Shown: piece after piece, positions 1-64,000 of the stretch
How the letters are laid out: every line of letters begins with the position of its first letter
Position numbering within the stretch: position 1 is the first letter of the stretch
Source: Pseudomonadota bacterium
GTDB lineage: Bacteria; Pseudomonadota; Alphaproteobacteria; Caulobacterales; Caulobacteraceae
Reading direction: 5' to 3'
Length of the DNA: 64,000 bases
Assembly (NCBI GenBank): GCA_019348195.1
Contig: JAHWJX010000002.1
Location: forward strand, 1-64,000
Notes under the pieces: generated by a model
Database searches by the model: none
The model's input: only the letters and a program-made list of their open reading frames with translations
What the model was told of the DNA's origin: nothing
Program-made: the position numbers and the translations under genes

Positions 1-1
1 C

Positions 2-100
2 GCGCCGCAGCCCGTCGCCCTCGGGGCGGCGGTCCCGTTCCAGGCAGCCTCCGCCGTGCCGCCCATGCAGGTGGTGCAGACGGGGTTCGCCCTCCGGTAG
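2..100 (+). CDS. possible 3' end of an unidentified gene cut by the window edge
   Basis: Frame 2 is open from the edge and reads 32 residues (ending in ...QTGFALR) to a TAG at 98-100. It uses GC-rich third positions like real genes here. A short inverted repeat (CCGGGA with TCCCGG) follows at about 107-122 and could be a weak terminator. Nothing in the fragment identifies a family, and a chance open frame cannot be ruled out. Confidence 0.3.
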
Positions 101-177
101 GCGGCTCCGGGACCGCTCCCGGTGGCGGAGGCCGGGAGCTGTGCCTATCTCTGGGCGATACAGGCGAGGAAAGCCCC

Positions 178-1194
178 GTGCCACCGTTCTCCGTCCTCGA
201 TCTCGCGCCGGTCGTGCAGGGCTCCGGCCCCGGCGAGGCCCTGCGCAACGCGCTCGACCTCGCCCGGCGCGCCGAGCGCTGGGGCTACCGCCGCTACTGG
301 ATGGCCGAGCACCACAATATGCCGGGCGTGGCCAGCGCCGCGACCGCCGTGGCGCTGGCCCATGTGGCCGCCGCAACCTCCACCATCCGCATCGGCGCGG
401 GCGGGATCATGCTGCCCAACCACGCGCCCCTCGTCATCGCCGAGCAGTTCGGCACCTTGGCCGCGCTGCATCCGGGCCGAATCGACCTGGGCGTGGGCCG
501 CGCTCCCGGCACGGACGGGCTCACCGCCCGTGCGCTTCGCCGCACCTTGCAAGGCGAGGTCGATGACTTTCCGCAGGATGTGCTGGAGCTGATCGGCTAT
601 TTCGCGCCGGTTCAACCCGGCCAGCGCGTGGCCGCCGTGCCCGGGGCCGGCTTGAATGTGCCCGTCTGGATCCTGGGCTCGAGCCTGTACGGCGCCCAAC
701 TCGCAGCCGTGCTGGGCCCGCCCTACGCCTTCGCCAGCCATTTCGCGCCCCGTGCGCTGGAGCAGGCGCTTCACGTCTACCGCCGGGACTTCCGCCCGTC
801 CGCCTATCTGGCTCGGCCCTACGCCGCAGCCGGGCTCAACGTCTTCGCCGCAGACACCGACGCGGAGGCGGAGCTCCTCGCCACCTCCGTGCAGCAGGCC
901 TTTGTCAACCTGCGCACCGGCCGCGCCGGGCCGCTGCCCCCGCCGACGCCGGGCTACGCCGACACCCTCCCGCCCGAAGCCCGGGCCATGTTGGCCGAGG
1001 CGCTGTCCTGCACCGCCGTGGGCGCGCCGGAGACCGTCCGAGGTCAGCTCCAAGGCTTTATCGCCCGCACCGCCGTCGACGAACTGATTTTGACCTCCCA
1101 GACCTACGATCACCTCGCCCGGCTACGCAGCTTCGAGATCGCCGCCGAGGTGCTGGGGGTGCTGGGACAGGAGAGGGCGGCGGAGGCGGCCTGA
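178..1194 (+). CDS. LLM-class flavin-dependent oxidoreductase (luciferase-like, MsnO8 type)
   Basis: The product has 338 residues. The N-terminus reads SVLDLAPV, then [12 protein letters not shown] at about 40-51 and [12 protein letters not shown] at about 71-82, followed by [14 protein letters not shown]; these are the usual marks of bacterial luciferase-like monooxygenases of the MsnO8 group. Such proteins are TIM barrels that use reduced flavin and oxygen; the substrate cannot be read from the sequence. The start is a GTG preceded by AGGAAAG. It converges on ychF with a 9-bp gap. The family call is secure, the reaction is not. Confidence 0.88.
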
Positions 1195-1203
1195 TCCGCG
1201 CCT

Positions 1204-2301
1204 CTAGCCGCTGAACAGGAAGTTCAGCACGTCCCCGTCCTTGACCACATAGCTCTTGCCCTCGGCGCGGAGCTTGCCCGCCTCGCGCGCGCCCGCCTCG
1301 CCCTTCAGCGCCAGATAGTCGTCAAAGGCGATGGTCTCCGCCCGGATGAAGCCTTTTTCGAAGTCGCTGTGGATCACCCCAGCCGCCTGCGGCGCGGTCG
1401 CCCCCGCGTCGATGGTCCAGGCTCGCGCCTCTTTGGGACCCGCGGTGAAATAGGTCCGCAGCCCCAAGAGCTTGTAGGCCTCCCGGATCAGCCGGTTCAG
1501 TCCCGGTTCCTCCAGTCCTACGGCTTCCAGGAACTCCGCCCGTTCCTCTGTCGGCAGGAGGGCGATCTCGCTCTCGATCTTGGCCGAGATCACCACCGCT
1601 TCCGCGCCTTCCTCCCGGGCGCGCTCGAACACCCGGGCTGAGAGCGCATTGCCCGCGGCCGCGCTTTCCTCGTCCACATTGCACACATACAGCGCGGGCT
1701 TGGAGGTCAGCAGCTGCAGCATCCGCCAGCCCTTCTCCTCCTCTTTCGGCACGTCCGCCCGCCGGGCCGGGCGCCCGGCCCGCAGCTCCGTCAGCGCCAG
1801 CTCCACCAGCTTCTGGGTTGCGGCGGACTCCTTGTCGCCGCCCTTGGCGCGTTTGGTCAGATTGTCGACGCGCTTCTCCAAGCTCTCCAGGTCGGCCAGC
1901 ATCAGCTCGGTTTCGATAATCTCCAGGTCGTCGATCGGATCGACCCGGCCCTCCACATGGGTCACGTCGCCGCCTTCGAAGCACCGGGCCACAAAAGCGA
2001 TCGCGTCCGTGTCCCTGATGGTGGCCAGGAACTGATTGCCGAGGCCCTCGCCCTTGCTGGCGCCCCTCACCAGCCCCGCAACGTCAACAAAGTTGATGCG
2101 TGCGGGAATGATCTCCTTGGAACCTGCTATCGCGGCTAAGCTTTCCAACCGGGGCTCAGGCACCGCCACATCGCCGACATTCGGTTCGATGGTGCAGAAG
2201 GGATAGTTGGCCGCCTGGGCCGCGGCCGTTTGGGTCAGCGCATTGAACAGCGTGGACTTGCCCACATTGGGCAAGCCCACGATCGCAACTTTCAAAGCCA
2301 T
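1204..2301 (-). CDS. ychF: redox-regulated ATPase YchF (Obg-like)
   Basis: The product has 365 residues, the normal family length. The P-loop GLPNVGKST lies at residues 9-17, the G3/Obg-like stretch NFVDVAGLVRGASKGEGLGN at about 70-89, and the C-terminal TGS domain runs from about residue 280 (YFTAGPKEARAW) to VKDGDVLNFLF at the end. YchF binds ATP rather than GTP, associates with ribosomes and has been linked to oxidative stress responses. In many proteobacteria ychF is next to pth, as here, with only a PRC-barrel gene between them. Confidence 0.97.
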   Translation of the reverse strand: MALKVAIVGLPNVGKSTLFNALTQTAAAQAANYPFCTIEPNVGDVAVPEPRLESLAAIAGSKEIIPARINFVDVAGLVRGASKGEGLGNQFLATIRDTDAIAFVARCFEGGDVTHVEGRVDPIDDLEIIETELMLADLESLEKRVDNLTKRAKGGDKESAATQKLVELALTELRAGRPARRADVPKEEEKGWRMLQLLTSKPALYVCNVDEESAAAGNALSARVFERAREEGAEAVVISAKIESEIALLPTEERAEFLEAVGLEEPGLNRLIREAYKLLGLRTYFTAGPKEARAWTIDAGATAPQAAGVIHSDFEKGFIRAETIAFDDYLALKGEAGAREAGKLRAEGKSYVVKDGDVLNFLFSG

Positions 2302-2367
2302 CAGCGTCTCGAAGCAAGGGGAGCCCGAATATGGCCCGCCCTACCGCCGCTGAACAGCCGGGACGAC

Positions 2368-2688
2368 CTAGAGGTGCGGCCAGGGGACCCGATCCGTCGG
2401 TTCCGAGCGCGCTTCGGGGGGCGGCAAGTGCTCCTCGTGATCACTGTGGACGCCGGGCGCGAACACCAGGGCGTGCCGGGTTTCGCTATAGCTCAGCATG
2501 GGCCAGGCCACCGAGAAGCGTCGCTTTCGGAATCCCAACAGCCCGTCGTCCTCGACCGTGACCTGGTCGATCTCGCCGGTGTCCGCGTGGAGCTTGACCT
2601 CTTCGATGTGGCCCAGCTTTCGACCGGTGAGGTCGAAGACCTGGAGGCCGATAAGAGGGTTCGTTCGGTTCGCTTGCTGCTCAGCCAT
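2368..2688 (-). CDS. PRC-barrel domain protein
   Basis: The product has 106 residues. The segment NPLIGLQVFDLTGRKLGHIE near residues 10-29, followed by VKLHADTGEIDQVTVEDDG, is the typical PRC-barrel beta pattern; the C-terminus is charged and probably disordered. I place the start at 2688 because AGGAGAG stands 5 nt upstream of that ATG; the in-frame ATG further upstream has no comparable site. PRC-barrel proteins of this size are often stress-related or RNA-associated, but no specific role can be inferred. It lies between pth and ychF on the same strand. Confidence 0.85.
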   Translation of the reverse strand: MAEQQANRTNPLIGLQVFDLTGRKLGHIEEVKLHADTGEIDQVTVEDDGLLGFRKRRFSVAWPMLSYSETRHALVFAPGVHSDHEEHLPPPEARSEPTDRVPWPHL

Positions 2689-2826
2689 TTCCGCTCTCCT
2701 CTGTCGGGATGAGACGGCGGCGAGCATACGCCTGAATGGACGAGACCTCATCCAGCCGATTGAGCTTTGGTGATTAAATCGCTGTAAGACTTGACCTAAG
2801 TTCCTGGCCCTGAACTCCCGTCGGGG

Positions 2827-3447
2827 TCAGTCCTGGCTGCGCGGTTTTCTGGGATCGCCCTTGGGCGCGGGAGCCAGGCGCAGCACCTCCGCCTGATAGC
2901 GTTCGTCGTCCCCGGCGGCCAGGAAGGGCAGGGCCTCGCCGCAGGCGTCCAGCAAGGCCCGCACCCAGGGCTGCTCCGCCTTGGCGAACGGCCCCAGCAC
3001 ATAGGCCTGCACCAAGTCCTTATGCCCGGGATGACCCACGCCCAACCGCGCGCGCCGAAAGTCCGGCCCGAACCGCGCCATGGTGGAGCGGATCCCGTTG
3101 TGCCCCGCCGCGCCCCCGCCAGTCTTCATGCGGAATCGCCCCGGAGCCATGTCGATCTCGTCGTAGAAGACGACCACATCCGCGGGGTCGATCTTGAAGA
3201 ACCGGGCCGCTTCGGCGATCGCCCGGCCGCTCTCGTTCATGAAGGTCTGCGGCTTGAGCAACAGGGCGCGCACGGAGCCGCCCTCCGGCGTCGGCACGGC
3301 GCCTTCGGAAACCAGGCTGGAGAAGCGCGACCGCTCGGGCCCGAACCGCCATCGTTGCGCGATGGCGTCGGCGGCCATGAAGCCGATGTTGTGGCGGTCT
3401 TGGGCGTGCTTGGGGCCGGGATTGCCCAGCCCCGCCAGCAGCAGCAT
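2827..3447 (-). CDS. pth: peptidyl-tRNA hydrolase
   Basis: The product has 206 residues and rescues peptidyl-tRNAs by hydrolysing the ester bond. The expected catalytic features are present: GLGNPG with Asn9, His19 in RHNIGF, Asp in FYDEIDMAPG at about 91-100, and GAAGHNGIRS at about 109-118. The ATG shares one base with the TGA of rplY (TGATG), so the two genes are translationally coupled. The rplY-pth order is conserved in alphaproteobacteria. Confidence 0.97.
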   Translation of the reverse strand: MLLLAGLGNPGPKHAQDRHNIGFMAADAIAQRWRFGPERSRFSSLVSEGAVPTPEGGSVRALLLKPQTFMNESGRAIAEAARFFKIDPADVVVFYDEIDMAPGRFRMKTGGGAAGHNGIRSTMARFGPDFRRARLGVGHPGHKDLVQAYVLGPFAKAEQPWVRALLDACGEALPFLAAGDDERYQAEVLRLAPAPKGDPRKPRSQD

Positions 3448-4058
3448 CAGCCTTCGGCGGTCTCGCCGGAGGCGTCAGCCTCGCTGGAGACCATCGCCGA
3501 GCTCGAAGCCACGGTGGCGATCACGAAATCGCGGTCGGTGATGGTGGGCTCCACGCCCTGGGGCAGGGTGATGGACGACATCCGAACCTGCTCGCCGATG
3601 TCGAGACCGGTCAGGTCGGCCACCAGCACCTCCGGGATGCTTTCGGCCGGGGCCCACAGCTCCACCTCGTGGCGAACCACGTTCAGGGTGCCGCCCCGTT
3701 TGAGGCCTGGAGCATCCTCCGGGTTGTCGAAGCGCACGGGCACGGCGATGCGGATCAACTGGCCTTCCTCCACCCGGTACAGGTCGAAGTGGACGGGCTG
3801 GTCGTTGACCGGATGGAACTGGATGTCCTTGGCGATCACCGTCTGGGTTTCGGAGCCGTATTGCAGGGTCACGCGGTGGCCCAGCAGGCCGCCCGTGAAC
3901 AGCGCCTTGCGGAAGGCGTTGGCGTCGACCGACAGCGGCACGGGGCCGCGCGTGCCGCCGTACAGCACGCCGGGAACGCGGCCGGCGCGACGGACCGCGC
4001 GGGCGCCGCCCGTGCCGATGTTCTCACGCACTTCAACGTTCAGGACGATGTCGGCCAT
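3447..4058 (-). CDS. rplY: 50S ribosomal protein L25 / general stress protein Ctc
   Basis: The product has 203 residues in the long Ctc form, not the short E. coli L25 form. The N-terminal 5S-rRNA-binding L25 domain begins VEVRENIGTGGARAVRRAGR (residues 7-26), then VPGVLYGG. The C-terminal TL5-type domain contains VLVADLTGLDIGEQVRMSSI, and the end is a short acidic tail. The start at 4058 (MADIVLN) fits homologues better than the upstream in-frame GTG at 4091. It overlaps pth by one base. Confidence 0.95.
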   Translation of the reverse strand: MADIVLNVEVRENIGTGGARAVRRAGRVPGVLYGGTRGPVPLSVDANAFRKALFTGGLLGHRVTLQYGSETQTVIAKDIQFHPVNDQPVHFDLYRVEEGQLIRIAVPVRFDNPEDAPGLKRGGTLNVVRHEVELWAPAESIPEVLVADLTGLDIGEQVRMSSITLPQGVEPTITDRDFVIATVASSSAMVSSEADASGETAEG

Positions 4059-4125
4059 GGGTGGGTCTTCTCTAAAGCGAACGCCGCGCAAAGGCGCGGC
4101 GGCGGGCGTTCACGGGAACGGAATT

Positions 4126-4187
4126 GGGCGGCGTCCTTACACGGACGCCGCCCAAGAGGCAAGCGGGACGGCGACGCTTCGCCGTCC
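4126..4187 (-). terminator. two adjacent GC-rich hairpins, possible terminator of the 4198-5265 gene
   Basis: 4126-4136 pairs perfectly with 4143-4153 (11 bp, 6-nt loop), and 4166-4174 pairs with 4179-4187 (9 bp, CGCT loop). They lie between the end of the Cys-motif gene and the start of rplY on the same strand. No good T tract follows on the minus strand, so intrinsic termination is plausible but not shown; mRNA stabilisation or an rplY leader structure are alternatives. Confidence 0.4.
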
Positions 4188-4197
4188 GCCAGGGACG

Positions 4198-5265
4198 TCA
4201 GCCTCCCGGTTTGGGCGTCGCGGGCCGGGCCTGCGCCGCGGCAGCCGCCGCGGTGGGCGCTGCGACCGGGACCACGGCGGCGGCCATGGCCGGGGGCGCT
4301 GCGTTGCCGGCCTCAACCATGCACTGACCGGTGTCGATCAGCACGTGCTGACCCAGGCAGAACACGTCCTCGTACCAGGGCTTGGCCACCGCCAGACACT
4401 GGTTGAGGTTGAGCTTGCTCATGTTCAGGCAGGACCCGCCCGTGGGCTCAACCAACAAAGTGTCAAAGGACGGCGCAAAGGCGGGATCGTCGCCGTAGCC
4501 GAGCGCGGACAGCGCTGCGATAGCCAAGCTGCGCACCACCACCGGAGTGTAGGGCGGTCGCAGGCTGGCCGGCGTAGCCGCGGACGGGGTCTGGCCCAGC
4601 GCCAGGCTGCGCAGGCGCTCGATGGTGGGCGTGTCGGCGGGCGCAAGCGCCGTACCCAAGGCCTTGACGTTGGCCAGCCGCTCTTCCCGGTTCGGAATGG
4701 TGACCTTCGACCAGGCCTGGCGCTGAACGCTGTAGGCGCTCTGCTTTACGCTCTCGCCCGCCACACGGACCCGGCGGCCTTCGCGGTCCAGAGCCTGGGC
4801 CACAAGACTGGCCGCGCTGGAGGCGCCGGGGAATCCGGTGATGTAGGCCGGATCGGCGGCGATGCGCGCAGCGATGTCAGCCCGCTGCGCCGGGTTGCGG
4901 GTATAGGCTCGGACCGCTTCAACAAAGACGGGATCCTGCAGGGCCGCAACCGCTCCGTACGCCACTGCGCCGGTGGCGAGCTGACGAGGCTCATAGGCCG
5001 CCGCGATCGTGAGCGAGCGCGCGACGGACGGTCCGTCCGTAAAGGACGGGGTGATGCCGGCCGCACGGTTCATATAGGCCTCGAACGCCGCCGCCTGCTC
5101 GATCACACGAGGAGCGACCGTCAAGGGCGGAAGCGGGGCCGGCGGCGGCGCCGCGACCACAACCGGAGCGGGTTCCGGCGTGGGGGTTTCGCAGCTGCCC
5201 AGGCTGATGGCTGCGATGCAGACCGCGCCCAGGACGGCGGCGCGGCGGTGGTGGTTGCGAAGCAT
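4198..5265 (-). CDS. exported lipoprotein-like protein with C-terminal four-Cys motif (paralogue 1)
   Basis: The product has 355 residues. The start at 5265 has GGGAGG about 8 nt upstream; the longer ORF start adds an unlikely leader. Residues 1-26 form a signal peptide ending in LGSC, a possible lipobox, followed by a Pro/Ala linker. The middle is helical, with AAAYEPRQLATGAVAYGAVA. Near the C-terminus is a C-x10-C-x12-C-x11-C block containing KPWYEDVFCLGQHVLIDTG. The next gene (5444-6553) is a tandem paralogue with the same architecture. I do not recognise the family. The conserved cysteines in an exported protein suggest disulfides or a bound cofactor; that is inference. Confidence 0.82.
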   Translation of the reverse strand: MLRNHHRRAAVLGAVCIAAISLGSCETPTPEPAPVVVAAPPPAPLPPLTVAPRVIEQAAAFEAYMNRAAGITPSFTDGPSVARSLTIAAAYEPRQLATGAVAYGAVAALQDPVFVEAVRAYTRNPAQRADIAARIAADPAYITGFPGASSAASLVAQALDREGRRVRVAGESVKQSAYSVQRQAWSKVTIPNREERLANVKALGTALAPADTPTIERLRSLALGQTPSAATPASLRPPYTPVVVRSLAIAALSALGYGDDPAFAPSFDTLLVEPTGGSCLNMSKLNLNQCLAVAKPWYEDVFCLGQHVLIDTGQCMVEAGNAAPPAMAAAVVPVAAPTAAAAAAQARPATPKPGG

Positions 5266-5443
5266 GAACGGCCTCCCCTCAGGGGGTTGAACTAAGGCAT
5301 GAAAAGGGCCGGCAATGTGGCGAGGGGACGCCGGCATCGACCGTTAGGAGGCTCATACCGGAGCCGACGAGTCGCCTCAACGGTGAAGGGGGCGCTGCGT
5401 CGCCGCAGCACCCCCTCCCGTGTTCACAATCCGGTGGCCGGCC

Positions 5444-6553
5444 TCAGTGCAGGGCGGCCACGGTGGTCAGGGCCCCGGCCGGCTCAGCTTTGTAAGGCCT
5501 TGACGGCGCCGCAAGCACCGCCGCGGGCAGGGAAGGGGCCGGCTGCTTCGCGGCGGCGGCCTGGATACAGTCTCCGGTGTCGATCAAGACGTGCTGGCCC
5601 AGGCAAAAGACGTCCTCGTACCAGGGCTTGGCCACGGCCAGGCATTGGAAAAGGTTCAGCTTGGACATCCGCAGGCAGGAGCCGCAGCCGGCCTCCTCCA
5701 TGAGCCGATCGGCCTTGGCCAGATCCGCCTCGCCCAGCACGGCCAGGGCGGCCAGCGCCAGGCCGCGGGCCACGACCGGTCGCGCGGAGGGTTCGGGCGC
5801 GCCTTCGGGCAAGCTCAGGCGACCGGCGCCCAGGGAAGCCAGCTGCAACTCCGCGAGGTCGGTGGCGGGAGCCGAGAGGGGTTGGGCGGACAGCGACTTG
5901 GCCAAGGCTAGGCGCTCCACGCGTGCGCTCACCTCGTTCTTGGCCCAGGCCTGCTTTTGCACATCATAGGCGGCCTGCTTGACCCGTTGGCCGGCGGCGC
6001 GCACCCGCGCGCCTTCCTCGCCCAGGGCGGCCGCTGCGCGGCCGGCGGCGGCGTCGGCTCCGGCAAGCTCGCCGGCGGAATGAGGCGCCCCCGTCAGCCG
6101 GGCCACCAGGGCGGCCCGCCGCGCGGGGTCGGCCCCCACGGCGCGCACGCCCTCTACGAAGCGGCGCTCATGCAGCGCGGCCACGGCCGCGAAAGCCACG
6201 GCGCCCCGGGTCATCTGCTTGGGCTCATAAGCCGCGCCGAGCTCCAGCGCGCCGGCGATCGCGGGGCCGTCGGCGAAGCTCGCCGACACTGCGGCCGCCT
6301 GGCGCATATAGAGCCGGTAGGCGCCGGCGGCCTCCAGCACCTCGCGCGGGAGCCCTACCGTCGGGGTAGGGGCGGCTGTGACCGGCAGGGCCATCGGGAC
6401 CACCGACTCGGGCGCCGTCAGGCCCAGGGAGGCCAGCTCCTCGGGTCCGGGGCCTTGGACGGTGTCGGTCGAAGCGTGAGCGGTGTGGAGCAGGCACAGG
6501 CTGGCCAGGCTGGCCAGAAAGGCCGCCGAACGCAGCCGCGGAAAGGTGAGCAT
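5444..6553 (-). CDS. exported protein with C-terminal four-Cys motif (paralogue 2)
   Basis: The product has 369 residues with a cleavable signal peptide ending AHA|S near residue 27. It shares the domain plan of the 4198-5265 product: GAAYEPKQMTRGAVAFAAVA in the middle, RVKQAAYDVQKQAWAK further on, and a C-terminal C-x10-C-x12-C-x11-C block around KPWYEDVFCLGQHVLIDTG. One extra Cys stands three residues before the first (CGSC). Unlike paralogue 1 it has no lipobox, so it is probably soluble periplasmic or secreted. The two genes are co-oriented with 178 bp between them. No function can be assigned. Confidence 0.82.
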   Translation of the reverse strand: MLTFPRLRSAAFLASLASLCLLHTAHASTDTVQGPGPEELASLGLTAPESVVPMALPVTAAPTPTVGLPREVLEAAGAYRLYMRQAAAVSASFADGPAIAGALELGAAYEPKQMTRGAVAFAAVAALHERRFVEGVRAVGADPARRAALVARLTGAPHSAGELAGADAAAGRAAAALGEEGARVRAAGQRVKQAAYDVQKQAWAKNEVSARVERLALAKSLSAQPLSAPATDLAELQLASLGAGRLSLPEGAPEPSARPVVARGLALAALAVLGEADLAKADRLMEEAGCGSCLRMSKLNLFQCLAVAKPWYEDVFCLGQHVLIDTGDCIQAAAAKQPAPSLPAAVLAAPSRPYKAEPAGALTTVAALH

Positions 6554-6689
6554 GATCTTCCCCGAATGGGCCGGGAGGTTCGGTCCGGCGTGCTCAGAGT
6601 GGCCCAGCGGGCTTAAGCTCTTGCCAGGAAACGCGGTTCACGTGCGTTAGGCACGAACATGCGCCCCCCGCTCCGCGGACCGGGGGTTC

Positions 6690-6711
6690 AAAACGGGACG
6701 GCGCGCCGTCC
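6690..6711 (-). terminator. terminator-like palindrome downstream of prs
   Basis: 6696-6711 is a perfect 16-nt palindrome (stem GGACGG, CGCG loop). On the minus strand it is followed two bases later by TTTT. It lies 33 bp after the prs stop codon, in the right orientation to end the lgt-to-prs transcript. Confidence 0.5.
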
Positions 6712-6743
6712 GGTGCGGGTCGCCCTGCAATCGGGGCGCCGCC

Positions 6744-7676
6744 TCAATCGAACAGTTTCGAGACGGACTCTTCGTTGGCGATGCGCCGTATGGCTTCACC
6801 GATGAGCGGCGCCACGCTGATCGCCCGGACCTTTCTGGATCCGGCGGCGGTGTCCGACAAGGCGATGGAGTTGGTCACCACCAGTTCACGCAGGACGGAG
6901 TTCTCGACCCGCTCCACCGCCGACCCCGACAGCACGCCGTGGCTGACATAGGCGTAGACCTCAGTAGCGCCGGCCTCCGCAATAGCGGCCGCCGCGTTGC
7001 AGAGCGTGCCCGCACTGTCCACGATGTCGTCGTAAAGGATGCATCGACGGCCGGAAACGTCGCCGATGATGTTCATCACCTCGCTTTGCCCCGGGGCCGA
7101 GCGGCGCTTGTCCACGATGGCCAGGTCGGCGCTCAGACGGTCGGCCAGCTGCCGGGCGCGCACGACCCCGCCCACATCCGGGGAGACGATCATCAGGTCG
7201 CCCCCGTTCAGCCTTTGGCGGATGTCCGCGGCGTGCACGGGCACGGGGGTGAGATTGTCCGTGGGGATGTCGAAAAAGCCCTGGATCTGTCCCGAGTGCA
7301 GGTCCATCGACAGCACCCGGTCCACCCCGGCGCGGGTCAGCAGATTGGCCACCAGCTTGGCCGAGATCGGCGTGCGGCCGCCCATCTTCCGATCCTGGCG
7401 GGCGTAGCCGAAATAGGGCAGCACCGCCGTGATCCGCCGCGCGGAAGCCCTGACCAGGGCGTCGATGCAGATCAGCAGCTCCATGAGGTTGTCGTTGGCC
7501 GGAGCCGAGGTGGACTGAATAACGAAGACGTCCTCGCCGCGGACGTTCTCTTCGATCACCACGAACACCTCCGCATCAGCGAAGCGGCGCACCTGCGCCC
7601 GGCACAGGGGAACGTCGTGATAATCGGCGATGGCCTGCGCGAGCGCGCGGTTGGAGTTGCCGGCCAGCAGCTTCAT
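6744..7676 (-). CDS. prs: ribose-phosphate pyrophosphokinase
   Basis: The product has 310 residues and makes PRPP from ribose 5-phosphate and ATP. The start [13 protein letters not shown] at 7676 gives the family's usual length; nine extra codons upstream are unlikely. Seen are [17 protein letters not shown] (about 60-76), the catalytic flexible-loop region [18 protein letters not shown] (about 92-109), [13 protein letters not shown], and the PRPP-binding loop [17 protein letters not shown] (about 216-232). It follows pgeF on the same strand after 40 bp. Confidence 0.96.
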
Positions 7677-7716
7677 CGGGGGTCTCGCGAGGGGGGCTCC
7701 CAATGACGGGGCGGTG

Positions 7717-8493
7717 TCAGGAGGTCAACACAATGGCGGACATCAGGCGACCGTAGTCGGGGTCGCCCCGCTGGACGGCGCGGCGGTTGGAGAAGAAGCG
7801 GCGCTCGTCGGTCAGGGTGTCGGCGCCGATCCACTCCGCCCTGGCCACTCCCGCTTCCGCAAGCCGCTGGAGCACAAAGGCGGGCAAGTCGAAGAGGCGC
7901 TTGTCCGGGCTGCGCGCGGGGCGGAAGAATCGGCCGGCGAGCGGGATCTCGGCTTGGAAGCGGGCGTGGAACTCCGGGCCGACCTCGTAGGAGTCCGGGC
8001 CGATGCAGGGGCCCACCACGGCCACGATCCGGTCCGTGTCTGCGCCCAACCGCGTCATGGCGTTGACGGCGGACAACACCACGCCGCTCAGCGCACCCTT
8101 CCACCCGGCGTGGGCGGCGCCTACCACTCCAGCCTGCGGGTCGACCATCAGGATCGGGGCGCAGTCGGCCGACAGGGCTCCGCAGGCCAGGCCCGGCGCG
8201 CCGGTGACCACGGCGTCGGCCTCGGGCCGAGCTTCGCCCCAGGCGCGGTCCGCCTGTACGGCCTCAGCGGAATGAACCTGGTAGCAGGCCAGGAGCGCGG
8301 GCTCCTCCACCGCCAGGTGGGCGGCCGCCCGTCGCCGGTTCTCGGCCACGGCGGCAGGGTCGTCACGCGAACCTCGGCCGAGGTTCAGGCTCGCGTACAC
8401 GCCTGTGGAGACCCCGCCTTCGCGCGTGAAAAAGGCGTGGCGGACGCCCGGCAGGGCGTCGAGCAGGGGAGAGGTCAGGACGGGCAGGCTCAT
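7717..8493 (-). CDS. pgeF: peptidoglycan editing factor PgeF (YfiH/DUF152, multicopper polyphenol oxidase-like)
   Basis: The product has 258 residues. The family signatures are YQVHSA at about 76-81, [15 protein letters not shown] at about 112-126, and [14 protein letters not shown] at about 131-144; the His and Cys residues in these form the zinc-type active site. PgeF removes wrongly incorporated L-Ser-containing precursors from peptidoglycan synthesis in E. coli. Its ATG overlaps the TGA of the MidA-like gene by four bases (ATGA), so it is translated from the same mRNA. The larger open frame covering this region is not the gene. Confidence 0.93.
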
Positions 8494-9566
8494 CGGGCTG
8501 CGCCTGCGAAGCCGGGCGGGATCAACTCGGGCGGAGACATCACCGCCGCGGCCTTGAACAGCTCGCCCATGCCGTCGGGCTCGATCAGCCGGGCCAGCTG
8601 ACGGCGGAGCACCGCCTCGCGATCGGGGTTGGCGGCGATCAGGGCGTGGGCGCGGGCCTCCACGCCCAGCCTGCGCAGGAATTGGCCCTGGGTGAGGATC
8701 TCCGTCACCCCCGCCCCCTCGGCCGCGGCCGTGGCCAGAACGGTCGGGAAGTCCGCCCACACCGTCAGGTCGGCATGCCCCGGATCCAACAAGGGCGGAA
8801 CCTTCTGGTGATTGCGCAAGGCCTGCAGGGTGTCCCCGGGCTCGGGTCGGGCTCGCCCGTAGTCGATCAGCAGAGCCGCGCCGCTCGCCTCCACGATCAA
8901 GGCCGCCAAACGGCGCGCGAACTCCGCCTGGGCCGGCGACACCTCCATCAGCTCGCCCGGTTCGGCCCGGAAGGCCGGCGGAACGTCGGGCGCGGGCGTC
9001 AGGCCGAAGACCAGCGCGTCCGCTTCGTCCACGCCGACCCGTCGCTCGGCCCAGCCCTCGCCCACACGAACGAACTGACGGGCGGGAAGGCAGTCGAGCA
9101 CCTCGTTGGCGAGCAGGATCAGCGGCAGGTCCGCGCCCAGGCCGTCGAGGCTGGCCAGCCAGCGGGGCCGGAGCGGTCCGTCCGCCAGACGCTCGGCCTG
9201 CAGCTCCCGCAGCGGAGGGCTGGGCTCCACCAGCACCAGCTCCGCGGCCTGGAGGAAGGCTGGATCGAGCGCGGCCGCGCGCAGGGCGTCCTGCATGAGC
9301 GTGCCGTCGCCCGGGCCGACCTCGACCAGACGGAAGCGTTCGGGCGCGCCCAGCCCCCGCCAAACCGCCACCGCCCACAGGCCCAGGAACTCGCCGAACA
9401 TCTGGCTGATCATGGGCGCGGTCACGAAGTCGCCATCGGCGCCTAGCCTGGGGCGGGTGGCGTAATAGCCGTCAATGGGATCGTGCAGGCAGGCCGCCAT
9501 ATAGTCCGCCACGGTGATCGGACCCGCCTCGCGGATGCGCGCCTTGAGCCGGTCCTCGAGGCTCAC
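8490..9566 (-). CDS. SAM-dependent methyltransferase of the MidA/NDUFAF7 family (DUF185)
   Basis: The product has 358 residues, GTG start. The family signature runs DRLKARIREAGPITVADYMA (5-24), DGYYATRP, GDFVTAPMISQMFGE (45-59) and the SAM site LVEVGPGDGTLMQD (about 80-93). Eukaryotic homologues methylate an arginine of the complex I subunit NDUFS2; bacterial targets are unproven. It overlaps lgt by four bases (GTGA) and pgeF by four bases, a conserved alphaproteobacterial arrangement. Confidence 0.92.
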   Translation of the reverse strand: MSLEDRLKARIREAGPITVADYMAACLHDPIDGYYATRPRLGADGDFVTAPMISQMFGEFLGLWAVAVWRGLGAPERFRLVEVGPGDGTLMQDALRAAALDPAFLQAAELVLVEPSPPLRELQAERLADGPLRPRWLASLDGLGADLPLILLANEVLDCLPARQFVRVGEGWAERRVGVDEADALVFGLTPAPDVPPAFRAEPGELMEVSPAQAEFARRLAALIVEASGAALLIDYGRARPEPGDTLQALRNHQKVPPLLDPGHADLTVWADFPTVLATAAAEGAGVTEILTQGQFLRRLGVEARAHALIAANPDREAVLRRQLARLIEPDGMGELFKAAAVMSPPELIPPGFAGAAR

Positions 9567-10438
9567 GCGGGCACGGCGCCGTCGGCCCGGGCGGCGGGTT
9601 CGCTGCGCCGGCGCGCACGCGCCACCAGCCAGGCTCCGACGAGGACCATGGGGATGGAGAGCAGCATGCCCAGGGTCGCGTACTGGCGCAGCACGTCGGG
9701 GAGATGCTGGTCGGGCTCGCGCAGGAACTCCACCCCGATCCGGAACAGGCCGTAGAAGAGGAGGAACAGGCCGGTGAGCATGCCGTGGCGGGGCAGGAGC
9801 TTGGCCCCGTGCGTGGCCCAGCGCAGGATCAGGAACAGGACCACGCCCTCAAGCGCCGCCTCATAGAGCTGGCTGGGGTGGCGGGGCGCTTCGCCCGCCG
9901 GGCAGACTCCGTTCTGAAGCCGTCGGATGGTCTCGTTGCAGAAGCTCACGCCCCAAGGAACGTCCGTCGGTCGGCCCCAGAGCTCGCCGTTGATGAAGTT
10001 GGCGACCCGGCCGAAGAACAATCCGAAGGGCGCGCAGGGCGCCACCAGGTCGCCCAAGCGCAGCAGGTCGATCCCGTTGACCCGGGCGAAGACGGCCACG
10101 GCCACGGCCACGCCCAGAAAGCCGCCGTGAAACGACATGCCGCCGTTCCAGATCTGGAGCACCTCCAGCGGATTGGTCCAGAACAGGTCGGGGCGGTAGA
10201 AGAGGACATAGCCGATGCGCCCGCCCAGGATGATGCCCAGCGTGAGCCACAGGATCAGGTCGTCGACTTGCTGCTGGGTGGCGGGCGGCGCTTCGCCGCG
10301 CCAGAGGGCCGGCGTCTTGATCAGCCTCACGGCGTAGAGCCAGGCCAGCACGATGCCGGCCACATAGGCCAGGGCGTACCAGCGCAGGGCGAAGGGCCCG
10401 ATCTCCAACAGCACCGGATCAAAGTCAGGAAAGGGCAA
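9563..10438 (-). CDS. lgt: prolipoprotein diacylglyceryl transferase
   Basis: The product has 291 residues and about seven membrane helices. The hallmark sequences are GIILGGRIGYVLFYRP, NGGMSFHGGFLGV, FGLFFGRVANFINGELWGR and HPSQLYEA. Lgt attaches diacylglycerol from phosphatidylglycerol to the lipobox cysteine of prelipoproteins in the inner membrane. No ATG lies near the expected N-terminus; I propose TTG at 10438 (MPFPDFDPVLLEIG) because a GGAG stands upstream at suitable distance. The annotated ORF start at 10564 would give a 42-residue unrelated leader. Confidence 0.95.
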   Translation of the reverse strand: MPFPDFDPVLLEIGPFALRWYALAYVAGIVLAWLYAVRLIKTPALWRGEAPPATQQQVDDLILWLTLGIILGGRIGYVLFYRPDLFWTNPLEVLQIWNGGMSFHGGFLGVAVAVAVFARVNGIDLLRLGDLVAPCAPFGLFFGRVANFINGELWGRPTDVPWGVSFCNETIRRLQNGVCPAGEAPRHPSQLYEAALEGVVLFLILRWATHGAKLLPRHGMLTGLFLLFYGLFRIGVEFLREPDQHLPDVLRQYATLGMLLSIPMVLVGAWLVARARRRSEPAARADGAVPA

Positions 10439-10527
10439 AGGCGGCTCCGGAGTCGCGCGTGGGCGATGTAGCAGGGGCGGCGGCGGGTTACGAGACCGGC
10501 CGGGGCGGCCTATATCCCCCTTCCGCC

Positions 10528-10755
10528 ATGCACACGCGCAATCCCCTTCTCGATCAGGTCGCAAAGCTGTCGGTGGCGGCCGTGGGCATCGCCCAGGCGG
10601 CCGGCGAGGAGGTGCGCTCCGCCGCCCGTGCCGGGACCGATCGGCTGGCTTCGGAGTTCGACCTGGTCCGGCGCGACGAATATGAGGCTTTGCGCGACGA
10701 AGTGGCTGCGCTCCGCACCGAAATCGAACGCCTGAAAGCCGAGCCGGGGGGCTGA
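10528..10755 (+). CDS. UbiK-family accessory factor (BMFP domain, DUF526)
   Basis: The product has 75 residues. The N-terminal amphipathic helix MHTRNPLLDQVAKLSVAAVG is followed by a coiled coil, RRDEYEALRDEVAALRTEIE, the usual BMFP layout. UbiK proteins assist aerobic ubiquinone biosynthesis in E. coli; this homologue is shorter than the roughly 95-residue E. coli protein. It is divergent from lgt, so 10439-10527 must hold promoters for both. Confidence 0.72.
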   Translation: MHTRNPLLDQVAKLSVAAVGIAQAAGEEVRSAARAGTDRLASEFDLVRRDEYEALRDEVAALRTEIERLKAEPGG

Positions 10756-10884
10756 TCGCTCGCCCTACGGACGACGGCCGTTCCGCCCGCCCGGCGAACC
10801 CGCTAGGCTGTCCCTTGGGATGACTCGCTCCAGTTGGACGGTCGTCCCGCCTCGTTGCGCCGAAGGACGCGTTTGCTCCCCGCC

Positions 10885-11382
10885 ATGGACACGCCGCAGG
10901 AAGACGTCGAGTTCGGCTACGACCCGCTGGATGTGGTCGAGCACGTGCTGACGGCCGAAAACCTCACCTTCGACCGCACGGAGGACGGCGACCTCGCCTT
11001 CGCCCTGGCCGGGGACTGGAAGGACTATGAGCTCTGGTTCGCCTGGCGTCCGGAGGCCGACTGCCTGCAGCTGTGCCTTTCCATCGACATGCGTGTGCCG
11101 AAGAAGCGCCGTGGCGATGCTCACGAACTGCTCAGTCTAATCAACCAGCGGGTCTGGTTGGGGCATTTCGAGGTTTGGGCGGAGGACGGCGAGATCGTCT
11201 ACCGTCACGCCATGGGGCTGCCCACCGGCGAGCGGCCGACGCTGGCGCAGGCGGCGTCCATGATCGACAGCGCGGTGGAGGCGGCGGACCGTTTCCATCC
11301 GGCGTTCGACTTCCTGCTCAAGGGGAAGAACGCCGACGACGCCATGGCCGCCTGCATGTTCGAAACGGTGGGCGAGGCCTGA
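10885..11382 (+). CDS. YbjN domain-containing protein (type III secretion chaperone-like fold)
   Basis: The product has 165 residues. The start at 10885 (MDTPQEDVEFG) is preferred to the upstream in-frame GTG. The sequence DPLDVVEHVLTAENLTFDR is followed by alternating strands and helices including LLSLINQRVWLGHFEVW and VYRHAMGLP, typical of YbjN domains, and this form is conserved upstream of proC in Caulobacter relatives. Its biochemical role is unknown. It ends 7 bp before proC and is probably cotranscribed. Confidence 0.85.
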   Translation: MDTPQEDVEFGYDPLDVVEHVLTAENLTFDRTEDGDLAFALAGDWKDYELWFAWRPEADCLQLCLSIDMRVPKKRRGDAHELLSLINQRVWLGHFEVWAEDGEIVYRHAMGLPTGERPTLAQAASMIDSAVEAADRFHPAFDFLLKGKNADDAMAACMFETVGEA

Positions 11383-11389
11383 GGCTGTT

Positions 11390-12187
11390 GTGAGCACCGC
11401 GCCCGTTCTGCTGCTGGGCGCCGGCCGGCTCGGCGGGGCGCTGCTCGAAGGCTGGCTGGGCGCGCACGCCTTCGCGCCAGGCGACCTCTATGTTCTGGAC
11501 CCCTCGCCCAACGCCGCGGCGAGGGCGGCCGAGTATTCGGGGGCGGTGCTGAACCCGCCGCCTGCGAAGCTGGCCGAGGCGCAGACTGTGCTGATGGCGG
11601 TGAAGCCGCAGGTCTGGCGCGAGGTGGCCGAAACCTACCGCGATCAGCTATCGCCGGAGGCCGTGGTGGTGTCGGTCGCGGTAGGCGTGCGCGCCGGCGA
11701 CATCTGCCAGGTCTTCGGAGGGCGGCGGACCGCACGGGTGATGCCCACCACTGGGGTGAGCATCGGGCGGGGCGTGGCCAGCATCTACGCCCAGAACTCA
11801 GAGGCGCGGGCCCGCGCTCACGCCCTGTTTGACCCTGTGGCGACCACTGTCGACCTGGACGACGAGGGCTTGATGGATGTGGCGGCGGCGACCTCCGGCT
11901 CGGCGCCGGCCTATCTGTACGCCTTTACCGAAGCGCTGGCGGCCGCGGGAACCGAGGCGGGCCTGCCGGCCGAGGCGGCCTTGCGGCTTGCGACCTCCAC
12001 CATAGTGAGCGCGGCGGCCTTGATGGATGGCTCGCAGGAGAGCCTGGCGGAGTTGCGCGCCGAGGTGGCCTCGCCGGGCGGGACCACCGAGGCGGCCTTA
12101 CGGGTGCTGGAAGGAGAACGGGGCTTCGGACCCTTGCTGCGCGAGGCTCTGGCCGCCGCGATCCGCAGGGCCGAGGAGTTGCGGTGA
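11390..12187 (+). CDS. proC: pyrroline-5-carboxylate reductase
   Basis: The product has 265 residues and catalyses the last step of proline synthesis with NAD(P)H. The Rossmann motif LLLGAGRLGGALLEGW lies at 7-22. The signature near the C-terminus is ATSGSAPAYLYAFTEALAAA followed by ELRAEVASPGGTTEAAL at about 222-238. The start is GTG directly after the ybjN-like gene. Its TGA overlaps the GTG start of the TetR-like gene. Confidence 0.95.
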   Translation: MSTAPVLLLGAGRLGGALLEGWLGAHAFAPGDLYVLDPSPNAAARAAEYSGAVLNPPPAKLAEAQTVLMAVKPQVWREVAETYRDQLSPEAVVVSVAVGVRAGDICQVFGGRRTARVMPTTGVSIGRGVASIYAQNSEARARAHALFDPVATTVDLDDEGLMDVAAATSGSAPAYLYAFTEALAAAGTEAGLPAEAALRLATSTIVSAAALMDGSQESLAELRAEVASPGGTTEAALRVLEGERGFGPLLREALAAAIRRAEELR

Positions 12188-12729
12188 CCGAAAGCGAGGC
12201 GCTGGATCGCGCGGTGGACGCCGCCCTGGCTCTGGCCGCCGACCGGCCCTGGCGCGAGATCACCCTGGCCGACATCGCCGGGGAAACCGGGCTCAGCTTC
12301 GCCGAACTCTATGCTCGGACGCCGTCCAAGAACGCATTGCTGAGCCGTCTGGCCCGACGGTTCGACACAGCGGCGGCGGAGGCTGTGCTGGAAGGCGAAA
12401 CGCACGACCGGCTGTTCGAGGCCGCCATGGCTCGGCTGGAGGCCATGGAGCCCCATCGGTTCGTGCTGCTGGCCATTGCGCGCGACGAACAGGCGGAGCG
12501 GATCGCGGCGCGACTGCCCCGGACGGCGCGCGTGCTGCTGCAAGCGGCGGGCGTGCCGACCGAGGGGCTGGCCGGCGCCGCGCGCGTGGCCGCCATGACG
12601 GCCGTCTGGGCCCGGGTGCTCCAGGTCTGGCGCGACGACGAAGGCGCCTTGAACCGGACCATGGCCGAGATCGACAGCCGCCTGAAGCAGATGCGCGACC
12701 GCCTGGGCCGGATCGGCGCCGGGTTCTAG
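12184..12729 (+). CDS. TetR-like / COQ9-like transcriptional regulator
   Basis: The product has 181 residues. A TetR-type helix-turn-helix lies at about 20-55 (REITLADIAGETGLSFAELY). The C-terminal half is helical and resembles the COQ9-like ligand domain of alphaproteobacterial regulators more than classic TetR. It starts at a GTG inside the proC stop (GTGA overlap), so it is expressed with proC and the ybjN-like gene. Its targets are unknown. Confidence 0.75.
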   Translation: MTESEALDRAVDAALALAADRPWREITLADIAGETGLSFAELYARTPSKNALLSRLARRFDTAAAEAVLEGETHDRLFEAAMARLEAMEPHRFVLLAIARDEQAERIAARLPRTARVLLQAAGVPTEGLAGAARVAAMTAVWARVLQVWRDDEGALNRTMAEIDSRLKQMRDRLGRIGAGF

Positions 12730-12748
12730 GCCGGGGCGGGGCTCGGGT

Positions 12749-13126
12749 TCACGAGGGTGCGCGCCGCCAGGTCTGGGCCTTGCAGATCACCAGAACGCAG
12801 CCGCTGACGCTCAGTGTCCCGTTCGGGTTCAGCGTCATCTTCGAGTTGTAGGTTTTGCCGTCCTGCGGGTTGGCGATCTTGCCGCCGCCCCACTTGTTGG
12901 CGCCGCTGGGCTTGAACCCGGTCAGGAAGGCCGTTTTCGCCAGCCCGCCTGTCTTGGGATTGACGAAGCGGCCGCAAAGCTGGGCGGGCTGGCCTTCACA
13001 AGGGCCGATGCGGACTTTCGCCTGGCCGCCCTCGGTCATCCAGTCGCCCTGGACGCCCTGTTGCGCCTCCGCCGCGCTGGCGATCGCCGCCGCAGCAAGC
13101 ACGCCGGCCAGAACCTTCACCTTCAT
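12749..13126 (-). CDS. DUF2147 family exported protein
   Basis: The product has 125 residues. A signal peptide is cleaved after AEA near residue 21. DUF2147 features are GDWMTEGGQAKVRI at about 27-40, GKTYNSKMTLNPNG near 90-103, and VSGCVLVICKAQTW at the end. DUF2147 proteins are small periplasmic beta proteins without an assigned activity. It converges with the TetR-like gene (19-bp gap), and the stop of the downstream esterase gene is 22 bp away. Confidence 0.85.
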   Translation of the reverse strand: MKVKVLAGVLAAAAIASAAEAQQGVQGDWMTEGGQAKVRIGPCEGQPAQLCGRFVNPKTGGLAKTAFLTGFKPSGANKWGGGKIANPQDGKTYNSKMTLNPNGTLSVSGCVLVICKAQTWRRAPS

Positions 13127-13148
13127 GATCGCCCCCGTTCAGCTTGCC

Positions 13149-14303
13149 TCACCTGTGGCGAAGCCAAGCTGAACCGAAGCTGAAGCGTGGCCGTCGGCGG
13201 GGCGCCGCCACGCCCCGCAGGCGGTCGCCCACGAAGCGCTGCGCCTGCTGTGCGTCTTCGGACACGGCGTCCATGCCGAAGAACTCGTGGGTCGCCCCTT
13301 CGAAGCCGCGGCTTCGAACATCGACGCCTGCCCGCCGCAGCCGCTGCTCGAGCATCAAGCCTTCGGAGCGGAGCGGATCGATCTGGGCGAAGACCATGGT
13401 CGTGGGGGGCAGGCCGCGGACGTCGGCCGCCACCAGATTGATCCGAGGGTCCAAGAGGTCGGCGTCCGTACGCTTCACCTGCTCGAAAAACCACAGCATG
13501 CCCGCCCGGTTCAGCGGCATGGCGTTGGCGTTCTCCTGGTAGGAGCGCGTATTCGGATCGCTTCCGGCGATGGGATAGATCGAGACTATGTGGAAGGGCT
13601 GCTGCAGCCCGGCGTCCCGCGCCGCTATGCCGGTGGCCACCGCAAGATTGCCGCCGGCCGATTCTCCGGCCAGACCGACTCGGCGGGGGTCGCCGCCGAG
13701 CGAGGCGGCGTTGGCCAAGGCCCAGCGATAGGCGGCCAGGGCGTCCTCGTGCTGCGCGGGGAACTTGGCCTCGGGCGCCAGGCGGTAGTCGACCGAGACC
13801 ACGACAGCCTGACCTTCGCGGGCGATGCCGCGCGCGCCGGCGTCATAGACGTTGCGGTCGCCGATCACCCAGCCGCCGCCGTGGAAATAGACGATGACGG
13901 GCAGGGGCCCCGTCGCGCTCGCGGGCGTATAGACGCGGGCCGGGTTGGTTCCCGTCGCGCCTGGGGCGCGGGGGATGGTGATCTCGCGGGTGTTGACGCC
14001 GGGCGGCGGCGCCGTGGGACGGCCCTGGTCGAGCAGGACCCGTTTGACGCCGTCGGTCGGGGTGACGTTGTTGCGGGCTTGCTGCGGCGTCAGGGTGTGA
14101 AGCGGGCGCACGCCCAATTGCATCATGGCCGAGATCACCGCCTGGTTCTGAGCGTCCGGCCTCACGCCGCTGGCGGGTATGCCCATCTGGCCGGCGGGGG
14201 CTCGGCTCAGGGTCTTGGGGAAATCGGCGCAGCCCGCCAGTGCGACCGTGGCGCAGCCGGCGGTGAGCGCGAGCTTCGCGCCCCGTGAAAGTTTGCGGAT
14301 CAT
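13149..14303 (-). CDS. alpha/beta hydrolase (HSL-type esterase), predicted lipoprotein
   Basis: The product has 384 residues. Residues 1-25 form a lipoprotein signal with lipobox LAGC (Cys25). The hormone-sensitive-lipase oxyanion motif HGGGW is at 141-145, the nucleophile motif GESAG has Ser215, and the acid/base residues lie in IDPLRSEG and ATHEFFGM near the C-terminus. It probably hydrolyses small esters at the inner face of the outer membrane or in the periplasm; the substrate is unknown. The start at 14303 has AAGAAG upstream. Confidence 0.88.
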   Translation of the reverse strand: MIRKLSRGAKLALTAGCATVALAGCADFPKTLSRAPAGQMGIPASGVRPDAQNQAVISAMMQLGVRPLHTLTPQQARNNVTPTDGVKRVLLDQGRPTAPPPGVNTREITIPRAPGATGTNPARVYTPASATGPLPVIVYFHGGGWVIGDRNVYDAGARGIAREGQAVVVSVDYRLAPEAKFPAQHEDALAAYRWALANAASLGGDPRRVGLAGESAGGNLAVATGIAARDAGLQQPFHIVSIYPIAGSDPNTRSYQENANAMPLNRAGMLWFFEQVKRTDADLLDPRINLVAADVRGLPPTTMVFAQIDPLRSEGLMLEQRLRRAGVDVRSRGFEGATHEFFGMDAVSEDAQQAQRFVGDRLRGVAAPRRRPRFSFGSAWLRHR

Positions 14304-14391
14304 CGGTTCTTCTTGATGGCGGCGCGGCAGCCCCCGCGTTCGGCGGCTTAACGGGCCGGGCCGCCGGCTGTTCCACCCCGTCCGGAGCGGG

Positions 14392-15822
14392 TCAGGGGAG
14401 GCGGAGCACCGCCCGCAGCCCTCCGGCCGGGCTCCGCTCCAGGCGAATGTCGCCGCCATGGCTGCGGGCGACGTCCCGGGCGATGGCCAGGCCCAGACCC
14501 ACGCCCTTGCGGTTCTGGTTGCGGCTCTCGTCCAGGCGGGAGAAGGGCTTGAACGCGTCTTCGTGCCGGTCGGCCGGGATGCCTGGCCCGTCGTCGTCCA
14601 CGATGATCTCGACACCCGACGATCGCGGATGGGCGGCGATCTGCACGTGCTCGCCGTGCACTGCGGCGTTCATGACGAGGTTGGACAGGGCGCGCCTCAA
14701 GGCGTTCGGCCGTACGTTGGCGGTGAGCCCTGGATCGGCGAACAGCGCCACCTCGGCGCCGGCCCGCCGTGCGCCTTCGGCGACCTCGTCCAACAGAGCC
14801 CGGAGGCCCACGCACTCCAACTCCTCCCCGCCCTCGCCTCGAGCAAAGGCGAGGTACTCGTCAATGGTGTGCTCCATCTCCACCAGGTCCCGCTTCATGG
14901 CGTCGAGCTTCTTGGAAGGACGGGCCAGCGCCAGCTCGAGCTTCAGGCGCGTGAGCGGGGTGCGCAGGTCATGGCTGACGGAGGCCAGCAGGGCGGTGCG
15001 CTGGTCGAGGTGGCGGTTGATGCGTTCACGCATGTCCAGAAAGGCGCGCGCGGCTTGGCGCACCTCGCGCGCCCCGTGGGGCTTGAGCGGGGCGTCCGCG
15101 CCCTTGCCGAACGCTTCGGCGGCGGCGGCCAGTCGCTCGATGGCCCGAACCTGGTTTTTGATGAACACCACGGCCACGGCCGTGAGCAGGATGGTGGCGC
15201 CGGCGAGCCAAAGAAGGAAAACATGAGCGCGGCTGGCGGAGACTCGCTCGCGGGAGGCCAGGACCCGGAGCACCTCGCCCCGACCCGCGTCGACCTCGAC
15301 CTGGACGGCCCCGGGGAGGCGGTCGGCGTCCGCGCGGAAGGGGCGGTCAAGCCGTTGGGCCAGGGCGGCTTGCAGGATGCGGTCCGCCCCCCCGGAAGGG
15401 CGCGCGTCGCGGGGCGGCAGAGGTCCCCGGCGAAGGCTGACCTGTAGGTCGGAGTGGGCCCGGGCGCGGGCGGCAACCACCGGAAAGGCGGCTCGGTCCG
15501 CGGTGTAGGCGTCCACCACCCAGGCCACGTCGCCCGCCAGCGCCCCGCTCAAGCGCGAATTCACCCGCTCGTCGTACCCGGCGAAGAAGACCCAGGTCAC
15601 GGCGCCCTGCATGAGCGCGATCGGCAGGATGATGATCAGCAGGGCGCGGCCGTACAGAGAGGTCGGCAGGAACCGCTTCACCGTGAGCCAGCGCCGGCGC
15701 CGGCGAGCATCGGCGGTCGTTTGAGCCGCGCCCGGACGCGGCGCGGTTTCGCCCACGGCCTCCGGGCCGGGGCGGGCCGGGGAAGGGGCTTGGCTCGGAG
15801 GAGGGGCCGGGTGCTCGGGCAT
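14392..15822 (-). CDS. EnvZ-type sensor histidine kinase
   Basis: The product has 476 residues. A Pro-rich cytoplasmic head of about 50 residues precedes a first membrane helix (ALLIIILPIALMQGAVTWVF), a periplasmic domain of roughly 140 residues, a second helix (FLLWLAGATILLTAVAVVFI), HAMP, the H-box SVSHDLRTPLTRLKLELA, and the ATPase boxes NLVMNAAVHGE, VDDDGPGIP and GVGLGLAIARD. The start overlaps the TGA of its response regulator gene by one base (TGATG), so the two form an operon. The signal is unknown. Confidence 0.93.
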   Translation of the reverse strand: MPEHPAPPPSQAPSPARPGPEAVGETAPRPGAAQTTADARRRRRWLTVKRFLPTSLYGRALLIIILPIALMQGAVTWVFFAGYDERVNSRLSGALAGDVAWVVDAYTADRAAFPVVAARARAHSDLQVSLRRGPLPPRDARPSGGADRILQAALAQRLDRPFRADADRLPGAVQVEVDAGRGEVLRVLASRERVSASRAHVFLLWLAGATILLTAVAVVFIKNQVRAIERLAAAAEAFGKGADAPLKPHGAREVRQAARAFLDMRERINRHLDQRTALLASVSHDLRTPLTRLKLELALARPSKKLDAMKRDLVEMEHTIDEYLAFARGEGGEELECVGLRALLDEVAEGARRAGAEVALFADPGLTANVRPNALRRALSNLVMNAAVHGEHVQIAAHPRSSGVEIIVDDDGPGIPADRHEDAFKPFSRLDESRNQNRKGVGLGLAIARDVARSHGGDIRLERSPAGGLRAVLRLP

Positions 15823-16544
15823 CAGTCTGGGGCCAGCATGTAGCCGATCCCGCGCACGGTTTGGAGGTAGCGCGGGGCCTTGGGGTCGACTTCGAGCTTT
15901 TTGCGCAGGCGAGTGACGTGGATGTCTACGGCGCGCAGTCGCGCTTCGGCGTCGGATTCGCCAGGGCGGGCGAGATCCCAACGATCCACCGCCGCATGGG
16001 CGTTCTGGGCCAGGGCGCGGAGAATGGCCGCCTCGCTTTCGGTAAGCCGGATGGCGGCGCCGTTCCGCGAGAGCTCGGCCCGCTCGAGATCGAAGGTCAG
16101 CTCGCCAAGGGAGACCTGTCGGGGACCGGAGGAGAACGGGCCGGTGCGGCGAAGGACGGCTTCGATGCGGAGGAGCAGCTCCTGAGGCTCGAAGGGTTTG
16201 GCCAGATAATCGTCCGCGCCAAGGCTCAGGCCCTCGATACGATCGCCGGGGAGCCCCCGGGCGGTCAGGATGAGGATCGGGACGGCGGTGCGCTTGCGGA
16301 GCCAGGCGGTGAGCGAGAAGCCGTCCTCGCCGGGCATCATCACGTCCACCACGACCAGGTCGAAGCTGAAACTCTCGAACAGGCGACGGGCGGCGGCGGC
16401 GTCCTCGGCCACGGTGACCCGGAAGCCGGCTCGAACGAGAAAGCGGCGGAGCAGGTCGCGGATCCGATCGTCGTCGTCGACGACCAGCAGATGGCGGCGG
16501 GCCGCGTCGGCCGCGCCCCCGTCCAGCGCCGGAACGCGGCTCAC
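15822..16544 (-). CDS. OmpR-family response regulator
   Basis: The product has 240 residues. The receiver domain carries HLLVVDDDDRIRDLL, the phospho-Asp motif VVVDVMMPGEDG and the LAKPF lysine. The winged-helix DNA-binding domain ends RAVDIHVTRLRKKLEVD and YLQTVRGIGYMLAP. Two starts are possible: TTG at 16553 and GTG at 16544; the only ribosome-binding-like site, TTAGG, is better spaced for the GTG. It is the first gene of the pair with the downstream kinase and diverges from the branched-chain aminotransferase gene. Its OmpR/EnvZ-like position recalls the PetR/PetP pairs of other alphaproteobacteria. Confidence 0.93.
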   Translation of the reverse strand: MSRVPALDGGAADAARRHLLVVDDDDRIRDLLRRFLVRAGFRVTVAEDAAAARRLFESFSFDLVVVDVMMPGEDGFSLTAWLRKRTAVPILILTARGLPGDRIEGLSLGADDYLAKPFEPQELLLRIEAVLRRTGPFSSGPRQVSLGELTFDLERAELSRNGAAIRLTESEAAILRALAQNAHAAVDRWDLARPGESDAEARLRAVDIHVTRLRKKLEVDPKAPRYLQTVRGIGYMLAPD

Positions 16545-16647
16545 CGGGGACAACCTAAGTTGACGGAACCTTCAGCGCCGCGCTCTAAGGCCGCCGCGCC
16601 CTGAGCCTTCGGGGCCGCCGTGTCGAGTTTGTGTTGAAGGACGTTCA

Positions 16648-17529
16648 ATGGCCCTTTCCCTGGTTCCCTTCGACAATCGCGACGGCTGGATCTGGATGGA
16701 CGGCGAGTTCGTCGCATGGCGCGAGGCCAAGGTCCATGTGCTGACGCACGCCCTGCACTACGCTTCCTGCGTGTTCGAAGGCGAGCGGCTTTATGACGGC
16801 GAGATCTTCGAACTGAGGCAGCACACCGAGCGGCTGTTCCGCTCGGCGGAGATCCTGGACTTCAAACTCCCATACTCGGTGGAGGACATCGACCGGGCTT
16901 GCCTGGAGACGGCGGCGCGGATGGGAATGCCTGACGCCTATGTCCGGCCGCTGGCCTGGCGGGGAGCGGAGCAGATGGGGGTGTCGGCCCCTAATTCGCA
17001 GATCCATGTGGCGGTCGCGAGCTGGGCCTGGCCGAGCTATTACGACCCCGAGCAGAAGATGAAGGGCGTGCGGCTCGGGCGCGCCCGCTATCGGCGACCC
17101 TCGCCGGAAACGGCCCCCACCAACAGCAAGGCGGCGGGGCTGTACATGATCTGCACTCTGTCCAAGCACGCCGCGGAGCGGGAGGGGTATGCGGACGCCT
17201 TGATGCTGGATTGGCGGGGATACGTGGCGGAGGCCACGGGCGCCAACGTCTTCTTCGTCCGGGACGGACAGATCCACACGCCCACCCCCGACTGCTTCCT
17301 TGACGGGATCACGCGGCGCACCGTCATCGGCTTGGCCAAGGCGCGGGGGCTGGAGGTGATCGAACGCCACATCCAGGAGGCCGAACTCCCGTCCTTCTCG
17401 GAATGCTTCATCACGGGAACGGCGGCGGAGGTCACGCCTGTGTCGGAGATCGGTGAATTCCGCTACAGGCCCGCCGACATTTCACGGGCGCTGGTCGAGG
17501 ATTACGGCCGACTGGTGCGACGGGGCTGA
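16648..17529 (+). CDS. ilvE: branched-chain amino acid aminotransferase (class IV)
   Basis: The product has 293 residues and is PLP-dependent, interconverting Leu/Ile/Val and their 2-oxo acids with glutamate. The PLP lysine is Lys161 in APTNSKAAGLY, matching the E. coli IlvE position within one residue. VLTHALHYASCVFEGERLY (31-49) and EATGANVFFV are the other fold-type IV signatures. The start is preceded by GAAGGACG. It diverges from the response regulator gene and converges with ygfZ. Confidence 0.94.
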   Translation: MALSLVPFDNRDGWIWMDGEFVAWREAKVHVLTHALHYASCVFEGERLYDGEIFELRQHTERLFRSAEILDFKLPYSVEDIDRACLETAARMGMPDAYVRPLAWRGAEQMGVSAPNSQIHVAVASWAWPSYYDPEQKMKGVRLGRARYRRPSPETAPTNSKAAGLYMICTLSKHAAEREGYADALMLDWRGYVAEATGANVFFVRDGQIHTPTPDCFLDGITRRTVIGLAKARGLEVIERHIQEAELPSFSECFITGTAAEVTPVSEIGEFRYRPADISRALVEDYGRLVRRG

Positions 17530-17554
17530 AGGCGCGGCGGCCTGGCGCCGCCTT
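17529..17554. terminator. shared hairpin between converging ilvE and ygfZ
   Basis: AAGGCG at 17529-17534 pairs with CGCCTT at 17549-17554, with GC-rich sequence between that can extend the stem with a small bulge. It spans the whole 23-bp gap and touches the ygfZ stop codon. It could stop transcription from both sides; there is no clear T tract. Confidence 0.3.
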
Positions 17555-18365
17555 AGGAGGTCAGGCCCAAGCTGTCGGCTAGCCAGGGGGGCGGGTCCAG
17601 GCGGACCGGGCGGGCGCCGGCGGTGAGGGCGCCGCCTTGGGCGCGGTCCAGGCGGAGCAGGGCGATGGCGCGGCCGTCGCGACCCGAGCGGACCTCCCCG
17701 GCGCGGAGCTCCCCCGAGAGGACCTCGGCGCCCGGAGGCGGGGTGCGGCCTCGTGGGCCCAGGGGGACGGCGCGGGTCTTGATCGCTCCGCGGCGCTTCA
17801 TCCGGCTGGTGATCTCCTGGCCGATGAAGCATCCCTTTTTGAAGTCGATCCCGTTCAGGAGATCGAAATCGAGCTCGATGGGGTAGTCGGTGTCCCGGCC
17901 GTCCAGGGCGGGATCGGGCACGCCCAGCGACAAGCGGTGGGCGTCGTAGTCGTCGGCCGCGGCGGTGGTCGGGCCGGGGTAGGCGGCCGACCGCCAGCCA
18001 AGGTCGGGAAGGCGAGGGTCGCGGGCCCATCCGCCTTGGGACGGCGGCCGCCCCCAGGCCGCGTGCACGGCGCCTTGCATGGGCTCCAGCCCGACCTTGG
18101 CGCGGAGCTTGTAAAGGGTGAGGCGCTTCAGAAGGCCGTCGCGGCCCGTGGCGGCGACGTCGAGAACGGCCCCGCTTTCTCCAGCGTGGACAAACAGATC
18201 GTGAAGCAGCCTGCCCTGCGGGGTGAGCAGGGCGGTGAAGCGGATGGTTCCGGGCGCCAGGCCCTCGATGTCATGGGTAAGGAGGTTGTGGAGGAAGGGC
18301 CGCCAGTCCGGACCTCCGACCCGGATCAAGGCCCGTTCGGATAAGGCGGCGATCTTGCAGGGCAT
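17553..18365 (-). CDS. ygfZ: folate-binding iron-sulfur cluster assembly protein YgfZ
   Basis: The product has 270 residues. It is related to GcvT and carries the YgfZ signature FKKGCFIGQEITSRMKRRG at about 178-196, with the conserved Cys in KGCxxGQ. YgfZ/IBA57 proteins use tetrahydrofolate and support Fe-S cluster assembly or repair. The gene diverges from the heptosyltransferase-like gene (38 bp between starts). Confidence 0.93.
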   Translation of the reverse strand: MPCKIAALSERALIRVGGPDWRPFLHNLLTHDIEGLAPGTIRFTALLTPQGRLLHDLFVHAGESGAVLDVAATGRDGLLKRLTLYKLRAKVGLEPMQGAVHAAWGRPPSQGGWARDPRLPDLGWRSAAYPGPTTAAADDYDAHRLSLGVPDPALDGRDTDYPIELDFDLLNGIDFKKGCFIGQEITSRMKRRGAIKTRAVPLGPRGRTPPPGAEVLSGELRAGEVRSGRDGRAIALLRLDRAQGGALTAGARPVRLDPPPWLADSLGLTS

Positions 18366-18403
18366 GAGCCCATCTAGGGTCCGGACGGGGTATAAGCGAA
18401 CCG

Positions 18404-19522
18404 ATGTCGGCCAAACCGTTCCCGATTCTGTTCATAACCTCCACGCGCATCGGCGACGCCGTACTGTCGTCAGGCTTGCTCGCGCGCCTGCATGCCGAGA
18501 TCCCGCACGCGCGGTTCACCATCGCCGCGGGGGTGCTGGCCGCCCCGCTTTTCCGAGACACGCCGAACCTGGAGGCGCTGATCCCTGTCGAGAAGAAGCC
18601 CGGCGGGCTGCATTGGGTGGACCTGTGGAAGCGGGTCCGCGGGACCAAGTGGGGCTTGGTGCTGGACCTTCGGGGGTCGGGGCTGGCCGGGACGCTGTGG
18701 GCCAAGATGCGCATCGTGCGGCGAAGCCCGGACGAAGACGAGCCCGTGGTGCACAAGGTGGAGGAATTGGCCCGGCTGCTGAAGCTGGACGGAGAGGCGC
18801 CGCCTGCGCCCTACCTGTTCCTCAGCGAGGAGACCCAGAGGGAGGCGGACGCTCACCTGCATGAGCACGGCTGGCGGGGTGAGCCCATTCTCGCCGTTTC
18901 CCCGGCCGCCAATTGGGTGGGCAAGACCTGGCCGGCGGAACGTTTCTCGATCCTTACCCAGCGACTGCTCGGCCGGGACGGGCCCCTGCCGGATGGGCGC
19001 CTGTTGCTGTTGGGCGGACCGGACGACCGGCGCACGACGGAAGCGGTTCGCCGCGAGGTGAGCCGCAAGCGGGTGATCGACGCCACGGGCGAGGTGGACC
19101 TGTTGATCGCCTACGCCATGCTGAAGCGGGCCCGCATCTTTGTCGGCAACGACAGCGGCTTGATGCACCTGGCGGCGGCGGCCGGAACTCCCACTCTGGG
19201 ACTGTTCGGGCCTTCGGACGATCGCAGGTACGCGCCCTGGGGGCCGCACGCCCGGGCGCTGCGGGGCCCCCGGAACTTCGAAAGCTACAAGCTCGTCGAT
19301 CCGCAGCTGAACCAGAGCCTGAGCCACATGTCGGATCTGGCGGTGGAGCGGGTGTACAAGGCGGTCCTGGAGCTCCTGGCGGAGACGCCGGAAGCGGACG
19401 GGTCGCCGGTCGCGGCCGAACCCCAGGACTCTTCGTGCCACGACGAAGGCGGGAGCTCGGCCGAAGGGATGGAGGGAGCCGACGAGCCGCCCTCGTCCGA
19501 GCGGGAGAGCGCAGTTGGCTGA
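18404..19522 (+). CDS. glycosyltransferase family 9 (ADP-heptose:LPS heptosyltransferase-like)
   Basis: The product has 372 residues. Family 9 features are ILFITSTRIGDAVLSSGLL (8-26), VSPAANWVGKTWPAERF (about 166-182), and the nucleotide-sugar site ARIFVGNDSGLMHLAAAAGT (about 244-263) followed by LFGPSD. The enzyme would add a heptose-like sugar to the lipopolysaccharide core at the inner membrane. The last 45 residues are acidic and Ser/Glu-rich, beyond the usual fold. It overlaps the dihydroorotase-like gene by 8 bp. Confidence 0.9.
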   Translation: MSAKPFPILFITSTRIGDAVLSSGLLARLHAEIPHARFTIAAGVLAAPLFRDTPNLEALIPVEKKPGGLHWVDLWKRVRGTKWGLVLDLRGSGLAGTLWAKMRIVRRSPDEDEPVVHKVEELARLLKLDGEAPPAPYLFLSEETQREADAHLHEHGWRGEPILAVSPAANWVGKTWPAERFSILTQRLLGRDGPLPDGRLLLLGGPDDRRTTEAVRREVSRKRVIDATGEVDLLIAYAMLKRARIFVGNDSGLMHLAAAAGTPTLGLFGPSDDRRYAPWGPHARALRGPRNFESYKLVDPQLNQSLSHMSDLAVERVYKAVLELLAETPEADGSPVAAEPQDSSCHDEGGSSAEGMEGADEPPSSERESAVG

Positions 19523-20846
19523 GACCTTCGATCTCGTCGTTCGCGGCGGCGAGGTGGTGAACCACGCGGGGCGGGGCAGGGCCGACGTGGGCGTGCGGGA
19601 CGGGCGGGTGGTGCGCATCGGCGATCTGGGGACGGCCTCGGCCGGCGAGGTGGTCGAGGCGGCGGGGCTGACGGTGCTGCCGGGCCTGATCGACACCCAG
19701 GTCCATTTCCGCGAGCCGGGGCTGGACTGGAAGGAGGATCTGGAGACCGGCTCGCGCGCGGCGGTGCTGGGCGGGGTCACAACCGTGTTCGAGATGCCGA
19801 ACACCGATCCCAACACCACCGATGCGACGACTCTGGCCGACAAGCTGGAGCGGGCGCAGGGGCGCATGCACTGCGATCACGCCTTTTACGTGGGCGGGAC
19901 GCACGAAAACGTCGGGGAACTGGCCGAGCTGGAGCGGCTGCCGGGCTGCTGCGGGGTCAAGGTGTTCATGGGGGCCTCGACGGGCTCCTTGCTCGTGCCG
20001 GACGACGACGGCGTTGAGGCGGTGCTGCGCGCCGTGAACCGACGGGCGACCTTCCATTCGGAGGACGAGTACCGGCTGGCCGAGCGGCGGGGGCTGGCGC
20101 GGGCGGGGGACTGGACCAGCCACCCCGAGGTGCGGGACTCCGAGAGCGCGGTGCGAAGCACGCGCCGTTTGCTCAAGCTCGCCCGCGACTTGGGCAAGCG
20201 CATTCACGTTCTGCACGTAAGCTCGGCCGACGAGATCGGCTTACTGCGCGACGCCAAGGACGTGGCCACGGCCGAGGTCACGCCGCAGCATCTGACGTTG
20301 GCGGGACCGGAGGCCTACGAGCGGCTGCGGGGCTTCGCGCAGATGAACCCGCCGATCCGGGACACGGCGCACCGTGACGGACTGTGGCGGGGGCTGGAGG
20401 TGTTCGACGTGCTCGGATCGGACCACGCGCCCCACACGCGAGAGGAAAAGGCGCGACCCTATCCTCAGTCGCCGTCCGGGATGCCGGGCGTGCAGACGCT
20501 GGCGGCGGTGATGCTGACGCATGTGGCGGCCGGGCGGCTTTCGCTGGAGCGTTTCGTGGACCTCACCAGCGCCGGGGCGCAACGGGTGTTCGGGATTGCG
20601 GGAAAAGGACGGATGGCGGAGGGCTACGACGCGGACCTGACGATCGTGGATCTCAAGGCGCGCCGGACGATCCGGCACGCCGACATGGCCAGCCGCGCGG
20701 GGTGGACGCCGTTCGACGGCTTCGAGGCGGTCGGCTGGCCGGTGATGACGGTGGTCCGCGGCCGGGTGGTCATGCGCGACGACGAGGTGGTCGCGGAAGG
20801 GATCGGGACGCCCGTGCGGTTCACGGAAACCCTGGAAGGCCGGTGA
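19515..20846 (+). CDS. pyrC: dihydroorotase-family amidohydrolase
   Basis: The product has 443 residues with a TTG start preceded by GGGAGAG, overlapping the upstream gene by 8 bp. Seen are LIDTQVHFREPGLDWKEDL (59-77), FEMPNTDPNTT, KVFMGASTGSLL (active-site Lys region), HVLHVSSADE and VLGSDHAPHTREE. In class I dihydroorotases the first motif is normally HxH; here it is QxH (Gln62, His64), so one zinc ligand is substituted. The pyrimidine role is therefore likely but not certain; another cyclic amidohydrolase is the alternative. No pyrB is adjacent. Confidence 0.85.
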   Translation: MAETFDLVVRGGEVVNHAGRGRADVGVRDGRVVRIGDLGTASAGEVVEAAGLTVLPGLIDTQVHFREPGLDWKEDLETGSRAAVLGGVTTVFEMPNTDPNTTDATTLADKLERAQGRMHCDHAFYVGGTHENVGELAELERLPGCCGVKVFMGASTGSLLVPDDDGVEAVLRAVNRRATFHSEDEYRLAERRGLARAGDWTSHPEVRDSESAVRSTRRLLKLARDLGKRIHVLHVSSADEIGLLRDAKDVATAEVTPQHLTLAGPEAYERLRGFAQMNPPIRDTAHRDGLWRGLEVFDVLGSDHAPHTREEKARPYPQSPSGMPGVQTLAAVMLTHVAAGRLSLERFVDLTSAGAQRVFGIAGKGRMAEGYDADLTIVDLKARRTIRHADMASRAGWTPFDGFEAVGWPVMTVVRGRVVMRDDEVVAEGIGTPVRFTETLEGR

Positions 20847-21013
20847 CCTGCGCTCTCCCGTCTGCGGGAAGTTGTCGGCGGAGCCGGTCCAGAAGGGCCT
20901 GAACCTCTTCGAGCGCTCTTCGAGCGGGGCTGCCGCCGCGCGGCTGTCCTCCCCGCACTGGAAGCTGCGCGGGGCGCGTCGGGCGCGGAGTCCGAGACCC
21001 GGACCGAGCTGTT

Positions 21014-22087
21014 TCAGCCCTCGGGGCCTGTGGTCACCGGGGCGTCAGGGTCCGCCGGGGGCCGGATCACGGGCGGGGGCGGCCGGGCGGGCTGGGCCGC
21101 GCGAGGCGGCGGCAGCACCAGCGGCGGAACCTGGACAGGCGCGGGCGCAGGCGCGGGCGCCGCTGCTGTGGCCCGGGGCGCGGGTGTAGGCGCGGGCGTG
21201 GCCGCCCGTGTCCGTTGCGCCGGCTGGACCTCACGGGCCGGGCGGGCGGCGGGCCGGACCGGAACGCTCTGGTCGGCCTCCACTGGGCGCGATTGTCTCG
21301 ACAGGGGAGCAGGCGTCTCGGCGCGAAGGACGGGCGACGGAGCCGGTGGCGTCTCGACCGCGACGGGCGGAGGGGTCGGCGGGGTCGTGGAGGCCTCGCT
21401 CGTTGCAGGCCGGGCGGAGGGCGCGGCGGGAGCGGCCGCTACGGCGGGCGCGGGCTCCGGCTGGGGCGCGGACGGACGGGAGATCACCCAGGCCGCACCG
21501 GCGCCGGCAAGGGTCAGCAGGACGGCCCCGATCGCCAGACCGGGGGGAAGGCCATGGCCCGCCTTGGAGCGCGGGGCCACGGCGGGCGGGACGCTGAATG
21601 GCGTGGCCGCTTCAACGGCTTCGGGCGGGTGGGCTGCGGGCGCCGGCGGAGGGGGCGCCGGGTCAGGCGTCACGGTGATAGGCAGACCGCGCCGTGGCGT
21701 CGGTATCGGCGCAGGGGCGGCCTCCACCAATGCTATCGGGGCTGACACAGCCGGCGGTGGGGTGGAAGCCGCCGGCGCGGGCTGCGGGCGAAATCCGCCC
21801 ACCGGGTCCTTGGGGGCGGGGACGCTGATCAGGCCGGCGGGCGCGGGCTGGGAGGCCGGGCGCGGAGCGGGCGCCGGCTCGCGGCGGACGGGAACGCTGA
21901 GGTATTGGTCGGTCCTGGGCCCGGCCGGAGGCGCTGCGGGGCCGGACGGAGGCTTGGCGCGCGGCGGGGCCGGCGCGGCCGAAGGCGCGGGCATGAGCTC
22001 CATGGACTTGAGGGAGCCGTAGGGGGAGGGCCGCGCGAAGGGATTGGCGGGAGCAGGCCGCTGATCCTTGGAACGGGGTGGCTGCAT
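21014..22087 (-). CDS. proline/alanine-rich single-helix membrane protein
   Basis: The product has 357 residues. The start at 22087 has GGAG 6 nt upstream. Residues 1-175 are Pro/Ala-rich with few hydrophobic patches, one membrane helix lies at about 181-203 (LAIGAVLLTLAGAGAAWVIS), and residues 205-357 are again Pro/Ala/Val-rich. The helix, composition and codon phase support this strand over the glycine-rich open frame opposite. Such proteins often span the periplasm or bind the cell wall, but I recognise no domain. It converges with the dihydroorotase-like gene, leaving 167 bp without features. Confidence 0.65.
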   Translation of the reverse strand: MQPPRSKDQRPAPANPFARPSPYGSLKSMELMPAPSAAPAPPRAKPPSGPAAPPAGPRTDQYLSVPVRREPAPAPRPASQPAPAGLISVPAPKDPVGGFRPQPAPAASTPPPAVSAPIALVEAAPAPIPTPRRGLPITVTPDPAPPPPAPAAHPPEAVEAATPFSVPPAVAPRSKAGHGLPPGLAIGAVLLTLAGAGAAWVISRPSAPQPEPAPAVAAAPAAPSARPATSEASTTPPTPPPVAVETPPAPSPVLRAETPAPLSRQSRPVEADQSVPVRPAARPAREVQPAQRTRAATPAPTPAPRATAAAPAPAPAPVQVPPLVLPPPRAAQPARPPPPVIRPPADPDAPVTTGPEG

Positions 22088-22260
22088 GGTGCGCTCCGCC
22101 CCGGTCGCGGGGACCTGGGCTGTTATGCTTGCGGCAGAGTTGGTCGGTTGTATGGCGTGGTAGCGGCGGGGCGGGCGAACTTGCAAGGCCGACGCAGGGG
22201 CGCGTAGCGCGAGCGCGCTCACGCGTCACCGACGCTGGCGGCGGCGGCCGGGAGGGTGCG

Positions 22261-22797
22261 ATGGGTGGGACGGGGGCGGACACGGGACCGGTGCTGTGCA
22301 CGGCGCGGCTGGCGATGCGGCCTCACAGGCTGGAAGACTTCGGGGACAGCCTGGCCTTGTGGTCCAGCCCTCTCACCACGCGCTTCGTGGGCGGGGTCGT
22401 TCCGGCCGAGGACGAGGTCTGGAACCGACTGATGCGCTACGCCGGCTTCTGGTCACTACTGGGATATGGCTTCTGGGTGGTCCGTGAGCGGAACGGAGAG
22501 CGCTTTGTGGGGGAGGTGGGCGTCGGCGACGGCCGGCGCGGTCTGGGGGCGGCGTTTTCGGGGGGGCCCGAAATGGGCTGGGCGATCGCCCCGGAAATGC
22601 AGGGACGAGGCCTGGCCGGAGAGGCTGCGGCGGCCGCCCTGGCCTGGGCGGACGAACGGTGGCCTCGGACCGTGTGCCTGATCCATCCGGAGAACAGTCC
22701 GTCCCTGCGCGTGGCCGAGCGCAACGGCTACCGTCCTTTCCAGGAGACCGTTTTCAAAGGGCAGCCGACCGTGCTGTTCGAGCGGCGGCGGCCTTAG
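22261..22797 (+). CDS. GNAT family N-acetyltransferase (RimJ/RimL type)
   Basis: The product has 178 residues. The start at 22261 has GGAGG 5 nt upstream. The RimJ-like pattern is TARLAMRPHRLEDF (14-27), EMGWAIAPEMQGRGLAGEA (the acetyl-CoA loop QGRGLA at about 117-122) and HPENSPSLRVAERNGYR near the end. It probably acetylates a small molecule or a protein N-terminus; the substrate is unknown. It ends 2 bp before tlyA. Confidence 0.88.
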   Translation: MGGTGADTGPVLCTARLAMRPHRLEDFGDSLALWSSPLTTRFVGGVVPAEDEVWNRLMRYAGFWSLLGYGFWVVRERNGERFVGEVGVGDGRRGLGAAFSGGPEMGWAIAPEMQGRGLAGEAAAAALAWADERWPRTVCLIHPENSPSLRVAERNGYRPFQETVFKGQPTVLFERRRP

Positions 22798-22799
22798 GC

Positions 22800-23549
22800 A
22801 TGTCGGGCGGGGAGCGGCTGGACGTCCGCCTGACCCGTGTGGGGCTGTTCGAGAGTCGCGCCAAGGCCGCTGCGGCCATTGCGGCGGGGCGGGTGACCGT
22901 GGACGGAACGGTGGCGCGCAAGCCCGGAGCGACGGTGGCGCCCGACGCGGTCATCGCGGCGGAGCCGGCCCACCCCTGGGTCGGCCGCGGGGCGCTGAAG
23001 CTGGTCCATGCGCTGGAGCTCTGGCCGATCGCGGTGGAGGGACGCGTGTGCCTCGACGTGGGCGCCTCGACCGGCGGGTTCACCCAAGTGCTGCTGAGCC
23101 GGGGCGCGGCGCGGGTCTATGCGGTGGACGTCGGTCGCGGGCAGCTGCACCCCCGGCTGGCGACGGACCCGCGGGTTGTGCCGCTGGAGGGCGTGGACGC
23201 CAGGCGGCTGGACCGGGTGCTCGTCCCGGAGGAGGTGGGGTTGGTGGTCTGCGACGCCAGCTTCATCGGCCTGGCCAAGGTGCTGGGGGCGGCCTTGGGG
23301 TTGAGCGCGCCCGGGGCGGAACTGGTGGCCCTGGTCAAACCGCAGTTCGAAGTGGGGCCGGAGCGGGTGGGCAAGGGCGGGCTGGTGCGCGACCCGCTCG
23401 CCCGTGCTGAGGCGGTGGCGGGTGTCCAGAGCTGGCTGGAGACTCGGGGCTGGGCGGTGCGCGGCCAGGTGGAGAGCCCGATCGCGGGTGGCGAGGGCGC
23501 CCTGGAGACGCTGGTATGGGCGGCCCGGCCGGAGCCTAGCTCCGGGTAA
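22800..23549 (+). CDS. tlyA: TlyA family rRNA (cytidine-2'-O)-methyltransferase
   Basis: The product has 249 residues. The N-terminal S4 RNA-binding domain ([30 protein letters not shown]) is followed by an FtsJ-like methyltransferase with [20 protein letters not shown] at about 83-102, and [16 protein letters not shown] at about 180-195. TlyA methylates 2'-OH groups of 23S (and in some species 16S) rRNA. The start at 22800 is favoured over upstream frames because it begins the S4 domain. The 3' end overlaps prmA by 14 bp in convergent orientation. Confidence 0.93.
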
Positions 23550-24402
23550 GCACCAGGGTGGCCCAGGCGTCCTTGTGCAGAACGTTGGCGAGGGTGAAGC
23601 CGGCGGCTTCGTAGGCGGTGCGCACGGCCTCCTCCTGGGTCCGGAGCAGGCCCGACAGTATGGTGGTTGCACCAGGGCGTAGGGCGGCGTGGATATCGGC
23701 GGCGAGCTCGATCAGAGGCTGGGCCAGGATGTTGGCGAAGGCGAGGTCGTAAGGAGCTTCGTCCGCGACCGCCGGATCCTCGAGGCCGGCGGCGTGGACG
23801 AAACGGGCGCCCGCGTCGTTGAGGGCGGCGTTCTCGTTGGCGATGCGGACGGACACGGGATCGATGTCGGTGCCGAGCGCCGTGGGCGAACCTGTGCGGG
23901 CGGCCGCGATGGCGAGCACGCCCGTGCCGCAGCCCACGTCCAGAACCTTGGCGAAGGTCGCGCCTTCCGAGAGCAGGCGGTCATAGGCTTCGAGACAGCC
24001 GGTGGTGGTGCCGTGGTGGCCGGTGCCGAAGGCGGCGCCGGCCTCGATACGTAGGTTCACGGTGTCTTGCGGCGTCCGGCCACGGTCGTGCGCGCCGTAG
24101 ATGAAGAATCGGCCGGCCCGCACCGGAGGCAGGCCGGAGAGGGCCATGGCCAGCCAGTCGGCGTCCGCGAGCTCTTCGGTGGCGACGGAAAGGGGGAAGC
24201 GGGCGAGGGCGGCGCTGATTGCGTCCGCCTCTTGCGTCGAGGTGGGATAGGCGTCGATGCGCCAGACGTCCGCGTCCTCGTCCTCCTCCAGGATGGAATA
24301 GGTGGCGCCTTCCAGCTGCGGGTCGGCGTCGAGCAGGGCCGCGGCGGCTTCGGCCTGGGCGCGCGGGCCACGCGCGGTGATCTGGACGGCGGGGTCGGAC
24401 AT
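23536..24402 (-). CDS. prmA: ribosomal protein L11 methyltransferase
   Basis: The product has 288 residues. The substrate-binding N-domain is followed by the linker region [20 protein letters not shown] (about 121-140), the SAM motif [20 protein letters not shown] (about 151-170) and the NxxA/P-type motif [13 protein letters not shown]. PrmA trimethylates lysines of L11. It is oriented opposite to tlyA. Confidence 0.95.
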
Positions 24403-24480
24403 GGGCGCGGGGCTTAGGGCTCCGCGCCGGAAAGTCCAAGCCTCCGCTGGCGGCGTAACGAGCGAGGTGAGCCCGGCGGG

Positions 24481-24948
24481 TCAGCCCCCCCGGGCGGGGC
24501 GCTCTCCATAGAGGATCGCCACCGTCTCGGCGACGCAGGCCGGGCGGGTCTGCCCTTCGATCTCGACCGTGCACTCAGTGACGAGTTGGAGCCCCCCCGC
24601 GCGCTTGTCGCAGGCCAGCACCGATTGGCGCAGGCGCACCTGAGCCGGGACCCGCACGACATTGGTGAAGCGGACCTTGTTGCACCCGTAGTTGATGCCC
24701 CGGGTCACCCCCACAAAGGCGATCATGCTCTGCGACAGCATGGGGATGAGCGACAGGGTCAGGTAGCCGTGTGCGATGGTCCCGCCGAGCTCGGCGGTCG
24801 CGCGCTCAACATCGACGTGGATCCATTGGTGATCCCCCGTGGCCTGGGCGAAGCGGTCCACCCGCTCCTGGTCCACCGCGACCCAGTTGGACACGCCCAA
24901 CTCCTGGCCCACGAGTTCGGGCAGTTCGGTGATGGGGATCTGGCGCAT
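24481..24948 (-). CDS. MaoC family dehydratase
   Basis: The product has 155 residues with a hot-dog fold. The hydratase-2 motif is in FAQATGDHQWIHVDVERA (about 33-50), with Asp and His catalytic residues, then GTIAHGYLTLSLIP and NYGCNKVRFTNVVRVPAQVR. It would hydrate or dehydrate an enoyl-CoA. It diverges from the DUF2336 gene; 89 bp separate the starts. Confidence 0.92.
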   Translation of the reverse strand: MRQIPITELPELVGQELGVSNWVAVDQERVDRFAQATGDHQWIHVDVERATAELGGTIAHGYLTLSLIPMLSQSMIAFVGVTRGINYGCNKVRFTNVVRVPAQVRLRQSVLACDKRAGGLQLVTECTVEIEGQTRPACVAETVAILYGERPARGG

Positions 24949-25037
24949 GGGCCTTGGCTAGAGCTCGCGACGGGCCGCCGCAAGCGGCGGGAAAGCACAC
25001 CCGGCCTTAACCATCCGGGCCGCAGGGTCGGCCGGCC

Positions 25038-26264
25038 ATGGCCGAAGCTGCGTTGAGCTATTCCGACCTATCGCGGGACACGCCCGAGGCGCCCGCCCCG
25101 CGTTCGCGCACCACCCTGCTCAAGCGGCTGACCGACGTCGTGTGCCTCCCGTCTTCTCGGGTGAACACCTTCGAGCGCGCCATGACCGCGGACCTGCTGG
25201 TGGAGATGCTCAACGACGCCTCGGTCGCCGAGCGCACGCGCACCGCGCGGCGGATGTGCCAGCTGGCGGACGCCCCCAACAACCTGCTTCGCCGGCTTTT
25301 GCTGGACGAGGCGGAGGTGGCGCAGCCTCTGCTCGAGGGTAGCCATGCGCTGACCGACGCGGACCTGGTCATGGTGGTGATGAACGCGACCACCGAGCAC
25401 CGCAAGCTGGTGGCGCGCCGACGCGACCTGGCCGAGATCGTGGGTGAGGCCCTGCTGGAGCGCGCCGAGCCCGCGGTGATCCAGACGCTGCTCCGGAACG
25501 AGACCGCTCGACTGTCGCAGCCCACCATGGACGTGGTCGTGGCCGCCTCGCGGGACGAGCTCTCGCTGATCCCCTGGGTGCTGCGGCGGCGCGAGCTTCG
25601 GCCCAGCCAAGCCTATGTGATGTTCTGGTGGGCGGACGCCGAGGCGCGGCGCACCATCCTGCAAAGGTTCGCTGTGAGCCGTGAGGTGCTGCAGGACATG
25701 GCGGGCGACGTGTTCCCGATCGCCGCGGCCGAAGGCTGGCAGGACGCCAGTTCGCGCAAGGCGCTGCAGTTCATCGAGCGCCGGCAGCGGAACCGGGCGG
25801 CCATCGACAAGAGCCCTTTCGGGAGCCTGGAGGACGCGGTGCGGCAGGCGCAGAGCGGATTGACGCGCGAGATCGCCGAGGAGATCAGCTATCTAGCCGG
25901 GATCAAGCCCATGACCGGGGCCAAGATCCTGGCCGACGACGGCGGCGAGCCGATCGCCATTCTGTGCAAGGCGGCGGGGCTGCCCAAGGCCGCCGTGCGG
26001 GCGATCTGGCGGGGGCTGCGGCGGCCGGAGACGGACTCCTCGGGCGCTCTTCTGCCGCCGCTGGAGCGGGTCATGATCACCTATGACAGCATGGCGGTGG
26101 ACCGGGCGCAGACCGTGTTACGCTATTGGAACTGGTCGCTCAGTTCGGCGCTGACCCCGGCCCTGCTGCAGGCCATCCGGGAGGGCGAGACGGAGCCGCT
26201 GGACGGGTTTTCGGTGCCTCAGCGCGCGGCCATGCTGGCTTTGGGCGGGGAGTACGGACGCTAG
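25038..26264 (+). CDS. DUF2336 domain-containing protein
   Basis: The product has 408 residues and is almost entirely helical. The DUF2336 repeat region is seen in FERAMTADLLVEMLNDASVA (about 45-64) and MCQLADAPNNLLRRLLLDEA. DUF2336 proteins are common in Caulobacterales and rhizobia and are sometimes linked to flagellar or surface regulation, but no function is established for this one. 199 bp without recognisable features separate it from ccmI. Confidence 0.85.
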   Translation: MAEAALSYSDLSRDTPEAPAPRSRTTLLKRLTDVVCLPSSRVNTFERAMTADLLVEMLNDASVAERTRTARRMCQLADAPNNLLRRLLLDEAEVAQPLLEGSHALTDADLVMVVMNATTEHRKLVARRRDLAEIVGEALLERAEPAVIQTLLRNETARLSQPTMDVVVAASRDELSLIPWVLRRRELRPSQAYVMFWWADAEARRTILQRFAVSREVLQDMAGDVFPIAAAEGWQDASSRKALQFIERRQRNRAAIDKSPFGSLEDAVRQAQSGLTREIAEEISYLAGIKPMTGAKILADDGGEPIAILCKAAGLPKAAVRAIWRGLRRPETDSSGALLPPLERVMITYDSMAVDRAQTVLRYWNWSLSSALTPALLQAIREGETEPLDGFSVPQRAAMLALGGEYGR

Positions 26265-26463
26265 GCGGACCCGGCGCCTGGGCCTGGGATCTCCCCTTGG
26301 CCTGCCTCTCCCGGAGCTGGAAGTTCGGCGGAGCCGACGGGAGGCTTGGCGAGGACCTCCTCCGCCGCCCGGCTGTCCTCCTCCCGCGCGATCCCGCCCC
26401 ATGAAGGGCGCGGGAACCTGACACGCCCGCGCCGGCCGCCTACATGCCGCGCGTGAGACAAGC

Positions 26464-27555
26464 ATGGTGATCGCGTTCGGCCTTGCGGCGGCGCTGTTGT
26501 CGGCGGGAGCGGCCGTCGGGCTGCTGTTTGCGGCTCAGCGCGCGCGCGCCGGGGGACCGGCGGCCGATCCGACCGTGGACACGCACCGGCGGCTCCTGGG
26601 CGAGATCGACGCGCTCGCCCGGCGCGGGCTGCTGGCCGACACGGAGCGCGAGGCGGCGCGGGCGGAGGCTGGGCGGCGGCTGCTGCGGGCGGCGGAGACC
26701 CCGGACGGGACCGGGGGACGTGCGCCCCCCTGGGCGGCGCCGGCTCTCTGCGTAGCCGGCCCTGTGCTGGCCGCCGGCATCTATCTGGCGGTCGGGGCGC
26801 CCGGCGCGCCGGACCAGGGCTATGCGCGCCGGCTTTCGGAATGGCGGGCCTCGCCGGAGAGCTTGGGGCCCGATCAGGCCGCCGCCGTCCTGGGACGTAT
26901 TGTGCGGGAGCGGCCGAACGATCCGGAGGCTTTCGGACAACTGGCGCGGGCTCGAGCCGCGGCGGGCGACGGCTTCGGCGCGGTTCGGGCGGCGGAGGCC
27001 GCTGCACGGCTGGAGCCCGGTCGCGCGGAGCGGTGGACCACGCTGGGGGAGGCGCTGCTGGGGCTGGAGACCCCGGCGGTGGATGAGGCGCGAACCGTGC
27101 TGCGCCGGGCCTTGCAGTTGTCCCCAGGCGATCCGGACGCGCGGTACTGGCTGGGACGGGCGGCCTTTGCGGAGGGGGACCGGGTCGGCGGGCAGGCCGT
27201 TTGGCGCACTCTCGAGGCCGACCTCGCGCCTGACGACCCGCGTCGGGCCGCGCTGCATTCGGAGCTGGCGGCGGTCGACGCGCCGACCGCGTCGGAGGTT
27301 GACGCCGCCATCTCCAACATGGTGGCCGGTCTGGCCGCGCGGCTGCGCGCGGAGCCCTTGGATCCGCAAGGATGGGCGCGGCTGGTGCGCGCCTATGGCG
27401 TGCTGGGGCGCGATGCGGAGCAGGCGGCGGCGCTGGCCGAAGCACGGCGCCTGTTCAGCGGACGACCGGAAGTGATCGCCGAACTGGAGACTGCGGCGGC
27501 CGAAGGGCGCAGCCGAGGTCGATCAACCACCGGGGCGCTTCGCGGCGGGCGTTAA
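26464..27555 (+). CDS. ccmI: cytochrome c biogenesis protein CcmI (CycH)
   Basis: The product has 363 residues. The first membrane helix is at 1-23, then a cytoplasmic loop (DTHRRLLGEIDALARRGLLA), a second helix at about 91-112 (LCVAGPVLAAGIYLAVG), and a periplasmic TPR region (about 140-340; DPEAFGQLARARAAAGDGFG and DPDARYWLGRAAFAEGD). CcmI presents apocytochrome c to the heme lyase. It opens the ccmI-E-F-H set. Confidence 0.93.
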   Translation: MVIAFGLAAALLSAGAAVGLLFAAQRARAGGPAADPTVDTHRRLLGEIDALARRGLLADTEREAARAEAGRRLLRAAETPDGTGGRAPPWAAPALCVAGPVLAAGIYLAVGAPGAPDQGYARRLSEWRASPESLGPDQAAAVLGRIVRERPNDPEAFGQLARARAAAGDGFGAVRAAEAAARLEPGRAERWTTLGEALLGLETPAVDEARTVLRRALQLSPGDPDARYWLGRAAFAEGDRVGGQAVWRTLEADLAPDDPRRAALHSELAAVDAPTASEVDAAISNMVAGLAARLRAEPLDPQGWARLVRAYGVLGRDAEQAAALAEARRLFSGRPEVIAELETAAAEGRSRGRSTTGALRGGR

Positions 27556-27573
27556 GCCGACTATCTGATCGCC

Positions 27574-28050
27574 ATGTCGTTGTTGCCCCGTTCCCGCAGA
27601 GCGCGCGGTCGCCTGCTGGCCATCGCCGTGATCGCGCCCGTGCTGGCGGGCGCGGTGGGGCTCGCGCTCTGGGGCCTGCGCGAGGGGGTGTCTTATTTCT
27701 ACACGCCCTCCCAAGCGGCCGCGGCGGCGATCTCGCCCGAGCGGGTCGTGCGCGTGGGCGGCATGGTGCGCGCCGGCAGCGTCCGGCATGAGGCCGCGGG
27801 CGCGGTGAGCTTCACGGTGGAGGACGGAAACGCCAGCCTGCCGGTTCGCTACCGTGGGGACCTGCCCGATCTCTTCCGGGAAGGGCAGGGGGTGGTGGCC
27901 CAGGGGCGGTTGGGCGCGGACGGCGTGTTCGCGGCGCAGCAGGTGCTGGCCAAGCACGACGAGAACTACATGCCGCCGGAGCTGAAGCGCGAGCTGGAGG
28001 CGGCGGCGCAGCCGGTCGCCACCACGACCCTGGTCGAGGGCGGACGTTGA
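27574..28050 (+). CDS. ccmE: cytochrome c maturation heme chaperone CcmE (CycJ)
   Basis: The product has 158 residues. One N-terminal membrane helix (about 14-35) anchors a periplasmic OB-fold domain. The heme-binding His128 and Tyr132 are in LAKHDENYMP, the family's HxxxY motif. The C-terminal tail is Ala-rich. CcmE carries heme to CcmF. Its TGA overlaps the TTG start of ccmF. Confidence 0.96.
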   Translation: MSLLPRSRRARGRLLAIAVIAPVLAGAVGLALWGLREGVSYFYTPSQAAAAAISPERVVRVGGMVRAGSVRHEAAGAVSFTVEDGNASLPVRYRGDLPDLFREGQGVVAQGRLGADGVFAAQQVLAKHDENYMPPELKRELEAAAQPVATTTLVEGGR

Positions 28051-30038
28051 TCATCGAACTGGGCGCCTTCTGCCTGGCCCTGGCGCTGGCCCTTTCGATC
28101 GTGCAGGCGGTGGCGGCCGGTTGGGGATGGCGGGGCGGCGCGGCTCTGCAGGGCGCGGGACGGGGCGCGGCGCTGGGCGCCTTCGCCGCAACCGCCGGGG
28201 CTGCGGCGGCGCTGGTTTGGGCGTTTCTCGCCTCCGACTTCTCGGTGGCGGCGGTTGCGGCCAACTCCCATACGGAGAAGCCCCTGCTTTACCGGGTGGC
28301 CGGAACCTGGGGAAACCACGAAGGCTCCATGCTGCTGTGGTGCCTGATGCTGACTGGCTACGGCGCCGCGGTGGCGGTCTATGGCCGAGGCCTGCCAGAG
28401 GCGCTGCGCACGCTGGTGGTGGCTGTGCAGGGTGCGCTGGGGTCGCTGTTCCTGCTGTTCACGGTGGCGACGTCCAACCCGCTCGCCCGGCTGGCCCTGG
28501 CGCCGGTGGAGGGCCGCGGGCTCAATCCGGTGCTGCAGGATCCCGCGCTGGCGGCGCATCCGCCGTTTCTCTACGCGGGCTATGTCGGATTCTCCGTGGT
28601 CTTCAGCTTCGCCGTGGCCGGGCTGATCCAGGGGCGGGTGGACGCGGCGTGGGCGCGATGGGTGCGGCCCTGGACCTTGTGGTCCTTCAGCCTGCTCACG
28701 GTAGGCATCACCCTGGGGGCGTTCTGGGCCTACTACGAACTGGGCTGGGGGGGCTGGTGGTTCTGGGACCCGGTGGAGAACGCCAGCCTGCTGCCGTGGA
28801 TGGCGGGGGCCGCGCTGCTGCACTCCGCGGTGGTGACCGAGAAGCGGGGGGCGCTGGCGGGCTGGACGGTGTTCCTGGCGCTCTGCGCGTTCAGCTTCGC
28901 CATGCTGGGAGCCTTTCTCGTGCGCTCAGGGGTGCTGACCTCGGTGCATGCCTTCGCGGTCGACCCGGCGCGGGGCGCCTTGCTGCTGGCCATCCTCGGG
29001 CTGGCGGCGGGGGCGGGGTTCACCCTGTTCGCTTGGAGGGCCCGGACGCTGGCGCCGGGCGGGGTCTTCGCGCCGGTGAGCCGGGAGGGCTCCATCGTGC
29101 TCAACAACCTCTTTGTTTCGGCGGCGGCGGCGGCGGTGGTTCTGGGGACCCTGTATCCGCTGATGGTGGAGGCGGCGACCGGGCGGCCGATCTCGGTGGG
29201 ACCGCCCTATTTCAATCTCACCTTTGCACCGATCATGGCGGCCGCGATGCTGATCCTGCCGCTTGGGCCGCTGCTGGCCTGGAAGCGGGGGGACGCGCTG
29301 GGAGCCCTGCAGCGCTTGTGGCTGGCCGCGGCGCTGGCGGTGGGTGCGGGTTTGCTGGCCGCCGCGACGGTAGCCCCGGGGCGGGCCCTGGCGGCGGGCG
29401 GCGCAGCGCTGGGGGTGTGGCTGGTCGCCGGCACGGTGCTGGAGGCATTGGAGCGGGTGCGGCTGTTCCGGGCGCCGTGGGCCGAGGTGCGCCGCCGCGC
29501 GGCGGGGCTGCCCACGGGAGCCTGGGGCACGACCTTGGCCCACCTGGGCCTGGGCGTGTTCGTGTTTGGCGCCTGTCTGGAAGCGGCCGGAAAACAGGAA
29601 GCCGTGGGGGTCCTGGCGCCCGAGGGCGTGCTGAAGCTGGGGGGCTATGAGCTGGCGCTCGAACGGGTGACCGGGACGGAGGGACCGAACTATCTGGCGG
29701 AACGGGCGGAGGTTCGAGCCTCCCGCAAGGGCCGGGAGGTGTGCACCGCCTATCCGGAGCGGCGCCTCTATCCGGTCTCGCGGCAGACGACCTCGGAGGT
29801 GGCGCTGTGCGGCTCGGGCCCCGGAGATCTGTACCTGGTTCTGGGCGAGCGGCGGCCAGGTCCGGACGGGCGCCCTGCAGGGTGGCTGCTGCGGGCCTAT
29901 CACAACCCCTTCGCCAAGTTGATTTTTGTAGGGCCGCTGCTGATCGCCCTGGGAGGGCTGGTTTCCTTGTCCGATCGCCGCCTGCGGCTGGCCGTTCCCG
30001 CACCGCGGCGGGCGCCCGTGCTGGAGCCGGCGGAATGA
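28047..30038 (+). CDS. ccmF: heme lyase subunit CcmF (CycK)
   Basis: The product has 663 residues with many membrane helices. The WWD heme-handling domain reads GWGGWWFWDPVENASLLPW (about 234-252), preceded by GTWGNHEGSMLLWCLML (about 88-104) and HPPFLYAGYVGFSVVF. CcmF with CcmH attaches heme to CXXCH apocytochromes in the periplasm. The TTG start overlaps the ccmE stop (TTGA), and its own TGA overlaps ccmH (ATGA). Confidence 0.96.
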   Translation: MIIELGAFCLALALALSIVQAVAAGWGWRGGAALQGAGRGAALGAFAATAGAAAALVWAFLASDFSVAAVAANSHTEKPLLYRVAGTWGNHEGSMLLWCLMLTGYGAAVAVYGRGLPEALRTLVVAVQGALGSLFLLFTVATSNPLARLALAPVEGRGLNPVLQDPALAAHPPFLYAGYVGFSVVFSFAVAGLIQGRVDAAWARWVRPWTLWSFSLLTVGITLGAFWAYYELGWGGWWFWDPVENASLLPWMAGAALLHSAVVTEKRGALAGWTVFLALCAFSFAMLGAFLVRSGVLTSVHAFAVDPARGALLLAILGLAAGAGFTLFAWRARTLAPGGVFAPVSREGSIVLNNLFVSAAAAAVVLGTLYPLMVEAATGRPISVGPPYFNLTFAPIMAAAMLILPLGPLLAWKRGDALGALQRLWLAAALAVGAGLLAAATVAPGRALAAGGAALGVWLVAGTVLEALERVRLFRAPWAEVRRRAAGLPTGAWGTTLAHLGLGVFVFGACLEAAGKQEAVGVLAPEGVLKLGGYELALERVTGTEGPNYLAERAEVRASRKGREVCTAYPERRLYPVSRQTTSEVALCGSGPGDLYLVLGERRPGPDGRPAGWLLRAYHNPFAKLIFVGPLLIALGGLVSLSDRRLRLAVPAPRRAPVLEPAE

Positions 30039-30604
30039 GTTCCCTCCGTCCAGTTTCTTGCCGCAACGCTGCGTCCGCCGCCGAGATGAGCCCCGGCTTC
30101 AGGCTGGGAGCGCGGCGCAGGAGGAGAGTCGCGCCGGCCTTGCTCGCGGCTGTTTCCTGCCTGGCGGCGGCTCCGGCCCCGAGCCCCGCCCCGACTCCGG
30201 CCCAGGCACCGGCCCCGGCCCCGGCCGAAGAGGCGCGGGCGCGGGCCTTGTTCAAGGAGATCCGCTGCGTGGTCTGCCAGAACGAGAGCATCGACAACTC
30301 CCAGGCGGAGATCGCGGCCGACCTTCGGCGCGTGGTGCGTGAACAGGTCGCGGCCGGTCGGAGCAACGGGGAGGTCCGGGCCTTTCTTGTTGCGCGCTAC
30401 GGCGAGTTCGTGATGTTCCGGCCGGCGTTTTCGCCAGGAAATGCGGCGCTCTGGCTGACGCCGTTCCTTGTGGTGCTGGGCGGGCTGGGTCTGCTCGTTG
30501 CGCGCGCGCGACGGGCGCCGCCGGTCGCTCCGTTGGATACGGAAGAGGCGGAGCGGCTCCGCGCCTTGAACGGGACGGAACCGTTTAACCGAAACGTAAT
30601 TTGA
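30035..30604 (+). CDS. ccmH: cytochrome c maturation thiol oxidoreductase CcmH (CycL)
   Basis: The product has 189 residues. A basic signal anchor (about 26-47) and an Ala/Pro repeat linker precede the redox motif IRCVVCQNESIDNSQAEIA, with Cys78 and Cys81, followed by VREQVAAGRSNGEVRAFLVA and YGEFVMFRP. A C-terminal membrane helix is at about 136-158. CcmH reduces apocytochrome cysteines before heme attachment. No ccmG/dsbE thioredoxin gene follows, as in the rhizobial cycHJKL arrangement. An alternative start is the Met at 30086. Confidence 0.93.
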   Translation: MSSLRPVSCRNAASAAEMSPGFRLGARRRRRVAPALLAAVSCLAAAPAPSPAPTPAQAPAPAPAEEARARALFKEIRCVVCQNESIDNSQAEIAADLRRVVREQVAAGRSNGEVRAFLVARYGEFVMFRPAFSPGNAALWLTPFLVVLGGLGLLVARARRAPPVAPLDTEEAERLRALNGTEPFNRNVI

Positions 30605-30684
30605 GCTCATTGTCCCCAGCGCCGGGGGCGCCTAGGTTTGCTCACAATGATCCGGCCTCATCGGGCTGGAACCGGGAAATCGAC

Positions 30685-32271
30685 ATGCTCGTCAAGTCCA
30701 AGGGCTTTCTCACCGGCGCCGCCGTTGGCGTGCTCCTGACCGGGGCCGCCGCCGCGGGCGCCACGGCCGGCTTCAACGCCGCCAACGACCGGCCGCGCGA
30801 TGCGTTCGGGGTCGAGCAGCCGGAGCTGATCCGCACCCAGAACCTGACCTCTTCGCTGGTGCGCCCGCCCGCGGGAGCGCCCTTGTCCTTCGCCGACATC
30901 ATCGAGCGGGTCTCGCCCGCCGTGGTGTCTCTGGAGGTCACCGGCCAGGCGCCGCGCTCTGCGGCGGGCGGACGCGGACTTCCGCCGGGCTTCGAGGAGT
31001 TCTTCGGTCTCACCCCGCGGGGCGGACAGGGCGGGAGCAATCGCGGCCAGGCTGAACCCGGCAACGAAAGCGAAGAAGCCGAAACCCAGCGGACCCAGGC
31101 CTCGGGCTCGGGCTTTTTCATCTCGGCCGACGGCTACATCGTGACCAACAACCACGTGGTGGAGAACGCCCGCGAGATCACCGTCCACCTGTCCGACGAG
31201 CGCGAACTCAAGGCGCGGGTCGTCGGACGCGACGAGGACACCGATCTGGCCGTGCTGAAGGTGGAGGGACGCAACTTCCCCTTCGTGCAGTTCGCCACCG
31301 GCGCTCAGCCGCGCGTGGGCGATTGGGTGGTGGCCATCGGCAACCCGTTCCAGCTGAACGGCACGGCCACGGCGGGCATCGTCTCAGCCAAGGGTCGCGA
31401 CCTGCCCGGTGAGGCCTTCGTCGACTACCTGCAGATCGACGCGCCCATCAATCGAGGCAATTCGGGCGGGCCGACCTTCGACCTCAACGGCCGGGTGATC
31501 GGGGTGAACACGGCCATCTACTCCACCTCCGGCTCCTCGGCAGGCGTGGGCTTCGCCATTCCGTCCGACACGGCCGACCAAGTGGCCCGGCAGCTCATCA
31601 GCGGCGGGCGGATCACCCGCGGCTACCTCGGCGCCACGGTGGGCGACGTTGACCGGGACATCGCCGAAAGCCAGGGCCTGCGGGAGGCCCGGGGCGCCTT
31701 CATCAACGAAGTGGTGCCGAACGGCCCCGCCGCGCGCGCCGGGCTGCAGTCGGGCGATATCGTGCTCAGCGTCAACGGCCGGGCCGTAGGGGATGCGAAT
31801 GACCTGACGCGCGCGGTGGCCGGGACCCGAACGGGCCAGAACATCCGTCTGGAGGTCGCGCGCGGAGACGGCCGGCGGACGCTGAACGTGGTTTCCGGTA
31901 CGCGCCCGTCGCGTCAGGAACTGGCCAACCTCGACAACGATGCAGCGGGATCGCGCGGCGCTCCCGGCGCTCCCGCCCAGGTGCAGGGCCCGCCGGTGTT
32001 GGGGATGAACCTGAGCCCGGCGCCCGCAGGGACTCCGGGGCTCCGGGTGGAGCGGGTGGAGAGCAACTCCGACGCCGCCGAGCGGGGCATCCAGCGCGGG
32101 GATATTGTCACCCGCATCAACGACCGGCCGGTCCGCTCCGTAGCCGAGGTCCAGGCGGCCGTGGAGACGGCGCGGCGGCTGAACCGGCCGTCGGTGCTGG
32201 CTTGGATTAGCCGCAACGGGAACACCGTGCCCGTGCCCATCCGGCTGCAGCCGCGCAGCGCGAACGGCTGA
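30685..32271 (+). CDS. DegP/HtrA-type periplasmic serine endoprotease (Do family)
   Basis: The product has 528 residues. An N-terminal signal anchor (about 8-28) is followed by a trypsin-like domain with catalytic His157 (VTNNHVVE), Asp187 (DTDLAVLK) and Ser260 (NRGNSGGP), and two PDZ domains (about 300-400 and 430-525; GLQSGDIVLSVNGR, GIQRGDIVTRIND). A Gly/Gln/Glu-rich insertion at about 110-140 corresponds to the LA loop. The enzyme degrades or refolds misfolded envelope proteins. The start at 30685 has GGGAAA upstream. The response regulator gene begins 4 bp after it. Confidence 0.95.
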   Translation: MLVKSKGFLTGAAVGVLLTGAAAAGATAGFNAANDRPRDAFGVEQPELIRTQNLTSSLVRPPAGAPLSFADIIERVSPAVVSLEVTGQAPRSAAGGRGLPPGFEEFFGLTPRGGQGGSNRGQAEPGNESEEAETQRTQASGSGFFISADGYIVTNNHVVENAREITVHLSDERELKARVVGRDEDTDLAVLKVEGRNFPFVQFATGAQPRVGDWVVAIGNPFQLNGTATAGIVSAKGRDLPGEAFVDYLQIDAPINRGNSGGPTFDLNGRVIGVNTAIYSTSGSSAGVGFAIPSDTADQVARQLISGGRITRGYLGATVGDVDRDIAESQGLREARGAFINEVVPNGPAARAGLQSGDIVLSVNGRAVGDANDLTRAVAGTRTGQNIRLEVARGDGRRTLNVVSGTRPSRQELANLDNDAAGSRGAPGAPAQVQGPPVLGMNLSPAPAGTPGLRVERVESNSDAAERGIQRGDIVTRINDRPVRSVAEVQAAVETARRLNRPSVLAWISRNGNTVPVPIRLQPRSANG

Positions 32272-32275
32272 CCGG

Positions 32276-32947
32276 GTGCGGCTGCTGATCGTCGAAGACG
32301 ACGAGGAGGCTTCGGCAACCATGTGCCGCGGCCTCGGCGAGGCCGGGCACCAGTGCGTCACCGCACCGGACGGGGCCTCGGGCCTGCGGGCCGCGCAGAA
32401 GGGCGGCTTCGACGTGCTGGTGGTTGACCGCATGATGCCGCGCATGGACGGCGTGACCATGGTGGAGGAGTTGCGGCGCGACGGCGACAACACCCCCGTG
32501 CTCTTCCTCTCGGCCTTGGGAGAGATCGAGGACCGGGTCGCCGGGCTGAAAGCGGGCGGCGACGACTATCTTGTGAAGCCCTACGCCCTGGCTGAGCTGG
32601 TCGCGCGGGTGGAGGCCCTGGCGCGTCGCCGTGAGACCGGGTCGGTGCAGACCCAGCTCCGCGTCGGCGAGCTGGAGATGGATCTGATCGGCCGCACCGT
32701 CCACCGCGCCGGCAAGGACATCGACCTGCAGCCGCGCGAATTCCAGCTGCTCGAGTTCCTGATGCGTCACGCCGGCCAGTCGGTGACGCGCACCATGCTG
32801 CTGGAGAAGGTCTGGGAGTACCACTTCGACCCGCAGACCAATGTCATCGACGTGCACATCTCGCGGCTGCGCTCCAAGATCGACAAGGGATTCGCCAAGC
32901 CCATGCTGCAAACCGTGCGTGGGGCGGGTTATCGGCTGGAGGCCTGA
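32276..32947 (+). CDS. OmpR-family response regulator
   Basis: The product has 223 residues with a GTG start. The receiver shows RLLIVEDDEEASATM, phospho-Asp in VLVVDRMMPRMDG and the VKPY lysine. The winged helix shows QPREFQLLEFLMRHAGQSVT and VIDVHISRLRSKIDKGF, ending TVRGAGYRLEA, close to the CzcR/CopR/QseB group. It sits between the DegP-like protease and its probable partner kinase, which suggests an envelope-stress role (inference). Confidence 0.95.
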   Translation: MRLLIVEDDEEASATMCRGLGEAGHQCVTAPDGASGLRAAQKGGFDVLVVDRMMPRMDGVTMVEELRRDGDNTPVLFLSALGEIEDRVAGLKAGGDDYLVKPYALAELVARVEALARRRETGSVQTQLRVGELEMDLIGRTVHRAGKDIDLQPREFQLLEFLMRHAGQSVTRTMLLEKVWEYHFDPQTNVIDVHISRLRSKIDKGFAKPMLQTVRGAGYRLEA

Positions 32948-33005
32948 CGCCTCCCCCCGATATGGGGGTTGTCCCTTGAGCGACGCCGGGCGAGCTTAGC
33001 CGTTG

Positions 33006-34379
33006 ATGCGTGCGCCCGCCCTTTTTCGAACCACGCCGTTCCGGATGACCCTGTTGTTCCTGGCGCTGTTCGCGGCCGGGGCAGGGGCTTTCCTGATCTA
33101 CATCTACCTGGCCACCGCGGGCGAGGTGAACAGGCGCGCGCGGGCCGAGATCAACCGCGAGGTGCAAACGGTGAACCGCGCCTATGTGCGCGGCGGCGTG
33201 AACGCCGTCAACCAGTTGGTGATCGAGCGCTCTATCACCGATCCCCTCTATGTGGGCCTCTTGATGCGGCCTGATGGGCGCAAGATCAGCGGCACGCTGG
33301 AGACCACCCCCGCCGAGCCGGCCACGGGAGTGGACGACTGGGTGTCGTTCAGCCTCAGCGGACGCGAATCGGTCGGCCGGCAAATCCGGCTCCCGTCCGG
33401 CGAGCTGTTGTTCGTGGGCGTCGATGTGGAGGACCAACGGGGCTATGTGCTCCGGGTCGCACGGGCGTCCTGGGGCGCGGGCGCGCTGGTGCTCTTGCTG
33501 GGACTGGCCGGAGGCGTGCTGATCAGCCGGCGCGCCAGCAACTACATGGCCGGGCTGAGCGGGGCGGTGTCCGCCGTGCGGGCCGGCGACCTGCAGGCGC
33601 GCGCGCCCTTGCGTGGAACGGGGGACGAATACGACGAGCTCGCGGGCGGCATGAACGACATGTTGGACCGCATCGAGAAGCTGATGGGCGGCGTGCGCCA
33701 CGCGGGCGACGCGATCGCCCACGACCTGCGGACGCCCTTGACCCGGCTGCGCTCGCGGCTCGAAGTGGCGCTCCTGGAGGTGGAGGCCGGACGGGGTGAT
33801 CCGCAGGGGGCGCTGGAACAAGCGCTGCAGGATGCGGACGACTTGTTGAAGACCTTCGGGGCCGTCCTGGCGATTTCTCGATTGCAGGCGGCGGGGCAGG
33901 CGCCCGATCCTGCGCCCTTCGACGCAGGCGAGCTTGCGGCGGGCGTGGCCGAACTCTACGAGCCGGTCTGCGAGGACAAGGGCGTGGAGTTCCTGGCCGA
34001 GTTGGATCCGGACCTGGTGGCCACCGGCAACAAGGCCTTCGTGGCCCAGGCCTTGGCCAATCTGATCGACAACGCGGTGAAATACACCCCGCCGGGCGGT
34101 GCGGTGAGGGTGCGGGCGCGTCGACGCTCGTCCGGCGAGGTGGAGTTTTCGGTCACCGACACCGGACCGGGGGTGCCCGAAGCCGACCGGGCGCGGATCG
34201 CGCAGCGATTCGTCAGGCTGGAGAACAGCCGGAGCGAGCCGGGCGTGGGGTTGGGGCTGTCGCTCGTGGCCGCGGTGGCTGAGGCGCACGGAGGACGGTT
34301 GGAGATCACGGAGGGCCCGGGTGAGGCGAACGGCTTCGGGCCGGGGCTGCGGACCGCACTCGTACTGGCCGGGAGCTGA
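33006..34379 (+). CDS. sensor histidine kinase, partner of the adjacent response regulator
   Basis: The product has 457 residues. Two membrane helices (about 14-36 and 158-178) flank a periplasmic domain of about 120 residues; then HAMP, H-box DAIAHDLRTPLTRLRSRLE, NLIDNAVKYTPPGGAVRVR, TDTGPGVPEADR and GVGLGLSLVAAVAEAHGG. A TTG stands one codon before the chosen ATG. The kinase and regulator are separated by 58 bp and belong to one operon with the protease and glnE. Confidence 0.94.
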   Translation: MRAPALFRTTPFRMTLLFLALFAAGAGAFLIYIYLATAGEVNRRARAEINREVQTVNRAYVRGGVNAVNQLVIERSITDPLYVGLLMRPDGRKISGTLETTPAEPATGVDDWVSFSLSGRESVGRQIRLPSGELLFVGVDVEDQRGYVLRVARASWGAGALVLLLGLAGGVLISRRASNYMAGLSGAVSAVRAGDLQARAPLRGTGDEYDELAGGMNDMLDRIEKLMGGVRHAGDAIAHDLRTPLTRLRSRLEVALLEVEAGRGDPQGALEQALQDADDLLKTFGAVLAISRLQAAGQAPDPAPFDAGELAAGVAELYEPVCEDKGVEFLAELDPDLVATGNKAFVAQALANLIDNAVKYTPPGGAVRVRARRRSSGEVEFSVTDTGPGVPEADRARIAQRFVRLENSRSEPGVGLGLSLVAAVAEAHGGRLEITEGPGEANGFGPGLRTALVLAGS

Positions 34380-34380
34380 G

Positions 34381-37260
34381 GTGAGCGGGGTTGCGCTGGC
34401 GAGCAGCTTGCGGCCATGCGGGCCGGTGGTGGATGGGGAGGCCGCCTCCCGGATCCGGGAGGCTCTGCCGCCTTCGGAGGTGCTGGCTGCGGCCTGGCCT
34501 GCGCTGGCCCCGGTGGCGGCCGCGGCCCCATACCTCGCCCGATTGATGCAGCAACGGCCCGAAGGTTTGGTTCGAACGCTGGAGTTATCGCCGGAAGCGC
34601 GCTCGGCGGAGATCGTCGCGGCCGCGCGGGCCGTGGCAGGAGAGGAGACGGGAACGGCGCTGCGCCGGCTCAAGGCCGACGCCCATCTGGCCATCGCCCT
34701 GGCCGACCTGGGCGGCGCGTGGGACTGGGTGGGCGCCACCGGCGCCATGACCCGTTTCGCCGACGCGGTGCTGGAGGCGGCCTTGGCCGAGGCGGTCAGG
34801 CTGGAGGTGGCGCGCGGCCGCATGTCGGCCTGCGAGGCGAACGGGGCCGGGCCGGCACCCGGTTTGTTCGTGCTGGCCATGGGCAAGCACGGCGCGGGCG
34901 AGCTGAACTACTCCAGCGACATCGACATCTCCTTCTTTTTTGAGCCGGAGCGGCTGCCCGCGGTGGGTGACCCGGCGGCCCTGGCCATCCGGCTGGCGCA
35001 GGCGACGTCCACCCTGCTGAACGAGCGCACGGCCGACGGCTATGTCTTTCGTACCGACCTCAGGCTCCGGCCGGACCCGGCCGCCACGCCGCCGGCCGTG
35101 CCCGTGGGGGCGGCGCTCACCTACTATGAGACCGCCGGCCAGAACTGGGAGCGGGCGGCCTTCATCAAGGCCCGGGTGGCCGCCGGCGACCAGAGGGCCG
35201 GGACGGCCTTTCTGCGCGAGCTGACGCCCTTTGTTTGGCGGCGCAGCCTGGACTACGGCGCCATCGCCGACGTGCACGCCATCAAGCGGCAGATCCTGGC
35301 CGGGCAGGCGGAAGGGGGGATCAAGCCCGCAGGGGCGGACCTCAAGCTGGGGCGGGGCGGCATTCGGGAGATCGAGTTCTTCGTTCAAACCCAGCAGTTG
35401 ATCCTGGGGGGACGCAATCCCGCGCTCCGGTCGAGGCGCACGGTGGAGGCGCTCGAGGCTCTGCGCGACGCCGGGCATGTGGACGCCGGCACGGCCGAGG
35501 AACTCACGGCCGCCTATGGCCGGCTCCGGGCTTGGGAACATCGCGTGCAGATGGTGGGCGACGAGCAGACCCACCGGCTGCCGGCCGAGGACGCGGGGCG
35601 GCGGCGGATCGCGGCCCTGTCCGGGTTCGGCGACCTCCGCCGGTTCGATGCGGAGGTGCGCCGGACCCTGCGAGGGGTGGACCGCTTGTACGCCGGATTG
35701 TTCGCCGGAGAGGAGCCGCTGAGCTCGCGCTTCGGCAGCCTGGTGTTCACGGGCGTGGAGGACGATCCGGAGACGATGCGGACCCTGGAGCGAATGGGGT
35801 TCACGCAGGCGGCGCAGGTGTCCGCCACCATCCGCCACTGGCACCATGGCCGTATCCGGGCCACATCCACGGCCCGCGGGCGGGAGCTGTTCACCCGTCT
35901 GGCGCCCCGGCTGCTCGAGGCGGCGCGGCGGACCGGGGCGCCCGACGCGGCCTTCAGCCGGTTCTCAAGCTTCTTCTCGGGGCTCAGCGCGGGCGCCCCG
36001 GTGCAGTCGATGCTGCTGGCCGAGCCGGCGGTGCTGGAGCAGTTGGTGGAGGTGCTGGCGTTCGCGCCGGACCTGGCCCGGACCTTGTCCAGGCACCCGG
36101 GCGCGCTGGACGCCCTGCTGGACGCCCGCTTCCGCGAGCCGATCGGAATGTCCGGAGCCGGCGAGGCCGTGCGCGCCGGCGTGGGGGAGGGCCTCGGGTT
36201 GGAGGCGGCCATGGGGGCGGTTCGTCGGATCGCGCGGGAGCAGCGCTTCCGCATCGGGCTACAGATCCTGACGGGGGCTGCGAAAGGAGACGAGGCCGGG
36301 CTGGCCTATACCGATCTGGCGGAGGTCTGTCTCCAGGCGCTCGCGCCGCGCGCCCTGGCCGAGGTGGAGCGGCGCGGGGGGGGCTTCCCAGGCGCGGTCG
36401 CGGTGCTGGCCCTGGGCAAGGCGGGCTCACGAGAGATGACGGCGCGCTCGGACCTGGATCTCTTGATCGTGTACGCGGCGGAGGCGGGGGCCGCCTCTAC
36501 GGAAAAGGGGTGGCGGGCGGAGACGGTCTATGGGCGGTTCGCGCAGCAACTGATCGCGGCCTTGTCGGCGCCCATGGCGGACGGTGGCCTTTATTCGGTG
36601 GACATGCGGCTCCGGCCGGCAGGGACGGACGGTCCCCTGGCGGTCAGCCTGCCGGTGTTCCAGAGCTACTACGCCCGAGAAGCCGAGACGTGGGAGCGTA
36701 TGGCCTTGACGCGCAGCCGGGTGCTCTGGGCGAGCCCCCCGGGGTTCGCCGAACAGGTGGAGCACGCGCGTGAGGCCCTGCTGCGCCGTCCAGCTGAGCG
36801 GGGCGGCATGGTCCGGGACGCCCGAGCCATGCGGGCTCTGCTGGAGAGGGAGAAGCCGCCCAACGGGGTGTGGGACTTGAAGGCCGCACCGGGCGGTCTC
36901 CTGGACGTGGAGTTCGCGGCGCAACTGCTCCAGCTGGCGCACGCGGCCGAAGGCGGGCCCTTGCGGCAAGGCGTTGCGGAGGCCCTCGAAGACTTGGCCG
37001 CCTCCGGCCGGCTCGCAGCTCGGCATGCGGCGCCTCTGCTTGCGGGCTGGCGGTTGCAGTCGAACCTGGCGCAACTGCTTGCAGCGGCGCTGGAGGAGGG
37101 GGCCGATCCCCTGGGAGAGCCGGATCCATTCCGGCGCAAGCTGGCCCGGACGGCGGGCGTGCGTGGCGTGCGAGCTCTAGACGCAAGGCTCCGACGCGTG
37201 CAGTCGGCGGTCCGGCGCGCCTGGCTTCAGGTCGCCGTGGCGACGGAGTCGGCCCACTGA
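34381..37260 (+). CDS. glnE: bifunctional glutamine synthetase adenylyltransferase/deadenylase
   Basis: The product has 959 residues, the normal length. It contains two nucleotidyltransferase domains. The N-terminal deadenylase half has AMGKHGAGELNYSSDIDISF (about 166-185) and LRLRPDPAATP. The C-terminal adenylylase half has LALGKAGSREMTARSDLDLL (about 679-698) and MRLRPAGTDGPLAVS. GlnE controls glutamine synthetase activity in response to PII. It starts at GTG one base after the histidine kinase stop codon, with GGGAG upstream; this coupling to a two-component operon is unexplained. Confidence 0.96.
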   Translation: MSGVALASSLRPCGPVVDGEAASRIREALPPSEVLAAAWPALAPVAAAAPYLARLMQQRPEGLVRTLELSPEARSAEIVAAARAVAGEETGTALRRLKADAHLAIALADLGGAWDWVGATGAMTRFADAVLEAALAEAVRLEVARGRMSACEANGAGPAPGLFVLAMGKHGAGELNYSSDIDISFFFEPERLPAVGDPAALAIRLAQATSTLLNERTADGYVFRTDLRLRPDPAATPPAVPVGAALTYYETAGQNWERAAFIKARVAAGDQRAGTAFLRELTPFVWRRSLDYGAIADVHAIKRQILAGQAEGGIKPAGADLKLGRGGIREIEFFVQTQQLILGGRNPALRSRRTVEALEALRDAGHVDAGTAEELTAAYGRLRAWEHRVQMVGDEQTHRLPAEDAGRRRIAALSGFGDLRRFDAEVRRTLRGVDRLYAGLFAGEEPLSSRFGSLVFTGVEDDPETMRTLERMGFTQAAQVSATIRHWHHGRIRATSTARGRELFTRLAPRLLEAARRTGAPDAAFSRFSSFFSGLSAGAPVQSMLLAEPAVLEQLVEVLAFAPDLARTLSRHPGALDALLDARFREPIGMSGAGEAVRAGVGEGLGLEAAMGAVRRIAREQRFRIGLQILTGAAKGDEAGLAYTDLAEVCLQALAPRALAEVERRGGGFPGAVAVLALGKAGSREMTARSDLDLLIVYAAEAGAASTEKGWRAETVYGRFAQQLIAALSAPMADGGLYSVDMRLRPAGTDGPLAVSLPVFQSYYAREAETWERMALTRSRVLWASPPGFAEQVEHAREALLRRPAERGGMVRDARAMRALLEREKPPNGVWDLKAAPGGLLDVEFAAQLLQLAHAAEGGPLRQGVAEALEDLAASGRLAARHAAPLLAGWRLQSNLAQLLAAALEEGADPLGEPDPFRRKLARTAGVRGVRALDARLRRVQSAVRRAWLQVAVATESAH

Positions 37261-37308
37261 GCCGTTGAAGAGGGCAAGGGACCAGGTTTCGACTTCGGAG
37301 CACCACCC

Positions 37309-37914
37309 ATGTTGAAGACGACCTTGCTGGCGGCGATCGCGACCCTGGCGCTGGCTGGCGCGGCCGCGGCCGGGGAGGCCGGGCCGGCACATCGAACGGA
37401 CCGAGACGGTGACCGGCGCATCTCCCTGGTCGAGATGCAGGCCGCCCAAGCCGAGCGGTTCGACCGGCTGGACGTGGACCGCGACGGGCGGCTCACTCGC
37501 CAGGAGCGCCAGTTGGGCCGTCAGGCGCTCCGCGCGGAGCGCCAAACCCAGCACGCGCAACGCCAGGCCGCCGCCTTCGCGCGACGCGACCGCGACCGTG
37601 ACGGTGCGCTGACCCAGGCTGAAGCGCCGGAACGAATGGCGGCGCGCTTCGCCCAGTTCGACGCGAACGGCGACGGACGGCTGACGGCTGGGGAACTGCA
37701 GGCTGGTCGGGTCGCAATGCGTGGCCAGCGTGGGCCGAAGCGTGCGGGGAGACAGCGGCTCGGCGCCGACGTCGACGGTGACGGGGCCATCTCCCGCGCT
37801 GAGGCCGATGCGCAGATCCGGGCGCGGTTCGCACGGGTCGACCTCAACCGTGACGGCTATCTCACGCTCGACGAGCGCCGCGCACACCGCCAGAGCCGGC
37901 GCGGCCAGGGCTGA
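37309..37914 (+). CDS. secreted protein with six EF-hand loops
   Basis: The product has 201 residues. A signal peptide ends near residue 21 (AAAA|GE). Canonical calcium loops begin at residues 31, 55, 94, 118, 154 and 178 (for example DVDRDGRLTRQE, DANGDGRLTAGE, DLNRDGYLTLDE). They form three pairs, each with loops exactly 24 residues apart. All keep Asp at loop positions 1, 3 and 5 (Asn replaces one) and Glu at 12. Linkers are Arg/Gln-rich. It probably binds calcium outside the cytoplasm. It precedes an ECF sigma module on the same strand. Confidence 0.88.
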   Translation: MLKTTLLAAIATLALAGAAAAGEAGPAHRTDRDGDRRISLVEMQAAQAERFDRLDVDRDGRLTRQERQLGRQALRAERQTQHAQRQAAAFARRDRDRDGALTQAEAPERMAARFAQFDANGDGRLTAGELQAGRVAMRGQRGPKRAGRQRLGADVDGDGAISRAEADAQIRARFARVDLNRDGYLTLDERRAHRQSRRGQG

Positions 37915-38005
37915 GCGGGGAGGCGAGGACTGCGGGCATGACGGCGCCTACGGCATCGGTCATGCTCGGGGCCGCCGCGTTGGGAAGCGCGGGTGAGAGG
38001 GGCGG

Positions 38006-38569
38006 TTGCAGGCGGTCGAGGATCCGGACGGCGAACTGGTGCAAAGGGCCGGCCGGGGCGACCCGACTGCAGCCCAGGCGCTGGTGGCGCGGAAACTGCC
38101 GCGTGTGCTGGCGCTCGCCTACCGCACCCTTGACGACGCGGCCGAGGCGGAGGACGTGGCGCAGGAGGCCATGCTGAAGGTCTGGCGCCATGCGCCCGCC
38201 TGGAGGCCGGGCAAGGCCCGGTTCGACACCTGGCTGCACCGGGTGGCGCTGAACCTCTGCTATGACCGACTGCGGCGGCGGCGCGAGCAGCCGGTGGCCG
38301 ACTTGCCGGAGCGGGTCGATCCCGGCTTCGGCCCCGATCGCGGACTTCGCGCCGCCGATGTGGGCCGGCGCGTGGCCGCCGCATTGCAGGCCTTGCCGGA
38401 GCGGCAGCGGGACGCGGTGGTGCTGTGTCACTACCAGGAGCTGGGCAACATCGAAGCGGCGGAGGTCATGGGGGTGAGCGTGGAGGCTTTGGAAAGCCTG
38501 CTCTCGCGCGGGCGCCGCAGCCTGCGGGGCGCCTTGGCGGACATGAAAAACGAAGTGGCGGAGGTCTGA
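38006..38569 (+). CDS. ECF-type RNA polymerase sigma factor
   Basis: The product has 187 residues. Region 2 reads AEAEDVAQEAMLKVWRHAPA (about 47-66) with FDTWLHRVALNLCYDRLRR. Region 4 reads LQALPERQRDAVVLCHYQEL followed by EAAEVMGVSVEALESLLSRG. The start is TTG with AGAGG 5 nt upstream; an in-frame TGA lies 12 nt before it, so no longer form exists. It is followed after 3 bp by a one-helix membrane protein and a CnrX-like protein, the arrangement of sigma, anti-sigma and sensor in CnrHYX-type systems. Confidence 0.92.
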   Translation: MQAVEDPDGELVQRAGRGDPTAAQALVARKLPRVLALAYRTLDDAAEAEDVAQEAMLKVWRHAPAWRPGKARFDTWLHRVALNLCYDRLRRRREQPVADLPERVDPGFGPDRGLRAADVGRRVAAALQALPERQRDAVVLCHYQELGNIEAAEVMGVSVEALESLLSRGRRSLRGALADMKNEVAEV

Positions 38570-38572
38570 GCG

Positions 38573-38866
38573 ATGGACGCCGAACGATGGGATCAGTTGC
38601 TGGACGCATATCGGGCCCCGCTGCCGAGCCCCGTGCTTCGGGCGCGGGTGCTGGCGGCCGCGCCCAGGCCTCCGACCTGGAGCCGCGTCGCAGGACGCCG
38701 GATGCGGGCCTGGGCGCCGGGCGCGGGCTTGGCGGCGGCGGGCTTGGCCGGGGTGCTGTTCGGAGTGGTGCTGTCGGGCTCGGGTCTCGAGACGTCGGCC
38801 GACACCTTGCTGGCCGAGGCTGGGCCCTATGACGAGGCGGTGCTGAACGTGGATGGGGGGCGGTGA
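38573..38866 (+). CDS. small one-helix membrane protein, candidate anti-sigma factor
   Basis: The product has 97 residues: about 46 cytoplasmic residues (MDAERWDQLLDAYRAPLPSP), one membrane helix at about 48-69, and a short periplasmic tail. Size and topology match CnrY, the anti-sigma factor of CnrH, although no sequence similarity can be claimed by eye. It sits between the sigma factor and the periplasmic sensor-like gene and overlaps the latter by four bases (GTGA). Confidence 0.75.
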   Translation: MDAERWDQLLDAYRAPLPSPVLRARVLAAAPRPPTWSRVAGRRMRAWAPGAGLAAAGLAGVLFGVVLSGSGLETSADTLLAEAGPYDEAVLNVDGGR

Positions 38867-39384
38867 GAGAGCGCACGCTCAAGATCGCCCTGGCCGCCTC
38901 TCTCGCGGGCAACCTTTTCCTGGTGGGGCTGATCGCCGGGACCCGGCTGCTCGGCGAGCACAAACGCGAGCAAGGAGCGCCGTCCCGCTCGGGCGGGCGG
39001 TTCGCGGCCGTGGTGGAACGGCTCGATCCTGCGGACGCGGAGGCCTTGCGCGAGGTGATGCGGCAGGAGGGCCAGCAGGCGGAGCCCCGGGTGCAGGCCC
39101 TGCGAGCTCGGCGGCGCGAGCTGGAGACGGCCATGGGTCGTCCCGACTACGACCCGGTAGCCGTTCGCACCGCGCTGGCGCGGGTGAGGGCGGAAGAGAC
39201 GGCTTTGCGCGCGGACCTCGACCGCACTCTGCTCGAGTTCGCGACCCGGTTGGAACCGGAGGAGCGGGTGGCGCTATCGCCGCTGTTCCGTAAGAGCGGC
39301 CGCGGCTGGCGTGAGCGCCCGAACGAGGGGCCCTCCCGGTCAGGCGGCCTCGGTGATGCGGGGGCGAAGCCCCGGGACCGCTGA
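38863..39384 (+). CDS. periplasmic heavy-metal sensor-like protein (CnrX/Spy fold)
   Basis: The product has 173 residues with GTG start overlapping the previous stop. A signal anchor (7-29) is followed by a helical hairpin domain, LDPADAEALREVMRQEG, RRRELETAMGRPDYDP, LEFATRLEPEERVALSPLF, as in the DUF305/heavy-metal-resistance and Spy families. The periplasmic part has only one His (His33, right after the membrane) and few Met, so the metal ligands known from CnrX are missing; the signal may not be a metal. It overlaps the convergent kinase gene by 45 bp. Confidence 0.8.
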   Translation: MRERTLKIALAASLAGNLFLVGLIAGTRLLGEHKREQGAPSRSGGRFAAVVERLDPADAEALREVMRQEGQQAEPRVQALRARRRELETAMGRPDYDPVAVRTALARVRAEETALRADLDRTLLEFATRLEPEERVALSPLFRKSGRGWRERPNEGPSRSGGLGDAGAKPRDR

Positions 39385-41169
39385 ACCGGACACCGGCAGG
39401 GTGAAGCTGGCCGTTGTGCCCACGTTCGGCTCGCTGGAAAGCTCCAACCGCCCGCCGTGGAGCTCGACCAGGGATTTGGTCAAGGCCAGGCCCAGACCGC
39501 TTCCCTGCTGCGTCTTCACCAACTGCGACTCGGCCTGTTCGAACGGGCGGGCCAGGCGCGCGAGGTCCTCTTCGGAGATGCCGATGCCGTTGTCGGCCAC
39601 GCTGACGCGGACGCGGCCGCCTTCGCGGAGGGCCTCCACGGCGACCCGGCCGCCGCGGGGCGTGAACTTCAGAGCGTTGGACAGAAGGTTCAGCATGACC
39701 TGTTTGAGCGCGCGGTAGTCGGCGTCCACCTCAGGCAGCGCCGGCAGGTCCACTCGGAGCGCCAGGCCGGCGGCTTCGGCGCGGTCGCGGACGAGGCGGA
39801 CGGAGCCCTCGACCACCTCGTCCAGGGACACGGGCTCGATATTGAGGTTCATCTTGCCGGCCTCGATCTTGGACATGTCCAGGATGTCGTTGATCAGGGC
39901 CAGCAGGTGCTGGCCGGAGTTCAGGATGTCCGCGGCGTAGCCCTTGTAACGAGGGTCGCCCAGGGGGCCGAACATCTCGCCCACCATGATTTCGGAGAAG
40001 CCGTTGATCGCGTTCAGCGGCGTGCGGAGCTCGTGGCTCATGTTGGCCAGGAACTCGCTCTTGGCCTTGTTGGCGCCCTCAGCGTTGACCTTCTCGGCCT
40101 CGTAACGGCGCGCCAGGTCCTCCAATTCGAGTTGGCTGGCTTCCAGGCTGCTGACCAGGCCCTGCAGCGCCTGTTCGTTGCGGCGACGCGCCTCGTCCTG
40201 GCGCTTGATGGCGGTGATGTCGGCGGCGCACATGACCAGCCCGCCTTCGGAGGTGCGCCGCTCGGCGATCTGGATCCAGCGCCCGTCGCGGAGCTCCACC
40301 TCGGTCAGGCCGTCGGGTCCGGGCTGGCTGCGGGCGACCGCGTCCACGGCCTTACGCTGGACGACGTCGCGCGTGACCCCCGGCGCCAGGAGGGCGGCGT
40401 CGAGGGCGAAGAAATCGCGAAAGGTCCGGTTGGACATGATCAACCGGCCGCGGGCGTCCCAAAGGACAAAGGCGTCCGAAACGTTCTCGATGGCGTCGCG
40501 AAGCCGGTTTTCGGCAGCCTGAACGCGAACCTGGGCTGTACGCTCCTCCGTGATGTCTAGCGCCACGCCGATGATGCGGCGGTAGGCCCGATCGCCGGGG
40601 CGGCCGACGCCCTGGCCGCGCGCATCCAGCCAAGCGACGCGGCCCGAAGCGTCGGGAACAGCAAAGGCCACGTCGAAGGCGCCGTAGGCCGCGGCGTTCT
40701 TGAGCGCGCTCCGGACTTTGTCGCGGTGTTCCGGGGCGATGCGGTCGATGATCTCGGAGCCGGGCGCGGTGCCGCCGCCGCCCCAGCCCAGCATGGCTGC
40801 GGTCACGTCGGACATGAAGACCTGGTCGGTGGCCAGATCCCATTCCCAGATGCCGCAGTGGGCGGCCTCGACCGCGGTGCGGAACCGGCGTTCGCGTTCG
40901 CTCCAACTGCGTCGGGCGGCTTCGGCCCGTTTCGTCTGGACCACCAGGCCGATGGCCAGCACGCAGCAGATGACCAGCGGCAGGAAGCGTCCGGCGAGTT
41001 CGGCCGTGGGACCCGGCTCGAACAGCAGCGGCGCTACTGCGGTATAGGCTGCAAGCAACAACAGGACGCCCAGAAAGGCGATCCGCAGGCCGGGCGAGAA
41101 GAAGGCGTCGGGCGGCCCGCCCGCATCGGCGAGCGACCTTTCCGGACGCCGACGGCGGCTCGGCCCCAA
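39340..41169 (-). CDS. membrane-bound PAS histidine kinase of the PleC/DivJ type
   Basis: The product has 609 residues from TTG at 41169, which is preceded by AGGAGG with a 7-nt spacer; the GTG at 41205 has no comparable site. Two membrane helices (about 25-45 and 58-78) are followed by two PAS domains (about 95-205, 215-320), a coiled coil, H-box ANMSHELRTPLNAINGFSEI with MFGPLGDPRYKGYAADI, and ATPase boxes LLSNALKFTPRGG, VADNGIGISEED and GSGLGLALTKSLVELHGG. The H-box region resembles PleC, DivJ and CckN of Caulobacter, which act on DivK/PleD. No receiver is encoded nearby on this strand. Confidence 0.92.
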   Translation of the reverse strand: MGPSRRRRPERSLADAGGPPDAFFSPGLRIAFLGVLLLLAAYTAVAPLLFEPGPTAELAGRFLPLVICCVLAIGLVVQTKRAEAARRSWSERERRFRTAVEAAHCGIWEWDLATDQVFMSDVTAAMLGWGGGGTAPGSEIIDRIAPEHRDKVRSALKNAAAYGAFDVAFAVPDASGRVAWLDARGQGVGRPGDRAYRRIIGVALDITEERTAQVRVQAAENRLRDAIENVSDAFVLWDARGRLIMSNRTFRDFFALDAALLAPGVTRDVVQRKAVDAVARSQPGPDGLTEVELRDGRWIQIAERRTSEGGLVMCAADITAIKRQDEARRRNEQALQGLVSSLEASQLELEDLARRYEAEKVNAEGANKAKSEFLANMSHELRTPLNAINGFSEIMVGEMFGPLGDPRYKGYAADILNSGQHLLALINDILDMSKIEAGKMNLNIEPVSLDEVVEGSVRLVRDRAEAAGLALRVDLPALPEVDADYRALKQVMLNLLSNALKFTPRGGRVAVEALREGGRVRVSVADNGIGISEEDLARLARPFEQAESQLVKTQQGSGLGLALTKSLVELHGGRLELSSEPNVGTTASFTLPVSGSAVPGLRPRITEAA

Positions 41170-41297
41170 CCCCACCCCTCCTGAATCGCGACCCTCGCCC
41201 CGCACCTTAGCTTCGTACCGAGTCCCGCGTCACGCGCGATGTTCACTTGCTTTTAAACGACTCGGAACCGTGGCCCCGAGGACTCGGGCTCAGGCCC

Positions 41298-43901
41298 TCA
41301 GGCGAGGGCTTTCTCTGCGAGTTCGAGGACGTTCGCCGACAGCCCGGGCGTGTCGACCAGACGCTGGAGTTGGGCGCGGAGCCGGCCGGCGAGCTCGGGC
41401 GTCAGTCGCCGCCAGGCGCCCAGCGGCTCGATCAGGCGGGCGGCGGTCTTGGGGTTCAGCGCGTCGGTCAGGATGATCTGGTCGACGAGGAAACCGTGAC
41501 CGGAGCCGTCCGGAGCATGCAAGGCGGCCAGGTTGCTGCTGAAGCCCTGGACCAGGGCGCGCAGCCGGTTGGGGTTGCGGCGGTCGAAGGCGGGATGGGT
41601 CAGCAGGCCCAAGACGCGGCCCAGCACCCCGGGCTCGGGCGCGCGCGCCTGGATGGAGAACCACTTGTCAATGGCGAGAGGCTCGTGCGCCCAGCGCACG
41701 TAGAAGGCCGCCAGCGCCTCGTCGTAGGTTGCGCCCCCGATCTCGGCCAGGGCGTCCAGACCGGCGAGCGCGTCCGTCATGTTGGAAGCGTCGGCGAAGT
41801 GCGCCTGGGCCCGGGCCGCAGCATCGTGACCCCGGGTTGCGGTGAGGAGGTGCAGCGCCGCATTGCGCAACGCGCGCCGGCCCGCCGAGTCCGCATCGGG
41901 GGAATAAGGAGCATGGGACGCGAGCGCATCGTGAAGTCGGGCCAGAGGGGCCGAGAGCGTTTCGCCCAGAACGGTGCGGAGAGCCTCGCGCGCGGTGTGA
42001 ACCGCTGCAGGGTCGTACGGCGCGCGCAGGAGGGACAGGTCGCCCTCGCTGGGCGGGCTCAGCAGCAGGGCCTTGAAGGCGGCTTCGGCGGACTGGTCGG
42101 CCAGTGCGCGCCCGACGGCCTCGGCCCAGCGGCGTTCGCCGGCGGCGTCCGGGTCTCCGGCCGCGCGGCGCAGCCCGAGGTCGGCCGCGAGGGTCTGGCC
42201 GGCTTCCCAGCGGTTGAACAGGTCCGGGTCGCCGGCCAGCAGCACGTAGCGGTCGTCGTCGGGCGCGTCCGTCGAGAGCCGGACGGGGGCGGAGAAGCGG
42301 CGCAGCGCCGAGACCACGGGCGGGGTTGTGATGTCGTGCAGGCGTACGCGGGTCCGCCCCGCGTCCAGCACGATCACTGTTTCTTCGCTGGGGCGGCCGT
42401 CGCGCGTAAAGGCGAGCGGTCGGCCGTCGCCGTCCAGCAGACCCAGGCGGATGGGGATCGGCACGGGAGCGGAGTCTTCCTGGCGGCCCTCCGGCGCAGT
42501 CTGGTCCAAGGTGAGGTCGAGCGCCCCGGTCTCGGGATCGTAGGCGGATTGAAGCTGGACGGCAGGTGTGCCCGGCTGGGCGTACCAACGCAGGAACGAG
42601 GAAAGGTCCTGGCCGGAGATCTCGGCGAAACAGGCCACGAACTGCTCCATGGTGGCCGCCGTGCCGTCCAGACGCTCGAAGTACAGATCGCAGCCGCGGC
42701 TGAACGCCTCTTCGCCGACCAGGGTGCGCAGGACGCCGATCAGCTCGGCGCCCTTTTCATAGACGGTGGCGGTGTAGAAGTTGTCGATGGCGATGTAGCT
42801 GGACGGGCGCACGGGATGGGCCAGCGGCCCGGCGTCCTCGGGGAATTGGCGGGCGCGCAGGGCGCGGACGTCCTTGATGCGTTGAACCGCGGCCGAGCGC
42901 TGATCCGCCGAGAAGCCCTGGTCGCGATAAACGGTGAAGCCTTCCTTGAGGCAGAGCTGGAACCAGTCGCGGCAGGTGATGCGGTTGCCCGTCCAGTTGT
43001 GGAAGTATTCGTGGGCCACAACGCTTTCGATGCGCTCGTAATCAGCGTCGGTGGCGGTGTCGGGATCGGCCAGGAGCAGGCTGGAGTTGAAGATGTTCAG
43101 CCCCTTGTTCTCCATCGCCCCGAAGTTGAAGTCGCGCACGGCTACGATCATGAACAGGTCGAGGTCGTACTCGCGGCGGTAGGCGCGCTCATCCCAGGCC
43201 ATGGCCCGCTTTAGGGCGTCCAGCGCATAGGTCGCCCGCGCGGTTTGGCCGGGATCGACGTAAACCTCGAGCTTGACCTCGCGACCGGAAGCGGTGGTGA
43301 AACGGTCCTCGAGAACGTCCAACTCGCCCGCCACCAAGGCGAACAGATAGGCCGGTTTAGGGAAGGGGTCGCGCCAGACGGCGTAATGGCGACCCTCGGG
43401 CGTCTCGCCGGATTCGAGGCGGTTGCCGTTGGCGAGCAGGCGTGGATAGACCCGGTCGGCTTCAATCCGGACGGTGTAGCGGGCCAGGACGTCGGGGCGG
43501 TCGGGAAAGAAGGTGATCTTGCGGAAGCCCTCGGCCTCGCACTGGGTGCAGAAGCGGCCGCCGGAGATGTAAAGCCCTTCCAGGGCCGTGTTGGCGGAGG
43601 GATCGATCTCGACCTCCGTCTCCAAGGCGAAGGCGTCCGGCGGAGTGGGGAGGGTGAGGCCGTCCGCCTCCAGGACGTAGTCGGCCGGTTCAAGCCGACG
43701 GCCGTCCACGGCCAGGGAGATCAGGCGGAGGTTCCGGCCGTCCAGGCGGAGCGCGCCCGCCGTGTTCCGTCGCAGCTGCAAGCGCGCGCGCACTCGGGTG
43801 GCGGAGGGCTGAAGGTCGAAACTCAGCTCGACCTCGTCGACGAGAAAGGCGGGGGGACGATAGTCGGCCAGGCGGACGGCTTGGGGCGTGTCGGTGCGCA
43901 T
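41298..43901 (-). CDS. pepN: aminopeptidase N (M1 family)
   Basis: The product has 867 residues. With the start at 43901 the motif GAMEN falls at 261-265, the zinc motif HEYFH at 297-301 and the third ligand Glu at 320, the same numbering as E. coli PepN, which supports this start over the upstream one at 43970. It is a cytosolic zinc metalloprotease that trims N-terminal residues of peptides. 128 bp separate it from the downstream kinase gene on the same strand. Confidence 0.96.
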   Translation of the reverse strand: MRTDTPQAVRLADYRPPAFLVDEVELSFDLQPSATRVRARLQLRRNTAGALRLDGRNLRLISLAVDGRRLEPADYVLEADGLTLPTPPDAFALETEVEIDPSANTALEGLYISGGRFCTQCEAEGFRKITFFPDRPDVLARYTVRIEADRVYPRLLANGNRLESGETPEGRHYAVWRDPFPKPAYLFALVAGELDVLEDRFTTASGREVKLEVYVDPGQTARATYALDALKRAMAWDERAYRREYDLDLFMIVAVRDFNFGAMENKGLNIFNSSLLLADPDTATDADYERIESVVAHEYFHNWTGNRITCRDWFQLCLKEGFTVYRDQGFSADQRSAAVQRIKDVRALRARQFPEDAGPLAHPVRPSSYIAIDNFYTATVYEKGAELIGVLRTLVGEEAFSRGCDLYFERLDGTAATMEQFVACFAEISGQDLSSFLRWYAQPGTPAVQLQSAYDPETGALDLTLDQTAPEGRQEDSAPVPIPIRLGLLDGDGRPLAFTRDGRPSEETVIVLDAGRTRVRLHDITTPPVVSALRRFSAPVRLSTDAPDDDRYVLLAGDPDLFNRWEAGQTLAADLGLRRAAGDPDAAGERRWAEAVGRALADQSAEAAFKALLLSPPSEGDLSLLRAPYDPAAVHTAREALRTVLGETLSAPLARLHDALASHAPYSPDADSAGRRALRNAALHLLTATRGHDAAARAQAHFADASNMTDALAGLDALAEIGGATYDEALAAFYVRWAHEPLAIDKWFSIQARAPEPGVLGRVLGLLTHPAFDRRNPNRLRALVQGFSSNLAALHAPDGSGHGFLVDQIILTDALNPKTAARLIEPLGAWRRLTPELAGRLRAQLQRLVDTPGLSANVLELAEKALA

Positions 43902-44286
43902 GAGCCTAGATGGAGCGGCCATGGCCGGGGGAGCAACCGGCCTGAGCGGGTCACCGGCGGTTTTTCGCACGCGGTGACGCCCGATCGAGCGAGCGGTTGA
44001 AAACAGCGCCTGGCGGGTCGGACGGCCCGCGGGGCGGCGGCCGAGGAGGCCGGCGCCTCGCCGCCGCCGGCCGCCTCAAGCCCCAGCCGTCTCGTCCGTC
44101 ACAGCTGAGGCGGGGGTGGAGATAGCGGGTGTTGAAGCCGATCGGGGAGTAGCGGGGGAGAGTCAGGACGCCCTAGCTGCGCCGATCCCGGTCACCCCCC
44201 AAGTCCGCGGGCCGTAGCATCCGTGGCCAAGCTTCCGAGCTTGGCGGCGGGCCGGGCGAAGGTCCTCTACGCCCGCTCCGGGCAGG
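43902..44286. other. 385-bp gene-free stretch with two hairpins
   Basis: No plausible coding frame is seen. At 44034-44069 a 13-bp stem (one bulged base, 9-nt loop) is formed by GGCGGCGG-type sequence pairing across CCTCG. At 44227-44244 CCAAGCT pairs with AGCTTGG around TCCG. Neither has a T tract on the minus strand. They may end the 44287-44856 transcript or belong to the pepN leader. Confidence 0.5.
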
Positions 44287-44856
44287 TCAGGCCGCCGCCA
44301 CGTCGTTCGCGGCGAGGGCGGCCGTGGGCTGTTCGGTGATCCGGCGCAGTACGGCGGCGGCCTGGCGAGCCAGCTTGAGAACCTCGGCTGGAACTTCGTC
44401 GGGGTTCTCGGAGCCGAAGTCGGCCAAGTCGCGGGCGAGGCGGACGAGCTTGGGGGCGGCGGCGATCATGCGCGCCTGATGCTCCATCCTCTCGGGGTCA
44501 CGGTCGTATTCGGCCCCCGGCACGCGCCAGCCGCCCCAGTCCTGCTGGTCGGTGACCACGATGGGAAAGGTGCCCGGGAAGGGGTGGTGCGCGCAATGTT
44601 CCTCGTTCTGCCACTTGTTGCGCGCGCGCAACACGCGCCAATCGCCCTGGTCCGCATCGGCGGTGGGCTCGTCGTCGCGACCGTCCGCGCGCAGTTCATG
44701 GGCCACGAACTCGCGGCCCAGGCCCACGTCGTAGGTGATGCGCACCGGTTCGTCAAAGCCCTTGGCCCAGACGGGCGTGACCTTGTCGATGACGGCGAAG
44801 GTGCCCACGGTCTCTACCCAGACGCGCTGATTACGATGAAATACGGCCTTCGCCAT
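44287..44856 (-). CDS. conserved hypothetical protein
   Basis: The product has 189 residues. The start MAKAVFHRNQRVWVETVG at 44856 is chosen because the upstream part of the open frame is low-complexity. The N-terminal half looks like a small beta domain (VETVGTFAVIDKVTPVW, EPVRITYDVGLGREF), followed by QNEEHCAHHPFPGTFPIVVT and an amphipathic helical C-terminus (RMIAAAPKLVRLARDLADFG). I recall similar unnamed proteins in Caulobacterales but no function. No membrane segment or signal peptide is seen. Confidence 0.72.
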   Translation of the reverse strand: MAKAVFHRNQRVWVETVGTFAVIDKVTPVWAKGFDEPVRITYDVGLGREFVAHELRADGRDDEPTADADQGDWRVLRARNKWQNEEHCAHHPFPGTFPIVVTDQQDWGGWRVPGAEYDRDPERMEHQARMIAAAPKLVRLARDLADFGSENPDEVPAEVLKLARQAAAVLRRITEQPTAALAANDVAAA

Positions 44857-45000
44857 GACGCCCCCGCCTGCCCGCCCTGCTGGCGGTGTTGCGGCGACCA
44901 TGAACGGGATTGATTGACGGGGGGTGTAAGGGAGGCGTGGGACGTGCGAGGAGGGCTCCGCTGAACCCTCCCCCACGCTCGGATCGCACGCGCGAGCGCG

Positions 45001-45438
45001 TCAGGCGGTGGTCTGGTTCCCGCTGCCGCCCGGCTCGCTGATCTCTTCCAAGGTGCGGCCCACGATCTTGGCGCGATGCTCCTGGGCCAGGTCGCCCAGC
45101 GAAATGATCCCGACCAGGTCCTTATTTTCGTCGACCACGGGCAGCCGGCGGATCTGGTGGTCGGCCATCTTGTCCGCGGCCTGGTTCAGGTCGTCGCTGG
45201 CCAGGACGTATTCCAGGTTGCCCGTCATGATGCGGCTGATCGGGGCGCTGTTCTCCAGACCCTGGGCCACGCCGCGCACCGCGATATCGCGGTCGGTGAC
45301 CATGCCCTGGATGCGACGACCGTCGCAGACGGGCAGGGCGCCCACGTCCAGCTCCGCCATCTTCTGGGCGACGCTCTGGATCGAGTCGTTCGGGTTCGCG
45401 ATCTGTACGTCGCGGCTCATCACGTCGGCGATCTTCAT
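45001..45438 (-). CDS. protein with a pair of CBS domains
   Basis: The product has 145 residues. Two CBS motifs are present: MKIADVMSRDVQIANPNDSI with ALPVCDGRRIQGMVTDRDI, and ISRIMTGNLEYVLASDDLNQ with RLPVVDENKDLVGIISLGDL. Stand-alone CBS pairs bind adenosine nucleotides and are often stress-induced. AAGGAGA precedes the ATG. A GGAAC-type promoter candidate lies just upstream. Confidence 0.92.
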   Translation of the reverse strand: MKIADVMSRDVQIANPNDSIQSVAQKMAELDVGALPVCDGRRIQGMVTDRDIAVRGVAQGLENSAPISRIMTGNLEYVLASDDLNQAADKMADHQIRRLPVVDENKDLVGIISLGDLAQEHRAKIVGRTLEEISEPGGSGNQTTA

Positions 45439-45468
45439 GGCTGTGTCTCCTTGTCGACCTTGCGAAAC

Positions 45469-45494
45469 AACCCGCGGCGGGCGGTCAAGGTTCC
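45469..45494 (-). promoter_or_regulatory. candidate EcfG (general stress) promoter for the CBS gene
   Basis: On the minus strand GGAAC (45494-45490) is followed by a 17-nt spacer and GGTT (45472-45469). The alphaproteobacterial EcfG/SigT consensus is GGAAC-N16/17-CGTT, so one base differs. It is 31 bp upstream of the ATG. Confidence 0.4.
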
Positions 45495-45496
45495 GC

Positions 45497-45859
45497 TTAG
45501 TCCGGGCTGATCGCGCCCAGGAGAAAGGCGCCCAGGAGCACGGCGGCGATCAAGGCCACGGCGACCCACAGCCATGGGGCGCGCGGGGTGCGCTCATTGG
45601 CGAAATTGGGATCGCGGGCCTGAGCGCCCGGGCGCAGCGGCTCGGGCGTAAGGCCCTGGCCGGCCACGCCGCCGCCGGCCTCGTCGTCGGTGCCGGTTTG
45701 GGCGCTCCAAGCGTCGCGATGGGCGACCCGGTCGCCGGTCAGCCCCGCGCTGGTGGCGCCCCAGTCCTGCTGCGCCCGCGCGCCCGGGTGCGCGGTGGGA
45801 CCCTTGCCGGCGTCATCGTCCTTCATGTCAGGCAGGCTGTGGGCGTCCGTCTCCGGCAT
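45497..45859 (-). CDS. small tail-anchored membrane protein, hypothetical
   Basis: The product has 120 residues. The start at 45859 has GAGGAA 6 nt upstream. About 95 hydrophilic residues rich in Asp, Gly and Ala (MPETDAHSLPDMKDDDAGKG) are followed by one C-terminal helix (APWLWVAVALIAAVLLGAFL) and a six-residue end. I recognise no family. Its position between the receiver gene and the CBS gene, with a GGAAC box upstream, suggests a stress-regulated protein (inference). Confidence 0.7.
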   Translation of the reverse strand: MPETDAHSLPDMKDDDAGKGPTAHPGARAQQDWGATSAGLTGDRVAHRDAWSAQTGTDDEAGGGVAGQGLTPEPLRPGAQARDPNFANERTPRAPWLWVAVALIAAVLLGAFLLGAISPD

Positions 45860-45885
45860 GGTCGTGTTCCTCGTGTCGCAACACA

Positions 45886-45910
45886 AGCGCTCGGACCGGG
45901 GAGGCGTTCC
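45886..45910 (-). promoter_or_regulatory. candidate EcfG (general stress) promoter for the small membrane protein gene
   Basis: On the minus strand GGAAC (45910-45906) is followed by a 16-nt spacer and CGCT (45889-45886), one base from GGAAC-N16-CGTT. It directly abuts the stop codon of the receiver gene and is 27 bp upstream of the ATG at 45859. Confidence 0.35.
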
Positions 45911-46363
45911 TCAGTGGGCCACCCGCCAACGCGCGGCGAAGGCCGGTGAGATGTCGAGACCTGGAGGCGGGGAGCGTCCGCCGCAGTCGTTCCGGAGACA
46001 GGCGCAGACGAAGTCCAGCGCGCGGCGGATGCCGTGTTCGGAGTAGGGCTTCGAGATCACCCCGCAGGCGCCGGCGAAGTCGGCCGGCAGGCGCTGCTTG
46101 TTGGCGGTCATGAACAGCACCACAGCGCCGCAGTCGTTGGTCAGGGTGCGGGCCGCGTCCACGCCGCTCGGGCCGTCCTGCAGATGGACGTCGACCAGGG
46201 CTAGGTCCGGGCGGTGGCGGCCGGCCAGGGTGACCGCTTCGCCGGACTCCATCGCGTGGCCCACCACGTGGTGGCCGGCTTCGGCCAGCATGTGCTCCAG
46301 CTCGACGGCCAGGAGCACTTCGTCCTCCACAATGAGGATGTCCATCTGATCAACCGCGGTCAT
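45911..46363 (-). CDS. single-domain response regulator, LovR-like
   Basis: The product has 150 residues, a receiver without an output domain. The acidic pocket is VEDE (12-15), phospho-Asp58 is in LALVDVHLQDG, Thr86 in LFMTANK and Lys105 in VISKPY. The C-terminal 25 residues are Pro/Cys-containing and unstructured. GGAG precedes the ATG, which overlaps the kinase stop (ATGA). In Caulobacter LovR is encoded next to LovK and drains phosphate from the general stress phosphorelay; synteny here supports the same role. Confidence 0.85.
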   Translation of the reverse strand: MTAVDQMDILIVEDEVLLAVELEHMLAEAGHHVVGHAMESGEAVTLAGRHRPDLALVDVHLQDGPSGVDAARTLTNDCGAVVLFMTANKQRLPADFAGACGVISKPYSEHGIRRALDFVCACLRNDCGGRSPPPGLDISPAFAARWRVAH

Positions 46364-47469
46364 GCGGGCTCCAAGGGCAGGGTGATGCGGGCCGACACGC
46401 CCGGTTCGTTGTTGCGCCAGTTGATGACGGCGCCGAGCTGGCGGCTCAGGATGTCGACGATGCCCGCCTGGCCGCCCAGGTGCGACCGTAGCTGGTCGAC
46501 GTCGGCCTGGCCGTCATCACTGAGCTCGATGGTGCAGCGGTGGTTCTCGCGACGCAGGGACACAAGCAGACGGCCGGACCGCCCTGGCGGGAAACCATCG
46601 TTCAGCGCGTGGGCGAGGATCTCATTGATGAGCAGGGCGAGGGGGGCTGCGCGAGCCGCCTCCGCATCGATCCTCTCCAGCTCGAAACAGACGTCCACTT
46701 CCGCCTTGGGCGTGCGGCCGACAAGGTCGTCGACGAGATCGCGCAGGAACCGCGCCACGTCGAATCGCGCCGCGTTGTCGGTTTGGAACAGGCCGCGGTG
46801 AGCGGCGGCGACCGCGCTGATCCGGTCCTGCACCAGTCGAAGCGCCGCCCTGACGCTCGGGTCGGCGGTGCGTCGGCTTTGAAACTGGATGAGGGAGGTG
46901 ATCAGCTGAAGATTGTTCTTCACCCGGTGTTCGACCTCGTGCAGGAGCAGGGTCTTCTGTTCGGCGGTGGTGCGCAGGTTGTCGGTGCGCTGCTGCACGG
47001 CCGCTTCCAGCTCGTCGTTTGCACGCACCAGGGCGGACTCGCGAGACTTGCGGGGCGTGATGTCCAGGTGGGAAGCGAACCAATAGGCGATCCGGCCGTC
47101 CGGGCCTCGAACCGGGCTCATGAACATCCCGTTCCAGAAGGGCGAGCCGTCCTTTCGATAGTTCAGGAGCTCCACCGAGAGCTCCCGGCCGGCGTTCAGC
47201 GCCTCGCGCACGGCCTGGGTGGTGGCCGGGTCGGTCTCTGGACCCCGAAGAAAGCGGGGATTGCGGCCCAGCACCTCTTCGGCCGGGTAACCCGTCAGGG
47301 CGGTGAAGGCGTCGTTCACAAAGACGATGGCGTGATCGCGGTCGCCTCCCGCGGTGACCAGCATCGGCAGCCGGGCCCCCCGCAGAGCGGCGCCGCCCAG
47401 GTCGTTGGCGGCGCTGGACCGGGTCAATCGTTCGACGGCGTCGACGGTAGGCGGGAACGCAGTGGACAT
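46360..47469 (-). CDS. LovK-like histidine kinase with a cysteine-less LOV/PAS domain
   Basis: The product has 369 residues if started at the ATG at 47469; a GTG at 47508 is possible. A LOV-like PAS domain covers about 35-140: ALTGYPAEEVLGRNPRFLRG, VREALNAGRELSVELLNYRK, DGSPFWNGMF, FASHLDIT. In photoactive LOV domains GRN is followed by Cys; here it is Pro71. Flavin-contact residues Asn70, Arg72, Arg88, Asn103 and Asn113 remain, but the Gln positions are Arg75 and His134. A HisKA_2 domain follows with His181 (VEHRVKNNLQ) and an ATPase domain (NEILAHALNDGFP). Size and layout match LovK. Confidence 0.87.
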   Translation of the reverse strand: MSTAFPPTVDAVERLTRSSAANDLGGAALRGARLPMLVTAGGDRDHAIVFVNDAFTALTGYPAEEVLGRNPRFLRGPETDPATTQAVREALNAGRELSVELLNYRKDGSPFWNGMFMSPVRGPDGRIAYWFASHLDITPRKSRESALVRANDELEAAVQQRTDNLRTTAEQKTLLLHEVEHRVKNNLQLITSLIQFQSRRTADPSVRAALRLVQDRISAVAAAHRGLFQTDNAARFDVARFLRDLVDDLVGRTPKAEVDVCFELERIDAEAARAAPLALLINEILAHALNDGFPPGRSGRLLVSLRRENHRCTIELSDDGQADVDQLRSHLGGQAGIVDILSRQLGAVINWRNNEPGVSARITLPLEPA

Positions 47470-47613
47470 TGCGACGTGGACAAAGCCTTTAGGTAGGCGT
47501 GCCGACACAAGCCGCGGTGGAGCCGAAAGTTCCCGTCCGGCGTGAGGGAAGTTAACCTTTGCGCGAAATTGCGCGTACGTCAGAGCGAGGGCGCTCAGCT
47601 TGGCCGAACCGGC

Positions 47614-48432
47614 TCAGCCGAAGGGCACCACCTTGTTGGCCGCGTCGTGGCCGATATCGGCTTGCCCCAGCACCGGGATGCCGGATCGCTCGCACCATTC
47701 CCGCGCGATCGCGTCTTCGTCGCGCCCGAACTCGGGATCGTTGGGGACGACCTGGTTGAACCGGCCCAGCCGGATGCCCGCAACGCGCCGCACCCGCGGA
47801 TTGCTCGTGAGCTGCCAGAGCATCCGGTCGGCGCGGTAGGTGGGCTCCGCCACCTCTTCCAGCATCAGGACCCGCCCTTCGAAATCTGGCTCCCACGGCG
47901 TCCCCAGCAATCCGCTGACGATGGCGATATTGAAGGCCAGGGCGGGGCGCGGATCGTCCCAGAGGCTGGGCTCGAGTGCGGAAGGATCGCCTTCCACAAG
48001 CCAGCTCAGCGCCCGCAACGCGGCCTGCTCACCGCCGTCGCGCCGGATGTCGTCCACCATGGGGCCATGCGCCGCGCCCTCGAAGCCCGCGCGGCGGAGC
48101 GCGGCCAGCAGCACGCCGCCATCGCTGTAGCCTAGGTAGCGTTTGCTCCGGGCCGCCGGCTCCAGCCGGCCTAGCGCCGCCTCCACCATGCGGCCGGAGC
48201 CGTAGCCGCCCCGCGCGAACCACACGGCGTCCACCCGAGGATCGTTCGCCGCTTCGGCGAAGGCGGCCGCGCGCGCGGCGTCCGGCCCGGCGAAGTGGCC
48301 GTCCTGGAGGAAGCATTGGGCGTGGAAGACCAGCTCCACCGCTGCGCCCCAACGCTCGGAGGCCACCATCCGCGCCCGCTCGGCCGTTTCCGGCGAGATG
48401 GGACGGCTGGGGGCTGTGACGGCGATCCTCAT
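47614..48432 (-). CDS. LD-carboxypeptidase (S66 family, LdcA-like)
   Basis: The product has 272 residues. S66 features are [20 protein letters not shown] at the start, the nucleophile region [20 protein letters not shown] (about 68-87), [15 protein letters not shown], and [18 protein letters not shown] (Glu) with a C-terminal His in [15 protein letters not shown]. It removes the terminal D-Ala from tetrapeptides during cytosolic murein recycling. The gene diverges from the mpl-like gene with 39 bp between starts, a functional pairing. Confidence 0.9.
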
Positions 48433-48471
48433 GACTTCCCCCGGGGCTCACCCTTCCCTACGATTCGGCGC

Positions 48472-49875
48472 ATGACTCGGGAAGCTTCAAGCCGATCCTC
48501 GCCTGCGGTCGCAGGCTCCTACTTCTTCTGCGGCGTCGGCGGCAGCGGCATGCTCCCGCTGGCGCTGATTCTTCAGGCCCGTGGCGCGCGCGTGGAGGGC
48601 TCCGACCGCGCGCTCGACCAGGGCCGCACCCCCGACAAGTTCGACGCGCTCCGTGCGCGTGGGATTGTCCTTCATCCACAGGACGGCTCAGGCCTGCGCG
48701 ACGCGTCCCAGATCCTGGTCGCCTCGGCCGCGGTGGAGGCCGACATCCCCGACGTGGCCGCAGCGCTCCGCGTGGGCGCCTCCCGCGTCAGTCGAGCCGA
48801 ACTCCTGGCCGATCTGTTCAACGCCGCCGCTGAGCGGATCGGTGTGGCGGGAACTAGCGGCAAGTCCAGCGTCACAGGCATGATCGCCGCCATCCTGCAT
48901 GCAATCGGCGGGCGCCCCACCGTGATGAACGGCGCGGAGATGAAGCTGTTCGGCGCCTCCGCCCTCCCTGGCGGGGGGGAGACCTTCGTCTCCGAGGTGG
49001 ACGAGTCGGACGGGTCCATCGCGCTGTACCGCCCCACGATCGCGGTGGTGAACAATGTGGCGCTGGACCACAAAACCATGGAGGAGCTTCGCGGCCTCTT
49101 CGCCGACTTCGTTCGGGGCGCCCGTACGGCTGTGTTGAACCTGGACAACCCGGAAACCGCGTCACTGGCGCGCGATCACCCGGGCGCGCTGACCTACAGC
49201 CTATCGGACCCGAAAGCTCAGCTTCTCGCGCAGGCGGTGCGGCCCACGTCCGACGGGATCGGCTTCACGGTGAACGGCCTGCCCGTGAAGCTTCAGGTTC
49301 CCGGCCGCCACAATGTGGCCAACGCGCTTGCCGCTCTCGCCGCTGCAACCGCGGTCGGTGTCCCGCTCGAGGACGCCGCCAGGGGTCTGGAGACCTTCTC
49401 GGGCATTCGCCGCCGGTTGGAGCTGGTGGGCGCGGCGGGCGGGGTCACCGTCATCGACGACTTCGCCCACAACCCCGACAAGATCACCGCCACCTTGTCC
49501 ACCCTGCACGCCTTTCCCGGCCGCCTCCTGCTGATGTTCCAGCCGCAAGGCTATGGCCCGCTACGCCTTTTTCGTTCGGAGTTCATCGAAACTCTCGCCG
49601 AACAGATGGGAGCGGAAGACGTCCTGCTCATGCCCGAGCCCGTTTATTTCGGCGGCACCGTGGACCGCTCCGTCGGCAGTCGGGAGATCGTCGAGGGCGT
49701 CGCCGCGCGCGGTCGCCATGCCGAAGCTCTGCCGGACCGTCCGGCCTGCGGCGAACGCCTGCTGCAACTGGCCCGCCCAGGCGACCGCATCGTGGTCATG
49801 GGCGCCCGCGACGACACCCTAACCCAGTTCGCCGCCGAACTGCTGGACCGGCTCAAGGCCTCGGCTTCGGCCTGA
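48472..49875 (+). CDS. mpl: Mur ligase family protein, UDP-N-acetylmuramate:tripeptide ligase-like (Mpl)
   Basis: The product has 467 residues. The N-terminal domain has [20 protein letters not shown] (17-36), then the ATP loop [19 protein letters not shown] (about 123-141), [46 protein letters not shown] and [19 protein letters not shown]. This is the MurC/Mpl group. Mpl, which reuses murein tripeptide, fits better than MurC because the gene stands alone beside an LD-carboxypeptidase gene and outside a division cluster. The distinction is an inference. Confidence 0.88.
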
Positions 49876-50638
49876 GCGCGTCGTCGTCGCCGCGCAGCGT
49901 CGATGGCGGTATGACGGGCAGGGCGGGCGGGGGGCGGCCGAAGGGGATCTTGATCCCGCTGCTGTCGCTCAGGTTGGTGGCTGGCCCTTCGCCCCGACGG
50001 GGCCCGCCAATGGTGTTGCAGCCGGTGCAGACGCCTAGGGGCAGAGGCCGCAGCCTGGCCTCTTCCCGGGCGGCCGCCGCCGCTGTTCGAGCTGCGGCCT
50101 CGGCCTGGAGCCGCGGGTTCGGGTCGGGTCCGAGCGCGGGCGCGGTCCGCGCCGTTGTGCGCGCTCGTACCGCGCAGAGCTCCCGCTCGCGGGCGGTGCG
50201 TGGTCCTGGCCCGCTGCAATCGACGGCGCGGAGCGCGGCGGCCACGGCGGACAGGTCGGACGGGGCCCGCGGGCCCGGCGTTCTGGCCGGCCCGGCGGGC
50301 AGGGTGGACGGAGCCGGGGATGAAGGGGGCGGCGGCGCGGCTGGCGCGAGCGCCGGCGAAGCCGGAACTGGAGCGGAGAGGGCGGAGGCCGGACTCTCGC
50401 GGCGTTCCTGCCCGAGGCGACCTGTCGGCGCCGGACGGGGGTCGGCGGCGTCCACCGACGGTCTCGGCGGGGTTTCGGGCCGCTCCGGCCGGATCAGGGC
50501 GACCTCGATCGGCGGCGGCGCGGGCGCACCCGTCTCGGCGCGCCGGAGCATGAGCCCGCCCAGCAGGGCGCCGTGAAAGGCGAGCGACAGGATCGCGGCC
50601 GCGGCGACCCTGCGCCAGGCCCATTGTCTGAGTCCCAC
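49853..50638 (-). CDS. TonB-like proline-rich envelope protein with one N-terminal helix
   Basis: The product has 261 residues with GTG start and GGGGAGA upstream. One membrane helix is at 10-31. A Pro/Ala-rich linker (about 38-125) is followed by a helical part containing [20 protein letters not shown] (Cys141, Cys155), a Glu/Ala/Arg-rich helix, and [12 protein letters not shown] (Cys204, Cys207). The layout is like TonB or TolA but there is no recognised TonB C-terminal domain. Its 3' end overlaps mpl by 23 bp. Function unknown. Confidence 0.72.
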
Positions 50639-50759
50639 TTGCGTCTCCCCGACCGTCCGGAGGAGCGGGCGCCATTACGGCCAAGCTGGGGCCGGTCGGC
50701 GGTCTTTGCGGGGCCGGGCCCGACGCCTAAATGGCGACGGAGCACGGAAGGAGAGCCGA

Positions 50760-51095
50760 ATGCCGTTGACGATGTGCCCGCACGGACACGGGGCGATGCA
50801 GGAGGTGAGCCGTTCGGGCGTGCAGCTCGACATTTGCCCCAGCTGCGGCGGCGTCTGGCTGGACCGCGGCGAACTGGAGAAGGTCCAGACCGGCGTCCGC
50901 GACCGTCAGTCGGAGGTGCAGGATGAAATGCGCCGCTTCGAGCGCGACGTGGACGAGTTCCGCCGCGACCCGGACGATTGGCGCCGGCGTCACCCTTATG
51001 ACACCGAGCAGAAGCGCCACAGCTATTCCGACGAGGACGATTACCGGCGCCGCAAGAAGCGGCGCGGCTTCGACCTGTTCGACATCTTCGATTGA
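50760..51095 (+). CDS. TFIIB-type zinc-ribbon protein
   Basis: The product has 111 residues. The start at 50760 has GGAAGGAGAG upstream. The zinc ribbon reads MCPHGHGAMQEVSRSG and QLDICPSCGGVWLDRGELEK. The first knuckle is CPHGH where CPxC is usual, so a His may replace Cys as ligand. The rest is a charged helix and a Lys/Arg patch (DYRRRKKRRGFDLFDIFD). Function unknown; such proteins may contact RNA or protein partners. It lies just before the str operon promoter. Confidence 0.85.
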   Translation: MPLTMCPHGHGAMQEVSRSGVQLDICPSCGGVWLDRGELEKVQTGVRDRQSEVQDEMRRFERDVDEFRRDPDDWRRRHPYDTEQKRHSYSDEDDYRRRKKRRGFDLFDIFD

Positions 51096-51121
51096 GCCAG
51101 AGCCGGGCAGGCAGGCTCGTC

Positions 51122-51150
51122 TTGACCCCGACAGAGGCGCCGGGTATCTA
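51122..51150 (+). promoter_or_regulatory. sigma-70-type promoter of the str operon
   Basis: TTGACC at 51122-51127, a 17-nt spacer and TATCTA at 51145-51150, preceded by GGG. The -35 box agrees with the Caulobacter housekeeping consensus TTGACGS. Transcription would start near 51157, giving a leader of about 155 nt before rpsL. The same arrangement recurs in front of rpsJ. Confidence 0.75.
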
Positions 51151-51213
51151 GCGGCCTCCTTCGGTCGGGGTCCCCCCCGGCTGAAGCAAGCGAGATGGGG
51201 CTGTGTCCCCGCC

Positions 51214-51258
51214 GGAACGCCCAAAGCGCGCGTTCCGGGCCGTTTCGTTTGCCGAAAC
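51214..51258 (+). other. two hairpins in the rpsL leader
   Basis: GGAACGC (51214-51220) pairs with GCGTTCC (51230-51236), and GTTTCG (51242-51247) pairs with CGAAAC (51253-51258). Both lie in the predicted untranslated leader between the promoter and rpsL. They could be a site of ribosomal-protein control or an attenuator, but no strong T tract is present. Confidence 0.45.
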
Positions 51259-51311
51259 AGTTTCACCCTGGGCGCCTCGGCCAAACGGCACACGCCCGCC
51301 TCGGAGCCGTA

Positions 51312-51683
51312 ATGCCCACCGTCAACCAGCTGATCCGGAAGCCCCGTACCCCGAACCGCACGCGTAACAAGGTGCCGGCCCTGAAGGGCTCGCCTCAGCG
51401 CCGGGGCGTCTGCACCCGCGTCTACACGACCACGCCGAAGAAGCCGAACTCCGCCCTGCGCAAGGTCGCCAAGGTGCGACTGACCTCGGGCATCGAGGCG
51501 GTGTGCTACATTCCTGGCGAAGGCCACAATCTGCAGGAGCACTCGGTGGTCCTGATCCGTGGCGGCCGTGTGAAGGACCTCCCCGGCGTGCGCTACCACA
51601 TCCTGCGCGGCGTGCTGGACACCCAGGGCGTCAAGAACCGCAAGCAACGCCGCTCGCTTTACGGCGCCAAGCGTCCGAAGTGA
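51312..51683 (+). CDS. rpsL: 30S ribosomal protein S12
   Basis: The product has 123 residues, starting [20 protein letters not shown]. The decoding-site segments [14 protein letters not shown] and [16 protein letters not shown] are intact. Lysines stand at positions 43 and 88, where streptomycin-resistance substitutions usually occur, so the sequence is the sensitive type. First gene of rpsL-rpsG-fusA-tuf. Confidence 0.98.
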
Positions 51684-51743
51684 CCCAACGAAGCTGAGAC
51701 TCATCTCGGCGAGAGCCGGGATCCAGAAGGAAGAACCAAGCCC

Positions 51744-52217
51744 ATGTCCCGCCGCCGTCGCGCAGAGAAGCGCGAAGTCCTGACCGACCCGAAGTACGGG
51801 GATGTCGTCGTCACCAAGTTCATGAACTACGTCATGTACGAAGGTAAGAAGGCGGTCGCCGAGAACATCGTCTATGGCGCCTTCGACCTGATCGAGACGC
51901 GCCGTCGCGACATGGAGCCGCTCCAGGTGTTCCACACCGCGCTGGACAATGTCGCCCCCGCGATCGAGGTGCGCTCCCGCCGGGTCGGCGGCGCCACCTA
52001 CCAGGTGCCGGTCGAGGTGCGTCCGGAGCGTCGCCGCGCCCTGGCCATTCGTTGGCTGATCAACGCCGCGCGCAACCGCGGCGAGAACACCATGACGGAG
52101 AAGCTGGCCGGCGAGCTGCTGGACGCCAGCAACAACCGCGGCACCGCGGTGAAGAAGCGGGAAGACACGCACAAAATGGCTGAAGCCAACCGCGCCTTCT
52201 CGCACTACCGCTGGTAA
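51744..52217 (+). CDS. rpsG: 30S ribosomal protein S7
   Basis: The product has 157 residues. It starts [20 protein letters not shown] and contains [20 protein letters not shown] and the conserved [20 protein letters not shown]. It nucleates assembly of the 30S head and in E. coli also represses the str operon. GAAGGAAG lies upstream. It follows rpsL after 60 bp. Confidence 0.98.
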
Positions 52218-52246
52218 GCCCTATATAAAGCCTTGCCGATCATGTG

Positions 52247-52274
52247 CGCCGGGGGTTGCCTAGACCGCCCGGCG
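52247..52274 (+). other. hairpin between rpsG and fusA
   Basis: CGCCGGG (52247-52253) pairs with CCCGGCG (52268-52274); the 14-nt loop can pair further (GGT with ACC). No T tract follows. It may be a processing or stabilising element in the 117-bp rpsG-fusA gap. Confidence 0.35.
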
Positions 52275-52334
52275 CCGTGCTAAGCGCCCCCAAGATCCCC
52301 GCACAATTCGAACGCCGTTTCGGCAGAGCATCGC

Positions 52335-54413
<2,079 letters not shown>

Positions 54414-54461
54414 CCCAAACCCCAGAAAGGAGCCCACCCCGTCTGGGGCGGAGTCAAAGAG

Positions 54462-55652
<1,191 letters not shown>

Positions 55653-55676
55653 GCCGGCGCGAGCTTGCTGAAGACG

Positions 55677-55708
55677 AGCCCCGTTGGAGCGATCCGGCGG
55701 GGCTTTTT
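55677..55708 (+). terminator. rho-independent terminator of the str operon
   Basis: AGCCCCG (55677-55683) pairs with CGGGGCT (55698-55704), followed by TTTTT (55704-55708). It lies 25 bp after the tuf stop codon and separates the str operon from the genes that follow. Confidence 0.88.
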
Positions 55709-55823
55709 CATGCCTGCTTGACGGCGCCGGTGAGAGCGGTCCGCGGTTGGTGCAAAGGCGGACCCCCCATGCTTGCCCTGGCGTTCCTCCGCTGCTCTCA
55801 TCGCCGGACGATCGGAGGGGCAG

Positions 55824-56528
55824 GTGTCGCAGCAGGTGATCGGATTGATCGGCGGCATGAGCTGGGAGAGCTCCGCCCAGTACTATCGCATCATCAACGA
55901 GCAGGTTCGCACTCGGCTGGGCGGGCTTCATTCCGCCCGTTGCCTCATGTGGTCCTTCGACTTCGCTGAGATCGAAGCGCTGCAGCGTCCCGACGGATGG
56001 TCGCAAGCCACGGCCCTGATGATCGAAGCCGCCCAGCGTTTGGAGCGGGGCGGAGCGGACTTCGTGTTGATCTGCACCAACACGATGCATCGCATGGCGG
56101 ACGAGGTGCAGGCCGCCATCGACCGACCGCTGTTGCACATCGTGGACTCCACGGCCGAGCGGATCCGGACAGCCGGTTTCCGACGGGTCGGGCTGCTCGG
56201 CACCGCCTTTACGATGGAGCAGGCCTTCTTCAAGGGCCGCCTGGCTGACCGGTACGGGCTCCAGGTGCTCGTGCCCGAGGAGGAGGACCGAGGACGAGTT
56301 CACCGGGTGATCTACGACGAACTGGTGAAAGGGCGGGTCAGCGCGAGTTCCCGTCAAGCCTACCGGGAGATCATCGAGCGATTGGTCGAGCGTGGGGCGG
56401 AGGCGGTCATTCTCGGCTGCACCGAGATCATGCTTCTGGTCCGGGCGGAGGACAGCCCGGTTCCGCTGCTCGACACCACGGTCATACATGCGGAAGCGGC
56501 CGTCGATCGAGCCTTGTCGGGGGCCTGA
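55824..56528 (+). CDS. aspartate/glutamate racemase family protein
   Basis: The product has 234 residues. The start is GTG with GGAGGGG upstream. YgeA/RacD-type features are QVIGLIGGMSWESSAQYYRI (5-24), the two catalytic cysteines in DFVLICTNTMHRMADEV and EAVILGCTEIMLLV, and PLLDTTVIHAEAAVDRAL at the end. Such enzymes racemise Asp or Glu without PLP. The gene lies between the str and S10 operons. The substrate is uncertain. Confidence 0.9.
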   Translation: MSQQVIGLIGGMSWESSAQYYRIINEQVRTRLGGLHSARCLMWSFDFAEIEALQRPDGWSQATALMIEAAQRLERGGADFVLICTNTMHRMADEVQAAIDRPLLHIVDSTAERIRTAGFRRVGLLGTAFTMEQAFFKGRLADRYGLQVLVPEEEDRGRVHRVIYDELVKGRVSASSRQAYREIIERLVERGAEAVILGCTEIMLLVRAEDSPVPLLDTTVIHAEAAVDRALSGA

Positions 56529-56700
56529 GGGCTCCGAGACGTCGTCTCACGAGCGCCGCCGCGTGTTCCCGGCTTCCGAACGGTCGGCCGGCGACCTGGA
56601 GCCGGTGGCGGACCGATGCAGGATTGACGGGCTGGAGCGGCGGCCGGCGACGCGCTGGTCGACGGGGCGCCTGCCCAGGCCCCCGGGAGCTGTCTGACTC

Positions 56701-56991
56701 TCAGGCTTGGTTGTTCTCCGCATCCGGCGAACCGATCGGAGCGCCGGTCACGGGGTCGGTCCGGATTTCGCGCGAGGTCTGGCGGTCGGAGGCCAGGCCG
56801 GGATCAGGGACGGCGCTGCCCTCTGAGCCCTGGGGCTCGGTCGCGGCCCGGGGCGGCTGGCCATCGTCTCCGGAGGGGCGGCGATTGTCGACTTCGCTGG
56901 GATAGGCGCCGCCCTGTGCGCGTTCGGATTCCGTCTCGAGAGACCTGCCGGACGGTGCGCCCCGAAAGGGTTCTTTGTTCTCGTCGGCCAT
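56701..56991 (-). CDS. small hydrophilic hypothetical protein
   Basis: The product has 96 residues. The start at 56991 has GGAG upstream. The sequence is rich in Glu, Ser, Pro, Gly and Asp (MADENKEPFRGAPSGRSLET) and appears disordered, ending TDPVTGAPIGSPDAENNQA. No domain is recognised. It diverges from the CelD-like gene. Confidence 0.55.
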   Translation of the reverse strand: MADENKEPFRGAPSGRSLETESERAQGGAYPSEVDNRRPSGDDGQPPRAATEPQGSEGSAVPDPGLASDRQTSREIRTDPVTGAPIGSPDAENNQA

Positions 56992-57142
56992 AATCGAGTC
57001 TCCAGTCGTGGACTCAACGCGCCGCCGGAGCCTCCGCTCCCATTGGGGGTGATCGGCGGGACCCGGCCGGGCGGACTCGCCTGCGAGGCGAAACCGGCAC
57101 AAGCTTTGCAGCCTCTTAGGCCCAGAAGCCGGGGCGGGTCAG

Positions 57143-58297
57143 ATGGGCACAAAACTGAGCGTAGAGGTCTTGGCGCCCGGAGCGCTGACCTTGAGCGAGC
57201 GGGCGCTGTGGCGGAGCTTCACGGCCGCGTCCTCCGCCTACCGTAGTCCTTTCTTCAGCCTCGACTTCGCCCTGGCCGCCGATGGCGTCGCGCCTGGCAG
57301 CGCCGTGGCCGTGGTGGAGCGCGCCGGCGCGGTGGTGGGATTTCTGCCGTTTCAGCGACGGGGTCGCGTGGCCCAGCCTCTTGGCGCGCCCTTGAGCGAC
57401 TACCACGGCGTGATCGCCGCGCCCGGAGTGGACCTGGACCTCCGCGAGGTGATCCGTCTGACAGGCTGCGACAGCTACCGCTTCAATGGGCTGGTCGGCC
57501 CGGCGCCGCCCAAGAGCGGGCGTTGTTTCGCCCACGCCGCGCTCAGGGCCGACGTTTCGGCGGGGCTGGAGGCCTGGTTGTCCGCCCGGCCGTCCACGCG
57601 CAAGTTCTTCAAGGACAAGGAACGGGCCCGGCGCGCGGCGGAGCGGGATCTGGGCGCGCTGGAGTTCCGCATGGAGGACGACTCGGACCTGCTGTCCTTC
57701 GTGATCGCCAACAAGCGCGACCAGTATCGGCGCACGGCCCGCCACGATGTCTTCGCTTGCGGGTGGACGCGGGACCTGCTGCGCCGCCTGTGGGCCGAAC
57801 GCACCGCCGAATTCGGCGGACGCCTGGCGACCCTGCGGGCCGGCGGACGCCTGCTGGCTGCCGAGTTGGACCTCCGCGCGGGCCCGGTTCGCCACATCTG
57901 GTTCCCGACCTATGATCCCGACGTGGCGCGTTGGGGGCCTGGAACCCTGCTGATGATCTCGCTCTTCAAGGCGGCCGCCGAAGACCCCGGCTTGGCCGAG
58001 CTGGACTTCGGCAGGGAAGGGGAGGCGTACAAGCGCCATTACGCCGACGCCGCGGAGCCGGTGTATGAGGGCGGCCTCGACCTGGACGGCTGGCGCAGGG
58101 TTTCATGTCGCGCCGCCGACGCCGCCTTGGCGGCTGCGCCGGGCCTGACCAGGGTGGCGGAGGTCCGCGAGCGGATGCGGCGACGGTTCGAGATCATCAC
58201 CGCATGCGAAACCCGTCCCGCCGCCTGGCTGGGTGGAGCCGCGGACGCCTTCGTCAACGCCGCCCGCCGCGGCCCGGCCGTTTCTTCGAACGCATAG
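57143..58297 (+). CDS. GNAT-fold acetyltransferase of the CelD/BcsL (BioF2-like) family
   Basis: The product has 384 residues. It shows the CelD-type pattern: ALWRSFTAASSAYRSPFFSL near residues 22-41, VVERAGAVVGFLPFQRRG, LGAPLSDYHGVIA, and a C-terminal GNAT domain with RLATLRAGGRLLAAELDLRA, GPGTLLMISLFKAAA and LDFGREGEAYKRHYADAAEP. Members are implicated in cellulose or polysaccharide modification and are FemAB-like; the substrate is unknown. Confidence 0.85.
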   Translation: MGTKLSVEVLAPGALTLSERALWRSFTAASSAYRSPFFSLDFALAADGVAPGSAVAVVERAGAVVGFLPFQRRGRVAQPLGAPLSDYHGVIAAPGVDLDLREVIRLTGCDSYRFNGLVGPAPPKSGRCFAHAALRADVSAGLEAWLSARPSTRKFFKDKERARRAAERDLGALEFRMEDDSDLLSFVIANKRDQYRRTARHDVFACGWTRDLLRRLWAERTAEFGGRLATLRAGGRLLAAELDLRAGPVRHIWFPTYDPDVARWGPGTLLMISLFKAAAEDPGLAELDFGREGEAYKRHYADAAEPVYEGGLDLDGWRRVSCRAADAALAAAPGLTRVAEVRERMRRRFEIITACETRPAAWLGGAADAFVNAARRGPAVSSNA

Positions 58298-58306
58298 GCG
58301 ACGCGC

Positions 58307-58495
58307 ATGAGCGAACGGCTGATCCCACACTGGCCTGACGAACTCCGGGGGGCCTTCCTGAAGGCCCCTATGGCCTTCCAGCACCGGGCGGGCGCTTCCG
58401 GACTAGTGGAGGATGAAGCTCTAACCGCTCTGCTGGACCGGGGGAGCTTCGAGCTTGGTCGGGACAACCCCGAAGGCAAGATGACCGCGAATTAA
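58307..58495 (+). CDS. short ORF, possibly a truncated gene remnant
   Basis: The product has 62 residues: MSERLIPHWPDELRGAFLKA to GRDNPEGKMTAN. It begins 9 bp after the CelD-like gene. The first 45 residues look like the start of a larger folded protein, perhaps a cupin-like one, and stop abruptly; the 57 bp that follow do not continue it in any frame. It may be a real small protein or a remnant of a deleted gene. Confidence 0.45.
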   Translation: MSERLIPHWPDELRGAFLKAPMAFQHRAGASGLVEDEALTALLDRGSFELGRDNPEGKMTAN

Positions 58496-58552
58496 GCTGC
58501 ATCGCCGGGGCGCCCGGCCTAACGTCGCTCCCATAGCGGACGGGAGGCTCTC

Positions 58553-59371
58553 ATGCGGACGACCTTGGCGGTGGCGGCGATTGCGGCGCTGGGCGCCGGT
58601 GCGGCGCAGGCGCAGGAGCTTGAGATCGAGGACGCCGCCGCGCGGCTGGTCGTCATCCCCGAGGCGCGACGCGATGTTCAGGTGACGGTGACGCCGGGAC
58701 TCGCCGGATTGCCGGCGCTCCAGGTGCGCCGAGGGCGCGCCGGGGTGGAGGTGGACGGCGGCCTCAGGCGCCGTATCGAGGGGTGCGACGGCGGCGTCGT
58801 GCGCATCCGCGGGATCGGGCGCGTGCCGATCAACCAACTGCCGGTGATCACCGCGCGCGTTCCCTTGGACGCACAAGTCGGCGCCGGCGGGGCGGTCTAC
58901 GGCTCCATCGGCCGGACCAGCAGCCTGGAGCTGTCCCACGCCGGCTGCGGCGAGATCCGCGCAGGCAACGTCACCGGTGAGCTGGAGGTGTCCTCGGCGG
59001 GTTCAGGCGCGGTGTTCGTTGGCGCCTCTCGTCAGGCGGAAGTCTCCCTGGCCGGCTCCGGCGACGTCCGGCTGGGACCTGTAGCCGGACCGCTGGACGC
59101 TTCCATCGCAGGATCGGGGGACATCTACGTCCCCTCCGTCGCCGGCGCGGTGGACGCCTCCATCGCGGGATCGGGCGATGTGGTGGTCAACGCGGGTCGC
59201 ACCGGCCCGGTCAGCGCCAGCATCGTGGGCAGCGGCGATGTGCGCATCGGCGGCACGGCCGCCAGCGTGAACGCCTCGGTGATGGGCTCGGGCGACGTGC
59301 GCGTGGGCCAGGTGGCCGGCCCCGTTCGGCGCTCGATCGCCGGCAGCGGGGACGTGATCATCGGGCGCTGA
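58553..59371 (+). CDS. exported GIN-domain protein (DUF2807), beta-solenoid repeats
   Basis: The product has 272 residues. GGGAGG precedes the ATG and a signal peptide ends AQA|QE near residue 21. From about residue 128 a repeat of roughly 19 residues recurs eight times, with Gly at 131, 150, 168, 187, 206, 226, 245 and 264; the last six share GSGDV or GSGDI (for example SIAGSGDV). This is the DUF2807 solenoid pattern. The protein is periplasmic or surface-exposed; its partners are unknown. It is the last gene before the S10 operon promoter. Confidence 0.88.
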   Translation: MRTTLAVAAIAALGAGAAQAQELEIEDAAARLVVIPEARRDVQVTVTPGLAGLPALQVRRGRAGVEVDGGLRRRIEGCDGGVVRIRGIGRVPINQLPVITARVPLDAQVGAGGAVYGSIGRTSSLELSHAGCGEIRAGNVTGELEVSSAGSGAVFVGASRQAEVSLAGSGDVRLGPVAGPLDASIAGSGDIYVPSVAGAVDASIAGSGDVVVNAGRTGPVSASIVGSGDVRIGGTAASVNASVMGSGDVRVGQVAGPVRRSIAGSGDVIIGR

Positions 59372-59399
59372 AAGAGCGTCGGCGGCGCGATGGAGCGGG

Positions 59400-59428
59400 T
59401 TGACGGGCGGGGGAGGGGCGGGTATCTA
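59400..59428 (+). promoter_or_regulatory. sigma-70-type promoter of the S10 operon
   Basis: TTGACG at 59400-59405, a 17-nt spacer and TATCTA at 59423-59428, preceded by GGG. Spacing and -10 box are identical to the str promoter at 51122-51150. Transcription would start near 59435, giving a leader of about 228 nt before rpsJ. Confidence 0.75.
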
Positions 59429-59537
59429 CCGCCCTTCTGTTGGACCGGCCGTAACGCCTGAGTCGATTGTCTCAGACGTTAGACGCGGTTCGCAAAACGT
59501 AGCCTGCATAGGGTGGAGCTTCCGCCCCTCTGGTCTC

Positions 59538-59572
59538 GACCCCCGCGGTCCACCGCGGCGGGTCTTTGTTTT
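59538..59572 (+). terminator. terminator-like attenuator in the S10 operon leader
   Basis: GACCC (59538-59542) pairs with GGGTC (59560-59564) and CCGCGG (59543-59548) with CCGCGG (59553-59558) around a TCCA loop, with one bulged C, followed by TTTGTTTT. It lies between the promoter and rpsJ, so it would act inside the transcript. In E. coli the S10 leader is controlled by L4 through attenuation; whether the same applies here is unknown. Confidence 0.6.
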
Positions 59573-59662
59573 GCGATCTCGCGATGTGGACGGTCCTTCG
59601 GGGCTGAGTTCGCGTTCGGGGCCGATCGGTCTTTGAATGGTTTGGGAAGCGTCGAGAGCGAC

Positions 59663-59975
<313 letters not shown>

Positions 59976-59979
59976 GCCT

Positions 59980-60780
59980 ATGCGCACCGGAGTCATCGCC
60001 AAGAAACTGGGCATGACGCGCTTCTTCGACGCGTCGGGCCAGCACGTACCGGTCACGGTTCTGTCGCTCGACGGCTGCCAGGTGACCGCCCAGCGCACCA
60101 CCGAGCGCGACGGCTATGTCGCGCTGCAGCTGGGTGCCGGTCGCAAGAAGGCCAAGAACACCAGCCAGGCCATGCGCGGACACTTCGCCAAAGCGCTGGT
60201 CGAGCCCAAGCAGGTGGTTCAGGAATTCCGCGTGGACCCGGCCAATCTGATCGAGGTCGGAGCCGAGATCACGGCGGACCACTACGTCGAAGGTCAGCAC
60301 GTCGACATCCAGGGCCAGACCATCGGCAAGGGCTTCCAGGGCGCAATGAAGCGCTGGAACTTCGGCGGCCTGCGCGCGACCCACGGGGTGTCCGTCTCCC
60401 ACCGCTCGCACGGTTCGACCGGCCAGCGGCAGGATCCGGGCAAGGTGTTCAAGGGCAAGAAGATGGCCGGTCACCTGGGCCAGGAGACCATCACGACCCA
60501 GAACCTGCAGATCGTCCGCGTGGACGTCGAGCGAGGCCTGATCATCGTCAAGGGCGCCGTTCCGGGTTCGGAAGGCAGCTACGTCAGGATCCGCGACTCC
60601 TTGAAGAAGAAGGCTCCGGAGGCGGTTCCCACGCCCGGCGCCTTCCGTGCGGCTGCGAGCAGCGCGCCGACGCAAACCGGCGACGCGCCGTCGGTGGAAG
60701 CCGAGGCGACCGGCCTGGGTCTGGGCGCCGACGAGGCTCCGGACGCCGCCGCCGACACGAGCACGGGAGAGCAACAGTGA
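59980..60780 (+). CDS. rplC: 50S ribosomal protein L3
   Basis: The product has 266 residues, starting [20 protein letters not shown]. The conserved loop reads [20 protein letters not shown] and [20 protein letters not shown]. The last 50 or so residues (from about 214) are Ala/Glu/Asp-rich and go beyond the E. coli length of 209. It overlaps rplD by four bases (GTGA). Confidence 0.97.
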
Positions 60781-61436
60781 GAGCTCAGGTCCTGACGCTC
60801 GACAACAGCCAAGCGGGCGACATCGAGCTGGACGACGCCATCTTCGGCATCGCCGACATCCGCAGCGACATCCTCCAGCGCATGGTGACCTGGCAGCTCG
60901 CCAAGCGCCGGGCCGGCACCCACAAGGTGCAGACGCGCAACGAGAACAGCCGCACCGGCAAGAAGATGTACAAGCAAAAGGGTACGGGCGGCGCCCGCCA
61001 CGGCTCGCGCCGCGCGCCCCAGTTCGTGGGCGGCTCGCGCGCCTTTGGTCCGGTGGTGCGCAGCCACGGCTTCGACCTTCCCAAAAAGGTCCGGGCCATG
61101 GCGCTGAAGCACGCGTTGTCGTCCAAGGCCAAGGCCGGGAGCCTGGTGGTGGTGGACGGCGTGGCGCTGGACACGCCCAAGACCGCCGCCCTGCGCGAAC
61201 GCTTCACCACGCTCGGCTGGACCAAGGCGCTGATCATCGCCGGCGCCGAGGTGGACACCAACTTCGGCTTGGCCGCGCGCAACATCCCGCACATCAATGT
61301 GCTGCCGAGCGCCGGGTTGAACGTTTATGACGTGCTGCGCGCCGACACCCTGGTGCTGACGCGCGACGCCGTGGACGCCATCAACGCCCGCTTTGCGCCC
61401 AAGAGCGCCGCGCCGGCTCTGCAGGAGGCCGCGTAA
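60777..61436 (+). CDS. rplD: 50S ribosomal protein L4
   Basis: The product has 219 residues, GTG start. It contains the conserved tentacle segment [40 protein letters not shown]. In enterobacteria L4 also represses the S10 operon, which is of interest given the leader structure here. The stop overlaps the ATG of rplW by one base. Confidence 0.97.
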
Positions 61437-61735
61437 TGGTCGCCGTTACCGAACGCTCCTACGACGTGATCCTGGCCCCGGTGATCACCGAAAAGGCCAC
61501 AATCTTGTCGGAACAGAACAAGGTCGTTTTCCGCGTCGCCATGGACAGCACCAAGGACGAGATCGCGCGTGCGGTCGAGAGCCTGTTCTCCGTCCAGGTG
61601 CTCAAGGTCAACACCCTGATCACCAAGGGCAAGCAGAAGCGTTTCCGCGGCCGGACGGGCGTCCGTTCGGACGTCAAGAAGGCCATCGTGACCCTGGCCG
61701 AAGGCCAGTCGATCGACGTGACTACGGGACTCTGA
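61436..61735 (+). CDS. rplW: 50S ribosomal protein L23
   Basis: The product has 99 residues: [20 protein letters not shown], then [20 protein letters not shown] and [20 protein letters not shown]. It sits at the peptide exit and contacts trigger factor and SRP. Its ATG overlaps the rplD stop. Confidence 0.97.
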
Positions 61736-61736
61736 G

Positions 61737-62576
61737 ATGGCTCTGAAGCAATACAATCCGACCTCGCCCAGCCGTCGCGGCCTGGTGCTGGTTGACCGCA
61801 GCGAACTGCACAAGGGCCGCCCCGAGAAGAGCCTCGTCGAGGGGCTGACGAAGTCGGGCGGGCGCGGCGGCAACGGCCGTGTCGCGGTCCGCTTCCGCGG
61901 CGGCGGCGCCAAGCGCCTGTACCGTGTGGTGGACTTCAAGCGGCGGAAGTTCGACATGCCGGCCACGGTGGAGCGGCTGGAGTACGACCCCAATCGGACG
62001 GCCTTCATCGCCCTGATCCGCTATGAGGACGGCGAGCTCAACTACATCCTGGCCCCCCAGCGTCTGCACGCGGGCGATCAGGTGATCGCGGGCGAGAAGG
62101 TGGACGTGAAGCCCGGCAACGCCATGCCGCTGCGCGGCATGCCGGTGGGCACCATCATCCACAACATCGAGATGAAGCCGGGCAAGGGCGGCCAGATGGC
62201 CCGCTCGGCCGGCACCTACGCCCAACTGGTCGGCCGCGACGCCGGCTACGCTCAGATCCGCCTGGGGTCGGGCGAACTGCGGCAGGTGCTGGACAGCTGC
62301 ATCGCCACGGTGGGCGCGGTGTCCAACGCCGACAACATGAACCAGGTGCTCGGCAAGGCCGGGCGGGTCCGCCACAAGGGCTTCCGCCCACACGTGCGCG
62401 GGGTGGCCATGAACCCGGTCGACCACCCCCACGGCGGCGGCGAAGGCCGCACCTCCGGCGGCCGTCACCCGGTCACGCCCTGGGGCAAGATCACCCGCGG
62501 GCGCAAGACCCGCACCAACAAGACCACCGACAAGTTCATCCTTCGCTCGCGTCACGTCAGAAAGGGATCGCGCTGA
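61737..62576 (+). CDS. rplB: 50S ribosomal protein L2
   Basis: The product has 279 residues. It contains [40 protein letters not shown] and the peptidyl-transferase-centre segment [20 protein letters not shown] with the conserved His. It ends [20 protein letters not shown]. It starts one base after the rplW stop. Confidence 0.98.
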
Positions 62577-62854
62577 TGGCCCGCTCCTCCTGGAAAGGCC
62601 CCTTTGTCGACGGCTATCTGCTGAAGAAGGCCGACGTCGCCCAGAACTCGGGCCGCAAGGACGTGATCAAGACCTGGTCGCGCCGCTCGACCATCCTGCC
62701 GCAATTCGTGGGCCTGACCTTTGGCGTCCACAACGGCCACAAACACATCCCCGTGGCCATCAGCGAGGACATGGTGGGCATGAAGCTGGGCGAATTCGCG
62801 CCCACGCGCACCTTCTACGGCCACGCGGCCGATAAGAAAGCGAAGCGGAAATAG
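62576..62854 (+). CDS. rpsS: 30S ribosomal protein S19
   Basis: The product has 92 residues: [60 protein letters not shown]. The ATG overlaps the rplB stop (TGATG). Confidence 0.98.
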
Positions 62855-62856
62855 CC

Positions 62857-63237
62857 ATGAGCCAGACCGCAAACCCCCGCCGCGTCGGCGAGACCGAGGC
62901 CCGGGCCAAGGTCGTCAACCTGCGCACCTCGCCGCGCAAGCTGAACCTGGTGGCGCAATCCATCCGCGGCCTGCCGGTCCAGCGCGCCCTGAGCGAGCTG
63001 GAGTTCAGCCACAAGCGGATCGCCATCGACGTCCGCAAGGCGCTCTATTCCGCGATCTCCAATGCGGAGAACAACCACAGCCTCGACATCGACTCCCTGG
63101 TCGTGGCCGAAGCCTATGTGGGCAAGAATCTGGTGATGAAGCGGTTTTCGGCGCGTGCGCGCGGCCGGGCTTCGCGCATCGAGAAACCCTTCTCCGAGAT
63201 CACCATCGTGGTCCGCGAGATGAGCGAGGCCGCTTAA
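62857..63237 (+). CDS. rplV: 50S ribosomal protein L22
   Basis: The product has 126 residues. [40 protein letters not shown] and [20 protein letters not shown] are the L22 signatures; the exit-tunnel hairpin follows ([20 protein letters not shown]). Confidence 0.97.
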
Positions 63238-63238
63238 G

Positions 63239-64000
<762 letters not shown>

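Follow-up and report, generated by a model that had tools for sequence, protein, structure and literature searches.

Relatedness of the gene pair

What is the role of two adjacent genes whose products are both exported and share a nearly identical cysteine-containing block, but differ over most of their remaining length? The question is raised by a locus in the window, i.e. the whole stretch of 64,000 nucleotides of Caulobacteraceae DNA that was analysed. Inspection of the open reading frames placed both genes on the minus strand: P0001 (4198..5265, minus strand; 355 aa), a predicted lipoprotein with four Cys in its folded part, and its paralogue P0002 (5444..6553, minus strand; 369 aa), predicted to be exported and soluble. 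The start of P0001 is most likely the ATG at 5265, 24 codons inside the longest open reading frame, which begins at 5337. As judged from the sequence, P0001 opens with a lipoprotein signal peptide ending in lipobox Cys25 (ISLGS|C; 5191..5265, minus strand) and continues with a Pro-rich linker, a helical core of approximately 230 residues, the Cys block and an Ala/Pro tail. Cys25 is conserved in at least 90% of a 65-sequence alignment and the ISLGS|C lipobox is kept in the orthologues, as expected of a bacterial lipoprotein. P0002, by contrast, carries an ordinary signal peptide without a lipobox (6473..6553, minus strand), with cleavage at AHA|S expected after residue 27. A preliminary description of the locus had taken both products to be exported, one as a lipoprotein and the other as a soluble protein, and these signals bear it out. 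A K-rich C-terminal tail is absent from both. The flanking genes were identified by sequence as prs (6744..7703, minus strand) upstream and rplY (L25/Ctc; 3447..4058, minus strand) downstream, and both are conserved neighbours.

The intergenic region between P0002 and P0001 contains a very stable stem-loop (5375..5425, minus strand) with a 12-bp GC-rich stem, a GCGA loop and a folding energy of -35.6 kcal/mol (z -6.4). The sister species retains it (L103, about 9163-9191), except that one side of a pair is altered, U-G having become U-A. Having no U tract, it is possibly an attenuator or a processing site; scans for consensus promoters and terminators gave no signal above chance.

For the pair and its family, no significant match was obtained in Pfam, NCBIfam, PHROGs, PADLOC or PDB sequences, and the earlier statement that no characterised relative was known thus held in profile and structure searches. 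Fold searches returned generic helical bundles with the whole model (Foldseek E 0.15 and VIA Z 5.5 at best), with a fragment (E 2.6 and Z 5.7 at best) and in a viral library (lowest E 0.67), although the lack of a fold match is no proof of a new fold. A DUF1311 protein (PDB 3gi7), likewise secreted, gave a weak profile match that was not significant (E 0.22); it fell at profile positions 115-211, outside the Cys block, Pfam detected no LprI or DUF1311 domain, and membership in that group was rejected. No study of the family emerged from literature searches, only one possible listing, under CC0486, in a 2007 survey (PMC2241609, Table 5), where this 'hypothetical' signature protein is given as restricted to Caulobacter, Oceanicaulis, Maricaulis, Hyphomonas and Parvularcula; a second entry of that survey, CC2480, shares this range. 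The reported range of CC0486 resembles that of the family, and its number implies a map position of about 0.5 Mb, in keeping with several Caulobacter genomes. CC0486 may be the Caulobacter crescentus member.

Distribution and copy number

P0001 and P0002 are members of a genuine, widely conserved and unnamed exported family. Protein searches detected it in 188 of 200 Caulobacterales genomes sampled, and a profile search rescued one of the 12 negatives (189/200); of the 11 genomes still negative, seven are from a single genus. Since these 11 genomes of the order have no detected copy, the family is not essential everywhere. Within the Caulobacter-type genus of G171, all 61 sampled genomes matched. 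At the level of the class there were matches in 25 of 385 genomes, Caulobacterales members counted in, with the other Alphaproteobacteria scattered. Spread of the family by plasmids was considered and rejected, a plasmid search having given no match. An exported protein that is nearly universal in a model order is thus without a family entry or an assigned function in the libraries searched, and it is directly testable in C. crescentus.

The majority of relatives occur as single copies at the prs-rplY locus. The genome of the window encodes a third paralogue after rpsD (G000:C55:27571-28602; L002 1384-2571), soluble, with a CASC motif and 51% identity to P0002, and the sister species holds all three. 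The tandem paralogues of the preliminary description are therefore real, but conservation does not extend to the pair as a unit. An exported ferritin-like protein (Ferritin_2) is encoded near an rpsD-linked paralogue (L033:5387-6274, minus strand).

Conservation of the cysteine block

The block comprises C279-x10-C290-x12-C303-x3-H307-x7-C315 in P0001 (4321..4431, minus strand; alignments and structural model) and C293-C304-C317-H321-C329 in P0002 (5567..5677, minus strand; pairwise comparison), the C-x10-C-x12-C-x11-C spacing being exact in both. Identity between the two proteins amounts to 34 of 37 residues in the block, as against 97 of 223 in the core (residues 50-278) and 13 of 46 at the N-terminus, in agreement with the near-identical block and diverged remainder described previously. 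Different codons are used for 13 of the 34 identical residues in the block and for 54 of 97 in the core, and the likeness of the blocks is for this reason better ascribed to selection on the protein than to recent copying. Recent gene conversion as its main cause was rejected on the same codon differences and because the block is equally conserved between distant species. Chance is no better an explanation of the spacing, as it is retained by all 159 distinct homologues. Taken on the sequences, the likeness appears to be neither accidental nor the product of a recent copy.

Both genes are under purifying selection, as follows from dN/dS values of 0.09 (P0001) and 0.23 (P0002) against the orthologues in the sister species, the one other genome of the genus compared; identities to these orthologues over aligned residues were 95% and 89%, respectively.

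The exact motif C-x10-C-x12-C-x3-H-x7-C occurs in 159 of 160 distinct matches, and the 160th, a low-complexity fragment without the motif, was judged a non-member. In a 19-sequence alignment with a mean column identity of 28%, the invariant positions are the four Cys, His307 and Glu299, all within the block, together with Trp185 and a few small residues.

Predicted fold and cysteine pairing

An AlphaFold2 model of P0001, built on 65 sequences, is all alpha (mean pLDDT 87, pTM 0.80, with pLDDT above 90 for most of 46-322) and upholds the helical core proposed earlier. Its last two long helices, 277-293 and 297-320, are separated by three residues. Counted from the centre of the turn (about 295), C290 lies 5 residues before and C303 8 after, while C279 lies 16 before and C315 20 after. 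From these helix limits, only the nested pairing C290-C303 plus C279-C315 is in register, and the alternatives are far out of it. The all-helical fold and the predicted hairpin are fairly secure. The last 87 residues modelled alone gave the same helices with a pLDDT of 74, and the hairpin may not fold independently.

The preliminary description had left open a disulfide or a cofactor domain. The former survives as a conserved block of disulfide type. The latter, if taken as one metal or Fe-S site to which all four Cys contribute, is unlikely according to the model and was rejected, because Cys of the same helix, 11 and 12 residues apart, would be about 16.5 Å (C279/C290) and 18 Å (C303/C315) from each other at 1.5 Å per residue. 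Two structural disulfides are the more plausible use of the four Cys, given that these are in general the only ones, their spacing is fixed, they are nested in register, the protein has an export signal, and the same genome encodes DsbB (E 2.5e-30) and three DsbA-like (Thioredoxin_4) proteins.

As an explanation of the whole we lean, with moderate confidence, towards a disulfide-stapled hairpin, oxidised by the Dsb system, on an exported all-helical scaffold protein of the envelope. P0001 and P0002 would form one orphan family exported through Sec, in which oxidation of the four invariant Cys would give two nested disulfides, C290-C303 close to the turn and C279-C315 at the opposite end, and so staple the last two helices together as a rigid hairpin, CHCH-like in topology. 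The extreme conservation of this hairpin, set against a fast-changing body, suggests a fixed docking surface, which the variable helical body and tails would adapt. The ancestral form was presumably a soluble periplasmic protein; in the Caulobacteraceae it would have turned into a lipoprotein of the outer membrane, attached by a Pro-rich linker and expressed from prs-rplY, a housekeeping locus, and in this genus two further copies, soluble and with an additional Cys that makes a CxxC, would have arisen by duplication. While the sequence features, the invariance of the motif, the synteny and the predicted fold are shown here, oxidation, pairing, sorting to the outer membrane, the ancestral state and the role as scaffold or docking surface are put forward as probable.

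In the alignments His307 and Glu299 match the four Cys in their invariance, which plain stapling does not require. On their account we retain the alternative of a metal site near the turn, in which C290, C303, H307 (i+4 of C303) and perhaps E299 would bind Cu or Zn, C279-C315 would remain a structural disulfide, and the protein would serve as an envelope metal chaperone or sensor. The C-x3-H on one helix face is, on the model, level with C290 of the partner helix. However, no metal-homeostasis gene was a conserved neighbour in the loci examined, and in the presence of Dsb, periplasmic Cys that have no competing ligand normally become oxidised; we consider such a site unlikely.

The proposed stapled hairpin has its nearest analogy in the CHCH, or twin CX9C, proteins (COX17, COA6 and the substrates of Mia40) of the mitochondrial intermembrane space, an oxidising compartment topologically equal to the periplasm. 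As modelled, the block likewise consists of two antiparallel helices with two Cys each, level in nested pairs in the register deduced from the AlphaFold2 helix limits, for which nested pairing would be expected. It differs in its CX10C and CX11C spacing, which replaces twin CX9C in 159 of 159 distinct sequences, in the fusion of the hairpin to a large helical body, in the invariant His and in its bacterial origin. Pfam gave no CHCH or COX17 match (at E 10 for P0001 and P0002, at E 1 for 65 members), and no CHCH protein was among the fold matches listed for the whole model or the fragment, a search in which two-helix hairpins rank poorly. The default reading of the likeness is convergence: the family might work like a CHCH protein without being one. 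A bacterial analogue of this kind would lead one to ask whether periplasmic and mitochondrial oxidative folding have reached the same stapled hairpin.

Genomic setting and the extra cysteine

In nearly all Caulobacteraceae loci fetched by similarity, prs immediately precedes the family gene and rplY-pth-ychF follow it, all in the same orientation, and second copies sit away from this locus. Beside the copies of some relatives, near histidine kinase and DUF1491 genes, another exported family is encoded (L055:4408-5247, plus strand; L058:9161-9982, minus strand; L061:3783-4634, plus strand; L064:9587-10516, minus strand); the two members tested, at L055 and L058, had no Pfam match. Outside the Caulobacteraceae, sufE was found in 17 of 20 loci fetched with wide flanks and, wherever seen (30/30 loci), lies downstream of the family gene on the same strand, with a gap of 11 to 2052 bases; its identity was supported by Pfam SufE (E 2e-44; one locus tested). 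The sufE of the genome of the window is on another contig. Both settings are housekeeping loci, which suggests steady expression of the family and gives no pointer to its function.

Further Cys are absent from the body of 155 of the 159 distinct sequences. The four exceptions come from the two species of this genus, which each contribute both soluble paralogues; in every one of them a single additional Cys precedes the first motif Cys by three residues and yields CGSC or CASC. In P0002 it is Cys290, in C-G-S-C with C293 (5684..5686, minus strand). In no other respect is the genus set apart in kind from other members of the family. A CxxC has thus been gained by P0002 and the rpsD-linked paralogue alone; it opens the first hairpin helix, and these two proteins might be the active forms of a redox-active thiol protein with one labile disulfide that senses or exchanges disulfides. 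SufE is a thiol-persulfide carrier, and the position of the family gene upstream of sufE in relatives would suit such a function. SufE is cytosolic, though, which makes a direct link unlikely, and we do not read the neighbourhood as a shared pathway because the family is exported. With neither a thioredoxin fold nor a thioredoxin match (Pfam, fold search), and with the other 155 sequences lacking the extra Cys, we regard a redox function as distinctly improbable, but retain it, as the metal site, in view of the CxxC paralogues and the invariant His307 and Glu299. More speculative still, and in our opinion very improbable, would be an independently evolved bacterial counterpart of Mia40, in which the soluble paralogues, having arisen from a structural lipoprotein through duplication and the gain of one Cys, would exchange disulfides with periplasmic clients through a CxxC at the start of the stapled CHCH-like hairpin. 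Whatever their function, the naturally occurring five-Cys paralogues lend themselves to comparisons on how a redox motif is gained.

Localisation and duplication

Using simple pattern rules, not signal-peptide software, we found a lipobox in 105 and a K/R-rich tail in 76 of 116 distinct Caulobacteraceae members. Lysine-rich disordered C-termini, such as KKKKK, were seen on many of the lipoproteins (e.g. L035, L036, L038, L041). In other families of the Caulobacterales the signal peptide is mostly of the plain type, with a lipobox in just 2 of 23 distinct sequences, and in other orders the lipobox rule was matched by 10 of 20 sequences, which leaves the ancestral state uncertain. The lipid anchor and Pro-rich linker at one end and the K/R-rich disordered tail at the other could make the Caulobacteraceae proteins a tether between the outer membrane and the peptidoglycan. 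P0001 and P0002 themselves have no such K-rich tail, however, and relatives outside the Caulobacteraceae mostly lack both lipobox and tail; we therefore give little credence to a tether.

In the phylogenetic tree the Caulobacteraceae stand apart from the rest, and an independent tandem duplication at prs-rplY is seen in another genus (G007, G047, G071). The order of duplications in the genus of the window was compatible with a grouping either of the two soluble copies or of all three, neither being rejected (AU p 0.38 each). In the tandem pairs inspected, those of G047 and G071, both copies are lipoproteins by sequence. The earlier proposal that the pair acts at different envelope sites can consequently apply at most to this genus, in which the split into lipoprotein and soluble forms is found.
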